Source of the DNA: Neovahlkampfia damariscottae
Taxonomy: Eukaryota; Heterolobosea; Selenaionea; Neovahlkampfiida; Neovahlkampfiidae
Assembly (NCBI GenBank): GCA_016618085.1
Contig: JABLTG010000040.1
Span: forward strand, 54,418-118,417
Reading direction: 5' to 3'
DNA: 64,000 nucleotides
Below are positions 1-64,000 of the stretch, piece by piece (position 1 is the first letter of the stretch; the number at the start of each line of letters is the position of its first letter). The notes under the pieces are model-generated. The model was not told where the DNA came from and searched no databases. It saw only the letters and a list, made by a program, of their open reading frames with translations. The translations under genes and the position numbers were made by a program.

Positions 1-1
1 G

Positions 2-466
2 TATGGTGTCAATATCAATGACTATCCTCCAAAGATGAGAAATGAAATGTTGAAGTTATCAAAAGATTCTATATCAAAGCAAAACATATTACCAAAATTT
101 TTGAGATCAGCTGTTATTTCTCATCCAGTAAACTTAGGAAATCAACTTGTGGCATTTCAGTTTTATAAAGACTATTTGAAGAATTTTTATTCAAAATCAC
201 CAGATGAAGTACATGTTCATGAACAAACTTATCCGATATATAATCCATTTGCTCACACCCCAACTGAAATTTATTCAGCATTTTCTTTTGACGAACAAAA
301 TGTGGTTTCTGAAGATCCAGAGACTCATTCTTGCTCATATTGTCGGAAAGAATCAAAAAAATTGAAAAAATGCACAAGATGTAAATATGTCTCTTATTGC
401 TCAATTGAATGCCAAAAAAAACATTGGGATTCCCATAAATCACTGTGCAAAATGATCTCTCAATGA
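2..466 (+). CDS. MYND zinc-finger protein, C-terminal fragment (5' end outside window)
   Basis: The frame is open from base 2, so the gene starts left of the window. The last 45 residues form a MYND zinc finger: a CxxC pair (CSYC), a second pair (CTRC), then YCSIEC and a terminal HxxxC (HKSLC). MYND fingers bind short proline-rich peptides and occur in SMYD methyltransferases and adaptor proteins. The upstream part visible here has no recognisable domain. The stop is followed closely by AT-rich, AATAAA-like sequence, consistent with a short 3' UTR. The MYND call is firm; the full protein function is unknown because the N-terminus is missing. Confidence 0.8.
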   Translation, partial: YGVNINDYPPKMRNEMLKLSKDSISKQNILPKFLRSAVISHPVNLGNQLVAFQFYKDYLKNFYSKSPDEVHVHEQTYPIYNPFAHTPTEIYSAFSFDEQNVVSEDPETHSCSYCRKESKKLKKCTRCKYVSYCSIECQKKHWDSHKSLCKMISQ

Positions 467-582
467 AATTAAATTGAATAAATATTATTCGATTTCGTTT
501 ACTTTTCATATTCTTCTTTGTCAAGTTTCAAAAAATAAAATTAATTAAAATTTTAATTAATCTTAATTTTTTTTTTTTTGGA

Positions 583-934
583 TTATTCAACATTCATCAA
601 CGCTTCTAATTTGTTCAAGGAAGTTAAGTCTTCATGTTTTTGATCTAAAAAAGGTTTTGCTGTGTTAACAGTTAAAACTCTTCCACCTAATTCACTGTGA
701 ATATTATTAACGTTGTTTTTTTTTTTACCAGTTGTGCATGTTATCAATTGCTTCTTCAGCATCTTGAATCAGTTCAAATTCAATAATAGCAAATCCACGA
801 TTTTTTGTTGAGTTTGGTTCTAAAGGTAACTGTATCGATAATATTTCACCGAAAGTTAAAAAAAGTGAATGAAGTTGTTCTTGTTTTAATGTATCTTCAA
901 ATCCTCCGACATAAACAAATCTTTTTTGAGACAT
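583..934 (-). CDS. small RRM protein resembling the RRM of cyclophilin PPIE/CYP33
   Basis: Two exons (934-729 and 694-583) around a 34-nt GT..AG intron give 105 aa. It is one RNA-recognition motif: RNP2 is FVYVGGF near the start, RNP1 is NRGFAIIEF, and the helix-2 segment has EEAIDNM. The spacing and the segment after the intron (GGRVLTVNTAKP) closely resemble the RRM of the spliceosomal prolyl isomerase PPIE/CYP33. The isomerase domain is absent, because a stop follows about 25 residues after the RRM. A CCAAT box (coding strand) lies 23 bp before the ATG. RNA binding is likely; a spliceosomal role is inferred from the resemblance only. Confidence 0.75.
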
Positions 935-1343
935 TGTTGAATTGTTGTATCTTCTTATTGGCTAGTTTAATCTACAACAAAAAATTGCTTCAAAGTGCAA
1001 GTTTCAAAAAAAAAAAACGACAACAACAATTGGAAGAACAAACATGTTTTATCGTTTTTAACAACTTCAAAGGACAACAGAATAGTTGGTTTCATTTTTT
1101 GATGAATGTTCAAATTTTCGGAATCTCAAAAAACAAACAGAATGGAGTTTTATTGTATTAAATTTTGTATTTTTATTTAATTATTTTTTCAATTCCGAAC
1201 ACTCCGCTGATTGGGTAACTATATCCCATAATTTTTGAAGTTTTTTTTTTAACCAACGAAAATGATTTATAGAACCGCCTTTTTAACCCTACTTTCTTTC
1301 CATTCGCGTATTTTTTTTACACAAAAAGTACAAAGAATAAAAA
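935..1343. other. intergenic spacer upstream of RPB1
   Basis: 409 bp between the divergent RRM and RPB1 genes. It holds the CCAAT box of the RRM gene (957-961), an ATTGG at 1210-1214 that may serve RPB1, and several A or T runs. I see no gene. Confidence 0.6.
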
Positions 1344-4300
1344 ATGACGACGACAACAAATACCTATACCTTTTCTCAGGCAGAGACAAAGAAGATAGGT
1401 AAAATACAATTTGGTATTTTGTCACCAGAAACTATAAAAAATATGTCGGTTGTAGAAATTATACATTCAGAACATACAGAAAGAGGAAAAGCAAAAATTG
1501 GAGGAGTTTTAGATCCACACATGGGTTCTATTGAACCTTCAGTTAGTTGCTCAACTTGTTCTGCAAATATGCTTGAATGTAGTGGTCACTTTGGTCATAT
1601 AAATTTAGCTAAACCAATGTTTCACATTTCATTTTTAAACACAACTGTCAAAATTTTACAATGCGTTTGTTTATCATGTGGTGCTTTACTCACTGATAAA
1701 ACATCACATTTATGGGAAGAATCACAAAGATTACCACCGAAAGCGAGACTTCGTGCTGTACACCAACTTTGTAGAGGAGAAGGTGAATGTAAAGTTGAAG
1801 AAAGTGTTGATCAAAACCAAAACCAAGAAGAAATTTCAGAAGAACAACCAACAAAAACTGGAGGGTTCGGAGGTTGTGGTGCTTTCAAACCATCAATTAA
1901 AAGAGAAAAATTAAAAATCTTTGCTGAACATAAACCAAATCAAATTTTACAAGACAATACAGAAAGAAAATATGAACTTACAGCTGAAAAAGTTTTGGCT
2001 ATATTTAAAAAAATTAAGGACGAAGATATTTTGGCTATGGGATTTGATACGTTATACTCAAGACCAGAATGGATGGTTTTAACTGTTTTGCCTGTACCAC
2101 CACCATGTGTTCGTCCTTCAGTTGCTTTTGGTACTTCAGGCAGATCAGAAGATGATTTGACTTATAAAATTAGTGATATTATGAAAGCAAATAAAGCATT
2201 AGCGAATCAATCACTTAATGGTACAGCTGCTCATCAAATTTCTGATCAAATGGACCTTCTTCAATTTCATATTGCTACTTATGTTGATAATGAAATACCA
2301 GGACAAGCTAGAGCTGAACATTCTTCGGGTAGACCTATCAAAAGTATAAGACAACGTTTAAAAGGAAAAGATGGAAGAATTAGAGAAAATCTTATGGGTA
2401 AAAGAGTAGATTTCAGTGCAAGAACTGTAATTACACCAGATCCAAATCTTTCAATCGATCAAGTTGGAGTTCCAAGATCAGTTGCTCTTAATTTAACTTT
2501 TCCTGAAATTGTTACACCTTTTAACATTGATAAAATGCTTGAACTAATTAGAAATGGACCTAGAGAACATCCTGGAGCAAAGTATGTCATTAAAGAAGAT
2601 GGTGGAAGATTTAATCTTGGTATTGTTAAAAAACCAGAAGACATTCATTTAGAATTTGGACATATTGTTGAAAGACATATTCAAGATGGAGATGTTATTT
2701 TATTTAATCGTCAACCTTCATTACATAAAATGTCTATGATGGGTCATCATGTTAAAGTTATGCCTTATTCAACTTTTAGATTAAATTTATCTGTTACTTC
2801 ACCATATAACGCTGATTTTGATGGTGATGAAATGAATTTACATGTTCCACAATCATTACAAACAAAATCCGAACTTTTAAATTTAATGATGGTTTCAAAG
2901 AATATTATTTCACCACAAGCTAATAAACCAGTTATTGGTATCGTACAAGATTCACTTTTGGCTTGTTCAAAAATGACAAGAAGAGATGTTTTCTTAAGTA
3001 GAGATTTAATGATGAACATTCTTATGTGGGTCAAAGAGTTTGATGGAAAGATTGTTACACCTGCTATTTTAAAACCAAAAGTTTTATGGACTGGAAAACA
3101 ATTATTTTCAACTATTTTACCACTTGTCAATTTATCAAGATATTCAAGTGAATATGAAGATTATACAAGAAAAAAGAAAGGTGAAGGTTATGCTCCAGAC
3201 TATGATGAAGATTTATGTCCATTTGATACAAAAGTAATCATTGATAGAGGTGTTGTTTTATCAGGTATTTGTGATACAAAAACACTTGGAAAAGCAGCTG
3301 GAGGTTTAATTCATGTAATTATGCATGAATGGGGTTCAGAGCAAGCTAAAAACTTTATTGATAGAATTCAACAAATTGTAAACAATTGGTTAATTACAAT
3401 CGGTTTTAGTGTTGGTATTGCTGATACAATTGCTGATGAAGATACAATGAAAAACATTGAAGAAACTATCAAACAAGCTCAAGATAATGTTCAAACTGTT
3501 ATTAAAGATGCACAAGAAGGAAAATTAAACGTAAAACCTGGTACAACATTTCTTGAATCATTTGAAATGGAAGTTAATTATCATTTGAATAAAGCTCGTG
3601 ATGATGCAGGTAGTAGAGCTCAAAAAAGTCTTGTTAGAAATAATATTAAATCTATGGTATTGGCTGGTTCAAAAGGTTCATATATTAACATTTCACAAAT
3701 TATTGCTTGTGTTGGTCAACAAAATGTTGATGGAAAAAGAATTCCTTATGGTTTTAGAAATAGAACACTTCCTCATTTTACACAAGATGATCATGGTCCT
3801 GAAAGTAGAGGATTTGTTGCAAATTCATATCTTAGAGGATTAACACCACAAGAATTTTTCTTCCATTCTATGGGAGGAAGAGAAGGTCTCATTGATACAG
3901 CTGTTAAAACATCTGAAACTGGATATATTCAAAGAAGATTAATGAAAGCCATGGAAGATGTTACAGTTAGATATGATGGAACAGTTAGAGATGGATCTGG
4001 AAATATTATTCAATTTCTTTATGGAGAAGATGGTATGGATTCAACATTTCTTGAATTTCAAACATTTAACACAATTAAAATGGGTGATGAAGAATTTGAT
4101 AGAAGATATAAATATAAAATTAGTCAACATGGAGGTATGTTAAGTGGATTTGGAAAAGGATATTTACAACCTGAAATTATTGAAGATTTTAAAAAGAATC
4201 CAAAAAAATTATTAATTTTACAAGAAGAATATGATCAATTACAAGAAGATCGAAAATTTTTAAAACATTTTTCAAAAACTATTTTAAAACCTGGTGAAAC

Positions 4301-6617
4301 TAAATTTCCACAACCAGTTAATTTACAAAGATTAATTTTAAATGCACAAAAATCATTCAATATTGATTTAACAAAAAAATCAACTTTACATCCAATTGAT
4401 GTTATTCAAAAAGTTAAAGAAAAATGTAAAAAATTAATTATTATCAATGGAGAAGATGCATTATCAAAAGAAGCACAAAAAAATGCAACAATTTTAATAC
4501 ATTGTTTAATTAGATCAGTTTTATCTTCAAAAAGAGTTATTCAAGAATTTAAATTAGATAAACATGCATTTGAATTAGTTTTAGGTGAAATTGAATCAAA
4601 ATTTTTACGTGCACTTGTTACAGCAGGAGAATCAGTTGGTGCATTAGGTGCTCAATCAATTGGAGAACCTGCAACACAAATGACATTAAATACTTTTCAT
4701 TTTGCTGGTGTTGGTTCAAAAAATGTTACACTTGGTGTTCCACGTTTAAAAGAATTAATTAATGTTGCTGCAACAAACAAAACACCTTCTTTAACAATTT
4801 ATTTAGAAGATAATATTAAATTTGATTCTGAAATTGCAGAAAAGAAAATGCCATTTTTATTAGAACATACATTTTTAGGTAAAATGACAGATACATCAAG
4901 TATTTTTTATGATCCAGATCCAGAAAATACATTAATTGAACAAGATGAAGAATTTGTTCAAGAATATTTTGAAATGCCAGGTGTTGAAAAAAATAATTTA
5001 TCACCATGGTTACTTCGTTTAGAAATTAATAGAAAAATGAAAGGAAAAGATATTACAATGGAACAAATTGCAGAAAAAATTGAAAAAGATTTTGATGGAA
5101 TTTTAATTTGTATTCCAACAAATGAAAATGCAAAACAATTAGTTTTACAAATAAGATTAAAAGAAACTGATGAATCAAAAGAATTTTCATTTGCAAATAA
5201 AGGATTAGAATATTTAAGAGCAATTGAAGATCATTTATTAAATAAAATGGAATTAAGAGGTATTCCAGGAATTAAAAAAGTTTCAGTTGATAAAAATAAA
5301 CAAACAAATGAATATGTTTTATTAACTGAAGGAATTAATCTTGAAGAAGTTTTAACTGTTCAAGGTGTTGATTCAAAATATACAACTTCAAATAATATAA
5401 CTGAAATTTATAGAGTTTTAGGTATTGAAGCTTGTAGAGCTGCATTATTAAAAGAACTCAGAAATGTTATTGAATTTGATGGTTCTTATGTTAATTATCG
5501 TCATTTAGCTACTTTATGTGATGTTATGACTCAACGTGGAAGTTTAATGGCTATTACAAGACATGGTGTTGGAAGAGCTGATGCAGGACCTTTAATGAGA
5601 TGTTCATTTGAAGAAACTGTTGAAATTTTAATGGAAGCTGGTATATTTGCAGAACAAGATCCTATTAAAGGTATTTCTGCAAATGTTATGGTTGGTCAAT
5701 TATCTTCAATGGGAACAGGTTGTTTTGATATTGTTTTAGATGAATCAATGTTAAAAAATGCAGTTGATATTCGTTTAGAACCTGTAAATGAATATGATGG
5801 AACAATGTATGGTGGTGATACAGGAACACCTTATCATGAAGCAAATTATCCATATTCACCAATGACACCAGGTACACCTGGAACACCTTATGAATCAGGT
5901 CAATTCTCACCATTGGTATCAAGTCCAGAAAGTGGTTTTAGTCCTTATCAAAAGACACCATTTCAACAAACTTCATTATATTCAAATCAACCAACTTCAC
6001 CTGGTAATTACTCACCTAGTTCACCTGGATATACAAGTCCAATGTATTCACCAGGACCAACAAGTCCTTCAGGTAGTTATTCACCAAGTTCACCTGGTTA
6101 TTCACCAACATCACCTGGTTATTCACCAACAAGTCCTGGATATTCACCTACTTCACCTGGATACTCTCCAACAAGTCCAAGTTATTCACCAACTAGTCCT
6201 TCATATTCACCAACTTCTCCAAGTTATTCACCAACAAGTCCAAGTTATTCACCTACATCACCAAGTTATTCACCAACTAGTCCAAGTTATTCACCAACAA
6301 GTCCAAGTTATTCACCAACTTCACCTTCATATTCACCTACATCACCAAGTTATTCACCAACATCACCTTCATATTCAAATAAAGGTAGTGTAGTAGGAGG
6401 ATCATCTGGAAGTTATTCACCTACATCACCAAGTTATTCACCGACTAGTCCAAGTTACTCACCAACAAGTCCAAGTTACAGTTATTCACCAAGCTCACCA
6501 AGTTATAAAAATGAAAAAGCGGCTAACGAGTTTGCATATTCACCTTCATCACCTTCATATACTCCTTCATCACCAACATATCTCAGTCAAAAACAAGATG
6601 AAGAAGATGAAAAATAA
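1344..6617 (+). CDS. RPB1: RNA polymerase II largest subunit
   Basis: A single uninterrupted frame of 1757 aa. It synthesises mRNA as the catalytic subunit of nuclear Pol II. Visible landmarks: the N-terminal clamp zinc site (CSTCSANMLECSGHFGH, about residue 69), the invariant magnesium-binding loop NADFDGDEMN near residue 490, the bridge-helix/trigger-loop block (GESVGALGAQSIGEPATQMT, near 1095), and a C-terminal domain from about residue 1490 to the end. The CTD has roughly twenty YSPTSPS/YSPTSPG-type heptads, preceded by degenerate repeats and broken once by a glycine/serine linker (NKGSVVGGSSGS). The acidic tail DEEDEK ends the protein. Length and order match canonical Rpb1. It is intronless although most neighbours have introns. 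Confidence 0.99.
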   Translation: MTTTTNTYTFSQAETKKIGKIQFGILSPETIKNMSVVEIIHSEHTERGKAKIGGVLDPHMGSIEPSVSCSTCSANMLECSGHFGHINLAKPMFHISFLNTTVKILQCVCLSCGALLTDKTSHLWEESQRLPPKARLRAVHQLCRGEGECKVEESVDQNQNQEEISEEQPTKTGGFGGCGAFKPSIKREKLKIFAEHKPNQILQDNTERKYELTAEKVLAIFKKIKDEDILAMGFDTLYSRPEWMVLTVLPVPPPCVRPSVAFGTSGRSEDDLTYKISDIMKANKALANQSLNGTAAHQISDQMDLLQFHIATYVDNEIPGQARAEHSSGRPIKSIRQRLKGKDGRIRENLMGKRVDFSARTVITPDPNLSIDQVGVPRSVALNLTFPEIVTPFNIDKMLELIRNGPREHPGAKYVIKEDGGRFNLGIVKKPEDIHLEFGHIVERHIQDGDVILFNRQPSLHKMSMMGHHVKVMPYSTFRLNLSVTSPYNADFDGDEMNLHVPQSLQTKSELLNLMMVSKNIISPQANKPVIGIVQDSLLACSKMTRRDVFLSRDLMMNILMWVKEFDGKIVTPAILKPKVLWTGKQLFSTILPLVNLSRYSSEYEDYTRKKKGEGYAPDYDEDLCPFDTKVIIDRGVVLSGICDTKTLGKAAGGLIHVIMHEWGSEQAKNFIDRIQQIVNNWLITIGFSVGIADTIADEDTMKNIEETIKQAQDNVQTVIKDAQEGKLNVKPGTTFLESFEMEVNYHLNKARDDAGSRAQKSLVRNNIKSMVLAGSKGSYINISQIIACVGQQNVDGKRIPYGFRNRTLPHFTQDDHGPESRGFVANSYLRGLTPQEFFFHSMGGREGLIDTAVKTSETGYIQRRLMKAMEDVTVRYDGTVRDGSGNIIQFLYGEDGMDSTFLEFQTFNTIKMGDEEFDRRYKYKISQHGGMLSGFGKGYLQPEIIEDFKKNPKKLLILQEEYDQLQEDRKFLKHFSKTILKPGETKFPQPVNLQRLILNAQKSFNIDLTKKSTLHPIDVIQKVKEKCKKLIIINGEDALSKEAQKNATILIHCLIRSVLSSKRVIQEFKLDKHAFELVLGEIESKFLRALVTAGESVGALGAQSIGEPATQMTLNTFHFAGVGSKNVTLGVPRLKELINVAATNKTPSLTIYLEDNIKFDSEIAEKKMPFLLEHTFLGKMTDTSSIFYDPDPENTLIEQDEEFVQEYFEMPGVEKNNLSPWLLRLEINRKMKGKDITMEQIAEKIEKDFDGILICIPTNENAKQLVLQIRLKETDESKEFSFANKGLEYLRAIEDHLLNKMELRGIPGIKKVSVDKNKQTNEYVLLTEGINLEEVLTVQGVDSKYTTSNNITEIYRVLGIEACRAALLKELRNVIEFDGSYVNYRHLATLCDVMTQRGSLMAITRHGVGRADAGPLMRCSFEETVEILMEAGIFAEQDPIKGISANVMVGQLSSMGTGCFDIVLDESMLKNAVDIRLEPVNEYDGTMYGGDTGTPYHEANYPYSPMTPGTPGTPYESGQFSPLVSSPESGFSPYQKTPFQQTSLYSNQPTSPGNYSPSSPGYTSPMYSPGPTSPSGSYSPSSPGYSPTSPGYSPTSPGYSPTSPGYSPTSPSYSPTSPSYSPTSPSYSPTSPSYSPTSPSYSPTSPSYSPTSPSYSPTSPSYSPTSPSYSPTSPSYSNKGSVVGGSSGSYSPTSPSYSPTSPSYSPTSPSYSYSPSSPSYKNEKAANEFAYSPSSPSYTPSSPTYLSQKQDEEDEK

Positions 6618-6674
6618 CTTTAATGAATAAAAAAAAAAAAAAAACAAAATAAAAGATTTTTTTTAAAAAAATTT

Positions 6675-7869
6675 TTAACTTTTATAAATTTGAGTTGCAG
6701 TAATACCTTTAACTGCGTAACCTGATTGTGAGTAAATATCAGTTGTTAATTGTGAAACATCTGGTAAAGGTGATTCTGTTGCAAATTGGACAGCTTCTTT
6801 GACTTCTTTTCTGATGTCTAATTCAATTGCTTTTAATTCTTCTTGTGTAGCAACTTTCTTTTCAATTAACTTTTGTTTTAAAAGTTGAATTGGGTCTTTA
6901 TTTGTACGAACATCTTTAACTTCTTCTCTTGTTCTGTAAGATGTACCTGGATCTGACATAGAATGACCATAGTAACGATAACTTGACATATGAAGAATAA
7001 TTGGTCCATTATTAACAGCCCAATCTTTTGCATAACGTGCTGCTGATCTAACTGCCATAACATCCATACCATCAACTAAAATTCCTGGAATATAATCTCC
7101 TCTTGAATAATAATCTTCAGATGCTGAACTTCTTTTTGTTGATGTACCCATACCATATTTATTATCTTCAACAACAAAAACGCATGGTAAATTCCATAAA
7201 GCAGCCATATTGTAACTTTCAAAAACTTGACCTTGATTTGATGCACCATCACCCATATAAGCCCATGAACAATTCTTTTTCTTTTGATATTTTAAAGCAT
7301 ATGCTAAACCAGCACCTACTGGTACTTGAGCACCAACAATACCATTTCCACCCCAAAAATTATTTTTTGCCATATACATATGCATTGAACCTCCTTTTCC
7401 TTTTGCACATCCTGTAGCTTTGCCCATTAATTCGGCTAATACTGATTTTGCTGTATCACCACGAAGAATTTGATGTCCATGGTCTCTATAAGCTGTAATA
7501 CAATGATCTTCATAATTGGATTCAGATTCAATTCCAACTAAAATAGCTTCTTCTCCAGCATATAAATGACAAAATCCTCTGATTTTTCTTTGTTTATATT
7601 CTGTTTCTGAAGCTAATTCAGTTCTACGGACTAATTCCATATAACGGAACATTTTTAAACATTCTTCTTTTGTTGTTACAACTTTATCAGATGGTTCTAA
7701 AAGTTAACAAAGTTTTTTTTTTTTTTTTACTTCCAAATTTTCCTTCAAATTTTTTTGGTGTGTGAATACGGAATTGTTTTTCTGTATCTACTTCAAATGT
7801 GAATTTTTTTTCAGTTGACATTAAACGATAGTTTGTATTTTTTGGTTTTATAACTTTGAGAGTTTTCAT
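6675..7869 (-). CDS. PDHA1: pyruvate dehydrogenase E1 component subunit alpha, mitochondrial
   Basis: Two exons (7869-7731, 7696-6675) with a 34-nt intron starting GTAAAA give 386 aa. E1-alpha binds thiamine diphosphate and decarboxylates pyruvate in the mitochondrial PDH complex. The ThDP motif is visible as MGDGASNQG followed by a conserved asparagine region, and the phosphorylation-loop region reads YRYYGHSMSDPGTSYR. The N-terminus is basic, with RLMST resembling a leader cleavage site. An upstream ATG at 8011 opens a different frame and is not used. A CCAAT box on the coding strand lies 64 bp before the ATG. Its presence argues against an anaerobic organism with only hydrogenosomes. Confidence 0.95.
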
Positions 7870-8172
7870 TTTTTAGTTCAAAATTAAAGTGAGTTTTTGG
7901 TGAAGAAAAAAATCGGTTACAAATTTTCTCTGATTGGTCAATTTTTTTAGCTGAAAGAGCACCAAGATTAACATGCATTAAACTACCAAATATCGCAGTA
8001 GTTTTCATCAATTCAACTATTTTTTCATCACATCTTTTGATTGGATAATTTCTATTGATTTTTCAAATCATTTTATAGTTTTATTATTCATACAGTGTTA
8101 ATTTAAATCCAAATCAAAAAGAATTTAATGATATACTCTCATTTGGATGAATCCCTTTTGCAAGATAACATT
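7870..8172. other. intergenic spacer with two ATTGG boxes
   Basis: About 300 bp between two minus-strand genes. It contains ATTGG at 7933-7937 and another near 8040, both of the type found before starts in this window. A 66-codon frame starting at 8011 runs through it but overlaps the PDH E1-alpha start in another frame and has no recognisable content. Confidence 0.5.
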
Positions 8173-9326
8173 TTATTCATTAACTTCTTCAATTTTAAAT
8201 AAATCAGTATTGATATCAATTTCATTTTTTACAGGGACAACAGGTTCCATAATTAATGATTCCTTTTCCATTTTTTTTTCATCTTTCCATAATTTTGTGA
8301 ATAAAAATAAAATGAAATGAATTGTTCCATAAATAACTAATACAAATGCATATTGCCATATGATACCTAAAACACCAACATCTTTAATTTCACCAATTTG
8401 AATATATTCAACAGATGGATAAATAACCATGAATATAATTGATATAGGAACAACAATAAAATGTGGGAGCATCATTTCTTTAATTGATTCTTTTAAACTA
8501 TTATCTGAGTTTATTGGATACCAATATGAAATTAACCATTTAGTGATGATAAAAAACAATCCTAAAAATACAAATAATCTATAACTCTTAACTGTTGTTT
8601 CATCAAAATCATGTACTAATTGATCTATTTGTTTTTGTGTTATTTTAAATGTTTTATCAATTAAATTTATTGTTAAATCAAAAAATTCATGTCTAAATTT
8701 TTCAGTTTTTTCTTTAATTTTTAACACTTTTTCTTTTGTATCTGATGTTGATATTTTTGATTCTTTTTCAACAAAATTTAAAATATTAGTAATTTCAATT
8801 GCTGTTTTATCCATTATTATTTTCCCTGAATTCTTTACTGTTTCTGATAATCTTTTAACTTGTAATCTCACAACATCAAGTGATTTTTGATGAACATCAT
8901 CAATTAAATTTTGAGTTTTACTTAAAGTATTTTGAAGTTCATCAGTTGCTTCTTTATTTAGATTCTTAACTTTTACTTCTATATTTTTTGTTTGTGATGA
9001 AACAACTTCATGAATTTTTTGTAAAGAAGTTTGAATTTTTTGAAGTGAAGTTGTCTTGATTTTTCCTCTTAAATCATTAACTCTGGCATGTATAGATGCT
9101 AAATTAGCACTTATAGTTTGTGTATAAAAAGAACCAACACCTTTCTGCCATACGTTAAAATTAATTCCATTGACTGATGAGACCCTCATTGATTTGGGTA
9201 TGAATGCTCTTCCAATACTTCTTGTTGCTCTTGAAATAAGTTAGTCAATGATTTTATATACCCTTTTGCTTCATTTGAACCAAATGAAATCAAGACGAAA
9301 AATAAAACAAGCAACCAATTGCTCAT
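8173..9326 (-). CDS. secreted/membrane coiled-coil protein with three C-terminal TM segments (paralogue A)
   Basis: A first exon of 65 bp (9326-9262) encodes a signal peptide (WLLVLFFVLISFGS) and joins through a 32-nt intron (9261-9230, with a TGACTAAC branch-like site) to 9229-8173; total 373 aa. After the signal peptide comes an amphipathic, heptad-like alpha-helical region of about 180 residues. Three hydrophobic segments follow (FVFLGLFFIITKWLIS, FIVVPISIIFMVIYP, YAFVLVIYGTIHFILFLF), then an acidic cytosolic tail. It has the same architecture as the divergent neighbour at 9400 and shares its promoter gap. No family recognised. A helical ectodomain tethered to the membrane is what can be seen; function unknown. 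Confidence 0.75.
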
Positions 9327-9363
9327 CTCTAATCTGGGATTTTGGAAATAAAATGACAATATG

Positions 9364-9368
9364 ATTGG
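9364..9368. promoter_or_regulatory. ATTGG/CCAAT box shared by divergent paralogues
   Basis: The only CCAAT-type element in the 73-bp gap between start codons 9326 (minus) and 9400 (plus): 37 bp from one and 31 bp from the other. One element probably drives both genes. Confidence 0.6.
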
Positions 9369-9399
9369 ATAATAATCAATTTTGGAACATCCGCAACAA

Positions 9400-10794
9400 A
9401 TGAAAAGAGTGCTAGTGCTAATCGTTATTTTTTTACTCTTTCTTAATTGTAAAGCTGAAGAATTTAATACACCAACTTCAACAATGTTATTTTGTAATCT
9501 AACTCAAACTTGTCAGAACTCTCATGTAAACATTTCAGAAATAATTTCAGATTTACTTTTGCCTGGATTAAGACATGAATTTATTTCAAACCATACCTCT
9601 TATTTTTTAGATTTATTTTATAACATCACATTAACACCCCAAGAGGAAAAAACATGGGCAAGAATTACAGAGAAAGTTGAATCTCATCTTATACCTTGGA
9701 TTTATCGAGCTCTTAATGAATCAAATTCAGTTGGTGTTCTTGCTTCAACAAGTGTTAGTAGTATATCAAATATAAATTACAACATGGAAGCAAATATTTT
9801 AGGACCACTCAGAAATGAATTAGTACGTGAATTTCAAAAAGTTACTCAAACTTTTGATGTTACTGAAAATGAAGTTTTAGATTTAATGAATGTTATAACA
9901 CAAAAAGTATTAAATTCAATTACTACAGAAGATGGAAATATCAAACAATCAATTGAACGATTATTAAATGAAGTTAAAACAACTATAAAATCAAATGCTC
10001 AACAGGGATATCAAAAAATACATGAAACATCAATTAAAGTGTCAAATTCTATTTTTGAAGAAGTGAAAACTACTACTGATAAATTGATTATTTTAACTGA
10101 AAATTTACATAAAGATAGTGAAGTATTGATTAGAGATCAAAGAATTAAAAGTGTTGAAATGACATTAAAAGTTAAAGATGATATTAATGCAACAACTGAA
10201 GAAATTTCAAATGAAATGAATTTAATGATTCAAAAAACACAAGAAAAATCAATGAATTTGTTATTACAGTCAATGAATAGATATGAATCTGAAACTAATA
10301 TCATTACACAAAAAATGAAAAAATCATTAAAAAAGAATGGAGATATATTTATGGAAATTGCAATTTCTTGTGTTTGGATTTATTTAATGTTTATGATTTG
10401 TTTTGAAATGTTACCTTCAAAAGATGATTTGAAATCAATGAAGATTAAAATTATTTTAACAAAATTTGTTAGAAGAATATTACAAATTTCACCTTCAAGT
10501 TTTATATTCCCTGGATTGTTTTTATTATTTGAATATAGATTTGAAAATTTAAATCATGTTGGAATTGAAATTAAAATGTATATTGTTACATTATTCATTG
10601 TACAAGTATTGTTTTTTAGTTGTTTATTTCTTATTGCTTTTATTTTTCAATCAATTTATTTATCTATTTTATGGTGGAAAGAAAATAAACCATTGGAATA
10701 TTTAAAAAGTAAAATTGAAAGAATGAATATTTGGGAAAAAAAATATGATACAAATGAAGGAAGATTTGATTATGAAAGTAATGAACATTATTAA
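9400..10794 (+). CDS. secreted/membrane coiled-coil protein with C-terminal TM segments (paralogue B)
   Basis: 464 aa, intronless, taken from the first true ATG. A signal peptide (VLVLIVIFLLFLNCKA) leads into a region rich in N-glycosylation sequons, then about 200 residues of amphipathic helix, and hydrophobic segments near residues 320-420 (CVWIYLMFMICF, SSFIFPGLFLLF, YIVTLFIVQVLFFSCLFLIAF). The order mirrors the divergent neighbour on the minus strand, so the two look like an inverted duplicate pair, although sequence identity is low by eye. A role at the cell surface or in an endomembrane lumen is inferred. No known family recognised. Confidence 0.75.
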   Translation: MKRVLVLIVIFLLFLNCKAEEFNTPTSTMLFCNLTQTCQNSHVNISEIISDLLLPGLRHEFISNHTSYFLDLFYNITLTPQEEKTWARITEKVESHLIPWIYRALNESNSVGVLASTSVSSISNINYNMEANILGPLRNELVREFQKVTQTFDVTENEVLDLMNVITQKVLNSITTEDGNIKQSIERLLNEVKTTIKSNAQQGYQKIHETSIKVSNSIFEEVKTTTDKLIILTENLHKDSEVLIRDQRIKSVEMTLKVKDDINATTEEISNEMNLMIQKTQEKSMNLLLQSMNRYESETNIITQKMKKSLKKNGDIFMEIAISCVWIYLMFMICFEMLPSKDDLKSMKIKIILTKFVRRILQISPSSFIFPGLFLLFEYRFENLNHVGIEIKMYIVTLFIVQVLFFSCLFLIAFIFQSIYLSILWWKENKPLEYLKSKIERMNIWEKKYDTNEGRFDYESNEHY

Positions 10795-10815
10795 TTCTTT
10801 GTAAATCTTTTGTTT

Positions 10816-12304
10816 TTATTTTGGAAATCTTGGATGTTCAATTCCAGATAATTTTTGTAAAACTCTAACAACTTGACATGAATAACCAAATTCATTGTCA
10901 TACCAAACATACAAGTTCATATGTGATCCTTTAACAATTGTAGAAGGTGAGTCAACTTGTGTAATGTTAAAAAAAAAGAATAATAAAATTCTTACCAATA
11001 CCAGCACTTCTGTTTCCAACGAAATCAGTTGAAACTACTTCATTTGATGCAGAATATTGAATTTGTCTTGAATTTAATGAAATATTTCTCAAAAATTCAT
11101 TAACATCCTTTTTTGTATCTTTTTCATTTTTTGTTGAGAGAATCAACATTGCCAAAGATACGTCTGGAGTTGGAACTCTGATGGAATTCCCAGTTAATTT
11201 ACCTTTTAATTCTGGTAATATTGCAGTGACAGCTTCACTTGCTCCTGTTTCAGTGATAACTAAATTAAGAGGTGCTGATCTTCCTCTTCTACTTTTTGAA
11301 TGAAAATTATCAAGTAAATTTTGATCTGAAGTAAAACTATGAACAGTTTCAAGATGTGCATGTTCAATTGAATATTTTTCATTTATAACTTTCAAAATTG
11401 GAACAATAGCATTTGTTGTGCAGCTTGCACAAGAAAAGATAGTTTCATCTTTTTTGATATCATCATAATTAACTCCTGCAACAATATTTGGAACATCTTT
11501 ACCAGGTGCAGTTAATAATACTTTTGATATTCCTTTATTTTTCAAGTGAGTACTTAAACCTTTTCTATCACGGAATATTCCAGTGTTATCAATCAAAATT
11601 GCATTATCAATTCCATATGAAGTATAGTCAATCTGATCAGGTTGATCGGAATAAATAATTTTTACTTCTATTCCATTAATTTTCATTTTTTTATTTTCAT
11701 TATCAACAGAAATGGATCCTTGAAATTGACCATGAACTGAATCTCTTCTTAAAAGTGCAGCTCTTTTTTCAATGTCATCTTTGACTTTTGTACTTCTAAC
11801 AACAATAGCTTTTAAAACCATTTTTTGACCACCTCCAATCTTTTCAACAAGAATTCTTGCTAATAATCTTCCAATACGTCCAAAACCGAATAAAACTTGT
11901 TTGTGTGAATTTTAAAAAAAAAAAAAACCTATATCTTGAGGAGTTTCTAAAAGTTCTTTTTTGTTTTCTCCAAGAACATCTTTCAATTCTTCTTCAAGAA
12001 ATTCTTTTAATTTTTTGTTTGAATTTTGAAATTTATTTTGAAGACGACCTAAATCAATTTTACATGGTCCAACTCCTAAGTTTGAGATTTCTTTTAAAAT
12101 TAAGAGTGAGTCTTCAACTGTAATGTTTTGCTCAAGATGTTTTTGTGCGAATCTGTGTGCTTTTGTGATGTCAATCACTGACTTGTTCACAAGTTGTTGT
12201 GCAAATAACTCTGCTACAACATTGTTATTTCTGTATAGTTTTCCTAATATTGGAATCATTTCTTCTGTTAATTCAATTTGTGTGGAAAATTCATTTATCT
12301 GCAT
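10816..12304 (-). CDS. glyceraldehyde-3-phosphate dehydrogenase, bacterial long-N-terminus type
   Basis: Three exons (12304-11929, 11895-10996, 10955-10816; introns 33 and 40 nt) give 471 aa. It oxidises glyceraldehyde-3-phosphate with NAD(P) and phosphate. The Rossmann start is FGFGRIGRLLARI at about residue 127. The catalytic cysteine sits in SCASCTTN, followed by the histidine block ETVHSFTSDQN. The C-terminus has WYDNEFGYSCQVVR. The first 125 residues form a helical extension absent from ordinary glycolytic GAPDH (about 335 aa) but typical of a roughly 480-aa bacterial group that I know from Bacteroidetes and gammaproteobacteria. This suggests acquisition by lateral transfer followed by gain of introns. 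A CCAAT box lies about 42 bp upstream. Confidence 0.92.
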
Positions 12305-12897
12305 AATTGTGATTTATTTGGACAAAAATGTAAAAATTGTATTGACCAATAGGTTGTCAGAAATTTGAAAAGTTTTATTAGAATTTCTTAAATTCTCAAT
12401 AACTCGCTTAAGAAAAGTTTATAATTTTTTGCTTCATTGAAGCTTCAATTTCCTCACTTAGGTGTATGATCTTTTGATTTTAGGATATATTCGATTCACT
12501 TTGTTGGCAATCTCACTGAATTCACCAAAATTACCTGATATAGTACCCTTTTTTACATGTGGTATTTCTTGAAAATTTAATCTTCAATTAAAATTGAATT
12601 TTTCATCACAGATAGCGAATTTGTTGCAACGTGGCAGGTGAAGCGAAAGAATTTTTGAATGCAGTTGTAGCCAATTAGATTGGAAAGAGCAATAGGCAAA
12701 ATCAAGCAACAGCTGAAACTGAATTATTGGTGTTTTTTTCTTCCTCGGAATATCAAAATTCCGATTGGAAGAGGAATTTTCGAATACGAGAAAATAATTT
12801 ATCCGTTGATTGTCTATTTTCTACCAAAATGATTTAAACCAATGGCGGAGTAAGTGAACTCCTATTGGCTAAAAAATCAAAATAACCAAAACCGTCA
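12305..12897. other. intergenic spacer with CCAAT boxes
   Basis: 593 bp between divergent genes. It holds a CCAAT at about 12346 (GAPDH side), several CCAAT/ATTGG elements between 12690 and 12868, and slightly raised GC around 12620-12700. An imperfect inverted repeat (CCTCGGAAT ... ATTCC...GAGG) lies near 12745-12780. No gene seen. Confidence 0.5.
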
Positions 12898-14316
12898 ATG
12901 AAAGAAACAGAAGAACTTTATTCTGATACTGAGCAATGTTTATTCACCTGGAACATTCCTCATGAATTTAAAACATATATTGAACCTATTGCAACACATC
13001 AAATCAACAAATGGAAAGAATTATCAAAACATACAAGTTCTGACACTCAGCAGTTCATAAACATCTTTAAAACCTTTTGTGGATGTGGTATATATGAAGA
13101 TTATTCAATATACAAAAACACCAAAAATACTCCACATTTTTCATTTGACCAATTTGATTTGCCAAATGAATTTTGTCCTTGTAACCAACAGTAAGTTTTT
13201 CAAAAAAAATTAACAAACTTTTTATAAGAGAAAGAACAGAAACTACAATTTTATGGTTTGTTTCAGTTCATGAAAATTTAAAGAGCTATGAACAACTAAC
13301 CAAAAAAGGTAATTTTTTTTTTTTTTTTTTATTGATAAGTTTCGGAACATACAACAACAATACTTGATTCTTTACCTGCTTATTTTGAAAATTATATTCA
13401 ATTGTTAGATGAAATCTTTGATAATGTACCAAGAAAAGAGTTTATTAATTTTTCGTATCATCTGTCGAAAAGAATTAATTTTTTTACAAAAATACTCTTA
13501 AAAATGGATTATAAAGTATGTTTCTGGAATCATATGCTTGATTTTATTCCTCAATTTTGGAAAAATTATTTTACTCATAAAACTGGAAAATTTTATAAGA
13601 ATTTTTATGGAAGAATTGAAGAAATGACAATTGAAGAATTTTCCAAAATAAGATCAGAAGATTATTGTAGATTTGTCAGAACAATACATTATTTCAATTT
13701 TGAACAAAAAGATTTTGATTCATTTAATGATTTCGCAAAAATATATACAAAATCATGGGAAAATGAAATTAGTCCACGTATATGTAAAATAGATTATCAA
13801 ATTCAAGAGAAAACATTGAAACCTTTTAATGAAGTTTTAAGACTTGTATCAATTGAACACAAAGCAATGTTTTCATTTTTTAAATTAATACCTTGTCCAA
13901 CAAAAAAGTATATGATTTTATTAGTAAGAATTAAAAAAAAAGAAAATTAAATTTTATAGTTTTTGAAGAGATTATTAAAATTAAATGAATTATCAAAATA
14001 TTGTATGAAAAAGTTATTTTTGAATACACCACTTACTGATGATGATCAATCATTACAATTTCCTTGTATAAGAGAATTAAAATCTATTTTTAATCGTATG
14101 GATAATCCTGATGTATGTATAAAAAGAAAATTTGCGAAATTTGTTAGAGAAAATCATGAAGATTTAATTGATTGTTTTTTATTATTTAAAGAAATTACAG
14201 GTTGCTTTGTGAATAATGAAAGAGCATGTAAATATGTAAAAGCTTATCAAGAACAACAAAAAGAAATAAAAGAAGAATGTCCTCTTTATAAAAAGAAAAA
14301 ATTGGAAAAAAAATAA
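12898..14316 (+). CDS. unrecognised protein, 437 aa, four exons
   Basis: Exons 12898-13190, 13229-13308, 13340-13923 and 13960-14316, joined by introns of 38, 31 and 36 nt, keep one open frame. The second exon (80 bp) is only found by joining frames, which supports the model. The protein is soluble, has no signal peptide or membrane segment, and has scattered cysteines (CGCG, CPC) that do not form a standard zinc finger. The C-terminus is lysine-rich. An ATTGG box lies about 30 bp before the ATG. I do not recognise a family. Confidence 0.7.
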
Positions 14317-14426
14317 ATCTTTTTTTTTTTTTGACCCAACAACCTCTCCACTTTCTTTGCATTATTTTTTTTTTCATTTTATTTTGGACAATAATTTTTC
14401 ATTGATTGGTTGAAGAAAGTTATCGA

Positions 14427-14858
14427 ATGACCTTGGTCAAAGAAGAAGAATACTCTCAACATACTTTTGAATCAGATTATTATTTCTTCTCATTGGAATA
14501 GTAAGTTGGTGGAATTCATATTAAACACATTTTTTAGTGATTCAAAATATCCATTCAATGAAAAAGAGTTTGAAAAAATTTTAAAAAAAAAAGTTGAAAT
14601 TTATTTTGGCAAATTTGGAAAATTCGTACCAAAAATATTATTGTACAAAGAAAAAGAAAAAAAAATGATAATTTCAGTACTAAGAAAGTAATTTCAAAAA
14701 ATTAAATAATTCAAAATAGACATGCTGTTCAATTTCGAATGATGTTGACTTTCAATTTTGATTCAAAAAATTCAAAAGATATTGATAATATAAAGATAGT
14801 TAATTCATCACCTTATTTGTATTCATTAAATCGAGAAAATCGAGAATTCTTATTTTAA
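14427..14858 (+). CDS. Rpp14/Pop5-like protein (possible RNase P/MRP subunit)
   Basis: Three short exons (14427-14500, 14538-14687, 14720-14858; introns 37 and 32 nt) encode 120 aa. The central part, from an ILKKKVEIYFGKFGKF helix into a strand (PKILLYKEKEKKMIISVLRK) and the following HAVQFRMMLTF, resembles the Rpp14/Pop5 fold in order and size. Those proteins stabilise the catalytic RNA in RNase P and RNase MRP. The match is by eye and weak. An ATTGG box is 18 bp before the ATG. The convergent zinc-cluster gene ends only 14 bp away. Confidence 0.5.
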
Positions 14859-14872
14859 AAGAATAATTTTAT

Positions 14873-15814
14873 TTACACAAAAACCCAACAAAAAAATAAA
14901 CTTTTTCCATCAATTTGATTCTTTTGTCTTTCAATATTCATTACTATCAATTTATTTTTTACCATAAAAGCAACATTGAAATTCGAAACATTTGATTTTT
15001 TTGTTGTGTATAAAAAATTTTGAAAATCTGAAGGAGTAACAATTGATGATAAATGAAGCGTCTTATTATATAGTTCTAAGGGACTTGTTAAATTAAAAAC
15101 TATTCTAAAAGTTTCATTATAACTTAATATATTCGCTTCTGTATCCATAAACATCATAGGTAGTTTTGAATGTTCAAAACTAAAACTAAAATTCTCATGT
15201 ACTAATTCTCCTAGGTATTCATCTCTTTTTTTTCTTTTCTCTTCAACTGAAATTCTCAAGTTGTCAATATCTAATCTATTATTTTCATATTCTTGTTCCA
15301 GTGAAACCGTTTCTGTTTGCATTATTGTTTCAAAGACTTCATCTTGAAGAGTAGCAACTTTTTTTCTCATTGATTCATCTGAATAATCTTCGTTCCAATT
15401 AAAATCTAATGTTTCTTGATGATAAAGTAATGATTGCTCGAAAATTTTTTTTGTTTCATCATCATCCAAAAATGACCAAGAAGTGAAATCTAATGAATTT
15501 CTTCTTTCAAATTTAGGGTCAGTTGTTGATAGTTCTCCTGTTTTTGTTGATTGATTGTCTTTTTTTAAATTCAATGTTCCTTCAACTGGACGACAATCAA
15601 GACCTAATGTCATACATCTCTTACAATAATCATCTTCTTGTTTAATACATTCTGTATGAGCTATAGCGCAATTTTTACATATGGTCTTTTGTTTATTATC
15701 AAAAACATCTTGATATTTTCTCTTTTTTGAATCTGTTGTATTTGAATCAATGTGGTAGTTTTTTATGTCTCCATATGATATTTGAGTACCATTTATTTCA
15801 CTCATTCCTTCCAT
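14873..15814 (-). CDS. Zn2Cys6 binuclear-cluster transcription factor with PAS-like C-terminus
   Basis: 313 aa, one exon. Residues about 46-74 form a fungal-type zinc cluster: C-x2-C-x6-C-x7-C-x2-C-x6-C, starting CKNC and ending GLDC. An acidic, glutamate-rich helical linker follows. From about residue 215 there is a PAS-like segment (MFMDTEANILSYNETFR..), the arrangement seen in fungal ERT1/GSM1-type regulators. It likely binds DNA in the nucleus and senses a small molecule or protein. An ATTGG box is 46 bp upstream of the ATG. Zn2Cys6 factors are rare outside fungi, which is notable. Confidence 0.75.
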   Translation of the reverse strand: MEGMSEINGTQISYGDIKNYHIDSNTTDSKKRKYQDVFDNKQKTICKNCAIAHTECIKQEDDYCKRCMTLGLDCRPVEGTLNLKKDNQSTKTGELSTTDPKFERRNSLDFTSWSFLDDDETKKIFEQSLLYHQETLDFNWNEDYSDESMRKKVATLQDEVFETIMQTETVSLEQEYENNRLDIDNLRISVEEKRKKRDEYLGELVHENFSFSFEHSKLPMMFMDTEANILSYNETFRIVFNLTSPLELYNKTLHLSSIVTPSDFQNFLYTTKKSNVSNFNVAFMVKNKLIVMNIERQKNQIDGKSLFFCWVFV

Positions 15815-16167
15815 TTGTCGTTGTATTTTGTTTCGGAGTTTTTTTTTGGAGAATAGTTGATTGGTTGAATAAAAAAGGAGATAAATATAACTAGATTAGT
15901 CTTATTCTTAATACTTTTTCTTCTTCCTCTAATGATCAAATAATTCAATCTTTAAACCAAATTCAAACTTTTATACGTTAAAAACACAATTTAAAACTAC
16001 AAATCATTTCCAATATCTGTTTTTCACCTTATGAAACGTTTCTAATCTAAAAATATCTCCTATAAAACTTTTCGTATTTTTTCGGTTTCATTTGTTTTCT
16101 TGATTACCAGAGCGATTTTTTTGGTTATTTTTTCGTTCTCCATGACTATGAGTGAGCTTTTTATTTC
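15815..16167. other. intergenic spacer before 5S rRNA
   Basis: 353 bp with an ATTGG box at 15860-15864 serving the zinc-cluster gene and no other clear element. No gene seen. Confidence 0.5.
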
Positions 16168-16286
16168 GCTTACGGCCATACTTAGGAGAATACACCGCAT
16201 CCCGTCCGATTTGCGAAGTTAAGCTCCTACAGGCTCTCCTAGTACTAGGGTGGGAGACCACCTGGGAACCGGGAGTGTTGTAAGCT
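16168..16286 (+). rRNA. 5S ribosomal RNA
   Basis: About 119 nt starting GCTTACGGCCATAC and ending GTGTTGTAAGC, so the 5' and 3' ends pair as helix I. The Pol III internal control region is recognisable (GCGAAGTTAAGC box and GGGTGGGAGACCACC). A T-run right after the 3' end is a Pol III terminator. It is a single copy here, not in a tandem array, and lies between protein-coding genes. Confidence 0.95.
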
Positions 16287-16324
16287 TTTTTTTTTACTTT
16301 ATGACAATTGAATGAATTTATTAT

Positions 16325-16459
16325 ATGGAACTGATACAAATAAAACAACGAATATTTGTTTTTTTAGCCCATGTACTTGATGCATCATTGCCTTCAACTC
16401 AAGAATTTCTTTTGGAAATTGAATCATATTATTGGTCAACAGTAAAAACGGTGTTTTAG
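16325..16459 (+). other. short upstream frame abutting the next start codon
   Basis: A 44-codon frame that begins with ATG and whose TAG is followed directly by the ATG of the nucleotidyltransferase. It may be an upstream ORF or an unrecognised small gene; an ATTGG box lies inside its 3' part at 16431-16435, suggesting that the main transcript starts downstream of it. Confidence 0.25.
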
Positions 16460-17694
16460 ATGAACAAAAACAAAGTGGTATCCAAAAATAGATTTTTTTG
16501 TGATGAGTGTAAAATGGATTTTCCAGATGAAAAATTCTTGCTAAAACATGAAAAAGGAATGAAACATGTTTACCAAGTCGAAAAGAATTTTGAATTAAAA
16601 GAAAGATCAGATAAAAAAAATTTAAAAATTCAAACTGTTGATAAATATAAACCAAAAATGAAAGAACTTATAGAAAAATTGCAAATTGAAATGGCAGATT
16701 TGATTACTATTCAAAAAAAAGAAAAACTCTTTGAAACTCCAAAAAATTTAAAAGAGTCAATTGAAGTTCATTATAAAAAATCAAGACCAAGTTCAAAAAT
16801 GAAAAAGATGAGAAAATTGCTTGTTGAATTTTTATATGAAGCAATAAATTCAATATTTCCTGGAACACAACTGAATATTTATGGTTCTGTTGTTTGTGGT
16901 TTAGATGATGAAGACAGTGACATAGATGTGGTAAAATTAAAATGAAAAATTCTAAATTATTTACTTAGGGATTGATTATTGATTTTGATAAAACTGATTT
17001 AACTTTTGATCGAGAATCTGGACCTATTAAGTTATTTATGAATGTTATGAATGCATGTAACGCTGTTAATTTTAATGTTTATGGTACATTTCAAGCAAGA
17101 GTTCCTATAGTTACAGTAAATGAATCCATGAGTGGAATTCAAGTAGATATGTCATTGCGAAGTGCAGATGACAAATTAAAATTATTTAAAGAATATTTGA
17201 AGATTGATTCAAGAGTTTACCCTTATTTAAAAGCGATTAAAACTTGGGCAAAAAGAAGAAATATTTGTCATTCAATATCAGGTACAATCAATAGTTTTGG
17301 TTATAGTTGTATTGGTATTGCAATTCTTCAAACTATTGAACCTCCAATATTACCTAATTTACAATTGAAAGGAAAAATAATGACAGGAGACGAATTCTTA
17401 GACTTTGGTGCTAAAAATGATCAGGATGTTGGTGAATTATTGATTGAATTCTTCAAGAAAATGTGTGAGTTCAATCATAAAGATTTAAGAATTTCAATTT
17501 TACATGGAGGGTTTGTGAAAAAAGAAAAAAAATTATTTGATCATGAAACAATATTTTGTATTGAAGATCCATTAGAACCTTTTTTGAATTTTTCAAGGCA
17601 CGTCACAACAGAGACACTTGAAGTGATCATGTCAGAATTCCAGAGAGCCTTTAAAATTTTGAAGGATGGAGGTTTGTTTGAAGATATCCTTTGA
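16460..17694 (+). CDS. non-canonical poly(A) polymerase / terminal uridylyltransferase
   Basis: Two exons (16460-16930, 16969-17694; 38-nt intron) give 398 aa. An N-terminal C2H2 finger of the U1-like type (FFCDECKMDF...KHEKGMKH) is followed by a nucleotidyltransferase core with the YGSVVCGL loop and the DSDIDV metal-binding aspartates near residue 155; the third acidic residue is probably in GIQVDMSL. A PAP-associated segment follows (DVGELLIEFFKKM). This is the Cid1/Trf4 class, which adds A or U tails to RNA 3' ends. The intron falls exactly between the DSDIDV motif and the next strand. Which nucleotide is added cannot be told. Confidence 0.88.
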
Positions 17695-17769
17695 TTTCAA
17701 TCTACCACAGAATAAAGTTTAATTGATGTATTTTCAACTTTGTTTGAGTTCACAATTTTTGTCCAATCA

Positions 17770-18684
17770 ATGAACATAGAAAATCCAACAACAGAAAAAG
17801 TAGACGAGAAGAAAACCTGGAAACAAACCCTCTGGAAAGCTTGTAAAAAATATGTGATTGATACTCTTCCTATTATTTCTGCTGGATTCATCATTCAACC
17901 GTTGCTCTATGTAAATAATTTGGAAGTTGTTGAATTAGCCAACTCAAAAAACTCTGTTGAAATAATTCAAGACACAATTTCAAATGGTGATGTAACCAAA
18001 TTATGGAGTGGCTATTTAGTTTATTTTTTTAAATCGTTTCTTACTTTACCAATGTCATGGAGTGAAAGTATTAAAAAACATTACCTTGGTGAACATCCTG
18101 AAGAAATACCATACATCAAAAGAATGTGTTTAAAGTTTTATACTAAAATGATACCAACGTTCACAAACATGACAATTCAATACCCGCTCACAACTATTCA
18201 TACACGCTTAATGGTTGATCAAGCTGGATTTTATGATGGATTTTTTGATTGTATTTCGAAAATGTGGTCAGAATCAAAGTTCCTCACATTTTTTCAAGGA
18301 TACTCAACTAATCTTGTGTTGATATTTTCAAGAAAATTAATTGAAATCTCTTTAAGGGAAATTAAAACAATAGAATTTGAATTTAAAGGTAAAAGACAAG
18401 TGTTTTATTCAGATTTGGTTTCTCATGTTTTATCTTTGTTGATGGTTCGTCCACTTTTTGTCATTGTTCGCAGAAAAATGATTGAAGGGATGCCAATCGG
18501 AAATGCAGAAACTCAAAAAACAAATTTAGAAGATTTAACATTAAATGATGCATATGATGGTGTTATTACTCAGCTTTTCACAGAAGCGATATACTTCACC
18601 ATTTTTTCAACAACATGGAATTTTCTCCACCAAGTTCCTGAAAAAAAAAACGATAAAAAAGAAGAGAATGAGTTGAAAAAATAA
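17770..18684 (+). CDS. divergent mitochondrial-carrier-like membrane protein
   Basis: 304 aa from the first true ATG. The middle carries a carrier-like signature: YPLTTIHTRLMVDQ, then about 20 residues on FFDCISKMWSESKFLTFFQGY, matching a PxD/ExxR...G pattern of SLC25 repeats, although the acidic residue is replaced. Other repeats are poorly conserved, so it may be a non-transporting relative such as MTCH-type outer-membrane carriers. The C-terminal tail is lysine- and glutamate-rich. A CCAATCA box ends 2 bp before the ATG, unusually close, so transcription may start further downstream or the leader is extremely short. Confidence 0.6.
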   Translation: MNIENPTTEKVDEKKTWKQTLWKACKKYVIDTLPIISAGFIIQPLLYVNNLEVVELANSKNSVEIIQDTISNGDVTKLWSGYLVYFFKSFLTLPMSWSESIKKHYLGEHPEEIPYIKRMCLKFYTKMIPTFTNMTIQYPLTTIHTRLMVDQAGFYDGFFDCISKMWSESKFLTFFQGYSTNLVLIFSRKLIEISLREIKTIEFEFKGKRQVFYSDLVSHVLSLLMVRPLFVIVRRKMIEGMPIGNAETQKTNLEDLTLNDAYDGVITQLFTEAIYFTIFSTTWNFLHQVPEKKNDKKEENELKK

Positions 18685-18790
18685 AAATTTCCACTTGAAA
18701 GAATTGTTAACAAGAGTTTATAAAAAGAAACTAATTTTTTGAATGATCAATGAAAATCAAATGATATCAAACACCAAAATATCGGATGAA

Positions 18791-18813
18791 TTTTCAATAA
18801 ATACCTACATGTT
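18791..18813 (+). promoter_or_regulatory. 23-bp upstream element of tRNA-Thr, copy 1
   Basis: A 23-bp sequence that occurs identically before both tRNA-Thr genes, 18 bp from the tRNA 5' end in each case. The two flanks otherwise differ. It contains an AATAAATA core and resembles an upstream Pol III or TBP-binding element. Confidence 0.55.
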
Positions 18814-18831
18814 GATCGTTTCAACAACCAG

Positions 18832-18904
18832 GGCTGTTTAGCTCAGTTGGCAGAGCATTAGTCTTGTAAACTAAGGGTCATGAGTTCGATTCTCATAACA
18901 GCCT
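18832..18904 (+). tRNA. tRNA-Thr (anticodon TGT), copy 1
   Basis: Full cloverleaf: acceptor GGCTGTT/AACAGCC, D arm with A box TAGCTCAGTTGG, anticodon stem TTAGT/ACTAA with loop CTTGTAA (anticodon TGT, 18865-18867), T arm with B box AGTTCGATTCT. No intron. A run of T follows as Pol III terminator. It is identical to the minus-strand copy at 42678-42750. Confidence 0.97.
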
Positions 18905-19275
18905 ATTTTTTTTTTTGGTTTTCTGAAGAGAAAAAGTCAAGACTTCTTTTTGTTACCATTTCAAGACGTGAGCAAAAAACAATTGAGCATGTCAATTGTC
19001 ATTTGAAGAACTTCAATACATTAAGAAATTGTAAATAAATGGAAGAAGAAAAATTCATTCAAATTGTATTTATTACTGTAATTTTTTTTTTAGATGTTGG
19101 TTGTTCAATTTGGAGTGTAGAGCGAAAGTAAAGCAGTTCTTTCATTGGTCAAGAATTGACCAACTGTCCGATTATATTACTCATTTTCTTTGTGAAAGGC
19201 AATGGCAAATTGAGTAATTTTTTTTAGAAATATTCTCAATGTTTTTTAAGACGAGCAACTTTTTGTGAAATAAAT

Positions 19276-19376
19276 CACTTGTTGTGAGTAACAGCATCTG
19301 TTGTTTAAAAACATCACTTGTTGCCTAATTACATACTTGTTGTGAATAAAACACTCCTTGTTGTCCAACAAGTGAT
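19276..19376. repeat. phased degenerate CTTGTTG repeat ending in an inverted copy
   Basis: Five copies of C(A)CTTGTTGT-like sequence begin at about 19278, 19298, 19317, 19336 and 19357, i.e. every 19-21 bp. The last copy is followed after 2 bp by its reverse complement CAACAAG (19366-19372). A further CTTGTT is near 19396. Confidence 0.55.
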
Positions 19377-19548
19377 ATTAAATTTGAAAGCACGACTTGT
19401 TTATCTAAAACACCACACTTCAAGTTGAAAACTGAAGTTTATTATAATAACATGATGAATTGTCCAAGAGTCTTAATCATTAATTAATTGCTAAAACGAA
19501 AAACTAAAAAAAATATTTCCATGATTAATCATAATTAATCAGAATCAA

Positions 19549-19758
19549 ATGAAAATGATTAATTACTCAAACGAAAAAACCTCTATTGCATCAAGACCTG
19601 AATTACGTGTTGTAAATGTTAAAGGAGAAGAATTAGATGCAATTGATGGATATGAAAAATTATTCTTTTTCATTGACTTATTCTCACTGTTGCTTAAAAT
19701 AAGATCATCAATGAAAAAGAATAATTTTTATAGCCATAGTTCGTTTTTGCTCTTCTGA
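19549..19758 (+). pseudogene. possible gene fragment
   Basis: A 69-codon frame beginning with ATG. Its first 38 residues look protein-like (SRPELRVVNVKGEELD), whereas the rest is low-complexity hydrophobic and lysine-rich. No CCAAT box precedes it, unlike other genes here, and no downstream exon continues it. It could be a relic of a longer gene. I could not assign a family. Confidence 0.25.
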
Positions 19759-19909
19759 ATTGTGAAGATCTCTTGAAGAAAAAGTTTAATTGAAACCATA
19801 AAATCCACAATTTTGGAGAAAAAAAAACTAGCGAGAATTTATCTCCAAATTTGGTGAAAAAAAATTATAAACATTGGGTGTTGAGTTTTTCCACAACAAA
19901 GCCAAACTC

Positions 19910-20915
19910 ATGTCAAAAAGAACAAGATCAGAAGAATATAAAACAAACTCAGAATTCCTCAAAACCCTCATTGAAACTACTGCCCATGATGTACACCACT
20001 TAAAAGGTAACTTTATCTACGTCGCTGCTCGTGACGAAAACATCGTGAGCGTTTGGAACGGTATGATTAAGCACAATTTGTTAGCTGTACCTGTAGTCTG
20101 TAAAAAGAAAGGCAAATTCTACGGATTTTTAGATTTAATGGACATTGTTCAATACTTTGTCAAAGTTTTTGGAGAAACTGAATTGCAAGAAGCAAAAGAT
20201 TTTCAAAAATTGATTGATGCAGAAGCTAAATTCCAAAAGGTTGTTGTCAGTGACTTAATGGGTAAGACTCAAATGAATTCTAAATTTTTTCGCAAAAGTT
20301 TATCCAATCTCAAGAAGAAATCCGTTTGAACCAATTTCAGAGAACTTTTCAATGTATTTTGCATGTGAATTATTAGCAAAAAAAGATAATTTACACAGAA
20401 TTCCAGTAGTCAATGATCAAAATCAACTTGTCAGTGTTTTCTCACAAAGTTTCATGTTGAAACATATCACACAATCAGAATCAAAAATTGGATCAAAATT
20501 AAACAAACCAATTTCAGATTGTCCACATTTTTTTAAAAAAGTTGTTGAAGTTCAAGAATATACACTAACTATCAACGCTTTCAATGAAATGGTTGTAAAA
20601 AATATCACTGGAGTTGCAGTTGTAAATTCAAAAAATCAAATTGTTGGAACTTTATCTTTAAGAGATTTGAAAGTTATTGCAGGAGAAAAACAAATGTTTC
20701 CAATTTTATTCAAAACAGTCAAAGATTTCATGAAAGAATTAGATAAAAAACGTCCAAGAAAAACTGTAACTGTCAAAAAAGAAGATACTCTCAAAGTTGT
20801 CATTGCAAATTTAAAATCAATGAATGTTCATAGAATTTTTGTTGTTGATAATGATTCAGTTCCAATTGGTGTCATTGGATTAAAAGATATTCTCTACGAA
20901 ATTATTCATGATTAA
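19910..20915 (+). CDS. protein with two pairs of CBS domains (Bateman modules)
   Basis: Two exons (19910-20261, 20299-20915; 37-nt intron) give 322 aa. CBS-type repeats are visible: NIVSVWNGMIKHNLLAVPVV, LHRIPVVNDQNQLVSVFSQS, TINAFNEMVVKNITGVAVVN and DTLKVVIANLKSMNVHRIFV, each followed by a GFLDLMDI- or IGLKDIL-like end. Bateman modules bind adenine nucleotides, as in the AMPK gamma subunit; there is no kinase or channel part here. It may be a gamma-like regulatory subunit, but this is inferred. The start is the first ATG after an ATTGG box at 19873. Confidence 0.8.
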
Positions 20916-20961
20916 AATTCATTTCTTTTTATTTTGAAAGAATCTATCATTTGATTGGCGG

Positions 20962-23262
20962 ATGAAACAAACAACTTTTCTCAATCCTGGTTTCAAATGG
21001 TTTCAACATGTCATTTTTAATGAACCATTGGATAAAAATGAAGATTTAATTCAAAATTGGAATATAAATTTCGCAAAATTTTATCATCAAATAGTGAATC
21101 CAAAATATTTGATAAAACGTTATATAAACTCAATTGAACTGTTTTATGGATTTCCAAATGAAAAAAGAATAATCTCAGATTTGAATATTTTATTTTTTCC
21201 TGTTAATGTTCTTGAAGATGAAAGAAATATCAAAGAATGGAAATTTGAAAATTTTTGTTTTCCATTAACTTCATCAGACGAAGTTATAAAGAATTTTTTA
21301 AATTTGAAAAAAGTGTTTAATTATCAGAATATGTTATCAGATGAACTATTTAAGATAATTTCAAATTTTGAATCCAAAAATGTGAAATTTAAAAAAACAA
21401 AAAAACAACAACAGTCTATACCATTTATAAAAAGAATTAAATTTGAAAAAATCGAAGAAAAATATGACGTTATATTTTCAAGAGATGATAATTTAATTCC
21501 TTTGGATCAATTATGTTCAGAATTATCTCAAAAAATTGGATTAACAGAACGGGAATGGATAAATATTTTTTCACAAGACGAAAAAAAAATTAAGAAAGAG
21601 TATGAAGAAAAGAACCAATTTATTAAAGATAATTTAAAATCAAACTCTGTATGGATTGATTACATGAGAGTATTGATTCAATATCTTGATTGTCAAAAAA
21701 TGATTGATGAATCAACAGAGGAATCTTTGGAAATATTGAATTATTTTAGATCAAAATTAATTAAAATGAATCATTATGAAGTTGATACGGATTTTTTCGA
21801 GCTATTATCTGAAGAAGAAATTCTATTAATATCAAAATCGATTCATTGTCTGAATATGTGTTTGGAGAAAGAAGGAGGAATTTTTTATCATTTTGGAAGG
21901 TGTTTAATTCAAGATTTAAAGTTAAACCAAATATTAACAACAAAAAATAAGAAAATTCTTAAATACAACTTGCAGTAAATCATTTCTTTTGATTGTAAAA
22001 TTTTTTAGAAAAATTAGTGATGAAACAATTCAATACAGTTGGTCATCCATCTATCAAATAATGTTTTATTCATCAAAGATGATTGAATGTAACTCCAATT
22101 ATCATATTAATACTTCAAAAATTCAACGTCCCAATATTTTTCATTTGTAAGATTTTCACAATATTAATCTTTAGATTTCATCCTCTAAAAGAATTAAAAA
22201 TGTTATTCGAAGGACAGGAATATTTCAATGTCCAATTTTCGAATCCACTGATCTCAGAAATTCCAATACTATTTTGGTTGAGAAATAATTTCATCAAATT
22301 TGACTGCATTCCATCGATTGAAGATTATTTGATTCAAAAAAAATTTAAATTTATTTTTTTGAATAGAAATGTAAAATATAAGGTATTTAGATTATTGAAT
22401 TTAATATCAACTTCAGAAATCTTTGTTATTCAAATTTGAATTCTTGATGCCAGATGAACAAATTTATTTTCCCAGTTCAACATGTTCACATTTTGAAAAT
22501 AACACTTATTTTCCACCACAAAGTTCAAAAGTAAATTTAGATTATGATAAATATCGAAATATATCTTCAAATGAAACTTATATTTATGATTCAAATGATA
22601 ATTCAATTGATTCGTTCAAAGAGATTTCGGTGATACAAAAATCAAAATTTGAATTCAAAATATTCGATTTATCATTTGAAATGACCATATTGAATGAATT
22701 ATTAAGTTTATTATTTGAAAGAAAAAATGGAAAATTCAAAAAATCATCAAGAGAAAGAGATTATTTGTTAGATTATATTTTGGAAAGATTTAACTATTCT
22801 CAAATCGAAAAATTGATTGATGACAATATTGAATTGGAAAATTGGAAAAAAATATCCCAAGTTCATCATTATTCAAGATATATCTTCAAAAATATTCCAG
22901 AGTTTATTGGAACATTCTCCAACGATAATATTTTTAAACCAACATTGAAAGAAGAAGAAATGAGCGAAATGGATTTACAAAATTTCAAATTAATACTTCT
23001 TAAATGTGAGAAAATGATGAATGTTTCTCCTAAAAAAGAAATATATTTTCTCTGTCGAATTTTTTTACACAAAATTGAAAAATATGAAAAAAAAAAGAAA
23101 CCACTTCAAATATTCAAGAAATGCTTTCAGTCACTAGGAATTGAATTTAATGAAAAAAATTTCATAGAGATTCATGAATTATTGTTCAAATATTTGTTTG
23201 AACAATACATTTTCAAAGAAGGAGTTTTAGATGGAAAATTTCTTCAAATGACTGAACTTTGA
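20962..23262 (+). CDS. unrecognised 734-aa protein, four exons
   Basis: Exons 20962-21974, 22009-22146, 22175-22382 and 22417-23262 with introns of 34, 28 and 34 nt keep one frame. The protein is helical, rich in aromatic residues, lysine and asparagine, with no membrane segment, signal peptide or clear zinc motif. Short stretches such as IPILFWLRNNF and RDYLLDYILERFNY suggest an all-alpha scaffold. ATTGG lies about 5 bp before the ATG. No family assigned; a divergent member of a large conserved helical complex is possible but not shown. Confidence 0.65.
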
Positions 23263-23397
23263 TTTTTCATTTCCAGATGTGCGGAGATGGAATAGTCAAT
23301 TGATGAATGAAATTAATCATGAAAGAGTTGAGTTAATGATTTGAAGAAGAATGACAATCACTTTAAAAAAAAATATTTTCCAATGAATTTGAAAATT

Positions 23398-25212
23398 TTA
23401 ATATTCAAAAGAAACACCTCCAAATTTTTCTGATAATTCTGTATCATTTTCGGTATCTGTTGCACTTGAAAAACCATCTTCATAAGAACATGAAGAATAA
23501 GTTTCAATGAATGACATTTCACTCCTAAAACTGACACCACTCATTGGACTTCTTCCTCTACTTCCAATACTTTTACTAAATTTATCTTTTGTTGCTAAAT
23601 GACTACTCCAATTTTGAAATAAAGGTTGTATAAATTTAACTGATTTTGGTAATGTATAAGGATCAAATGGATAAAAATCATCAATTAAATCTTTTGATAT
23701 TTGCATTTTAATCTTTGGTGGTGGTTTTATTGCATTCTTAAAAATAATTTTATATTTTTTTTGAAATTCGATTGAAATTTCTTTTGAAACAATCTTAGAA
23801 TGTTAGAAGATGAAAATAAACATACTCTTAATGGATTCAATTGAGAATTACAAACATAAATTAAATCTTCTAAATTCATTTTTTCATCCATTTTAAAACA
23901 AAGAGCATATAATACAGAATTGAAAACTGAATAAAAATGAGGATGATTTTTATATTCAAAATTTCTTGTTTTTTCAATTTCCAAAACGTATAATTTCATC
24001 CATTTTGATAATTTTTCAAAAACTAATTGTGATTTCTTTTGTTTAACAAAATTACTTCTTGCTAAAAAACCACCTAAAAAATTTGAAGCATTCTTTCTAA
24101 TTTGAATATGAACATTTGAATCTAATGTTTTATCAATCAAAAAATCTAAAAATTGTTTTGTATATTCAGTCTTTTTTGAACATAAAAAAAACCAAATAAA
24201 TTGTATAATAGTTGGATTGTATGACATTAATACTTGTTTTACAAAAATAGTCATCAAATTCTTAAATATATTTTCATCAGCATTTTTATCAATAAATTCA
24301 AATATAATCATCATTGTTGTATCTAATTTATCTTTATTATCATTTTGTTGTTGATTTCCACCATTTCCAAGTTCTAATTCAAAAAGAGCATCATCTTCAT
24401 CTTCTTCTTCTTCTTGATCAAAACCATCTTTCAAATGTACCTAAACGATAAGGAAATTAGTCTTCTTTCATTCATTGATCTTACATCAATATTCATAATT
24501 TGTGAAATTATAAAACTCAAGACTTGATTCCTTATCGTAGTACAATATTCTGACAGATATAAAAGATTGGTTATATATTGACAGTATTCATGTGTTCTTT
24601 CATTGATTGGAAATAACCTTTTCACTACATCAAATAAAATTAATGAACATTGTGATATTTTGTTGTTCAAATATTTTAAAAGATTGTGAACATTGTTAAA
24701 TTTAATCTTTGAAAGTTCATCTTTACCGCTCTTGTCAATCATATTTGATGCAAGAACTTGAAGAAATGGAGTTAGGTACGATGGACATCTTGATAAAATA
24801 GATAAAACTAATTTTATATATACATCCATTAAAGAACCTTCTTTTGGTTCAATGTACCACAAATCAACTTTTGGGCTAAAGATGACTTGTAATAACTCTT
24901 TTGTCTCCTCATTGATGAGATAAACGATGGAAGTTAAAACAATATAAACGTCAGATATCTGTGAAGTATTAAGAGCATTGATATTGCTCACTAATTTATT
25001 ATAATTTGTTGGATTTCCCTATTTTGTTTTTTAAAAAAAAAAGTTTTTTTTTTTACGTTTTTTTTTTCTTCAATTGCTTGAATAATCTTTTCTGTCAAGA
25101 TTTTGAGTTTACCTTCTTGACTTTGTTGTATCGTTGTAGTCTTTGGTGTGGTTGATGTTGTAGTACCACTAACTTGATTTCTGTACTTTCTTCTTGGTTG
25201 CATAGTGGACAT
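23398..25212 (-). CDS. RRN3: RNA polymerase I initiation factor RRN3 (TIF-IA)
   Basis: Exons 25212-25057, 25018-24485, 24440-23826 and 23793-23398 (introns 38, 44 and 32 nt) give 566 aa. RRN3 bridges Pol I to the rDNA promoter factors in the nucleolus. Diagnostic parts: an acidic insert (EEEEDEDDALFELELGN), the HEAT-repeat block IRKNASNFLGGFLARSNFV, the YSVFNSVLYALCF helix, SQLNPLRI, and the C-terminal FYPFDPYTLPKSVKFIQPLF, matching the FFPFDPY...SxxFI motif of the family. It is slightly shorter than human RRN3 (651 aa). An ATTGG box lies 37 bp upstream. Confidence 0.93.
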
Positions 25213-25407
25213 AAGTACAAAAAAAAATGGAAGGAATAGATGAACGTGATTGGTTGAATATAATGGTCCAATCATTCTCTTTCAATTTCCGATTGTACTT
25301 TTTTTTATTTTTATTTCTTATTCATTTCAAAAAAGATTAAGAGAAAAAAGAAGCAAAATCTGATTTGTTTAAAACAACCAATCATTCTCGTAGCGCCAAA
25401 ATACTTG

Positions 25408-26607
25408 ATGTCTGTTGGAAAATCCGAACTGAAGCACTACTACGGTAAACCAAACAACTTATTAAACCATAGAATCATATTTTCCATTTGATTCATTTTA
25501 TAAATGGGTTTGTGGAAACAATCCCACAGAATTTCATAAAAGAGAATTTTCCTTCACCATTGATGATATATACCTCCGTTATAAATCATATAAAACAGTT
25601 GAAGATTTTAAAAAATCAGTCACAAGCAAAATTCCAAATAAAATTGATATCGGTCCAGTATACACTGTTTCAGTAACACTCCAAAAAATTTAATATTTTC
25701 AATACAAGCCTTCAGAACAACATACAATACCAGTTTCTAAATTCAAACCAGAGTCAAAAGAATACGTTATTGATATTGATATTTCTGATTATGATAATGT
25801 TCGATTTTGTGGTTGCTCAGAAGCAAAAGTTTGTCCAAAATGTTGGAACTTAATGACTTGTGGATCCAAAATATTAGATGAGTTACTTGAAAATGTATTT
25901 GGTTGTGAAAATAGATTGTGGTAAGGAAAAAACTGGAAAATTAATATTTCTTCTTTTTTAGGGTATTTTCAGGTAGAAGAGGTATTCATTGTTGGGTATC
26001 TGATTCTGATATAAAAACATTAAAAAACAATGAAAGAGCATCTATGTCTGATTTCTTACATATCTATGGAGAAAAAAAAGGATTTAAAATATCCAAGAGC
26101 GCAATAACACATCCTTCCTTTGATATTGATAGTAACATTTTCAAAATTGCAGAAAAGTACTTTCTTAAAATTTATTGTAAAGATATGATTCAATTATTAG
26201 ATGATCCAAATCATTATTCTAAATTTTATAATTTAATTAATAATCAAAAAATTAAAGAAGATGTAATGGATCAACTTCCAACATTTAAAGGAAATTTTAT
26301 TGAAAAATGGAATTCAATTAAAGATATATTTTCAAAACATAAATCAAAATCAAATCTCGTTGAAATTGTTTATACATTCGTTTATCCGAGATTAGATTTA
26401 GCAGTTTCAAAAACATTGAATCATTTACTTAAAAGTCCATTTTGTGTTCATCCTTCAACTGGAAATATTTGTGTACCATTTAATATTAAAGAAGGATTTG
26501 ATATTTCAAAAACACCAAATGTTGATTCTTTATTAAAAGATTCAAAATCATTAGATTCTTATTTAAAGTATTTTGATTCATATGTTATCCAATTAAACAA
26601 AAAATAA
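25408..26607 (+). CDS. PRIM1: DNA primase small (catalytic) subunit
   Basis: Four exons (25408-25444, 25473-25672, 25709-25920, 25962-26607; introns 28, 36 and 41 nt) encode 364 aa. It makes the RNA primers for DNA polymerase alpha. Clear landmarks: HKREFSFTIDDIYLRYKSY, the catalytic aspartates in VIDIDISDYD, the zinc site (CGCSEAKVCPKC), SGRRGIHCWVSD, and YPRLDLAVSKTLNHLLKSPF near the end. The first exon is only 37 bp. A CCAATCA box lies about 27 bp before the ATG. The stop is 6 bp from the stop of the convergent F-box gene. Confidence 0.96.
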
Positions 26608-26613
26608 ATAATT

Positions 26614-27753
26614 TTATTGTTTAATTGATTTACCTGATTTAATATCTAATAATTCATGAACACAAAGTGCAATTAAATTTTCATTTAAAACAGCTATATT
26701 TGTACATTCTAATTCTTTCTTTTCCCAAATTAAATTTCCATTGGTTACTAGAAAACATTTCAAAATATTATTCGTTGTAATACAAAAAATGAAATTATTT
26801 AAAGGTGAAAATATTAATTTTTTTGATGTTCCATTTTCTATTTTTTTATTCAAAATTAAATCAATATTTAAATTATAAATGGTAATATAACTTAAATGAA
26901 TTGATCCACATGCTGGACATTCATTTGGATCTCTATAATTTTGTAATAAAATAATATTTGAATTTAAAACTGATAATTGTTTAACAGAGAATGAATCAAT
27001 TGGAATTCTTTTAATTTTTAATTTTTTTAAAGTATTTAAATTATAAACTCCAATGATTGATCCAAATATTATAATTAAATGTGGATAGGTAGTTTGATTT
27101 GAATAATTTACAGAAATAAAACAATTAAAAACACCATAAAAAAAATCATCATGAGTATATTGCCTATTGAAAGGTGGATGTACAAATCCAAAATTTTCCA
27201 TTTGAATCCATTTTAAATTGTTTTTCAATAAAATACAAAATAAACCAGAATAACATCCTTCATCTGTTGTAAAAGGTGTAAATCTTTCTCCAATTTTCTC
27301 TTTATAAATACAAATAACGTATAAACGATCACCAATAATTTTGTATTGCATAAAATTTTGAATTAAAATTTTTTTGTTGTTTTTGAAGAATGTTATGCGA
27401 TGACAGTATGTTTCAATCGTATCACAATGCAATATTATATTCTCATTTTCGTATATTACATTTTCAAGTTCGAATTGTGGTGTGTTGTGTTGTAAAAAAA
27501 TATTTTGATCATGTATCTCTTGGTTATAAATACTTGGTATTATTGTTTTGTAATTAAATTCTGAATGTCGAAATCTATCAAAAAGACTTGATGTAATTTT
27601 TGAATTCCAACTTTTTGAAACTCTTTCGAATCTTTTAATATCAGAATAAGGCAAAAAACATGAAATATTGAATAATATATAAGTTGGTATTTCATTACTT
27701 GTCTTAGATTTCTTTTTGATGACAGAATTTTCAATTGAACTGCTTCGTTTCAT
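26614..27753 (-). CDS. F-box protein with probable beta-propeller
   Basis: 379 aa, one exon. An N-terminal F-box is seen at residues 22-60 (IPTYILFNISCFLPYSDIKRFERVSKSWN). The rest is beta-rich with repeated strand pairs such as LHLSYITIYNLN, PLNNFIFCITTNNILKCF and LVTNGNLIWEKKELE, resembling quinoprotein/WD-like blades. It would act as substrate receptor of an SCF ubiquitin ligase. The N-terminal layout (VSKSW...SL...YKT.I) is shared with the F-box/LRR gene at 53080, suggesting a family. ATTGG is 23 bp upstream. Confidence 0.65.
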   Translation of the reverse strand: MKRSSSIENSVIKKKSKTSNEIPTYILFNISCFLPYSDIKRFERVSKSWNSKITSSLFDRFRHSEFNYKTIIPSIYNQEIHDQNIFLQHNTPQFELENVIYENENIILHCDTIETYCHRITFFKNNKKILIQNFMQYKIIGDRLYVICIYKEKIGERFTPFTTDEGCYSGLFCILLKNNLKWIQMENFGFVHPPFNRQYTHDDFFYGVFNCFISVNYSNQTTYPHLIIIFGSIIGVYNLNTLKKLKIKRIPIDSFSVKQLSVLNSNIILLQNYRDPNECPACGSIHLSYITIYNLNIDLILNKKIENGTSKKLIFSPLNNFIFCITTNNILKCFLVTNGNLIWEKKELECTNIAVLNENLIALCVHELLDIKSGKSIKQ

Positions 27754-27906
27754 CTCATAAACTTTCTATTCTCTGATTGGATGTTTTCAGACTGAGTTTT
27801 TTGTTCATGATGAAATTTCTAAATTTGTTGATTTAAATGAAATAATTCTCCACATTTTTGATCAATAAAAGAATCAATCTCATTGGTAGAATTTATCTAA
27901 AAATAA

Positions 27907-28740
27907 ATGGTAAGAAGGTGTGATAACTGTGACACTGAGGAAACTAAATGTTGGAGAAATATTAACAAATCATGGTATTGTAATCCATGTGGTTTATATT
28001 TTAAGAGAAAACAAAAACACAAAGAAAAAAATGGTGATAAAAAAATTACTGAACATGAATTTGATTCTTTCGAATGCAAAGAATGTAACAAAGTTTATTC
28101 TCAAATTTGTTCTTTAAGAAAACATTGTAAAGATACACACTTAGGTAAAGGTGCTGAAAAATATTCAAATGTCGTTTCAAAAACACACTCTGTAACTTTA
28201 GATTTTCAATGTCCAAATTGTGAGGTATGTTGTAAATCACATTTTGGTTTAAAAAGACATCTAACAAAAAATCATGAACAAGATGAAAATATGACAATAT
28301 TTTATCAATTACCCTTAGTTTGTTTAAAAGAAAATTCTGATTTATTTCAAAATGAAAATTATGAAGAAATATTGGTGAGTTTAATAAAAGAAAGAATAAA
28401 AGAAATTAAATTTAATCAAAAATTAAAATTAAATACGAAATGGAGTTTAAATGAAATCAACAAAATGTATAGTTTATTAAAAATTAAAGAAAAAAATGAA
28501 TACGAAGAAATTATGAAAAATTTCAAACTTAAAAGTTTAAATGAGGTATTACAATTTTCATTTTCGATTTTTGACAAAATGTTAAATTTATTAAAATTAA
28601 AAAAGAAAAGAAAAAATGAATTTATGGATGAAATGTCTTCAAAACAATCTTTTTTGGATGAATTGGATAAATTATTTAATGATGAATTAATTTCAATTGA
28701 ATCATTTGACTTTAATACTTTTGAAGAGGTAAGATTTTGA
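27907..28740 (+). CDS. GATA-type plus C2H2 zinc-finger protein
   Basis: 277 aa. A GATA-like finger starts at residue 5 (CDNCDTEETKCWR...YCNPCGLYF), matching CxxC...W R...CNxCG. Two C2H2 fingers follow (FECKECNKVY...H and FQCPNCEVCC...H). The rest is a lysine-rich helical tail. It probably binds DNA or RNA. The annotated end reads through a good splice donor (GAGGTAAGA); splicing to an acceptor near 28791 would give a different, longer C-terminus, so the 3' end is uncertain. ATTGG is about 20 bp before the ATG. Confidence 0.7.
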   Translation: MVRRCDNCDTEETKCWRNINKSWYCNPCGLYFKRKQKHKEKNGDKKITEHEFDSFECKECNKVYSQICSLRKHCKDTHLGKGAEKYSNVVSKTHSVTLDFQCPNCEVCCKSHFGLKRHLTKNHEQDENMTIFYQLPLVCLKENSDLFQNENYEEILVSLIKERIKEIKFNQKLKLNTKWSLNEINKMYSLLKIKEKNEYEEIMKNFKLKSLNEVLQFSFSIFDKMLNLLKLKKKRKNEFMDEMSSKQSFLDELDKLFNDELISIESFDFNTFEEVRF

Positions 28741-28942
28741 GGAAGTGGTTTGCTTTATTTTTATTTAATTTTTTTGCTAGGGATTTATTAAAATTAAGAC
28801 AAATAAAAATTTCCTTTTTCCCTTGCAAGAAACAAATAATTTTTATTTTTATTTTTTTTTTTGTTGCTGTTTTCAGTGGGAATTTGGACCAATAAAAGTC
28901 AATCATCAATGAAACAGGCCAATAAAAAAGAATCACTCAAAA

Positions 28943-29482
28943 ATGAAGAGCTTGATTGTCGGACTATTATTCTGCTTTTGTTTAATTAATGCTGTTCCTC
29001 AAACTTGTATTGATGGAGGTGTACTTTCTATTGAAGGTGAAGAATATGCTCAACCAGGTTCCAGCACACCAGCAACTGAATGCGATGAAAAATATTCATG
29101 TTTACTTACCTGCCCAGAATGCCCAAAAGTATCAATTCCATTTTTAGTGAAAACCTCATCAACATGGATGGGAAAAGCACCATTGAAATGGGCAATGTGT
29201 AAAGCCCAACAATCTCCTTGCACTTGTGAAAAATTCTATGTGAACTATCTTGGTTATTCAGTTGCTCAAGTACAATCAATTCTTGGATCAATTTGCCAAA
29301 AACATTGTGGAAACAGAGGACCATCAGTTCCTTCAAATTCAGGTATCAAGTTTGGAATTCATTCAAAAGTATCACACTCATTCTCAAGAACTTCTAGAAG
29401 AACTCTTGAAGAAAAAGCTCAAGAACTTGAAAATGAAGCAACATCGCTTGAAGAAGAAGCTGCTGAATTAGAAGGATATTAA
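28943..29482 (+). CDS. secreted cysteine-rich protein
   Basis: 179 aa. A signal peptide (SLIVGLLFCFCLINAVP) is followed by a cysteine-rich domain of about 110 residues with a CLLTCPEC cluster and CKAQQSPCTC, then a serine-rich linker and a C-terminal glutamate/alanine-rich helix (EEKAQELENEATSLEEEA). The cysteine number and a lack of membrane segment fit a disulfide-bonded secreted or lysosomal protein. No family recognised. Two CCAAT boxes lie within 60 bp upstream. Confidence 0.7.
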   Translation: MKSLIVGLLFCFCLINAVPQTCIDGGVLSIEGEEYAQPGSSTPATECDEKYSCLLTCPECPKVSIPFLVKTSSTWMGKAPLKWAMCKAQQSPCTCEKFYVNYLGYSVAQVQSILGSICQKHCGNRGPSVPSNSGIKFGIHSKVSHSFSRTSRRTLEEKAQELENEATSLEEEAAELEGY

Positions 29483-29815
29483 AACACTTTTATATTTTTT
29501 TCGCTTTTGTTTTTGTTCCATGTAATTTTTACAGGTGACATTGAACAGTTGAATACCCACAAAGAAAACCATTGAATCAAAAGCTATGTCAACCTTTGAT
29601 TAAAGCTATTCATTCACAACAGAAAATTGTTGAATCAAAAAAATATCAGGATAAAAGGGTGAATTTTTGTCTACATCATGTTTCGGAGGAGATACGTCTT
29701 GTTTATCATCAGATCAACGAAAATTTTTATTTTTCCAAATTTCCGTCAGCAAATTGAAAAGAAAAGAAAATTATGGTACAAAAGAAAAATTTAGGAAAGT
29801 TTTTTTTGGTGTTAC
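29483..29815. other. spacer between convergent genes
   Basis: 333 bp. A 61-codon frame near 29572 starts only with TTG and has no recognisable content; I see no supported gene. Confidence 0.4.
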
Positions 29816-30397
29816 TCAAATATAGGTTTTTTTCTTTAATTCTTCATAAATTCGATAAAATCCTTCTTGCAGACCTTCACCTGTCTTTCCAGAACATGGT
29901 TGGATGAACCAATTTTGTTGAATCTTGTTTAATTCCAATTCTTCAATAATTTGACCAACTTTCAAAGAATTATTGAGGTCTTGTTTGTTTGCCAGTACAA
30001 GTACAAATGTTTCTTTTAAACGTTTATCTCGTAATTCTGATAGAATACATTCTTTTGTTTCTTCAAATCTTTCTTTGTCATTTGAATCCACAACAAAGAT
30101 AACAACATTTGCTTCTTCATAAATATGTTTAAATAGTGGCTTCACTTTCTCTCCTAAATGATTATCCCAATAGGAAATATCAACATTGCTAATCTTTAAA
30201 GACTCAACATAGACTCTGACACTACACAAACTCGTCTGTGAAGGATTGTTTTTGTTCAATCTATTCAAGATAGTTGTTTTACCAGCACCATCTAATCCCA
30301 TAAAAATCATTTTACAACTTGGAAAATAATCAAATATTTTTTCTTCATTTTCCTTTTTATCAAATTGTTCGACATTTCCTGCTAGGATATTTCCCAT
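29816..30397 (-). CDS. divergent Arf-family GTPase with degenerate switch II
   Basis: 193 aa, intronless. It keeps an MGN N-terminus suited to myristoylation, the P-loop GLDGAGKT, NKQD and the Arf-like C-terminus. Switch II is degenerate: where Arf has WDVGGQ it has YWDNHLGE, so the GTP-hydrolysing glutamine and the second glycine are missing. It may be GTP-locked or a non-hydrolysing regulator. It shares a 71-bp divergent promoter gap with the LRR gene at 30469. Confidence 0.85.
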   Translation of the reverse strand: MGNILAGNVEQFDKKENEEKIFDYFPSCKMIFMGLDGAGKTTILNRLNKNNPSQTSLCSVRVYVESLKISNVDISYWDNHLGEKVKPLFKHIYEEANVVIFVVDSNDKERFEETKECILSELRDKRLKETFVLVLANKQDLNNSLKVGQIIEELELNKIQQNWFIQPCSGKTGEGLQEGFYRIYEELKKKTYI

Positions 30398-30459
30398 TAA
30401 ATTTATAATTTAACAATTTTTTTAACTTTAATGAAAATTGAAGAAACAAGTTTTTTCAT

Positions 30460-30464
30460 CCAAT
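30460..30464. promoter_or_regulatory. CCAAT box in a divergent promoter
   Basis: The only CCAAT box in the 71 bp between the Arf-like start (30397, minus) and the LRR gene start (30469, plus). It is 4 bp from the latter, so it probably serves the Arf-like gene better. Confidence 0.45.
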
Positions 30465-30468
30465 CAAA

Positions 30469-31278
30469 ATGGAATTAAATAATGAAGCTTGGGACCTGTT
30501 TTCTGATGAACTGAAAGAAGAAAAAGAGGAAGCAGTGGTTGACCCATTCAAAGAAGAGGACTATTTTCGTGATAAACAATTCAAAATGTCAAAAAGTGAC
30601 ACCATGCTGGATTTTAGTGATGTTTCTTTGTGTTTATCAACACATTATGATTCAATATTACGATGCGAAGTTAAATTCCAGAAGTGGAGAAACAATAAAT
30701 TAATTCAAATTTTGAATTTTGATAATCAAAGTGGAATTGGTCATTATACTAAGATTTTGGTTGCATTTCTGACAAATGAAAACTCATTGACAAGTTTATC
30801 ACTTTGTAGTTGTTCTCTTCAACCAAATCATGCAGAAGATTTTGCAAAAATATTGAAAGTGAATAATACTTTGAAGAACTTGAATTTATCATCTAACAAA
30901 TTCTGCAAACAAGGAATTGAACACCTTTTTAATTCATTAAAAATAAATCAATCATTGTCAATGTTAAAAGTTGGGAATAATCATTTGATATTAAATGATG
31001 AAACTTACATTCAAGAGTGTTTGAAAGAAAACAATGTGTTAACACATTTGGATTTGTCACACAATCTTATTTCCGATTTAGGAGTTGAAATTTTGTTGGA
31101 TGCATTATTTGACAATTCTTCCCTTACTGAATTGTTGTTTAGTGTGTATCTGCAAAAACCAATGAAAGAAAAAAAGGAATTTTTGTTAGAAAGAAATAAA
31201 ACAAATCATAAAATTGTGAAGCAATTTCCTTACATCTCAAAATTGCATTCACTCAAAAATATCAATTTTTCAATGTAG
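30469..31278 (+). CDS. leucine-rich-repeat protein (RNase-inhibitor type)
   Basis: 269 aa, intronless. After an acidic N-terminus, about five RI-type repeats of 28 residues run from residue 90 (LTSLSLCSCSLQPNHAEDFA, LKNLNLSSNKFCKQGIEHLF, LSMLKVGNNHL, LTHLDLSHNLISDLGVEILL). Such proteins are interaction scaffolds. No other domain, so the partner cannot be inferred. Confidence 0.75.
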   Translation: MELNNEAWDLFSDELKEEKEEAVVDPFKEEDYFRDKQFKMSKSDTMLDFSDVSLCLSTHYDSILRCEVKFQKWRNNKLIQILNFDNQSGIGHYTKILVAFLTNENSLTSLSLCSCSLQPNHAEDFAKILKVNNTLKNLNLSSNKFCKQGIEHLFNSLKINQSLSMLKVGNNHLILNDETYIQECLKENNVLTHLDLSHNLISDLGVEILLDALFDNSSLTELLFSVYLQKPMKEKKEFLLERNKTNHKIVKQFPYISKLHSLKNINFSM

Positions 31279-31337
31279 AATCCCAAGGAGAAGGCAGAAG
31301 AAAAATCAAGTTGTTGTAAATGCAGTTTCTGATTTAT

Positions 31338-31886
31338 TTATAGAACAGATTTTTTTTTTTTTAATTCTTCACAAATCCAGTCAAATCCTTCATATAATCC
31401 TTCACCAGTATGAGCACAACAATTTTGTATGAACCATTTTTGTTTGATATTCATTAATCCTAATTTTTCAGTGATTTCTGTTGAACTTCTTGCGTTCGGA
31501 AGATCTTGTTTATTTGCAAAAATCAAAACCAAAGCATCTTCCAATTCATCATTTTCTAATTCTTTGAGATTTTCTTTTGCTTCTTCAAATCTTTGATACT
31601 CATTTGAATCTACCACAATCACGACAACATTTGTTTCTGCATAATAATGCTTGGTCAATTGCCTAATTTTATCTCTTCCACCAACATCCCACATAGTTAT
31701 TTTAACGTTTTTCACTGTAACTGTTTCTACATTGAAACCAATTGTTGGAACAGTTGTAACATTTTCACCAAGAGCCATTTTATATAGAATGGTAGTTTTT
31801 CCAGCGGCATCAAGACCTATCATTAATATTTTACATTCTGGAAATTGAAACCAATATTTGTACCACGTTTGAAATAAGTTGCCCAT
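31338..31886 (-). CDS. Arf/Arl GTPase with arginine at the catalytic glutamine
   Basis: 182 aa from the first true ATG (MGNLFQTW). P-loop [18 protein letters not shown] switch I, WDVGGR switch [10 protein letters not shown]. The normal WDVGGQ glutamine is R. Otherwise it is a conventional Arf1/Arl protein that would recruit coats to endomembranes through an N-myristoyl group. Loss of the glutamine predicts slow GTP hydrolysis. CCAAT is 16 bp upstream of the ATG. Confidence 0.92.
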
Positions 31887-31984
31887 TCTAAATTGTAAAA
31901 CCAACCAATGAACATTGATTTAACACGTCAAATTCTAAAAATAAATATTTTGGACACGTATTGTTGTCCAATTAACACATCCCT

Positions 31985-32280
31985 CTATTTTTTACAATTA
32001 ATATCTTCAGCATTTTCTTCAGATATTTTAAGCAACATTTTATATTCATCACAAAAACTGATATTGCCTTCGTCACTCAGTGGTGTCCCAAATTCCTCTT
32101 CTTCTTCAGGCATTGGAATTGAAAAATCGATTTTCTCCATAAAGTTGATTTTATTCTTTTCGTTATCAGAATCTGTTTTTTTTGTTAATTCTTTTTTGTG
32201 AATTTTTTCCTCCGTTTTTCTATGGATTAGATTAAATTTAATTACTGTGCCAAAATAATCGCTAGTTGTTCTGTGTTCAT
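31985..32280 (-). CDS. small acidic protein, 89 aa, two exons
   Basis: Exon 1 (32280-32246, 35 bp) joins by a 26-nt intron (32245-32220), the shortest placed in this window, to 32219-31985. The protein starts MNTEQLAIILAQ and has a lysine-rich then glutamate-rich middle (MPEEEEEFGTPLSDEG). No family recognised. It shares a 56-bp divergent promoter with the acyl-CoA-dehydrogenase-like gene. Confidence 0.6.
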
Positions 32281-32306
32281 CTTCAAAAAAAACCAAACAA
32301 CTCTAA

Positions 32307-32311
32307 CCAAT
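32307..32311. promoter_or_regulatory. CCAAT box shared by a divergent pair
   Basis: ACCAATCA in the middle of the 56 bp between start codons 32280 (minus) and 32337 (plus): 26 and 25 bp from each. The symmetry strongly suggests a single bidirectional element. Confidence 0.6.
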
Positions 32312-32336
32312 CAGATAAGATCAGATTAATAGACGA

Positions 32337-33268
32337 ATGGACAGTCAATATTTTGAGTTATTGAACGCTTCTACTGATAAGAAATTCAACAATTTGAAAG
32401 AATGGTTCAAATACAAAGAAAGTATTGAAAAGAATACTTCTTCCTTTGAAACTGCGGTAATAAATATAATACCATTCATAAATCACAGGTTGTTGATGGA
32501 TTTAAATCAACAGTATTGTACATGGCTTTTTTAAATGGTTATGAAGCAGCTTGTAGTTTTATTTCAAAAAAAAATTTGACTTCATTTTGTGCAACAGAAA
32601 AAACAAAAGGATCACCAATTGACAGCACCAAAACAACGATAAAAAAAATAAATGAAAACTATTCAATAATAGAAGGCGAAAAAAGTTTTGTTACTTTTGG
32701 AAAATTTTCAAAACATTTATTGGTCACTGTGAAAGATGAAAATGAAAAATTAAAATGTATTTTAATTGATTCCAATGTTTCTGGAATTTCATTTGATGAG
32801 CCTCAAAAAAAATTAAATTTTTTAAATGAAGTTCCTCATTCGAAGATAAAGTTCAATAATATAAAAATATCAAATTCATGCATTTTAGAAGGAGATGGTT
32901 ATTCAGATTATTATAAGAAATTTAGAACAATTGAAGATGTGCATGTGATTGGAAGTTTTTTAGGATATTTCTTAAGAGTTGGACGTTTATCAAAATGGAA
33001 TGAATTTCTCTTGATTAGGATTTTAAAATTGATATTATCCTTAAATGATTTACTTCAATTTGATTTATTGAATCCGATAACTCATTTATTGTTGAATGAA
33101 ATTCTACAAGAATTTGGTCAGATAGTTGAAATAATTCTCAGTTTAGATTTTTACAATGAAGAAGAAAAGAGATTATTTTTAAGAGATAAAAATATTTTTA
33201 AAGTTGCCAATGCTGTTAGAACAAAAAGAACTGAATCAGCCATGAATATTTTAAAAAGTAAAATTTGA
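32337..33268 (+). CDS. acyl-CoA-dehydrogenase-like protein
   Basis: Two exons (32337-32456, 32489-33268; 32-nt intron) give 299 aa. The middle resembles the beta-barrel domain of acyl-CoA dehydrogenases: CATEKTKGSPIDST, GEKSFVTFGKFSKHLLVTVK, VPHSKIKFNNIKI. The N-terminal helical domain of the usual 380-aa enzyme is shortened and the catalytic glutamate cannot be located by eye, so activity is uncertain. It belongs to the divergent flavin-dependent ACAD superfamily. Confidence 0.55.
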
Positions 33269-33294
33269 ATAATAAATGCTGTAAATTTTTTATT

Positions 33295-33912
33295 TTAATT
33301 TTGCATTTGCGGATAAGAATCAACTACAGGTGCTCCTATAGGATAATCTTGTGGCATCGGAGTTACATCTTGAATTTGAGGATATGATTGTTGCATTTGG
33401 ACAGGAGAAGGTTGTTGAACGATTGTTGGCGCTGTTTGTACAACTACCACAGTAGGTGCTACTTGATTTGCTTGCTTTTGACTTTCATAAAATTTTGTTT
33501 GTAAATCTAGTTCAATAACTTTATCAGCTTTGTTGCTCTTAATGCAAACATAAAGAAAAACAACACATAGAATTATTGTAATGACTAAAACTACAACTGT
33601 AAATACTGTTCCTATTGAGCTTGTTACTATCATTACCACTGCATTAGATTTGTTAGCTTCAGCAGCAGCACTACCAGTAGCATTTCCTGGTGAAGCAACA
33701 GCAGAAATTCCAACAATAAATAAAATTGGAAAACAACATGCACATGGGATCACGCAACAGCATAAAAAACATCCAGATATCCAAGATAAAAGATTGAACG
33801 CTTTTGTTTTCGATGAAGAATAAATAGGTGCTTTTGGTCCTGAAGGTCCATTGTTTCTATTGTTATTTTGCATAAGAAGTCCACATAATAATCCGAGGAG
33901 TAACCAGTCCAT
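33295..33912 (-). CDS. membrane protein with proline/glutamine-rich tail
   Basis: 205 aa. A short N-terminal hydrophobic stretch, an asparagine/proline-rich link, a cysteine-rich hydrophobic segment (WISGCFLCCCVIPCACCFPILFIVG, cut here in description to its core CFLCCCVIPCACCF), and a long second membrane segment (VFTVVVLVITIILCVVFLYV). The last 60 residues are rich in P, Q, V and Y (SPVQMQQSYPQIQD), a likely cytosolic adaptor tail. The cysteines flanking the membrane are good palmitoylation candidates. No family recognised. The gap before it carries the hairpin at 34017-34059. Confidence 0.65.
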   Translation of the reverse strand: MDWLLLGLLCGLLMQNNNRNNGPSGPKAPIYSSSKTKAFNLLSWISGCFLCCCVIPCACCFPILFIVGISAVASPGNATGSAAAEANKSNAVVMIVTSSIGTVFTVVVLVITIILCVVFLYVCIKSNKADKVIELDLQTKFYESQKQANQVAPTVVVVQTAPTIVQQPSPVQMQQSYPQIQDVTPMPQDYPIGAPVVDSYPQMQN

Positions 33913-34016
33913 TTTGTACGTTTGCTATTTTGTAAAAGTTAGAATACAGCTGATTCCAACTCTTTTATTGGTGCAAAAAGAAAATCTTTCACCAATGAAA
34001 AATTAATGGTTTTGCA

Positions 34017-34059
34017 ATTTTGATTGGTGTTTGATTTTCTTTCAAACACCAATCAAAAT
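34017..34059. repeat. perfect 18-bp inverted repeat carrying two CCAAT boxes
   Basis: Arms 34017-34034 and 34042-34059 are exact reverse complements with a 7-bp spacer. Each arm holds a GATTGGTG/CACCAATC element, so two CCAAT boxes face each other. It lies between two minus-strand genes, about 105 bp upstream of the start at 33912. Confidence 0.85.
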
Positions 34060-34080
34060 CATTCTTTCTTCGAGTTTAGT

Positions 34081-34998
34081 TCATAAAAAATAAAAGTTTA
34101 AATTGAATAGCTTCCTTTTGCAAAAGATAATTTGATGAATTCTTTGTTTGGAGCATTTATGAACAAATTTGTCAATAAAATCTTCTTCAGTCAATGACAC
34201 TGTCAAAAATGAATGATTCAACAATTCATCAACAGTAGATCTATCCTGTGGGTTTTTTTGTAAACATTTTGAAATGAAGTCATTAAATTCTGTTGACCAA
34301 TCCGATTTACATTTTAATTCTGGAGGTTCTCGATGAGCAATAATAAACAATGCCCTCATTGGGTGCATATCACTCCTGGGTATTTCTAGGTCTGCAAGAA
34401 GTAAGCATAATATACCAAGTCTCCATATCATTGATTTCTTTGTGGTTATTTGTTGTTCTGTTATTTTTTCAGGTGATAAAAAATAATCAGAGAACATTGA
34501 ATCTCTTCTTGGATGTAATATCTCCTCATGAAATAAAAATTTAATCTTATTTTCATGAAATTGGAATCTATCCGGATTTCTAAGAAAAAATAAAAAGTCT
34601 ACTTCTTTTGTCAATTTTAAATAAAAATTAATAATAGTTCCAATTTCATTTTCTTCGAATTTATCTATCTTTAAAATTAATTCATCCAAATTCATTATTC
34701 CTGCTTCATAAATGTATTTTATTTCCTGTTGTTTTTTGTTTTGGCATAAATAAATTAATTTCTCAAAGTTTTTGGATCTATTTTGTGGTAGAATAAATTC
34801 TTTTGCCTCTTCATATTGATACTCTTTGAAACAAATTACCCTTTTAAAATTTTCTGAATTATAATTTCCACTAATTCGTTTTGTCAACGGTATTTTGGTA
34901 CCAAACATGAATTTGTCTTCTTCACAATAAAATGTATTTTCAGTGTAAGTTTCAAAACTACAGTTAATATCTACACTGTCACTGTCTGTTGAACTCAT
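34081..34998 (-). CDS. protein-kinase-like protein, probable pseudokinase
   Basis: 305 aa. The C-terminal lobe is kinase-like, with a helix-F to helix-I succession SMIWRLGILCLLLA, PMRALFIIAHREPPELK, FISKCLQKNPQDRSTVDELLNHSFL, most similar to STE20-type kinases. The catalytic loop is degenerate (LRNPDRFQFHENKIKFLF instead of HRDxKxxN...DFG) and no glycine-rich loop is seen. It is therefore likely catalytically dead and acts as a scaffold or regulator. It shares a 49-bp divergent promoter with the RWD gene. Confidence 0.65.
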   Translation of the reverse strand: MSSTDSDSVDINCSFETYTENTFYCEEDKFMFGTKIPLTKRISGNYNSENFKRVICFKEYQYEEAKEFILPQNRSKNFEKLIYLCQNKKQQEIKYIYEAGIMNLDELILKIDKFEENEIGTIINFYLKLTKEVDFLFFLRNPDRFQFHENKIKFLFHEEILHPRRDSMFSDYFLSPEKITEQQITTKKSMIWRLGILCLLLADLEIPRSDMHPMRALFIIAHREPPELKCKSDWSTEFNDFISKCLQKNPQDRSTVDELLNHSFLTVSLTEEDFIDKFVHKCSKQRIHQIIFCKRKLFNLNFYFL

Positions 34999-35026
34999 CT
35001 GATAAAGAGGGTGTGAATGAAAGCTA

Positions 35027-35031
35027 CCAAT
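35027..35031. promoter_or_regulatory. CCAAT box shared by a divergent pair
   Basis: ACCAATCA in the 49 bp between start codons 34998 (minus) and 35048 (plus). Confidence 0.6.
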
Positions 35032-35047
35032 CAGAATAGTTCCATAA

Positions 35048-35817
35048 ATGAATCTTGAATCACAACTCGAGGAGGTTAAAATTATGAAAAATTAAATTGA
35101 ACTTAGATTGAAGTACTTGAAAGCATATTTTTTGGTGAAGGTGAATTTCTGATACTCTCTCCTGATTTTCAAGAAATAAAAAAGAAAAAAAAAGTTTCGG
35201 AAATATCTTTTCAAATAAAATTAATACCAGAAGAAATATCAATCTCATTCACATATCCATTAAAATATCCAAATGATGTATTAAAATTTTCAATAAATTC
35301 CACCAAATTTTCATCAAAAGAAATTGAAGAATTGACTAATGGTTGCACAGAATTTTTGCATGAAAGATCAGGAGAAGAATCTGTGTTCGACTTGATTGAA
35401 TTTATAAAAGAAAATAAACCAGAAGAAATAAAAAAAATTGAATTGATTGAAGAAGAAATTGAGAATCCAACAAAAGTATTGATTGGTGTTCATTTTCATC
35501 ATATTTATGCAGATGGAAAAAAAAGAGAAATTCAAAATGGAAAATCTGTTTTTAAATTAAAAGGAATATATAAATTTGGTAAACCAGGAAGATTACTTGT
35601 TTATGGAAATCAAAATATTGTCAATCAATTCATCATGAGATTGAAAAGTTTGAATTGGCAAGAAATAAAAGTAAAATTTGAATATGAAATTGATTTAGAT
35701 GATAAATTAACAGAATATATTGGTGTCAATAATGACAATGAATTTTTAGAAATATTGAAAGACAAGAACATTGAAAATTATTTCTTTGAAATGATTGGGT
35801 TAAATAAAAAGCTATGA
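35048..35817 (+). CDS. RWD domain protein (RWDD2-like, with DUF1115-type C-terminus)
   Basis: A 27-bp first exon (35048-35074) joins through a 32-nt intron to 35107-35817; 245 aa. The RWD fold begins at once (LEEIEVLESIF, then SFTYPLKYPNDVLKF with the YPxxxP-like loop). The C-terminal half (VHFHHIYADGKKREIQ, FGKPGRLLVYG, LKSLNWQEIKVKFE) matches the DUF1115 part of RWDD2. Function of that family is poorly known; RWD domains bind E2 enzymes or kinases. Stop is 10 bp from that of the convergent hydrolase gene. Confidence 0.8.
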
Positions 35818-35827
35818 ACATTGAAGT

Positions 35828-37161
35828 TTATTCAATTTCTTTGTAGGCCATTGAATTTCTCAATCTTATCACATAAAAGACAATTCCTAAACCAATTAAA
35901 ACAGCAAGAATTAAAATGACATTCAAAATAGTTGAGAAAATACCATAGGACAAAAGTGATATGAAAATTAAATTTGAATGATCATCTGCTTCCAACCATT
36001 TGGAACAAAATTCATTTTCTTTGTTAACTTTTAAAGGATAGAAACTATTCAACATCATTGAAAATAGACATCCAAATTCATCCCATGCTCTATCATATTC
36101 ACTGTTATTGAAATAAGGTTTTGCTGTATCTGTCATGTGTGTAAAAACTATATTCCATTGTGGAATTACAAAAATTGTTTGACAACCATCACCAAGTGCC
36201 GAATAAATTCCCAAAGGTAAATTATGTGAATATTGTTCCAACCATTTGTTGTCTGTCCAGAACATGAAATCAAAATTCTTGTGTTCATAAGATGAAATTC
36301 TTTGGACCCATTTTTCAGAAATGATTTGATTCCCATTCCAATTTCCATTATTTAACATTAGTAATCCGAATTTTGCTAAATCTCTGGCTGATATCAGGAA
36401 TAAATAGGCTTTATGCTTTGATTTGTCACCATAAACATAAAAACCATCACCATCCGCAGTAAATGGTGGATATTTATCTTCTTTAGTTTCCATTAAACTT
36501 GTTATTTCTTTTCCCTTGAAATCAGTCATTCCAATTTTTTTGGCAACATTGTTGAAAAAGTAATTGTAAATTGTATCATTGGATACTTGTTCAAAAATCG
36601 AACCCAAAGTATTATAGTCCCAATTATTATATAGAAAGTATTCACCAGGTTTTTTTGAATCTCTTTGTGGTTTTTTAGGTAGAGACATTTCATAAATCGC
36701 GTCCTATAAATAATTTAAAAATGGAATTGAATTCTTACATGATATACTCCAGAAGTAGATCTCAACAAGTATTCAATAGTTGTACTTTTTTCTAATTCAC
36801 TTAATTTTGGTTCATAATCATCAATTTTTAAATCTTTTAAAGTTTGTTCTAATTTCAATTTTCCTTTATCAATTTCCATTGATAAAATGGAACTTAGAAG
36901 ACTTTTTCGAACACTTTTTGAAATGAATTTTTTGTTTGTTTTTCCATGTTCAAATATTATTTTTCCATCTTGAATTATCATCATGGATTCAGTTTTTGTT
37001 AAAAGTTTGAATTCTTTTAATTTATTTAATTTTTCTATATTCCATCCTTTTTTTTCAATTTCTTGGTCAGTGTATTTTTCCCATTTTTCACCATCTGGAA
37101 AATATTTTGCATTTGTTTGTATCACAAGTACACTAACCAACAAAATCAAAAAAAACTTCAT
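35828..37161 (-). CDS. membrane-anchored beta-lactamase/penicillin-binding-like serine hydrolase
   Basis: Exons 37161-36739 and 36703-35828 (35-nt intron) give 432 aa. An N-terminal signal peptide (FFLILLVSVLVIQTNA) and one C-terminal membrane helix (TILNVILILAVLIGLGIVFYV) place the enzyme in the secretory or lysosomal lumen or at the cell surface. The class-C-like SxxK is seen in KSVRKSLLSS, the YxN-type element in FLYNNWDYNTLG, and the GDGCQTIFVIP strand follows. Eukaryotic members (LACTB-like) are esterases or peptidases rather than antibiotic-resistance enzymes. Substrate unknown. A CCAAT box in a 52-bp gap is shared with the kelch gene. Confidence 0.75.
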
Positions 37162-37169
37162 CAATTTGA

Positions 37170-37174
37170 CCAAT
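37170..37174. promoter_or_regulatory. CCAAT box shared by a divergent pair
   Basis: Single CCAAT in the 52 bp between start codons 37161 (minus, serine hydrolase) and 37214 (plus, kelch). Confidence 0.55.
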
Positions 37175-37213
37175 AGGACTCAAGTAGCTCCATACAAGTC
37201 ATCTGAAGAATAA

Positions 37214-38290
37214 ATGAAAATATCAGTTGAAACTGAAGACCCTGATTTGCCTGCAAGAGCTGGTCATACCATGTATTGTTATGACGATTCCTTATTTTTA
37301 TTTTTTGGTTACGATTTTGCACTAGACGGTCCAACAAATTCCATACACCGACAAAAAAATGGAAAATGGTCAAAATTAAAAACAAGAGGAATTAAACCTT
37401 CAGAAAGTTATGGCCATACAATGTGCGAAAAATCATATGGAAAATTAATTTTTTATGGAGGTTCTTTATTGTACACTACTAAATAGTTAGGTATTAACCA
37501 AGAAAGTTATATCAACAAAATAACAGAATTTGATTGTCAAAATATGATGTGGAAGAATATTGAAAGCAAAAATTTAAGTTTTCATGAAAAAGGGATTTAT
37601 GAGCATTCAGCTGTTTTGAAGAATGATAAAATGTATATTTATGGAGGATATCCTTTGAGCATGAATTGTATCTATGAATTTAATTTTTCCAGTTTTGAAT
37701 GGAACATAATCGAAGAATCAAAAACGAATCCACCTCAAGCAATCATTGGCAGTTCAATGATTTACTTTGAAAATTCATTAATAGTTTTTGGTGGAAAAAT
37801 GGCGGATTCTCGTCAAACTAATGAGCTATTTGATTTCAATTTAAAAAAAAAGAAATGGAAATGCATCAAAACGACTCATTCACCCTCACCAAGAAAATAT
37901 CATCGATCTTTTTTATATCAAAACTGTATGTTGATATTTGGTGGATCTGATTCAAAAGGGAACTATTGTAATGAATTATACCGTTTAAATCTGATAAATA
38001 ATTTTTGGGAATTATTATCTAGAGATTTGACATCAAGATCTTATCATTCAATTTGTCAAAAATCTCCAACAAAATTCCATATTTCAGGTGGAGAAAATAG
38101 CACCAGTTATACATTGGAAGACTTTATTTCCATTGAATTTCATGATGAAACTACAATTTTTAATCAAAAAAAAAAAATATTTTCTTTTGAGTTATTATAT
38201 AAATTTGTTGATTGTCAATTTGAATTTAGTAATCAAATGAAAAGAAAATATAAAGAAATAGATTCATCTAAAAAAAAAAAAAAATTTTGA
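37214..38290 (+). CDS. kelch-repeat protein
   Basis: Exons 37214-37460 and 37491-38290 (30-nt intron that falls inside a YGG kelch motif) give 348 aa. About five kelch repeats are visible (RAGHTMYCYDDSLFLFFGY, YGHTMCE...IFYGG, EHSAVLKNDKMYIYGGY, IVFGGK, YHRSFLYQNCMLIFGGS, YHSICQ...ISGGE), forming a beta-propeller. The tail is lysine-rich. Such proteins bind actin, GTPases or ubiquitin ligases. No further domain seen. Confidence 0.85.
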
Positions 38291-38302
38291 AAACAGATTT
38301 TA

Positions 38303-39089
38303 TTAAATTTCAAATGCCATTCCAATGAAATCTTTCAAATTTTTCCATAAATTTTGTTTTGCTCTTTGTGGTAAATTTAAAATGATTAAAAATGCAAATA
38401 ATATTAAAACACCTATTAAAGTTTCCCATCTCAAAAATTTCTTTGAAAATTGTTTCAAAGTTGATAAGATTTCTAAAATTTTTGATTTTTTTTCCATTTC
38501 TAATTTTTTTGGTGTTTCTTTTACATTTCCAATAAATTCATTGAATACTTTTGTCAAATTTGGTTTTTGTTTTTTTTTTTCTTCTTCTTTTACAAATTTT
38601 TGTTTTTTTTTTAATATTGTTTTTAATTCTGTTTGAACCAATTGATCCATTTCAACAGATTGTTTTTTTAAATCATCCATTTGTTTTTCAGCTTCTTCAA
38701 ATTCGTTTAAATAAATTAACATCTGTATTCTATATTTTAATAAGTCAGTATTTTCTTTAAAGTTACAATAAAATTGAAAGTTTTGGAGGTATGAATTTAT
38801 TTTTTGGATAATAAGTTGTGAATAAAATTTTAGCATCATCAATCTGTTTTAATTCATATAAACTTTGAAATATCAATGACAAACAAATAGATTCAATTTC
38901 TAAATCTTCTTGTGTTAATTTTTCATCTTTAACTTTTTTAAAATTCGATAATGATTGTAATACATTTTCTTTTAAATTTTTTGGTTGAACATTATTAATG
39001 TTACAAAGTGTTTTGTATGAGTATTGAATAGTTGACTCAAAATTTCTTTGAAGGAATTGTGTTTCTGCTTGTTTTATGTTTTGGTACAT
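38303..39089 (-). CDS. TPR-like, tail-anchored membrane protein (frame break near 38840)
   Basis: Two overlapping frames: 39089 to 38763 (helical repeats, ETQFLQRNFESTIQYSYKTL) and about 38842 to 38303 (helices, a lysine/glutamine coil, then one membrane helix TLIGVLILFAFLIILNL near the end). No GT..AG intron joins them. Dropping one base in an AAAATTTT run (rc of about 38834-38841) would restore one frame. A TPR protein held by a C-terminal anchor resembles peroxisomal PEX26-like or ER receptors, but this is speculative. Start codons of this gene and of the LRR gene at 39114 are only 24 bp apart. Confidence 0.5.
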
Positions 39090-39093
39090 TTTA

Positions 39094-39098
39094 ATTGG
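39094..39098. promoter_or_regulatory. ATTGG box in a 24-bp divergent promoter
   Basis: Lies in the 24 bp between start codons at 39089 (minus) and 39114 (plus), the tightest divergent pair in the window. Confidence 0.55.
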
Positions 39099-39113
39099 AC
39101 AATTACTCAAACA

Positions 39114-40084
39114 ATGGAAGAGGAGGAAGAAGACACTTTTATTCCACCACAAATTTTTAATGCATTTGAGATTATAGATCGAACATCAAGACAAAAACAT
39201 CGAATATTATCACTTCCACAGTCACATTTGAATGATAAATTCTTAAATTTATTGATTGATGAAACTTTATCTTCAAATTTAGAAACACTTTGTTCATTCA
39301 TTTGGGAAATTAATTTAAAATCAAATCAACTCGTAAATTTTCCAATTTGTACAAAATAAAAAAATTAACATCTCTAAAAGACTTGAATAAAATAACACGT
39401 TTGGAAAGATTGAATTTAGAAGGAAATTATGTTAAAGAAATACCTATAAATGAATCCATTTACTCATTAAAATCACTAAATTTGAATAATAATCGAATAC
39501 AATATTTACCTTTGGATTTTAAATTTTGGAGTAATTTACGTACTTTAGATTTAAAATCAAATCAAATCTTGTTAATACCAAAATCAATTGAAAAATTAGA
39601 AAATCTAATAAGATTAGATTTATCTGGGAATTTAATAAAAGAAGTTCCAAAAGAGCTTGGGAAGCTTGAAAATTTAAAGGAATTATTTTTAGATGAAAAT
39701 AAAATATCTTATTTACCTTTTGAATTAATAAAGTTGAAGAATTTAATAAAATTGGGATTGAATGATAATCTCTGGGATTCTCCAAATAATGATGAATCAT
39801 TCAAGAAATTCTTTGTCAAAAAGAAAATTTCATTAAAGGAAAATTGTTTAAGAAAAATTTTGAATGAAGAAATTTCCATTGATAATTTTTGGTTACCATT
39901 AGATTTAAAGAGTAGTCTAAGTAATTTTAAAACATGTACAATTTGTAAAAAGAAATATTTTGAATGTGCAATTCAAGGAGTGGCTGTTGGATCAAGAATA
40001 TTCAAATCTCAAAAAATTGAAGTTCCAATTTTTTTTTCTGTTTGTTCTGAAGAATGTGGAAAAAATGTTGGAATAAATTTTTGA
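39114..40084 (+). CDS. leucine-rich-repeat protein with C-terminal cysteine cluster
   Basis: Exons 39114-39348 and 39381-40084 (32-nt intron) give 312 aa. An acidic N-terminus is followed by about seven typical LRRs (LERLNLEGNYVKEIP, LKSLNLNNNRIQYLP, LRTLDLKSNQILLIP, LIRLDLSGNLIKEVP, LKELFLDENKISYLP). The C-terminus has paired cysteines (CTICKKKYFEC ... CSEECG) that may bind zinc. Likely a scaffold of the RSU1/SHOC2-like type. Confidence 0.8.
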
Positions 40085-40127
40085 AACAAATGATTGATTT
40101 GATTGGATAATTATTTTTAATTGAATA

Positions 40128-42592
40128 ATGAAAAGGACAAAACAGTTTGACACAGAAGTGAATCAAGTCATCAAACTCATTCATGGTTTAATTTCTCCAA
40201 ATAATTCCACTAGAACACAAGCAGAAAGAGTTTTTTTTATGTTTTTTTTTACTTTTTCTTCAGAGCATTCAACAATTTGAACTGACTGATAGAAATTTCT
40301 TGTTTAAATATTTCCAAGCATATTCAGTTGCAAATCATAATGAATGTACGTATCTCGGTCTTTTGTTAAAGAACAAATTTTTGGCAAATTATAATTTCAT
40401 GTTTGGCAAAGAACAAGAAGAAATTTTTGTAAATTCACTTCTCGAAGACATAAAAAATGAAGCAAAATCAAAGTTATCATTGAATTTACTTGCAATTTAC
40501 ATGTCCAAGAATAACCATTTATTGTTATTCCTTCAACAGCGTTGCGAAAAAATACTTCTGGAAAAAGATGAACTGTCTCCTATTTTTCAGATTTTAAACT
40601 TTTATTTTGAATTAAATACAGGATTTCCAGATAAAAATGTTCGTCAATTTTTTTTCAAATTGTTGTTGGAAAATTTGAAAAGTTCAGAATTGGATAGAAG
40701 TGTTGCTCTCTGCTTTTCAACTTTAATTCCTGTATATACTGATGAATTTAAAGATGAATTGGAAGTTTTCTTATTCAATGATTCAAATTTAAATGAAAAA
40801 GAAACATTGGACTTGTTATTAGTTTTCAAAGAATACAATCCAGTTTCAAAAGAACAATTTGGAAAAATTTTCGAAAAATTAGTTAAAAATCATGAAGAAT
40901 CTGAAGAAGAAGAAGTCAAAATGGGTGTTTTAGAATTTTTCTTGGCAATACAAGAATCATCTGGAATTTCAGAAATCCAAATTTTTGATGAAAAAATGTT
41001 GGAAAGGTAACTTGAATAATTCATTTAATGATCCAGGTTAATTCCAATTTTATTTGAAAATGTGATTCTATTGGACTATGATGAGTCAGATGAACAAGAT
41101 TGGAATATCAGAAGACAATCATGTCTTCTTTTAGACGAATTTGCGTTGATTTTTGAAAATCAAATCAATAAATCACTCATTCCATTGATAGAAGAAGGTT
41201 TAAAATCAAAAGATTATTTGGATGTTGAAAGATCTATTTTATTGGCTGGAATTTTATTCAAAAAACAAAAGAGATTTCACCCTGAATTATTTTCAAATAT
41301 TTTTGAATTTATCAACTCTAAAGAGGTGAGTTTGTCAAATGAATACTAATTTTTAAAATAGGATAAAATTTTGAGAATATTATGTTGGTCATTTTCCACT
41401 TCAATCAAACATTTGATAGCTCAAAATATGCACCAAAAAATGAAAGTCATTTTGGATTTTTATTTTGAATGCATGAAATCGAGTGACTTTAAATTATTCA
41501 AATCAGGAAATAGTGCAATTTGCGAATTTTGTGATGACTTGTCTTCTGTTCCAGTTTTTACAAAATTTGATATGACATCAATATTCAACTTTTTAGTTCA
41601 AAAATATCAACAGGAATATTACTATAATGAAGAAATTCAACTTCATCTGATGGATACAGTCGATTGTATTTGTGAATATGGTGAATTTGAACAAAATTCT
41701 GAATCTGTCCACTCATTAGCAAAAGAATTATTAGAATCAGTTAAAGAACAACCAATTGAAACTAATATTAATGCATTTGCTTCAATGTTATCATTACCAG
41801 ATTTCTTTTATTATCCATACTTGAAACAGATATTTGACACAACATACAACATCATTACTGATCAAATTTCAATTGGAAATTTAGTGAATGTTCCTTATAT
41901 CTTAGGAATTCATTTGAATATGTTCATAAAGTATGAAAGATTAGTTGAAAATTTAATTACTCCAAATTATTTGGAGATAATATATAGTTTTCATTCAAGA
42001 AGTAATACCAGAGAAACAAGATTAATTTCAAACGCACTACTGTGTGAAATATTTTCATACAAATCTCTTTCATCTAAAAATTTTGTTGATAAATTGATAT
42101 TATCATTTTCTGACAAATTTATTGAAGATCAATATGAAATGTAAGAAATAATTCTTTTTAAATTTGATTAGATTTTTATATTTGAATGTAGCCTATTTGT
42201 TTAATTTGTCATTTTTGAAGAATTCTTACTCGAAAATTTATGAGTTTCTCAAAAAAAAAAAATTTGAATTTTTAAGTTATCTTCCATTTTTGGTAAAACT
42301 TGATTTTGAAAATATGGACAAGAAATATCATGAATATGCACAGTATTGGTATAATTTTATTGTTGATAAAAAAAATCATAAACAATATACAAATGATGAA
42401 ATTGAATTTTTGATCAACACATTTTCAGAAATCGTTGTAACAAATGTTTCATATTCCAATGAAAATATATTCAAAATGAATATTGTTGGTGTCAAAGATG
42501 CATTGGAAGTTAGATTGGTTTTAGATGGAAAATACTTCAGATTATCCCCAAATAATCAATTCCTGCAAGATTTAAATTTTAAGTTCAAATAA
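40128..42592 (+). CDS. importin-beta family nuclear transport receptor (transportin-like)
   Basis: Five exons (40128-40229, 40264-41006, 41037-41325, 41362-42140, 42172-42592; introns 34, 30, 36 and 31 nt) give 777 aa of HEAT repeats. The N-terminus has the importin-beta N-terminal pattern (VNQVIKLIHGLISPNNSTRT then QAERSIQQFE). DESDEQDWNIRRQSCLLLDE matches the acidic loop and following helix of transportin/Kap104. Such receptors carry cargo through the nuclear pore with Ran-GTP. It is shorter than transportin-1 (about 890 aa). ATTGG is about 22 bp before the ATG. Confidence 0.8.
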
Positions 42593-42677
42593 AAATAATT
42601 CTGAAGTCACAAAATATCTTTTTTTAAGAAAAGCAACTGAATCAACTTGAAATAGGTCAAAAAATTGGGGAAAAATT

Positions 42678-42750
42678 AGGCTGTTATGAGAATCGAACTC
42701 ATGACCCTTAGTTTACAAGACTAATGCTCTGCCAACTGAGCTAAACAGCC
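42678..42750 (-). tRNA. tRNA-Thr (anticodon TGT), copy 2
   Basis: Minus-strand copy identical over 73 nt to 18832-18904, with the same anticodon loop and no intron. The 3' flank is not similar to that of copy 1 apart from a T-rich terminator; the 5' flank shares one 23-bp element. Confidence 0.97.
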
Positions 42751-42768
42751 CTCGTTGCAACCTTAATT

Positions 42769-42791
42769 AACATGTAGGTATTTATTGAAAA
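42769..42791 (-). promoter_or_regulatory. 23-bp upstream element of tRNA-Thr, copy 2
   Basis: Exact counterpart of 18791-18813, again exactly 18 bp from the tRNA 5' end. The 18-bp spacers differ at many positions. Confidence 0.55.
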
Positions 42792-42800
42792 TCTTTATTT

Positions 42801-43310
42801 TCACAACAAAATTACTTCTTCGTCACCCTTTACCACTTCCAGTTTGGGATGCAAAGTCCAGAATTTTTTTTGCGTGATTTGGAACTGCACTGATAATTTT
42901 TCTTTTTTGAAAATGGATCCATTTTCTTGGTCTATTTCTGCCATGATTTCATTGTACCTTTTCTTGAGAAATCTTTGTTGTAAAGTGATGCCACCATAAA
43001 TTACAATGAATACAAATGCTCCATCAACCACAACTGCTGAAAGAATTGAAACCAAAACAATTGTAAAAACTTGGTGAAAAAAAAATATTGAAAGCATCAA
43101 TGACAACAATATAATAATCTGGTAGAGAAACAAAAATACAACAATGAAAAAAAACGAGTTTTTTCTGCAAGAATGCAAATACTTTTCTTGAGTTGAGATG
43201 TATTCAATCATTGATTTTAAAGACTCCAAGCATTCCATCTCAAATAGATGCGATTCGTATTCTGTATTGATAAAATAATCGTTTGTCCAGTGAAAAAGAA
43301 ACTTCTTCAT
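42801..43310 (-). CDS. two-pass membrane protein
   Basis: 169 aa from the ATG at 43310. The frame is open to an ATG at 43373, but a CCAATCA box at about 43340 lies between, and in this window starts follow the box, so the shorter form is preferred. Two hydrophobic segments (FFFIVVFLFLYQIIILLSLML and FTIVLVSILSAVVVDGAFVFIVIY) form a hairpin between cytosolic helical ends. No family recognised. It ends near the tRNA-Thr upstream element. Confidence 0.6.
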   Translation of the reverse strand: MKKFLFHWTNDYFINTEYESHLFEMECLESLKSMIEYISTQEKYLHSCRKNSFFFIVVFLFLYQIIILLSLMLSIFFFHQVFTIVLVSILSAVVVDGAFVFIVIYGGITLQQRFLKKRYNEIMAEIDQENGSIFKKEKLSVQFQITQKKFWTLHPKLEVVKGDEEVILL

Positions 43311-43393
43311 CACTTCAACTTGGGAAAGGAGAAAAAATGATTGGTCAAGTTTCCAAAAGGATAAATTAGACATTCCAACAAAAAATTTAATGT

Positions 43394-44178
43394 CTAACAG
43401 CAATTTGAATTATTAGGATTTGTAGGTGTTGCTTCATCATCTTCGTCATCTTTTCTTTCTTCCATTAAAGTGAATGCATCTTCATACTCTTTTGGAGAAT
43501 AAATATTTTTTGGTAATTTCATAATCTCTTCCGTAATCTCTTCAAAAACATCCGATATATTGGTATTCTCTTTTACACTAATTTTCATCCAACTCAAAAA
43601 TCCGTACTTTTCACAAAAATCTGCAACTTTTTTTTCATCCACATTGTTCTCCAAATCAATTTTGTTTATAACTAATATACAAGGTATTTTTGAATCATTA
43701 CTTAATGTAACTTTGTTATCAATATCATTTTTCCATCGTAAAGCTGAGTCTTCAAAATTTTCAAAGTTTGTTGCATCAATAACCATTACACCACCCAAAG
43801 CACCTCTATAATATGCGTTCGTTAATGTACCAAACCTTTCATGTCCTGCTATATCCCAAATTTGAAGCTTTAAATCTGTCAGGTCGTCCCAGTTCATTAT
43901 CTTCTGAGCAAAATCAATACCAATCTAAGGTTTAATTTTTGTTTTGTTTTTACTGTTGCTTTATAGTCTAATGTGAAATTGTTATGGCAGTATCGCTTAA
44001 TCAGTGATGTTTTTCCAACGCTAATATCTCCAATGACAATTATTTTTAAATTTATTGTTGTTTTGTCTCTTTGTTTTTCCAACACAGAAAATCTTTTTTC
44101 GAATCGTTCATTTATTAAGTTTTCTTGTATGTCTTCTTGTGTTTCTGTTTGAATCTGTTTTTCCTTCTGTTCGTCCAT
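43394..44178 (-). CDS. Rab32/38-like GTPase
   Basis: Exons 44178-43954 and 43924-43394 (29-nt intron) give 251 aa. P-loop GDISVGKTS, switch II WDIAGHERFG, NKID, and a C-terminal NCC prenylation motif. The DFAQKIMNWDD stretch and the IAG before ERFG are hallmarks of the Rab32/38 subfamily, which directs traffic to lysosome-related organelles. The catalytic glutamine (IAGQ) is H, suggesting slow hydrolysis. A 50-residue charged N-terminal extension precedes the G domain. See the HPS4-like gene at 50244. Confidence 0.88.
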
Positions 44179-44355
44179 TTTTTGTTGTGTCAAACTTTTG
44201 TCCAATAGGAATTTTAATTATTTTGATTGTTTGAAAATATATATTTTAGAAGAATTCATCTAGAATCGAAGAAAATAGGGATGATGATTTCTTGAGCTTT
44301 AGAGGGAAAATTATGAAATAGTTTTTTTTCTTTCTTCACTTCTTGAATAAATATT

Positions 44356-44580
44356 TTATTGCATTGATTTTTCTACAATTGCTATGAATTCTTCACATTG
44401 GATTTTTCCATCTCCATTTTTGTCTGCTTCTTTGAGCATGGCATCAAGTAATTTGTCACTGAATTCAACTCCAAGTAAGTTGTGGCATCCTTTTCGAAGT
44501 TCTTCTTTGTCAAGAGTACCATTTGAGTCAACATCATGTTGTTTGAAGAATTCTGTTAATTTTTCTCTAAAAGTTGACAT
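44356..44580 (-). CDS. small two-EF-hand calcium-binding protein
   Basis: 74 aa with two canonical EF-hands: DVDSNGTLDKEE (residues about 16-27) and DKNGDGKIQCEE (about 53-64). All calcium ligands at positions 1, 3, 5 and 12 are present. No signal peptide. Similar to polcalcin- or calbindin-sized proteins. CCAAT lies about 35 bp upstream. Confidence 0.93.
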   Translation of the reverse strand: MSTFREKLTEFFKQHDVDSNGTLDKEELRKGCHNLLGVEFSDKLLDAMLKEADKNGDGKIQCEEFIAIVEKSMQ

Positions 44581-44782
44581 GATCTGTTGTCTTTTTCTGT
44601 TTTTCTTTTAACCAATGAAACCGAAGGATTTTATTGTTGATCCAATGGTCAAAGTGAAACAATCTTTGTTTAATTATTTTACTTCAAAGTAGATAAAAAT
44701 TCAAAAAAAGTAATTGGAATTTTTGAACCAATCAGAATAAATCTAATTAAAAATTCTGATTTTTCGACCAATCAAATCGAGC

Positions 44783-45136
44783 ATGGCAGGAAAAAGTAAA
44801 GAAACACAACAAAAAAAAGCGGCTACAAAAAAAGCAGATTCCGGAAAACAAAAAAGAAAAAAATGGTCTAAAGGTAGAATTAATGAAAAAGCAGCAAACA
44901 AAGCTTATTTTGATAAAAATGCATCAAATGGTTTAACAAAATCTGTCGCTAAAGCTAAATGCATTACTCTCCACAAAGTTATCAATGACTTAAAAATTAA
45001 AGGAAGTATCGCTAAACAAGGTTTGAGAGCTCTTCACGCACAAGGTGTTATCGCTCCAGTATCCACACACGGCAAATGTTTGATTTATGTTCCAGTTCAA
45101 CAACAACAACAAGCAAAAGTTGTAGTTAACAAATAA
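44783..45136 (+). CDS. RPS25: 40S ribosomal protein eS25
   Basis: 117 aa, intronless. Lysine-rich N-terminus, then the conserved KKWSKGRINEKAANKAYFDK, the winged-helix part LKIKGSIAKQGLRALHAQGVI and ending STHGKCLIYVP. A glutamine tract near the end is a local feature. Two ACCAATCA boxes lie within 60 bp before the ATG. Small-subunit protein needed for IRES-type initiation in other eukaryotes. Confidence 0.97.
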   Translation: MAGKSKETQQKKAATKKADSGKQKRKKWSKGRINEKAANKAYFDKNASNGLTKSVAKAKCITLHKVINDLKIKGSIAKQGLRALHAQGVIAPVSTHGKCLIYVPVQQQQQAKVVVNK

Positions 45137-45244
45137 ATTTTTTCTTGAATAATTTTAAATTCACTTTGTTCAGTCTTTTTATTTGAAATGAAACAAAAAC
45201 CAAACAAATGTTACAAAGTTAAATATAAAATCTAATATTTATTT

Positions 45245-48200
45245 TTAAAAGTCAAAAGAGAACAAGTCATCTGTTGTACTTTTTTTCTTTTTTTTATCTT
45301 CTTTTGATTTCTTTTCATCTTCTTGAGAAATCTCATCAATCAAGTCAAATAATGAATCAATATCAGTTTTCTTTTTTTCTTCTTTTTTTGTTTTTTTTGA
45401 AGAAGAAAATGAAAACATGTCATCATCGTCAAATAAATCATCAACTGAAGTTGATTTTGATGAATTTTTTGAAGGTGTATCTTTCTTTGGTTCTACTTTT
45501 TTTGTTTGTTCAGCAGTACTTGTTTTCTTTTCTGGAGTTGCAGAACTTTTACGATTTGGCAAAGATGGAGCTGCTTTTTTTTCTGTTGGTTTTGGTGAAG
45601 AAGTGGATGAAACCTTCTTTTCTGTTGGTTTTGGTGATGCTACTTTTTTTTCAGCAGGTTTTGGTGAAGCAGTTGTTGATGAAACTTTCTTTTGAACATT
45701 TGTTGTAGAATTTTTTCTTTCAGGAATAGGTGATTCTGTTTTACGACTTGGAAGTGAAGGAGCGACTTTCTTTTCTGTTGGTTTTGGTGATTCTGTTTTT
45801 TTTTCAACTGGTTTTGGAACATCAGAATTTTTGCGATTTGGAAGTGAAGGAGCGACTTTTTTTTCTGTTGGTTTTGGTGATTCTGAATTTTCTTTCTTTT
45901 CTGTTGGTTTTGATGACTCTGTTTTCTTAACTTTTTCTTCAGTCTTTTCTGAAGGTTTTGTTTCTTTTTTTTCAATCAACAATTCATCATCTTCAACAAA
46001 ATTAAATATTGAGTCAACATTTTTCTTCACTGGTGCTTCAACCACATCTTCAGTATCTTCAACTTTTTTGATTGGTGCGTCTTCGACAACTGTTTTTGCT
46101 TCTTTTCCGTCTTTTGTTGCGGAATTCAAAGTAATAAGTGAAGGAAGTTTTTTGAAAATATAATTCTTAAAATCTTCATATTCTTCAGGTTCTGTGTCTT
46201 TATTTGGAAATCCAGGATTCTTTTCAATATTTAAATGTTTCAAATGTTTCATTTTTTTCAAATTAAATAAAAGTTCACCAAGATCTGTTAATAAATTATC
46301 ATTCATTGAAAGAGTTTCAAGTGTCAATATAATTGGGAATCCATCCAATGAAATTAATTCATTATTATTCAAATTCAAAGTTGTTAATTTAGTAAAATCT
46401 GATAGATTTTCTACCATAGTAATTGAATTAAATGATAAATCAAGAGTTTCAACTTGATCTCCAAAATTGAGTTGAAGATCTTCTGGAATATCAAATAAAT
46501 CTTTTGATGATAGTTTCAAGACTCCATTTTCAATTTTAATATCATCAAGTCCACCAAATCCATCAAAATCTTCATCATCAATATAAGTTAATTTTTGTTC
46601 TTGCTCTTCAATAGTTGTCTCTTTGACATTTTGAACTTGTTCATTGGATGATTTTTCAACATCATTTGAAGTATCCATTTCTGAAGTTTCTTCAATTTGT
46701 TGTTCTTCTTCTTGTTCATCAACTATTTGTTGTTCCTCTACTTCTTGTTGTTCTTCCTTTTGTTCATCTGCAATGATTGTTGGATCAACATTTGAGTATT
46801 TACTTAATTCTTGTCTTAAAAGATAAATTTCTTTTTCTCTTTGTTCTAATAATTGATTTAATTCTTCAACATCATTTGATCCAGATACTTCTAATTTAAA
46901 AGTTAACTCTTCAATTTGTCTTTGAAAAGCAACATTGTTAACTCTTTCATTGGTAAGTTCTGAATTGACAATTTCATAAAGAGATATTTTTTCATCTAAA
47001 TCTCTTTTTAAAATTGAATTTTCTTCATTTAATTTTTTTTCGATTTCCTTCAAGTTCTCTTCTAATTTTTCATTTTTTTTTGACAAATTTTGAACTTGTT
47101 TTTTTAAATCTTCGTTTTCTAATTCAATTGATTTTAATGATTCATTTTCTTCCATTAAGTTATCTATTTTAATTGACAATTTATTTTTTTCTTTTTTCAA
47201 TGAATTTAATTCATCATTCGTTGGTAATGAATTTAATGATTTTTCTAATTTTTCAATTTTTGAATTTAAATTTTTTTTTTCATTTTCAAATTTTTTATGT
47301 TCATTTGATTGATTACTTTGTAAATTCTTTAATTCTTTTTCAAAATTTTTTGATTTTAATTTTTCATTTTCAAAATCATTTTCTAAATTTTCTAATTGAT
47401 TTAATTTTTTTTTGAGTGAATCTAATTCAATATTTAATGTTTTAATTTCTTGTTCATATTTTAATTTAGATTGTTCTAAAGTTTGTTTAATTATAATTTC
47501 TGAATCTTTTTGTTTTTGAGATGACATTGATTGAGATAATTTTATTTCATCAATTTCTTGTTGTAAAAATTTTTTTTCTTTTTCTAATTCATTTTTTTCA
47601 TTTTCAAAAGAAAATTTAAAATTTGAGATTTCATTTTCTTTTGAATTAATTTCTTCCAGTAATTCATTGATTTTCTTTTTATTTTCTGATTCGTTCATTT
47701 CAATCTCTTTTATTTTATTTTCATATTCAGAAATATCATCAGAAATAGTTGATGTTTCTTTTAATCTTTTAATTTCGTTTTGTAAATTTTCTATTTTTTT
47801 ATTTTGTGATGATTTTTCATTTGTTGATTCTTCCAAAAAATTTTTTTTTTCATCATTCCAAAGTTTTTGTTCATTTTCAAATTTTTTAATTTTTTCAGAA
47901 TTTTTATCATTTTGAACTTTAATATCATTTAAATTTTGATTTAAATTTTTGTTGACTTTTTCCATGTCTTCAATTTGTTTGGTTAAATTTTTTAATTTAA
48001 TTTCATTATCAGTTTTGATTTTTTCCAATTGATTAATTTGTAAATTAAGTTTTGAAACATCACCTGAATTTTGTTTAATTAATAATCTCTTTTCTTCAAC
48101 TTCTTTTTCTAAATTTTGGATTTTTGTCGTCATTTGTTTTAATTTTTCTCTTTCCAATTGCAATTTATCTTCATACTCTCTTTCTCTTTTTTTACTTGAT

Positions 48201-48982
48201 TCTAAACTATCATTTAATTGTTTAATTTGAACAGAATCATTTGAACTTGTTTTTTGACTACCTGGTTCTACCTTTTCTGTCGTTGTTGAACTTGAAACTG
48301 GTTTTTTTTCAGGGTCAACTTTGTTTTGTATTGTCGAAGAAACTACAGGTTTTGAAGTTGAAGTCGAAGTTACTGCAGGAGTTGTCTTTTTTGGAAGAAC
48401 AGGTTTGACTGTTGTTTTTATTGTTGATGTAGCAACAGGTTTACTTGTTGTTGTTTTAGTACTTGGTGTTGTTGTAACACCTTTTTTTCTGTCTTCTAAT
48501 TTTTTCATCCAAGCAGGTACATTTGATTCACGTTGTGTGACTTTTGGTTTGTCAGTCGCTTTTTTTTCTGGTTTTGGTTTTTCAGTAATAATAACAGAAG
48601 GTAAAGTTAAATTTTGTGTACTATATCTTTCAGTATGAAAATGTCTAAAAATTGGCCAAAGTTGAGTAATCATACTTTTTTTGTGTTAAATTTTAATTTG
48701 CTTTTTTTTTTACCTGAGTTTTTCGAGACCAGCATCTTCAGCATCTAAATATTGTGGTATTCCAATGGCTTCATAAATTTCGAATGCTTTTTTTATGTTT
48801 TCTAAATTATCAGAACCAACTTCTTTTTTGTAATTTAATCTATTTGGTTCATAGAATTCAACAATTGCACAGAAAACTTTTCCATCTACCCAAGATTTTG
48901 TTAAATTTGTAACTGATAATCCATAATCTTTTCCAATGGCATCAGCCCATTTCATAATGCTTTGTTGCTGTTGTTGAGACAT
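45245..48982 (-). CDS. CH domain, coiled-coil and LRR cytoskeletal protein
   Basis: Exons 48982-48714 and 48674-45245 (39-nt intron) give 1232 aa. A calponin-homology domain fills residues 1-105 (WADAIGKDYGLSV, SWVDGKVFCAIVEFY, IPQYLDAEDAG). A proline/threonine-rich linker is followed by about 500 residues of coiled coil, an acidic stretch, four LRRs (VETLDLSFNSITMVENLSDF, LTTLNLNNNELISLDGF), and a long tail of SPKPTEKK-like repeats. CH domains bind actin or microtubules. The combination with LRRs in one protein is unusual. The tail's repeats make it intrinsically disordered. Confidence 0.85.
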
Positions 48983-49117
48983 TTTGGAAAATTAAAGTGG
49001 ATTTGATTGGATAATGTCAATGATTAGAGACTGTGTAAATATTATTGTTGAAGGATTTTCTGAAATTGAAAAAGAATTTAAACAACCAATTCGATTCTTT
49101 CACCAATCAAATTGCAA

Positions 49118-50178
49118 ATGAACAAAAAAGTTTGTGCTTTTTTTAACACAACAAATGGGTGCACAAAAGGAAACTCTTGTCAATATCTCCACCAAAAACT
49201 ACAAAAAAAACAAGTGTGCTTTTTCTATACATCACCAAAAGGATGCTTGAAAGGAGACAGTTGTCAATTTTTACACGAAGAAACAAAAACAACAGAAAAA
49301 ACAATTGAAAAAAAAACAAACGAAAAAATAAAAAGAGAAAAGAAAGAAATAAAATTAATCAAATCACCTTATCCTTTAGTGGATATTGGAATCAATTTGA
49401 CGAATAGAAGATATAAAAATGACTTGAAACAAGTTTTAAAGAGATCATTTGAAACAAATGTCAAACATTTAATTATCACAGGAACAGATGAAGTAAATAG
49501 TAATCTTGCTTTGGAATTTTGTGAAAAGAAATTTGAAGGAGTTAATTTATATTTTACAGTTGGAGTTCATCCACATGAAGCAAAAACATGTAATGATAAA
49601 ACAATAGAAAATTTAAGAATTATGTCAATGCATAAGAAATGTGTTGCCATTGGAGAATGTGGTTTAGATTTTGATAGAAATTTTTCCAAAAAAGAAGATC
49701 AAGAATTTTGGTTTGAAGAACAATTAAAATTAGCTGAAAAATTAAAAAAACCTGTATTCCTTCATGAAAGAGATGCTTTTGATAGTTTTTCAAAAATAGT
49801 TTCAAAATACAACGTCAAAATGTGTGTTCATTGTTTTACTGGAAAAGAAGAAGAATTAGATTATTACATAAAAAAAGGATATTACATTGGTATAACTGGA
49901 TTTATATGTAAAAAAGAAAGAGGAAAAGAATTACGCAAATTCATTTCAAAAATACCTTTAAATCGTCTGATGATTGAAACAGGTTTGATTTTTTTTGATT
50001 TTTTTTTAACATCAAAGATGGTCCTTTTATGGCTCCTGTTGAAGATTTAAAAAGAAATGAACCTTGCTATTTACCTTTTGTGTTAAAAGAAATCGCTAAA
50101 ATTTATGAAATGGATGAAGAAAAATTGGGAAAAAGTATAACAAAGACAACTTTTGAATTCTTCAACATCAAAGAATAA
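49118..50178 (+). CDS. CCCH zinc-finger TatD-type metallohydrolase
   Basis: Exons 49118-49982 and 50018-50178 (35-nt intron placed inside the IETDGPFMAP motif) give 341 aa. Two CCCH fingers (CAFFNTTNGCTKGNSCQYLH and CFFYTSPKGCLKGDSCQFLH) precede a TatD barrel: VDIGINLT, GVHPHEA, IGECGLDFD, VFLHERDAF, VHCFTG, MIETDGP. Metal ligands (H, H, E, H, H, D) are in place except that the first motif is DIGINLT rather than HxH, as in many TatD proteins. It would be a 3'-5' nuclease guided to RNA by the fingers. The fusion is unusual. Confidence 0.9.
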
Positions 50179-50243
50179 AATTTCAACTGGCTTCCAAAAA
50201 CTTTAACTTCTTATTTTCATTTTGAACCAATTAAATTATTTTC

Positions 50244-52123
50244 ATGTCTTTCTTATCAACAAGTTTTGATTTTATAACCAGCAATAGTCCTTCATCTCTT
50301 AGTTCACCAAGATTAAAAGAAAGTAAAAGGAATGATTTAGAAGATACATTCTTTGTTTTTGAAGAAAGTACAGAAGAAGAATTAAGGTATTCTTCCTTCA
50401 TAAAAAGAAGACTAATAATTTTAAAGTCAAGAAAAAATTGATACATTATCAACTAAAATGTTATATTTTCATCCAAGTAGTATGTCAGAAGAAAAACAAT
50501 ATTGGATACTAGGTATAATACAAACTTCAATAGGAAATTTTCAAAGTTATCATTTAGATGATAATATAACAATGCTTAAATTTACAAAATCAAAAATGGC
50601 ATTAAAAAAAGTAGTAAATGTGTATATTGTAACTCTTTTATTGTTTTTAAAACTAAGTAGGCTTTAAGTTCTTCTTTTTATGTTCCTGATGATGTTTTAA
50701 AAACACATGTAGAAAAATTAATCAATACTTTTATATTTTTTAATGGTCCAATTTCAAATATCCAAAAAGTATTTTTATTTCGACTTTTCTTATCTTTTTC
50801 TTTAGAGATTCAAAGAAAGATCGGATTATTTAAATTATATGAATAGATCATTTAATGAAATTAGAATTTTAGCTTCAAATTATAATTCAAATCCAAATTA
50901 TGTTTTTGAACCAATTCCTTATTTACAATTACCTTTAGTAGAAAAAAAAAAAAAAAAAAATTTAATTTTTCAATTATAGAAAAGCAATTCAATATTCATT
51001 TTAATGACACAATTTCTTGATAAACTAAAAGAATTCAAAGGATTAATGGGTTCAACCATTTTTTATGATGGATCTGTTATAACCAATCAACTACCATTAG
51101 ATATTGTATCATGTTTATTATTTAGATATCACGTTAAGGGATTATTAAAAAAAGAAAAAAGATTTGGTAAACCAGCAAGTTTATCAATGACTTCAAATTC
51201 ATCATTTAGTATAAATACAATTCCAAAACCAAGATACGCAGAAATGTCTTCTTCTGATCTTTCTGATGATTTACATTCAACAGGTGATGATTTATTAACA
51301 GATGATGATGAAGATGATGATCCATATATGAATGTAGAACCAATGGATTTAGAGTTTAATTCAACAAGAAGAAATTTAATGAAGAAGTTAGATTCATTTC
51401 CAGTATTTTTAACTATTTCACAATTAAAAAAGTATTCATTATTTTTTGTTCTCAACTTTATTTTAGATTTGGTATTGATGGATTAGATTGTTTAAATTAT
51501 AAAAATGATATTTTATTTAAAGTTGAAAATGATATTTTGATACCACAAATGTTAGATAGTGGAATGTTCTTTTCTACTGTTATTTTAAATTTTGATAGAA
51601 TTTCAATTTCTTATATTATTGATTTGAAATCATTAGAAGATAAAAAAAAAATTGAAGAATTGGTAAAAGAATTTTAAATTAAATTTTAAAGCAATCACAA
51701 ATTATTTTAAAAATGACACAATTTGATTGTCAAGTTAAATCTGCATTTTTATCTAGAGAATCATCAAAATATGTAACAAGAGGAAATAATATCAAAATGT
51801 TAAAACAACAAGGAATTTCATCAAGTGCATTGATTTATGATCATTCAACAAAACAAGCAACTGGATATTTTAATCAAAAGAGTCCATTTATAAGACATAC
51901 TTCTTTAATTCATGAACAATTTAATTCAAATCCAAATGTTCAAAAAATCATTTTAAGAAATCATACTGGATATTTTCATTCAACAAAATTACATGGAACT
52001 GAATTTTATTATCATCATCCATTTACAAAAAAACAAAATTTTATTGAAATTTCAAATATTGAATTGCTTGAAAGAACTGTAAAAGAAAATATTTTAAAAG
52101 ATTTTGATTTGAACACAATTTAA
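50244..52123 (+). CDS. HPS4/CCZ1 family longin protein (BLOC-3 or MON1-CCZ1 GEF subunit)
   Basis: Seven exons (50244-50386, 50427-50610, 50661-50768, 50806-50937, 50980-51431, 51467-51662, 51692-52123) give 548 aa, the most intron-dense gene here. The first longin domain reads FFVFEEST...KMLYFHPSSMSEEKQY..LGIIQTSIGNF, followed by FIFFNGPISN and a GSTIFYDGSVITNQLP element as in human HPS4. An acidic serine/aspartate linker precedes a C-terminal domain. HPS4 with HPS1 activates Rab32/38; CCZ1 with MON1 activates Rab7. The HPS4 resemblance looks better, but a CCZ1 identity is not excluded. The last exon was joined because a 29-nt intron removes the apparent stop at 51677. Confidence 0.68.
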
Positions 52124-52136
52124 TTGGTTTATTTTT

Positions 52137-52912
52137 TCAATAAATAAATGGAATTAATTGATAGGGTGTATTTTTTTGATATTGTTCATATTCTCGTGAA
52201 TATTTTTTTTTGAGATATTCATTTAATTCTGGAATTGAAAGGAAAGTAAATCCACAAATCATAATCATTGGAACTATTAATAAAATTTTGTATGTTGTTA
52301 ATAACATCCATCCTGAAAATAAAATTAAATCTCCTGTATAATTTGGGTGCTGAATTAAATTAAAAATATTGATTTTGTTTTACTTGAGTTATTGAAGCTA
52401 ATCCATACATATATAATTTTCCTTTATTTTCAGGTTTTAATTTCCAATGTTTTCTTTGAACTTCACTTCCAGTGTTCATATAAGAACCAAATAACTGAAT
52501 TAAGAAAATTAAATTTCCTTTTTTTTTTTTTACCACTAAAATGAGGAAGAAATAATCAATTGTGTAAATACTTCCATCTTTTAACAATGAACTTGCATAT
52601 GATACAGCAGTGAATATTCCTCCTACAAATATATTGACTGAAACAATTTCAACAACAGGACTCTTTGTGAATGTTAAAATACTAAAAAATATCTCTTACA
52701 ACTCTTTGGGTTGTGTATAGCATTAAAATTAAAAATCTTATGTAGTATAAAGCTCCACAAAATATTAAAACCATTTTTCTTGGGTTCATGTTGAATGTTA
52801 CAAAATTGAATGAAAAAGCTAAAGAGTAAAGATGTATGAAGGCGTTGAATGAAAATAACATCACAAATATAAAGTTGAGTGCTGATGGTGGTTTATGTCT
52901 GAATTCTTCCAT
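52137..52912 (-). CDS. multi-pass membrane methyltransferase-like protein (PEMT/ICMT/DUF1295 type)
   Basis: Four exons (52912-52700, 52662-52534, 52494-52384, 52349-52137; introns 37, 39 and 34 nt) give 221 aa. About five hydrophobic segments are seen. The C-terminal signature KLYMYGLASITQHPNYTGD is the S-adenosylmethionine-binding motif of isoprenylcysteine/phospholipid methyltransferases and steroid-reductase-like DUF1295 proteins, and a KKYSREYEQYQKNTPYQ ending is typical. Likely ER membrane. Substrate cannot be told. The stop is 13 bp from the convergent HPS4-like stop. Confidence 0.75.
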
Positions 52913-53079
52913 TATTGTTCAATTTCGGAGTAGATAGATGTTTGATTGGTGGAGGATTTAACAATTAAGATTTTGACAAAAAGATGATGATATGAGTTTT
53001 TTTCTCAGATTTTTAATAATCAATCAAAGCAGTTCAGATTTGGTCAACCAATCAAAATACTAGAAAAACCGTTCACCAA

Positions 53080-54028
53080 ATGAAACGAAAAACAAATCAT
53101 CAAGACAAAACACCGATAACAAATGGAAAAGTTCAAAAGAAAACAGTTTCATTTGAAAAAGTGATTCCGTTTGCTTTGGATTTCTTTTATGAAGAAGAAA
53201 TTTTTCAAAAGCTCATAATGGTCTCAAAAAGTTGGAAAAAAACATGTTATGAATCACTTGAAACGATGAGTTTCTCAGAGTGCGATTATAAAACAGTTCA
53301 AACTGTTATTCAAAAGTAAAAAAAAAAAGAATTCACAAAAAAAAAGATTACCAAAATTAACCAAATTAACAATTGACAACCTTGATGATTTTAAAGAAGA
53401 AAATGTTGATGATTTAATTTCCAGTTGTAAAACATTAAAAACACTTCATTTAAGAAATTGTTCATTTGAAAATTTAATAATTACTAAAACAGAACAACTT
53501 GAAACATTAACAATTTCATTAAGTAGTTTCAAAACTATAAAAGTTCATTCACAAACATTAAAAAAAATTGAAATTTTTGATAATGAATTTTCGAATGCAA
53601 CAAATATTGAATGTGAAAATTTAAAAGAATTAAAATTACATACATGTATATTTGAATCAGATGAAATACTTTTTAATTCAATTTGTGATTTACCAATTGA
53701 AAAATTAAGTATAAATGAATGTTCTGGATTATTCAATTTAAGAATTCAATTAATAAATTTAAAAGAATTGAATATTATTAATTGTATGAAATTAAAAAAA
53801 TTACATCTTGAAAGTTTTGAATTACAAAAAGTACAATTAAATTGGTGTGAAGATATTATATCATTAGACTTATTAGATTGTGATAATTTAAAAGAAATTG
53901 ATTTAACAGGTGTCGGTGGTAATATAATTTCATCACAATCAACCAATGAACAAAATGATTCAATTTTATCAAATATTGTTAATGCAATTAAAAATCATTT
54001 TGAAAATCAAATCAAAGTTATTTATTAA
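53080..54028 (+). CDS. F-box-like/leucine-rich-repeat protein
   Basis: Exons 53080-53315 and 53347-54028 (31-nt intron) give 305 aa. The N-terminal segment (VIPFALDFFYEEEIFQKLIMVSKSWKKT) is a weak F-box. LRR strands follow (LKTLHLRNCSFENL, LKELKLHTCIFES, IEKLSINECSGLFNLRI, LKELNIINCMKLKKLHL). The VSKSW motif and following layout resemble the F-box protein at 26614-27753. Probably an SCF substrate receptor. Confidence 0.65.
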
Positions 54029-54039
54029 AAAAATTAAAT

Positions 54040-56613
54040 TTATTTTGATTCTTGTAATTTTTTATTTTCATTTAATAATCTTTGAATTTCTGAACCTAAT
54101 GTTTTAATATGAGATTGTAATTGAATATTTTGTAAAATTGTTTCTTCCATAACTTGTTGCATTTGATTAAAAGATTCTTGTAATATTTTTGGATCCATTT
54201 TTTTACTCTTTTGCATCATTTCTTTTTTATTTTTTTCTTGTTCTGGAGTTAATCTACCTAATTTTTCTTTTTGCATATAATAAGTAATAATTTGTTTTTT
54301 CTTTTCAACATCTTCTTTTAATTGTTCAATTGAAATAGATAATACTCTTAATCTTTCTTCCATTTTCCATTTTATTGTTTGAAGTTCACCAACACGTATC
54401 AGTAATTGATTATTTTCTTTCATAATTTGTGATGTTTCTAAATCATTCACTAATGATGTATTATCATCAGATCCAGATGAAATTGATTTCATATTATTAA
54501 ATGAATTCTCACGTGAATGAATTCTCTTTGGTGTATTTAAACTATTTCCACTCATAATATTTGTATTACTATTACTTTGTTTCATTAAATTATTATTTGA
54601 ATTTGAAGGTGTTATAGTTGTATTATTTTCTTCTTCTTTTTGTTTTTCAATTAAAAGTGATTTCAATTCTTTTAATTGTTTTTCTTTCATTTTTGATCTT
54701 GAAGTAAATTCAACTTTTAAATCTTTTATTCTTTGTTCTGATTTTTCATATTTTTCTTTAAATGTTTCTTTTTCAATTTTAATATTTTTCATTTTTTCAT
54801 TGATATTTTGTAATTCTAAATTTAGACAATTTACATTTTCATTATTAACACTTAATTCAACTGAAATTAAAATTGATTTTGAAAATAATTCAATATATGA
54901 TTGATAAAGATCATCTGTATTCTTTACTACTTTTTCTAATTTTTCAATTTTTTTTTCATTCTTTTTTGAAACATCATCAAATTCTAATTCCATCATTTTC
55001 ATTTTTTGTAAAACTTGATCTTTTTCACTTAAAATTTTAGTTAATTTATTATTAATATCATTAATTGTATCAATATGAATTTTAATTTTTGTATTCTTTT
55101 TCTTGTTATCTTCATCTAAAAAATTTATCTTTTTTTGATAATCTTCAATTTCAATTTTCATTTGTTCATTTTCATCAGATAATGAATTATTTTTTGAAAC
55201 TTCTTGTGAATGTGATTTATTTAATGAATCAAAATTCTTTCCTTTTTCAATGATTGGTTCTAATTCTGTTAATTTAACTTTTAATTGGTCAATTTCATTT
55301 TGTTTTTGATTTGATTCATCCAATGATTCTTTTAATTTCATACTCATATCTTTCATAACTTGTTGTGTATTATATATCTTCTTTTGTTGTTGATCAGAAT
55401 CTTTGACAAAATCAACTCTTTCTTCTTGTAATTTTAATAATGAACTTAAGATATTATCTCGATCAATTTGTATTTTTTCAATTTCTTTTTTTAAATTCTC
55501 AATTTCTTTTTCTTTTTCTTTCAATTCATTCATTTGACTTTCTTTTAATTTTTTGTTATTTTCTTTTAATTCGTCAATTTCTTTATTTAAATTTAGAATT
55601 TTTTCTTTGTTGTCTTTGTTTTTTTCAATCCAAATATTAATTTGTGTTTCATAATTTTCTGTTATTTTTTGTATTTCTTCTTGTTTTTTTTCAAGTTTTT
55701 CTTCTAAATTTGAAATCTTATTCATAATTTTAATTTGTATTTTTTAATTTACGTTTATAATTAAATCTTCATCAGGTTTTGAAAATTGAATTGAATTTTC
55801 AATTTTTTTTAATTCTACATTATTTTTTCCTTCAATTATTTCTTTGTTCCAAATTTTTTCAAATTTTTCTTTCATTTTTTCAATAGAATCATCTTCATCA
55901 TCCTCATCCTCCTTTTTATCCTCTACTTCTTCTTTTTCAAATAATTTATTTACTAGTTCTTTTAAAAAGATCTCTGATGATATTTTTTCAATGAATTCAA
56001 TTCCTTTTTGATTTTTTTCTAATTCAGTTTTTAATTCATCAAGTATCGTAGAATCTATATTTGTTTGTTGTTGAGTATCCTGTTTCTTCATTTCTACTAT
56101 TTTTTTTTCTAATCTTTCTTTTTCTTTTAAAATTTCATCATGTTTTAATTGAAGTTCTTGTTGTGCTGTGAACATTAATTTGGCATTCTCTTTCAATGCG
56201 TTTGTCTTTATAAGGTGTAAATTTTTTTTTTTTTTTTTTACTTGTTCTTCATGTTCTGCGATTAAGTTTTGTTTGTCTTTCTTATAGGAGGCATTTTCTT
56301 CAGCGAATTTTTTGAAAGTTGATTTGTCTTGACTTTTTTGTACAACATCTAAAAAAGTGTATTTTTAGAAAAAAAAAATTAGGATAATTTACATTGTAAT
56401 TTTTTACAGTCTAATTCAATTTCTTTGTTCTTTTTTTGAAGTTTTTGAATTTCTATATTCAGAGTTAGTATTTTTTTTTTTTATTTTTTTTTTAAACCTG
56501 CTTTTTGTCTCTTATCTGATTCTTCATATTCAAATTGTTTTGTTCTCAGATCAACAAGTTGATTTTGTATTTGAGAAAATTCTTCCGTCGTAATTTCCAT
56601 CACATCGGACATT
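54040..56613 (-). CDS. long coiled-coil, golgin-like protein (CCDC186-like C-terminus)
   Basis: Exons about 56613-56498, 56452-56393, 56348-56242, 56205-55753 and 55716-54040, with introns 45, 44, 36 and 36 nt; about 850 aa. Nearly all heptad coiled coil, with an asparagine/serine-rich linker near the middle. The last 110 residues (KWKMEERLRVLSISIEQL, IITYYMQKEKLGRLTPE) resemble the C-terminal segment of CCDC186/golgin-104. The first exon is problematic: the ATG frame leaves the coil frame at a GAAATTTTC run; one fewer A, or a very short 22-nt intron, would restore it. Likely a vesicle tether at Golgi or dense-core granules (inference). Confidence 0.65.
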
Positions 56614-56718
56614 GTTGATGATGTTCAACAATTTCTTTTTGAAAAATGTATTTTATTGGTGGAAAATTGTTCCATTCATAGTTTTGGAGGGCAATTAGAA
56701 AAAGTTGAAAATTAGAAT

Positions 56719-57648
56719 TTAAAAACTTGATTTTATTAAAATTCCACCATCCAATTGAATTATATTTCCAGTCATCCAAGCACTTGCTTTTGATGATAGA
56801 AAAATACAAGCTCCAATAATATCTTCTTCACTTCCAATTCTATTCAAAGGAACTGATTTTACAATTTGTTTTCCAAATTTTTTCAATGTGGCTGCCATCA
56901 TTTTACTTTCAAAAGGTCCTGTTGAGAATTTTACAAAAAAAAAGATAAAACAATACCTGGAGCAATGGCCTTTGAAAAATTAATAATGATACACTTACAT
57001 TAACTATAATATTTTCATCAGCAAATTTATTTGCTAAAACTTTAGTCAAATGATGCAATGCTGCCTTTGATGTTGAATATGCATAGTTTTCTAAAGCAGG
57101 TATTCTAATTCCATCTATACTTCCAATCATAATAACACTTGATGGATTACCTTCCTTCGCTTTTAATTTAAGTTGTGGAAGAAAACATCTTGTAACATTG
57201 AAAACACCTTTAACGTTTAAACTCATAACTTTATCCCAACTTGAATCAGGATAGGTTTCAAATTTTTCACCCCAATTACAACCAGCACTTAAAATTAATT
57301 TTTTTTTTGAACTTCAAACTTATTGATCAAAACGTCAATACCTTCTTTTTCGTTTTCTTCAACTTTTTTGGATAAATAAATACAATCTGATTCTTTTGAT
57401 ATATCAGCTGCAATAGCAATACCTAAAGAATTAAATTTTTTTTCTTTTTATTTTTTACATTTTCCAGGTCCTTCTTTTGTTAATTCTTTTGCAACTTGTT
57501 CACATGTTTCTTTATTTCTTGATGAAATGTAAACAGTTGATCCATTTGAAACATATCCTTTTGCTATCATGAGACCTATTCCTCTACCACCTCCAGTGAT
57601 AACAACAACTTTATCAGAAACATCAAACAAGTCTTTTGTTCTATACAT
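56719..57648 (-). CDS. short-chain dehydrogenase/reductase (3-oxoacyl-ACP reductase-like)
   Basis: Five exons (57648-57459, 57422-57320, 57287-56999, 56969-56957, 56918-56719) give 264 aa. TGGGRGIG binds NAD(P), the NNAG motif is created by splicing (LINNAGCNWG), and catalytic residues are in MIGSIDG and YAYSTSKAA. The fourth exon is only 13 nt (GCCATTGCTCCAG) and supplies the NAIAPGPF stretch. C-terminal GNIIQLDGG is typical. Most like the RhlG/FabG-type bacterial SDRs. Cytosolic or peroxisomal; substrate unknown. Confidence 0.93.
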
Positions 57649-57684
57649 TCTTTTTATTGGACAAATATTTTTATTGGATAAATT

Positions 57685-59823
57685 TTATTTTAACTCTTTT
57701 GAAAATTTATCAATTTCAATTTCTAATTTTTTCTTTTTAAAATATTTTACATCCTCAGTTATCTTCTCAACAAATTTTCTTTTTTGTGAAATGGATCCCT
57801 TTAATGATTTCAAATTTTTGGAAAACTTTTGAATTGAATTTTCATCATTTTTTGGTAATTTAATTTCTCTTTTTAATTGTTTTTTTAATTCAAAATTATC
57901 ATTTTCAAATTGTTGAAATTGAATTCTTGATATTATTTCAGACTTTATTGTCTTTGGTATATTTTTCCAATTTGGAATTGATGAAACAAAATCAGGTTCA
58001 CTATTTTCTTTATCTAATTTTGATGATATATTTTCTTTTTTTGATTCTTTTTCATTATTATCTTTAATCTCAATGATATCAACTTTTTTATCTTTTTTTA
58101 AGAAATTCATTTCATCCTCTGATTCATCAACTGATAAATTATTCAAATTTGATTTTTGTTTTTTTTCTTTTCTAAAAGGTGATCCAAATGAAATTGGTTG
58201 TATATCTTCATCAAATGAATATGGATTTCTTAATTTTTCTTTCTTAAAACAGACATTATTAAAATTACCCATTTCTGATATTGGAACTGAGAATTTATCA
58301 GCATTTGAATCAAATTTTCTATCAATTTGAAAAACAGATGATTGCATTAAATCTAATTGTTCAATTAATTGATGTCTTTCAATATCAAATGGATTCTTTA
58401 TAATAACTTTTTGATTTGAATTTGAATTTGATTTTTGTGATGCAGCAATCATATCATTTTCTAATTTTGTTTTTTTTTTCAATTTTTTTAAATAAGAGTT
58501 AATTGAATAATTTAATGCACCATCAAGATTATCAGGTATTATATTTGGTAATGGTAAAGGTAATCTTTTTAATGCAACTTTTAAAGGTTGGATATAATAA
58601 TTTGGTAATGAATACAAATATCTTTCAAATTCTTGTCTCCAATTTTGTGTTGGTATAAATTTATGAAATGTAATTAATTCATCTAATAAAGTGAATAATC
58701 TTGGAAAATTATATGGAAAAACGTAAAAAAAAACTGATTTTTCTTTTGCTTTAATGAAACCAAATGGATCACCAAAACCTGATGAACCTTTAGAATTTTG
58801 AACATAAGTCAAAAATGTTGTTTGAGTTTCTAAAACATAATTGGTTAAATTACATGACTCAATTTCATATGAATCATATGGAAATTTATCAAGTACAAAA
58901 AGTTCTCTTTCTGAAGGTAACATATGAATAATTGGTTGTGCAGCTCTTTGTGGTAAATTAGTCATAGTTGAAGTTGGTAAATAATTTTCAGGTATTGGCC
59001 AAAATCCATTATTGGATTTTACAAAAATCATTTTATGATAAGCACGTAATTTTTGAGGTGGTATATTTGTTGGTCCTTTTGTTGTAAATGAAATTGGTTC
59101 AAAATTAACAATAACTCCTGTTTTTAATTTTGATATACAAATTTCTTCCATTGTTTGCATTAATCCTTTCATATTTGATACTATTTTTGAAAATCCACCT
59201 GTAACTTCACATAATGGATCCAATACTGTTGCTTCATTTTTTGGAATTTCATTATGAGGTACTGATGGAAATTTTAATGTAATTGAAAACACTCTTTGGT
59301 CCCAACGAAATGGTTCTTTTGTTAATTGTGATGACATATTAGAAGCTAAGTTTGGTAAAGTCAACTAAAAAACAAGTTATATTGTATATTTTTTTACTGT
59401 TTCTTGTACTCCATCTAATGATGTAAATTGACCACCATCAGTTAAAACTATAATTACAGAAGGTTCATAAAAATATGGATACATTCCTTGACCATAATTA
59501 TCAATGTTTGTTTGAAGTCTATATTGATTTAATAAACTGAAAGATTCAGCTAAAGCAGGTCCAATTTCAGTTAAGGATTTTGCTTCTAAATTTTTTAATT
59601 CATTTGTGAAATTTGAAAAATTATCTTTCCAACCTGATTTAACACAATTTGGTGAATTTTCACAAGAAACTAAAAAATAACGATCACTTTTCGCTGCTGG
59701 ATCTCTGTTTCTAATTTTTATAAAATATTCAATTCCACTTTTACAAATATCCAACATAGAAAGACCAGATTGTGCTTTTTGAATCATTGAAAAAGACGTA
59801 TCAACTAAAAACAAGATCAACAT
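57685..59823 (-). CDS. INTS6: Integrator complex subunit 6
   Basis: Exons 59823-59398 and 59364-57685 (33-nt intron) give 701 aa. The N-terminal von Willebrand A domain is complete: FLVDTSFSM (MIDAS DxSxS), RDPAAKSDRYFLVSCE, SLTEIGPALAESFSLL, IDNYGQGMYPYFYEPSVIIVLTDGG. LTKEPFRWDQRVFS follows. The C-terminal helix (SLKGSISQKRKFVEKITEDV) matches the family's conserved tail. INTS6 links PP2A to Integrator, which cleaves and attenuates Pol II transcripts. Shorter than human INTS6 (887 aa), losing part of the disordered middle. Confidence 0.95.
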
Positions 59824-59881
59824 TTTTAGTTTGTTGTTTTGTGGTTTCTCTGTAAAGAATGATTTTATTGGTTGAATTTTT

Positions 59882-60766
59882 TCATGTTTTTGAAACCAAT
59901 GGTAAACTTTGAGTTTTAGAATGTGTCAACATTGCAATTGAAATACCATCAGATCTTTGTTTGATACCATCTTTTGAAAAATTAATTCAAAAACTCGTTG
60001 AAAATTTTACCTGTTGAAAATGCTTCTTCAATTATTACTTCATTTGTATCAAAATTCCATTTTCCAAAATTATATTTTTTCCCTTGATTATTAACTTTCA
60101 ACCATTTTATCATCTTAAATTTTTAAAAATGAATGAAAAACTTACTCCTTCAACTGATCTTGGATCACAAATAGAAATTTTTGAAATGAATAATTCTGGA
60201 GGTTCTTTGGTTGGAGAAAGGTTTAAATTTTGAATTTTTTGTGATTTTAATCCAACTTTTAAAACAAAAATATCCGAATTAGTGATACAAATTGGAAAAT
60301 AAAAATCAATATTTTTCTTATCGAATCTCCAAGGCTTTGTGCATTCTGTAGTCGTTAATTTATTTTCTAATTCATTCATTGATAAATGACATATTGTTGG
60401 TAAAACAAATTGTTTCATTTTAATTGATATCAAATGATCAGAGAATATTTTATCTGTATGCACAACTTGAATATCATTTTGCCTGTTTGGCTCAAATATT
60501 GAGTTCAAAATATCTGTATGAACTGTATGGTGAATACAATCCATTCCTGTTTCTATTGCAGAATTGTAAATTTCAATTTGATTATCTTCAATAAATTTTT
60601 CAAAAATTTTTTTTTCTTTTTCAAAAGAGTTAGAGTATTGATTGAATGCAAAGGCCAATCCTAATATATTAAATCCTAATATAGCTCTTTTGTTTATTTT
60701 TATTTTTTGTGTTTCTTGATTGACCGTTGAGTACTTTCTCAGTAATGGTTTAAAAATTCTCTGCAT
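59882..60766 (-). CDS. mitochondrial-type single-pass membrane protein, unrecognised
   Basis: Exons 60766-60146, 60113-60011 and 59970-59882 (introns 32 and 40 nt) give 270 aa. The basic N-terminus (MQRIFKPLLRKYSTVNQ) looks like a mitochondrial leader, and one membrane segment follows (AILGFNILGLAFAFNQ). The remainder is a soluble domain of about 200 residues with WRFDKKNIDFYFPICI and KWNFDTNEVIIEEAF. That order resembles the small assembly factors of the inner membrane (Coa1/TIM21-like), but I cannot assign it. ATTGG is about 10 bp before the ATG. Confidence 0.6.
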
Positions 60767-61274
60767 TAATTTTTGAGCCAATCATTTCACAATTCAAAAA
60801 ATAAAAATGAAAATGATCCCTAAACGTCACTATTTTTAGGCATAAGTTCATTTTCAATTTTTTGGAGTAGTAGAGGTGAAAGGTCCGGACGACGATTAAA
60901 CTTTTTTTAATTTTCAACCCCCAAGGAAGTAAAAAAAGACCATTTTCGCGGATTTTTCATTTTTTTCGACCAAATCCCCCGACACACCCAGAACCTTTTT
61001 CTTGCCGTCTCACGCCTCAACTCGGCGGTTTTTTGTCATTTGAAAATTTTATTCACCTTCTTACTTTTTGTTATCCATAATTTTTCATTTTGGTTCTGTT
61101 AATTTGTTGGTCCATTATATTGCCATTTGGTTGGACCAATTTTATGGCAAATAAAAAGTACGAATTTTGAACCTTCATTGACAAGATTGAAACTTTCAAT
61201 TTGAAGGTTTGAAACGATTTGATTGGATTGTCGGAATTCAAAGTTTTTATAAATTGATTCCCTTGCTTTTTTGA
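60767..61274. other. spacer with a GC-rich, possibly structured segment
   Basis: 508 bp. Promoter elements for both flanking genes are at the edges. The middle, about 60830-61040, is much richer in G and C than the surroundings; see the ncRNA candidate. No protein gene is supported. Confidence 0.5.
60835..61040 (+). ncRNA. candidate structured non-coding RNA (strand uncertain)
   Basis: A 200-bp island of GC-rich sequence in an AT-rich gap: GTCCGGAC (perfect palindrome) with a preceding GAGGTGAAAG, a C-run, and a stem (GCCG ... CGGC) followed by TTTTTT near 61036. GAAAGGTCCGGAC resembles the CR-I segment of RNase P/MRP RNA. An internal T7 run near 60910 argues against one Pol III transcript across the whole region. 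Weak, by-eye evidence. Confidence 0.25.
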
Positions 61275-62535
61275 ATGATTCAACAAAACCAAATGGACAC
61301 AAGACAAGTTTTACTCTCAAGCTTTTGATCCACTTTTATGCTTTGAGTATATTCAAAATTCAATTGACAACATCAACAAATTCACAACTGAAGCAAGTGA
61401 TATAGTTTCTGAACTTTGCAAAGAAATTGAAAAAGAAAAGCTAAAGCCATACGAGAAGCTAAACAAACTTGCCAATCGATTAAGAGAAAATGAGGAACTA
61501 AAATATTATTTTGAACATTTAAATAATTCCACAGAAAAACAAAATGAAAAATGGAAATTAGAGCAAAATATTATCAACTTGAAAAAGAATATTGAAGACC
61601 AAGAATCCAAAAAAAAAAGTAATTCAAATTATTACAATGAAGCTCTTCATACAATAGAGGCAGATAATTTATCAGCGTCAGAACAAAAATTAAAGGAAAT
61701 TGTTATTCCTAAACCAACAATAAACATACAAGATGCAGGAAATTTTTTATTAGAATGGCAGAAAGAATCTGACAAGGTCAACCAAAATCAAAGAACCATA
61801 ATCCCAAGAAACAGTCCTTTGGATTACCTAAAAAACCCACAAAAACATCTTTCTTTCAGTTTGAATGATGACTCAAATTCAAAAAAAGATTTAAATACTT
61901 TACAAAAAAATATTTCATTCTTACCTTCAAAAGAAATCAAGTACAATAAAACATCTGAATACCAAAATGGATTAAATCAACAGAATCTTAAAACTCAAGA
62001 AATTCAAATAAAAATGACACTCTTGAATATTAAACTTTATGTAATTGACGTTATCAGAACTGAATTGACAATAAAAAAAGGAATTGAAATGGAAAAAAAA
62101 CTTCAAAAACTAGAAAAAGAAAATGAAGAATTGAAAAAATTGTTTACTGTTTGTGAAATCAGAAAAAGATTAGAAGATGTTGTTTGGGGTATAATAGAAG
62201 ACTTGGGTCATGAAGGATCAGCAACTGGCATATTGGAAGAACTGTCCGATCCTTCCAATGCTTTGTGGGATGATATTGATCCAGATAAAAAGGTTTCCAA
62301 GAGAATCAGAAAAATTGTTCGTGAATTATATCCACAACTTTCAAATAAAATCCATAATGTTCAAAATCATGGATTTGATCAAAATGAACCTTTAAAAGTT
62401 TCTCGCGAGCATATCGGGGACAATACAGAAAGATTGGAAGCTTTAAAAATACTTTTTGAGTATTATAAAGCTGATGAATCTTGTTATCTGGTAAATGGAG
62501 ATGAAACCCTAATGAAAGATATAATATTTGAATAA
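61275..62535 (+). CDS. unrecognised coiled-coil protein, 406 aa
   Basis: A 33-bp first exon (61275-61307) joins via a 40-nt intron to 61348-62535. The region to residue 200 is a charged coiled coil with an asparagine-rich stretch; residues about 270-390 form a helical acidic domain (RLEDVVWGIIEDLGHEG, LWDDIDPDKKVSKRIRKIV). An ATTGG box lies about 48 bp upstream. It is the last gene of host type before the virus-like segment. No family recognised. Confidence 0.6.
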
Positions 62536-62700
62536 AATTTATTTTTGCTTCAAGAATTACGATGTACAGAGCATATCGTAAATGCTACAGAAATTTTTAC
62601 AAAGAAGTACATATTATTTGGAGAAAACTATTTATTGAAACTATTTATTGATTCTTTTCCATGAAATTTAAGGTGGTTTATATGCTTTTGTTCCATGATA
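62536..62700. other. junction between host-type and virus-like sequence
   Basis: 165 bp in which the CCAAT boxes and long A/T runs of the host region stop. A short direct repeat (ACTATTTATTGA, twice near 62625-62650) is present. No gene. Confidence 0.35.
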
Positions 62701-62958
62701 TTATTGATTTTTTTCAATGAAATTAAGGATTTTATCAATTTGTTCATTTTGCTCATTCATTTTTAATTGATGTTCAGAAGTTGTTTTTTTAATTTCCTCA
62801 TGTATTTGGGAAGGTGATAACTCAAGGTTTGAGCCACAACAACTAGATTTTTCTATTCTTTTGCTAAATTCAACAACTCCGATAACAATAGGCGAAATTA
62901 ATGATGTAATTAAACCCGCTGAAGTTATTACGATTAATATTGTCAGTTCGACTGTCAT
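62701..62958 (-). CDS. small single-pass membrane protein of virus-like type
   Basis: 85 aa. One N-terminal membrane segment (TILIVITSAGLITSLISPIVIGVV), a short basic loop with a CCG dipeptide pair (SSCCGSNLEL), then a charged helix. It has no intron and no CCAAT box; an AATATATATG-like AT-rich stretch precedes the ATG, as for the packaging ATPase. Small proteins of this layout are frequent in large DNA viruses of protists, but I cannot name a homologue. Confidence 0.5.
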   Translation of the reverse strand: MTVELTILIVITSAGLITSLISPIVIGVVEFSKRIEKSSCCGSNLELSPSQIHEEIKKTTSEHQLKMNEQNEQIDKILNFIEKNQ

Positions 62959-63017
62959 ATATATTATAATGTGATTTTAATTGAAAATCATTTTCTTTAT
63001 ATAGATTGTTATTAATA

Positions 63018-63105
63018 TCAAACGTTGGTGTAATAGGGAACACGCTAATATGAAAGCTGATCAATTCATATCAGAGATCTTGGTTCGAATCTTGGACAAA
63101 TGACA
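63018..63105 (+). tRNA. tRNA-like remnant
   Basis: An A-box-like TGGTGTAATAGGG with a perfect 4-bp D stem (GTGT/ACAC) and a B-box-like GGTTCGAATCT about 40 nt later. The anticodon arm and acceptor do not close into a normal cloverleaf (only four of seven acceptor pairs). It may be a decayed tRNA gene, a tRNA with a short intron, or chance. Confidence 0.25.
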
Positions 63106-63243
63106 TTTAACCCTTAATAAAATATATAGACAAGTTATGATTATCCTAGGTTGAGATTGTTTGTAAAAATCATAAAGTTTATTATATTATTATTATGTAG
63201 ATTTTATTTATCTATATAATAAGAAAGATATAAATAATACCTT

Positions 63244-63316
63244 TCTTACCATAGTATAATGGCAGTGCAGTTGGCTGTAACCCAATTAGTGATGGTTCGA
63301 TTCCATCTGGTGAGAT
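63244..63316 (+). tRNA. tRNA-Tyr (anticodon GTA), intronless
   Basis: Acceptor TCTTACC/GGTGAGA pairs over 7 bp (one wobble), D arm with a 3-bp stem, anticodon stem GTTGG/CCAAT with loop CTGTAAC (anticodon GTA, 63277-63279), T arm GATGG/CCATC with a perfect GGTTCGATTCC B box. The short variable loop is eukaryote/archaeal-like, not bacterial. It lacks the anticodon-loop intron found in almost all nuclear tRNA-Tyr genes. Confidence 0.85.
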
Positions 63317-63347
63317 AACTAATTAATATAGTTTTAATTAAACAATA

Positions 63348-63989
63348 TTAATATTTAATTTTAATCATTTTGTATTTTTCTGGCACTTTTTCAATGTGAT
63401 ATTTTTGGTCATCATCTTCTAATACATCTACAATAATAAAATTATAGTTTTGGGTGTTATCAATTATGAATTTTTTAACATCTTTAATTGTCTTATCATT
63501 CATAAAATTATCTTGAATTGATTTAAATGTATTTTCTTTTGTTTGTTTAAAAGTAATAAAATATGTTGCACATTCCCTTATGGTTGTTGGTATTTTGTGG
63601 ATGTATTGAGTTGTAAATATTAATGTAAAATTTGGATGTCTATATGTTGATGTCAATCTGCTCATTATTTTACTTTGAAAATTTATTGAACCGATACAAT
63701 CGTCAAAAATGATAAATGCAGGTTCAGCTTTTTTATTTTTCTTTTGTTGTGCAATTTGAATATTGTAAAATTTAATCAATGTGTTTTCATTATATTTTGA
63801 ATGGACAAACTCATTGGGTAAAAAATCATATGCTCCAGTAAATTTGGTTGGGCAAAATACAAGTCCATATTTTACTTTCTTTTTCTTAAACATTTCATTT
63901 AACAAATATTTTATCAAATATGTTTTTCCACTCTTTGGAGGAGCACAAATTATTGATATGTAAGGGGTATCATTTATTAACTGTTCCAT
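63348..63989 (-). CDS. viral A32-type DNA-packaging ATPase
   Basis: 213 aa. Walker A CAPPKSGKTYL near residue 16, Walker B PAFIIFDDCIG near 95, and the arginine-finger/sensor region LTSTYRHPNFTLIFTTQYIH, with the FxxTQY sequence typical of A32-like ATPases of nucleocytoplasmic large DNA viruses, Polintons and related elements. These pack the genome into capsids. Short length fits Polinton-like, virophage or small-NCLDV versions. No intron, no CCAAT box; an AT-rich stretch precedes the ATG. The start is 11 bp from the window edge, so neighbouring viral genes probably lie to the right. Confidence 0.88.
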   Translation of the reverse strand: MEQLINDTPYISIICAPPKSGKTYLIKYLLNEMFKKKKVKYGLVFCPTKFTGAYDFLPNEFVHSKYNENTLIKFYNIQIAQQKKNKKAEPAFIIFDDCIGSINFQSKIMSRLTSTYRHPNFTLIFTTQYIHKIPTTIRECATYFITFKQTKENTFKSIQDNFMNDKTIKDVKKFIIDNTQNYNFIIVDVLEDDDQKYHIEKVPEKYKMIKIKY

Positions 63990-64000
63990 TTTAATATATT

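Follow-up and report, generated by a model that had tools for sequence, protein, structure and literature searches.

The last 3.1 kb of the window, i.e., of the 64,000-nt stretch analysed here, which constitutes the final 64,000 bases of contig C242 (118,417 bp) in the Neovahlkampfia damariscottae genome (20.4 Mb, 307 contigs), represent with a probability of about 90% the left end of an integrated Polinton-like virus (PLV) of the Tlr1 type, characterized by an rve integrase and a fusion of a protein-primed DNA polymerase (pPolB) with an SF1 helicase. The element (60866-64000) runs past the contig end, which cuts it, and its right half is unassembled. It is one of a large multicopy family of Tlr1-like PLV proviruses in this genome, a known kind of element and not a chimera. 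The order within the window is terminal repeat, a cargo ORF rich in coiled coils, a gene for an 85-aa membrane-type protein, a tRNA-like remnant, tRNA-Tyr, a packaging ATPase gene and the contig end. The window copy itself shows the ATPase, the membrane-type protein, the tRNA, cargo and one repeat, while the rest is deduced from collinear copies. An integrated PLV had been one of several options in a preliminary description of this DNA, and this option is now supported by repeats, duplications and family core genes.

The terminal inverted repeats of the family measure about 300-365 bp and begin with AGTAGTAG. The left repeat in the window is about 365 bp long (60866..61230, plus strand) and was delimited by genome matches starting there and by exact termini found with a pattern. 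A comparison of positions 60800-61300 with the genome yielded at least 43 matches (40 of 66 candidates scored), and 40 of the 42 non-self matches among those listed start at 60862-60866. When the outer end was searched as a 21-base degenerate pattern, it occurred 57 times in the 20.4-Mb genome, compared with a single occurrence of the reversed control. Inward-facing pairs of the repeat end reside on seven contigs, and all seven were tested for a flanking 6-bp duplication. The flanking hexamers match at all six positions on C47 (span 13,338 bp), C268 (8,475 bp) and C29 (7,148 bp) and at five of six on C258 (860 bp) and C11 (4,343 bp). Those on C280 (21,542 bp) and C266 (618 bp) agree at one position only, i.e., there is no duplication. 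In 42 mismatched left-right combinations of the pairs, which served as a control, the best agreement was 4/6. On the basis of the recurrent repeat end and the 6-bp duplications in repeat pairs, we state that an inserted element ends at position 60866 and that its family makes 6-bp target-site duplications. The host hexamer TTTTGG at 60860..60865 is the expected left copy of such a duplication, as deduced from the other copies, its partner end being unassembled. GC content shows no visible change at the junction.

The preliminary description had placed the start of viral DNA at about 62.55 kb, which is off by 1.67 kb, and had read the ORF at 61.28-62.54 kb as a host gene. This ORF lies inside the element, and a relative (54%) adjoins the same repeat on C157. 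The start was probably misplaced because a cargo gene with a host-like promoter box resembles host DNA. A boundary at about 62.7 kb was considered as well, since the copies cease to resemble one another just past the membrane-protein gene. It was dropped in view of the terminal repeat starting at 60866 and of the C157 relative of the cargo ORF; the real end is 1.8 kb further left. The same evidence bears on whether the contig is mis-joined, as had been put forward as an alternative, such that DNA of a virus or contaminant was wrongly fused to the host sequence at 62.5 kb. The contig does end inside the element, and many family matches are found near contig ends, where assemblies often break. 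However, the junction coincides exactly with a repeat end found at 57 termini with differing flanking sequence, three of the seven repeat pairs have exact 6-bp duplications, which an assembly error would not create, and the CCAAT box of the host type is present at ORFs located between the repeats. We therefore regard a mis-join as extremely improbable.

The two repeats of a pair are 92.6% identical in C47, 87.1% in C268, 81.3% in C258 and 86.5% in C280. Over shorter stretches, identity is 84.8% in C11 (46 bp), and the repeats of C29 are identical over the 62 bp compared. Repeat pairs are variously alike and copies variously broken, and insertions of different age therefore seem to be present in the genome. 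Two repeat-bounded stretches are very short (C258:33904-34763, L025, 860 bp, and C266:1740-2357, 618 bp) and are possible non-autonomous derivatives; the one on C258 retains an integrase fragment. On C280 (L013:1-3092 and 5543-9900), two elements lie tail to tail with their membrane-protein ends about 2.4 kb apart and only one repeat end found between them, an arrangement that may be the reason why this copy has no matching duplication.

The ATPase gene (63348..63989, minus strand) is intact and encodes 213 aa. Its product matches Pox_A32 (PF04665) with an E value of 6.3e-12 and 45.9 bits (cut-off 22.8), in full agreement with its initial classification as a viral A32-type packaging ATPase. 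The genome contains 37 stretches that match it, with some being pieces of one gene, and 10 of the 37 cover at least 200 of the 213 residues without a stop. The 85-aa protein encoded at 62701..62958 (minus strand) had been noticed as small and virus-like, and its gene indeed recurs adjoining ATPase copies and counts among the core genes. In collinear copies, the ATPase gene is followed by genes for a double-jelly-roll capsid protein, for a protein matching DUF5901 and for a spike-like protein. In its fold, the capsid protein resembles giant-virus capsids most and is closer to these than to the capsids of Sputnik or mavirus. Of the 33 capsid stretches in the genome, 7 cover at least 395 of the 404 residues. 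The neighbouring 241-aa protein matches PF19254 (DUF5901, E 1.3e-7) and is a candidate penton-like minor capsid protein. In the scanned ORFs, neither a maturation protease, a protease having been among the genes to look for, nor a gene for an RNA polymerase was identified. A single captured ATPase gene was also considered and fits far less well, since neighbour genes and repeats recur.

Relatives are rare in the collections searched. At least 12 relatives of the capsid protein were found among about 5.8 billion proteins (scores were computed for the 7995 candidates with the most shared words), which shows that this capsid lineage is sparsely sampled. The ATPase has nine relatives in the public collection; one of them is 93% identical and could be from the same species. 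Searches by pattern and tblastn, which see pattern-sharing relatives only, gave 56 pattern matches for the capsid protein in IMG/VR and 16 in GTDB contigs, as well as 86 for the ATPase in IMG/VR, none of which was confirmed. Nothing was returned by blastn of 62536-64000 against phage records, and the capsid profile gave one chance-level match to PDB sequences. On the 26-kb contig C139, an ATPase copy resides at each end in opposite orientation (L015 1386-2018, L017 24635-25267), and several ORFs inward of the first copy are non-viral-looking by eye.

The genes for integration and replication were found further inside the copy on C280. The rve integrase (269 aa) matches PF00665 with an E value of 2.1e-7 and 31.5 bits, just under the curated cut-off of 32.6. 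It has 36 matching stretches in the genome, none of them in the assembled part of the window copy. The 1336-aa fusion is predicted to consist of an N-terminal pPolB palm and a C-terminal SF1 helicase (PF01443, E 1.9e-7; PF01443/AAA_19 at residues 909-1019). A model of residues 250-890 reached a modest pLDDT of 66.8, and all eight of its PDB matches with E <0.001 are the protein-primed phi29 DNA polymerase, at likewise modest TM values of 0.32-0.35. In a nine-row alignment of the fusion, a protease-type cysteine is present in all seven covering rows and a histidine in 9/9, and the first aspartate of polymerase motif C is replaced in 9/9. A C-terminal HNH domain was read by eye and is accompanied by a weak match to Endonuclease_7 (E 0.036). 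Published 'Tlr1-like helicases' comprise an OTU-like protease, a palm with altered motif C, an SF1 helicase and a C-terminal GIY-YIG or HNH domain (PMC11071308). Judged by sequence, the cysteine, the histidine and the altered motif C of the fusion fit this description.

These proteins also weigh on the proposal that the segment is a piece of an integrated giant virus (Nucleocytoviricota) or mriyavirus, which we consider very unlikely. Mriyaviruses are not known to have a DNA polymerase. The repeat-bounded elements span only 0.6 to 21.5 kb, and the rve integrase together with the polymerase-SF1 helicase fusion of C280 constitutes a Polinton-like and not a giant-virus module. Capsid folds like those of giant viruses have also been reported for Polintons and PLVs (PMC10120064). 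Mriyaviruses share a small genome, a packaging ATPase and a giant-virus-like capsid fold with the family described here, but are reported to have genomes of 35-45 kb, an HUH endonuclease and VLTF genes (PMC11253617).

The Tlr1-type PLV to which we assign the window copy is represented in the genome by many relatives in different states. Scoring 35 of 91 candidates gave at least 41 stretches that match the fusion, and 3 of the 41 listed are nearly full-length and open relative to the C280 query. The open frames on C274 and C167 are 93% and 90% identical to that of C280. Fusions that are open over the main match and 42-58% identical to that of C280 were observed on C7, C26, C78, C133, C223, C270 and C274 (95233-98112). 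Because identity is only this high for C7, C26 and the others, the predicted proteins point to several distinct element lineages in one genome. A further relative of the fusion is P0025 (23% identity, E 2.7e-24). This protein is assigned to a metagenome-assembled genome of Candidatus Pacebacteria and may stem from a mis-binned PLV.

None of the copies examined shows every feature, because C280, the fullest copy read, carries integrase and fusion yet lacks a duplication, and C47, with its exact duplication, yielded no integrase match inside its repeat pair and has its fusion split in two, with no match listed for residues 1-482 (35 of 91 candidates scored). Capsid, integrase and polymerase genes and terminal inverted repeats, for which the preliminary description had advised looking, are accordingly present in copies elsewhere, but not all in one copy with a matching duplication. 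It could be argued that the whole family has decayed, with all copies being fossils and the intact ORFs accidents of age. Many matches are broken or partial (intact ATPase 10/37, capsid 7/33, fusion 3/41 of those listed), and identity within repeat pairs is 81-93% for C47, C268, C258 and C280 and, over 46 bp, 85% for C11. On the other hand, open fusion frames as similar to that of C280 as 93% (C274) and 90% (C167) persist, the two repeat ends of C29 show no difference in the 62 bp compared and are flanked by an exact duplication, and a 93% identical ATPase exists in the public collection, though possibly from the same species. Taken together, general decay appears rather unlikely.

PLVs are a known class that is widespread in protists (PMC10120064). 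Tlr1 from Tetrahymena thermophila and other PLVs with 'Tlr1-like helicases' share with the present elements the rve integrase, the packaging ATPase and capsid proteins, and their fusion combines an OTU-like protease, a protein-primed palm without the first motif-C aspartate, a C-terminal SF1 helicase and a homing-endonuclease domain (PMC11071308, PMC4642659); in the fusion studied here, palm and helicase correspond, while the OTU-like and homing-endonuclease domains are putative. Compared with Tlr1 as published, the fusion studied here has a putative HNH domain (by eye) in place of the C-terminal GIY-YIG, both types having been published for such fusions, and the elements additionally contain tRNA genes and a cargo zone with host-type boxes. 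OmPLV from Oxyrrhis marina, which a published capsid tree joins with Tlr1, is also a multicopy endogenous PLV with terminal inverted repeats, an A32 ATPase, a fusion of SF1 helicase and pPolB and a capsid related to those of giant viruses (PMC12721341). According to its published description, however, its helicase is N-terminal to the polymerase, it encodes a tyrosine recombinase and it has no target-site duplications (PMC12721341), whereas here the polymerase is N-terminal, the integrase is of the rve type and 6-bp duplications occur. The rve-encoding PLVs of cryptophytes share the integrase, short target-site duplications and occasional tRNA genes, but these tRNAs are reported as Leu, His and Arg, HNH domains are fused N-terminally to helicases, and GIY-YIG fusions of the Tlr1 kind form a small subset (n=16) (PMC12220804). 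Polintons/Mavericks have in common with the family a protein-primed polymerase, an rve integrase, terminal inverted repeats, 6-bp duplications, an ATPase and a capsid protein (PMC4642659, PMC12220804). They differ in that the polymerase here is fused to an SF1 helicase and that no maturation protease was recognised in the ORFs scanned.

The cargo genes between repeat and core vary by copy. In the window, the cargo ORF (61279..62535, plus strand) is open over 418 codons, is preceded by an ATTGG (CCAAT-type) box at 61222..61226 (plus strand) and has no Pfam match above cut-off. Its first in-frame ATG occurs only at 62014, which reflects an unusual start, an unseen exon or decay. The 54% relative next to the repeat on C157 (2331-3170) contains two stops. 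A second relative (32%) is located on C90, a contig without a listed repeat end, and may be a host paralogue. The cargo of C280 includes a caspase (PF00656, E 6e-12), that of C211 a NUDIX protein (E 6.3e-10) and that of C47 an LRAT-domain protein and a SAM-domain protein. The genes on C47 lie inside the element because they are situated between repeats flanked by an exact 6-bp duplication. The sole other match to the caspase is a 36-residue piece at C274:263347, and since this adjoins the C274 repeat end at 262947, the caspase travels with the elements. A candidate NUDIX protein on C282 was recognised by its motif by eye; it matches no Pfam family and resembles the C211 protein weakly (E 0.021).

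The contrast in promoters between viral and host genes, originally noticed as AT-rich starts, was confirmed by counting. Of 27 core genes hand-chosen from four copies (window, C211, C158, C280), 19 have TATAT or ATATA no more than 25 nt upstream of the ATG, compared with none of 18 host ORFs (ATG ORFs of at least 250 aa, window 1-60800) and 5.5% of random positions. Conversely, CCAAT or ATTGG is present within 80 nt upstream of 11/18 host ORFs and 3/27 core genes (random positions 24%). In the terminal zone, 9 of 11 ORFs of at least 100 aa have this box (Fisher p 6e-5 versus core), where the p values are too small because the core genes were hand-chosen and include mutual homologues. Among these 11, the window ORF was counted from an internal ATG and one ORF carries both motifs; this systematic set replaced a first hand-picked cargo set (CCAAT 7/7). 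Because CCAAT boxes are common in cargo and rare in core, the cargo looks host-promoted and the core does not. The CCAAT/ATTGG box also offers a simple gene-finding signal for the host genome. The large subunit of the host's RNA polymerase II has its best-scoring PDB matches in probably mammalian chains, followed by fission yeast, no more than a hint at the affinities of the host.

The start motif could be explained in a different way if the provirus were a virophage-like satellite, with core genes that become active only when a giant virus co-infects the cell and supplies a polymerase recognising the TATAT-type motif. In line with this, the motif is common to core genes and absent from the 18 host ORFs, the scanned ORFs include no recognisable gene for an RNA polymerase, and a giant-virus-dependent PLV is known (PMC10120064). 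However, host TATA-binding machinery would explain the motif equally well, no giant virus infecting this host is known here, and the capsid, being closer to those of giant viruses than to Sputnik or mavirus, also renders the earlier suggestion of a virophage less likely. We thus consider dependence on a giant virus possible but doubtful.

For the Tlr1-type PLV, we tentatively envisage two programmes. The viral core would remain silent and rely on its own TATA-type promoters, while swappable cargo next to the repeats would be expressed from the provirus via host CCAAT-type promoters and possibly serve in defence or cell death against competing viruses, similar to the cargo of bacterial prophages. 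Linear DNA delivered by virions would be inserted by the rve integrase via a 6-bp staggered cut. The fusion would replicate the genome by protein priming, its putative OTU-like domain would release the terminal protein, and capsid, penton-like and ATPase proteins would package the genome. The core genes would use their own TATA-rich start motif. Because of its host CCAAT-type box, the host would probably transcribe the repeat-side cargo (caspase, NUDIX, LRAT, SAM, coiled coil) as long as the provirus stays silent. If cargo is indeed expressed from a silent provirus, this would parallel, in a eukaryote, the accessory genes carried by prophages. Endogenous PLVs may form an inducible antiviral layer in protists. 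The family is unusually legible, its ends being set by repeats and target-site duplications and its core and cargo differing in promoter type. A survey of titles and the beginnings of abstracts yielded no paper on PLV cargo under CCAAT-type promoters, which is not a claim of absence. Neither the Tyr/Phe tRNA pair nor the promoter split between core and cargo is described in the passages of the literature consulted here.

The tRNA-Tyr gene of the window copy (anticodon GTA; 63244..63316, plus strand; 58.3 bits) is element-borne and, as first described, intronless. Sequence resembling the window spacer that contains this gene is present on C242, C280, C257 and C87 only, each an element copy, in a similarity search that is blind to host tRNA-Tyr of different sequence. 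In C280 and C87, tRNA-Phe adjoins tRNA-Tyr (ARAGORN, 19 loci, with the stretch on C257 outside the scan), and the window has tRNA-Tyr only. The tRNA-like remnant pointed out previously (63019..63103, plus strand) scores 21.6 bits, below the gathering score of 29, but recurs with the same score in the C280 copy. Tyrosine codons account for 4.8% of 4535 codons in 12 viral ORFs and 3.6% of 5623 in 12 host ORFs, a sample too small to explain the tRNA genes. The element tRNAs probably supplement the translation of viral genes. Such genes are rare in PLVs, with ten ARAGORN hits reported for 1107 cryptophyte PLVs (PMC12220804). Elsewhere in the window, two tRNA-Thr (TGT) genes (18831-18905 and 42677-42751) have equal Rfam scores of 72.1 bits, and a lone 5S rRNA is located at 16168-16286.
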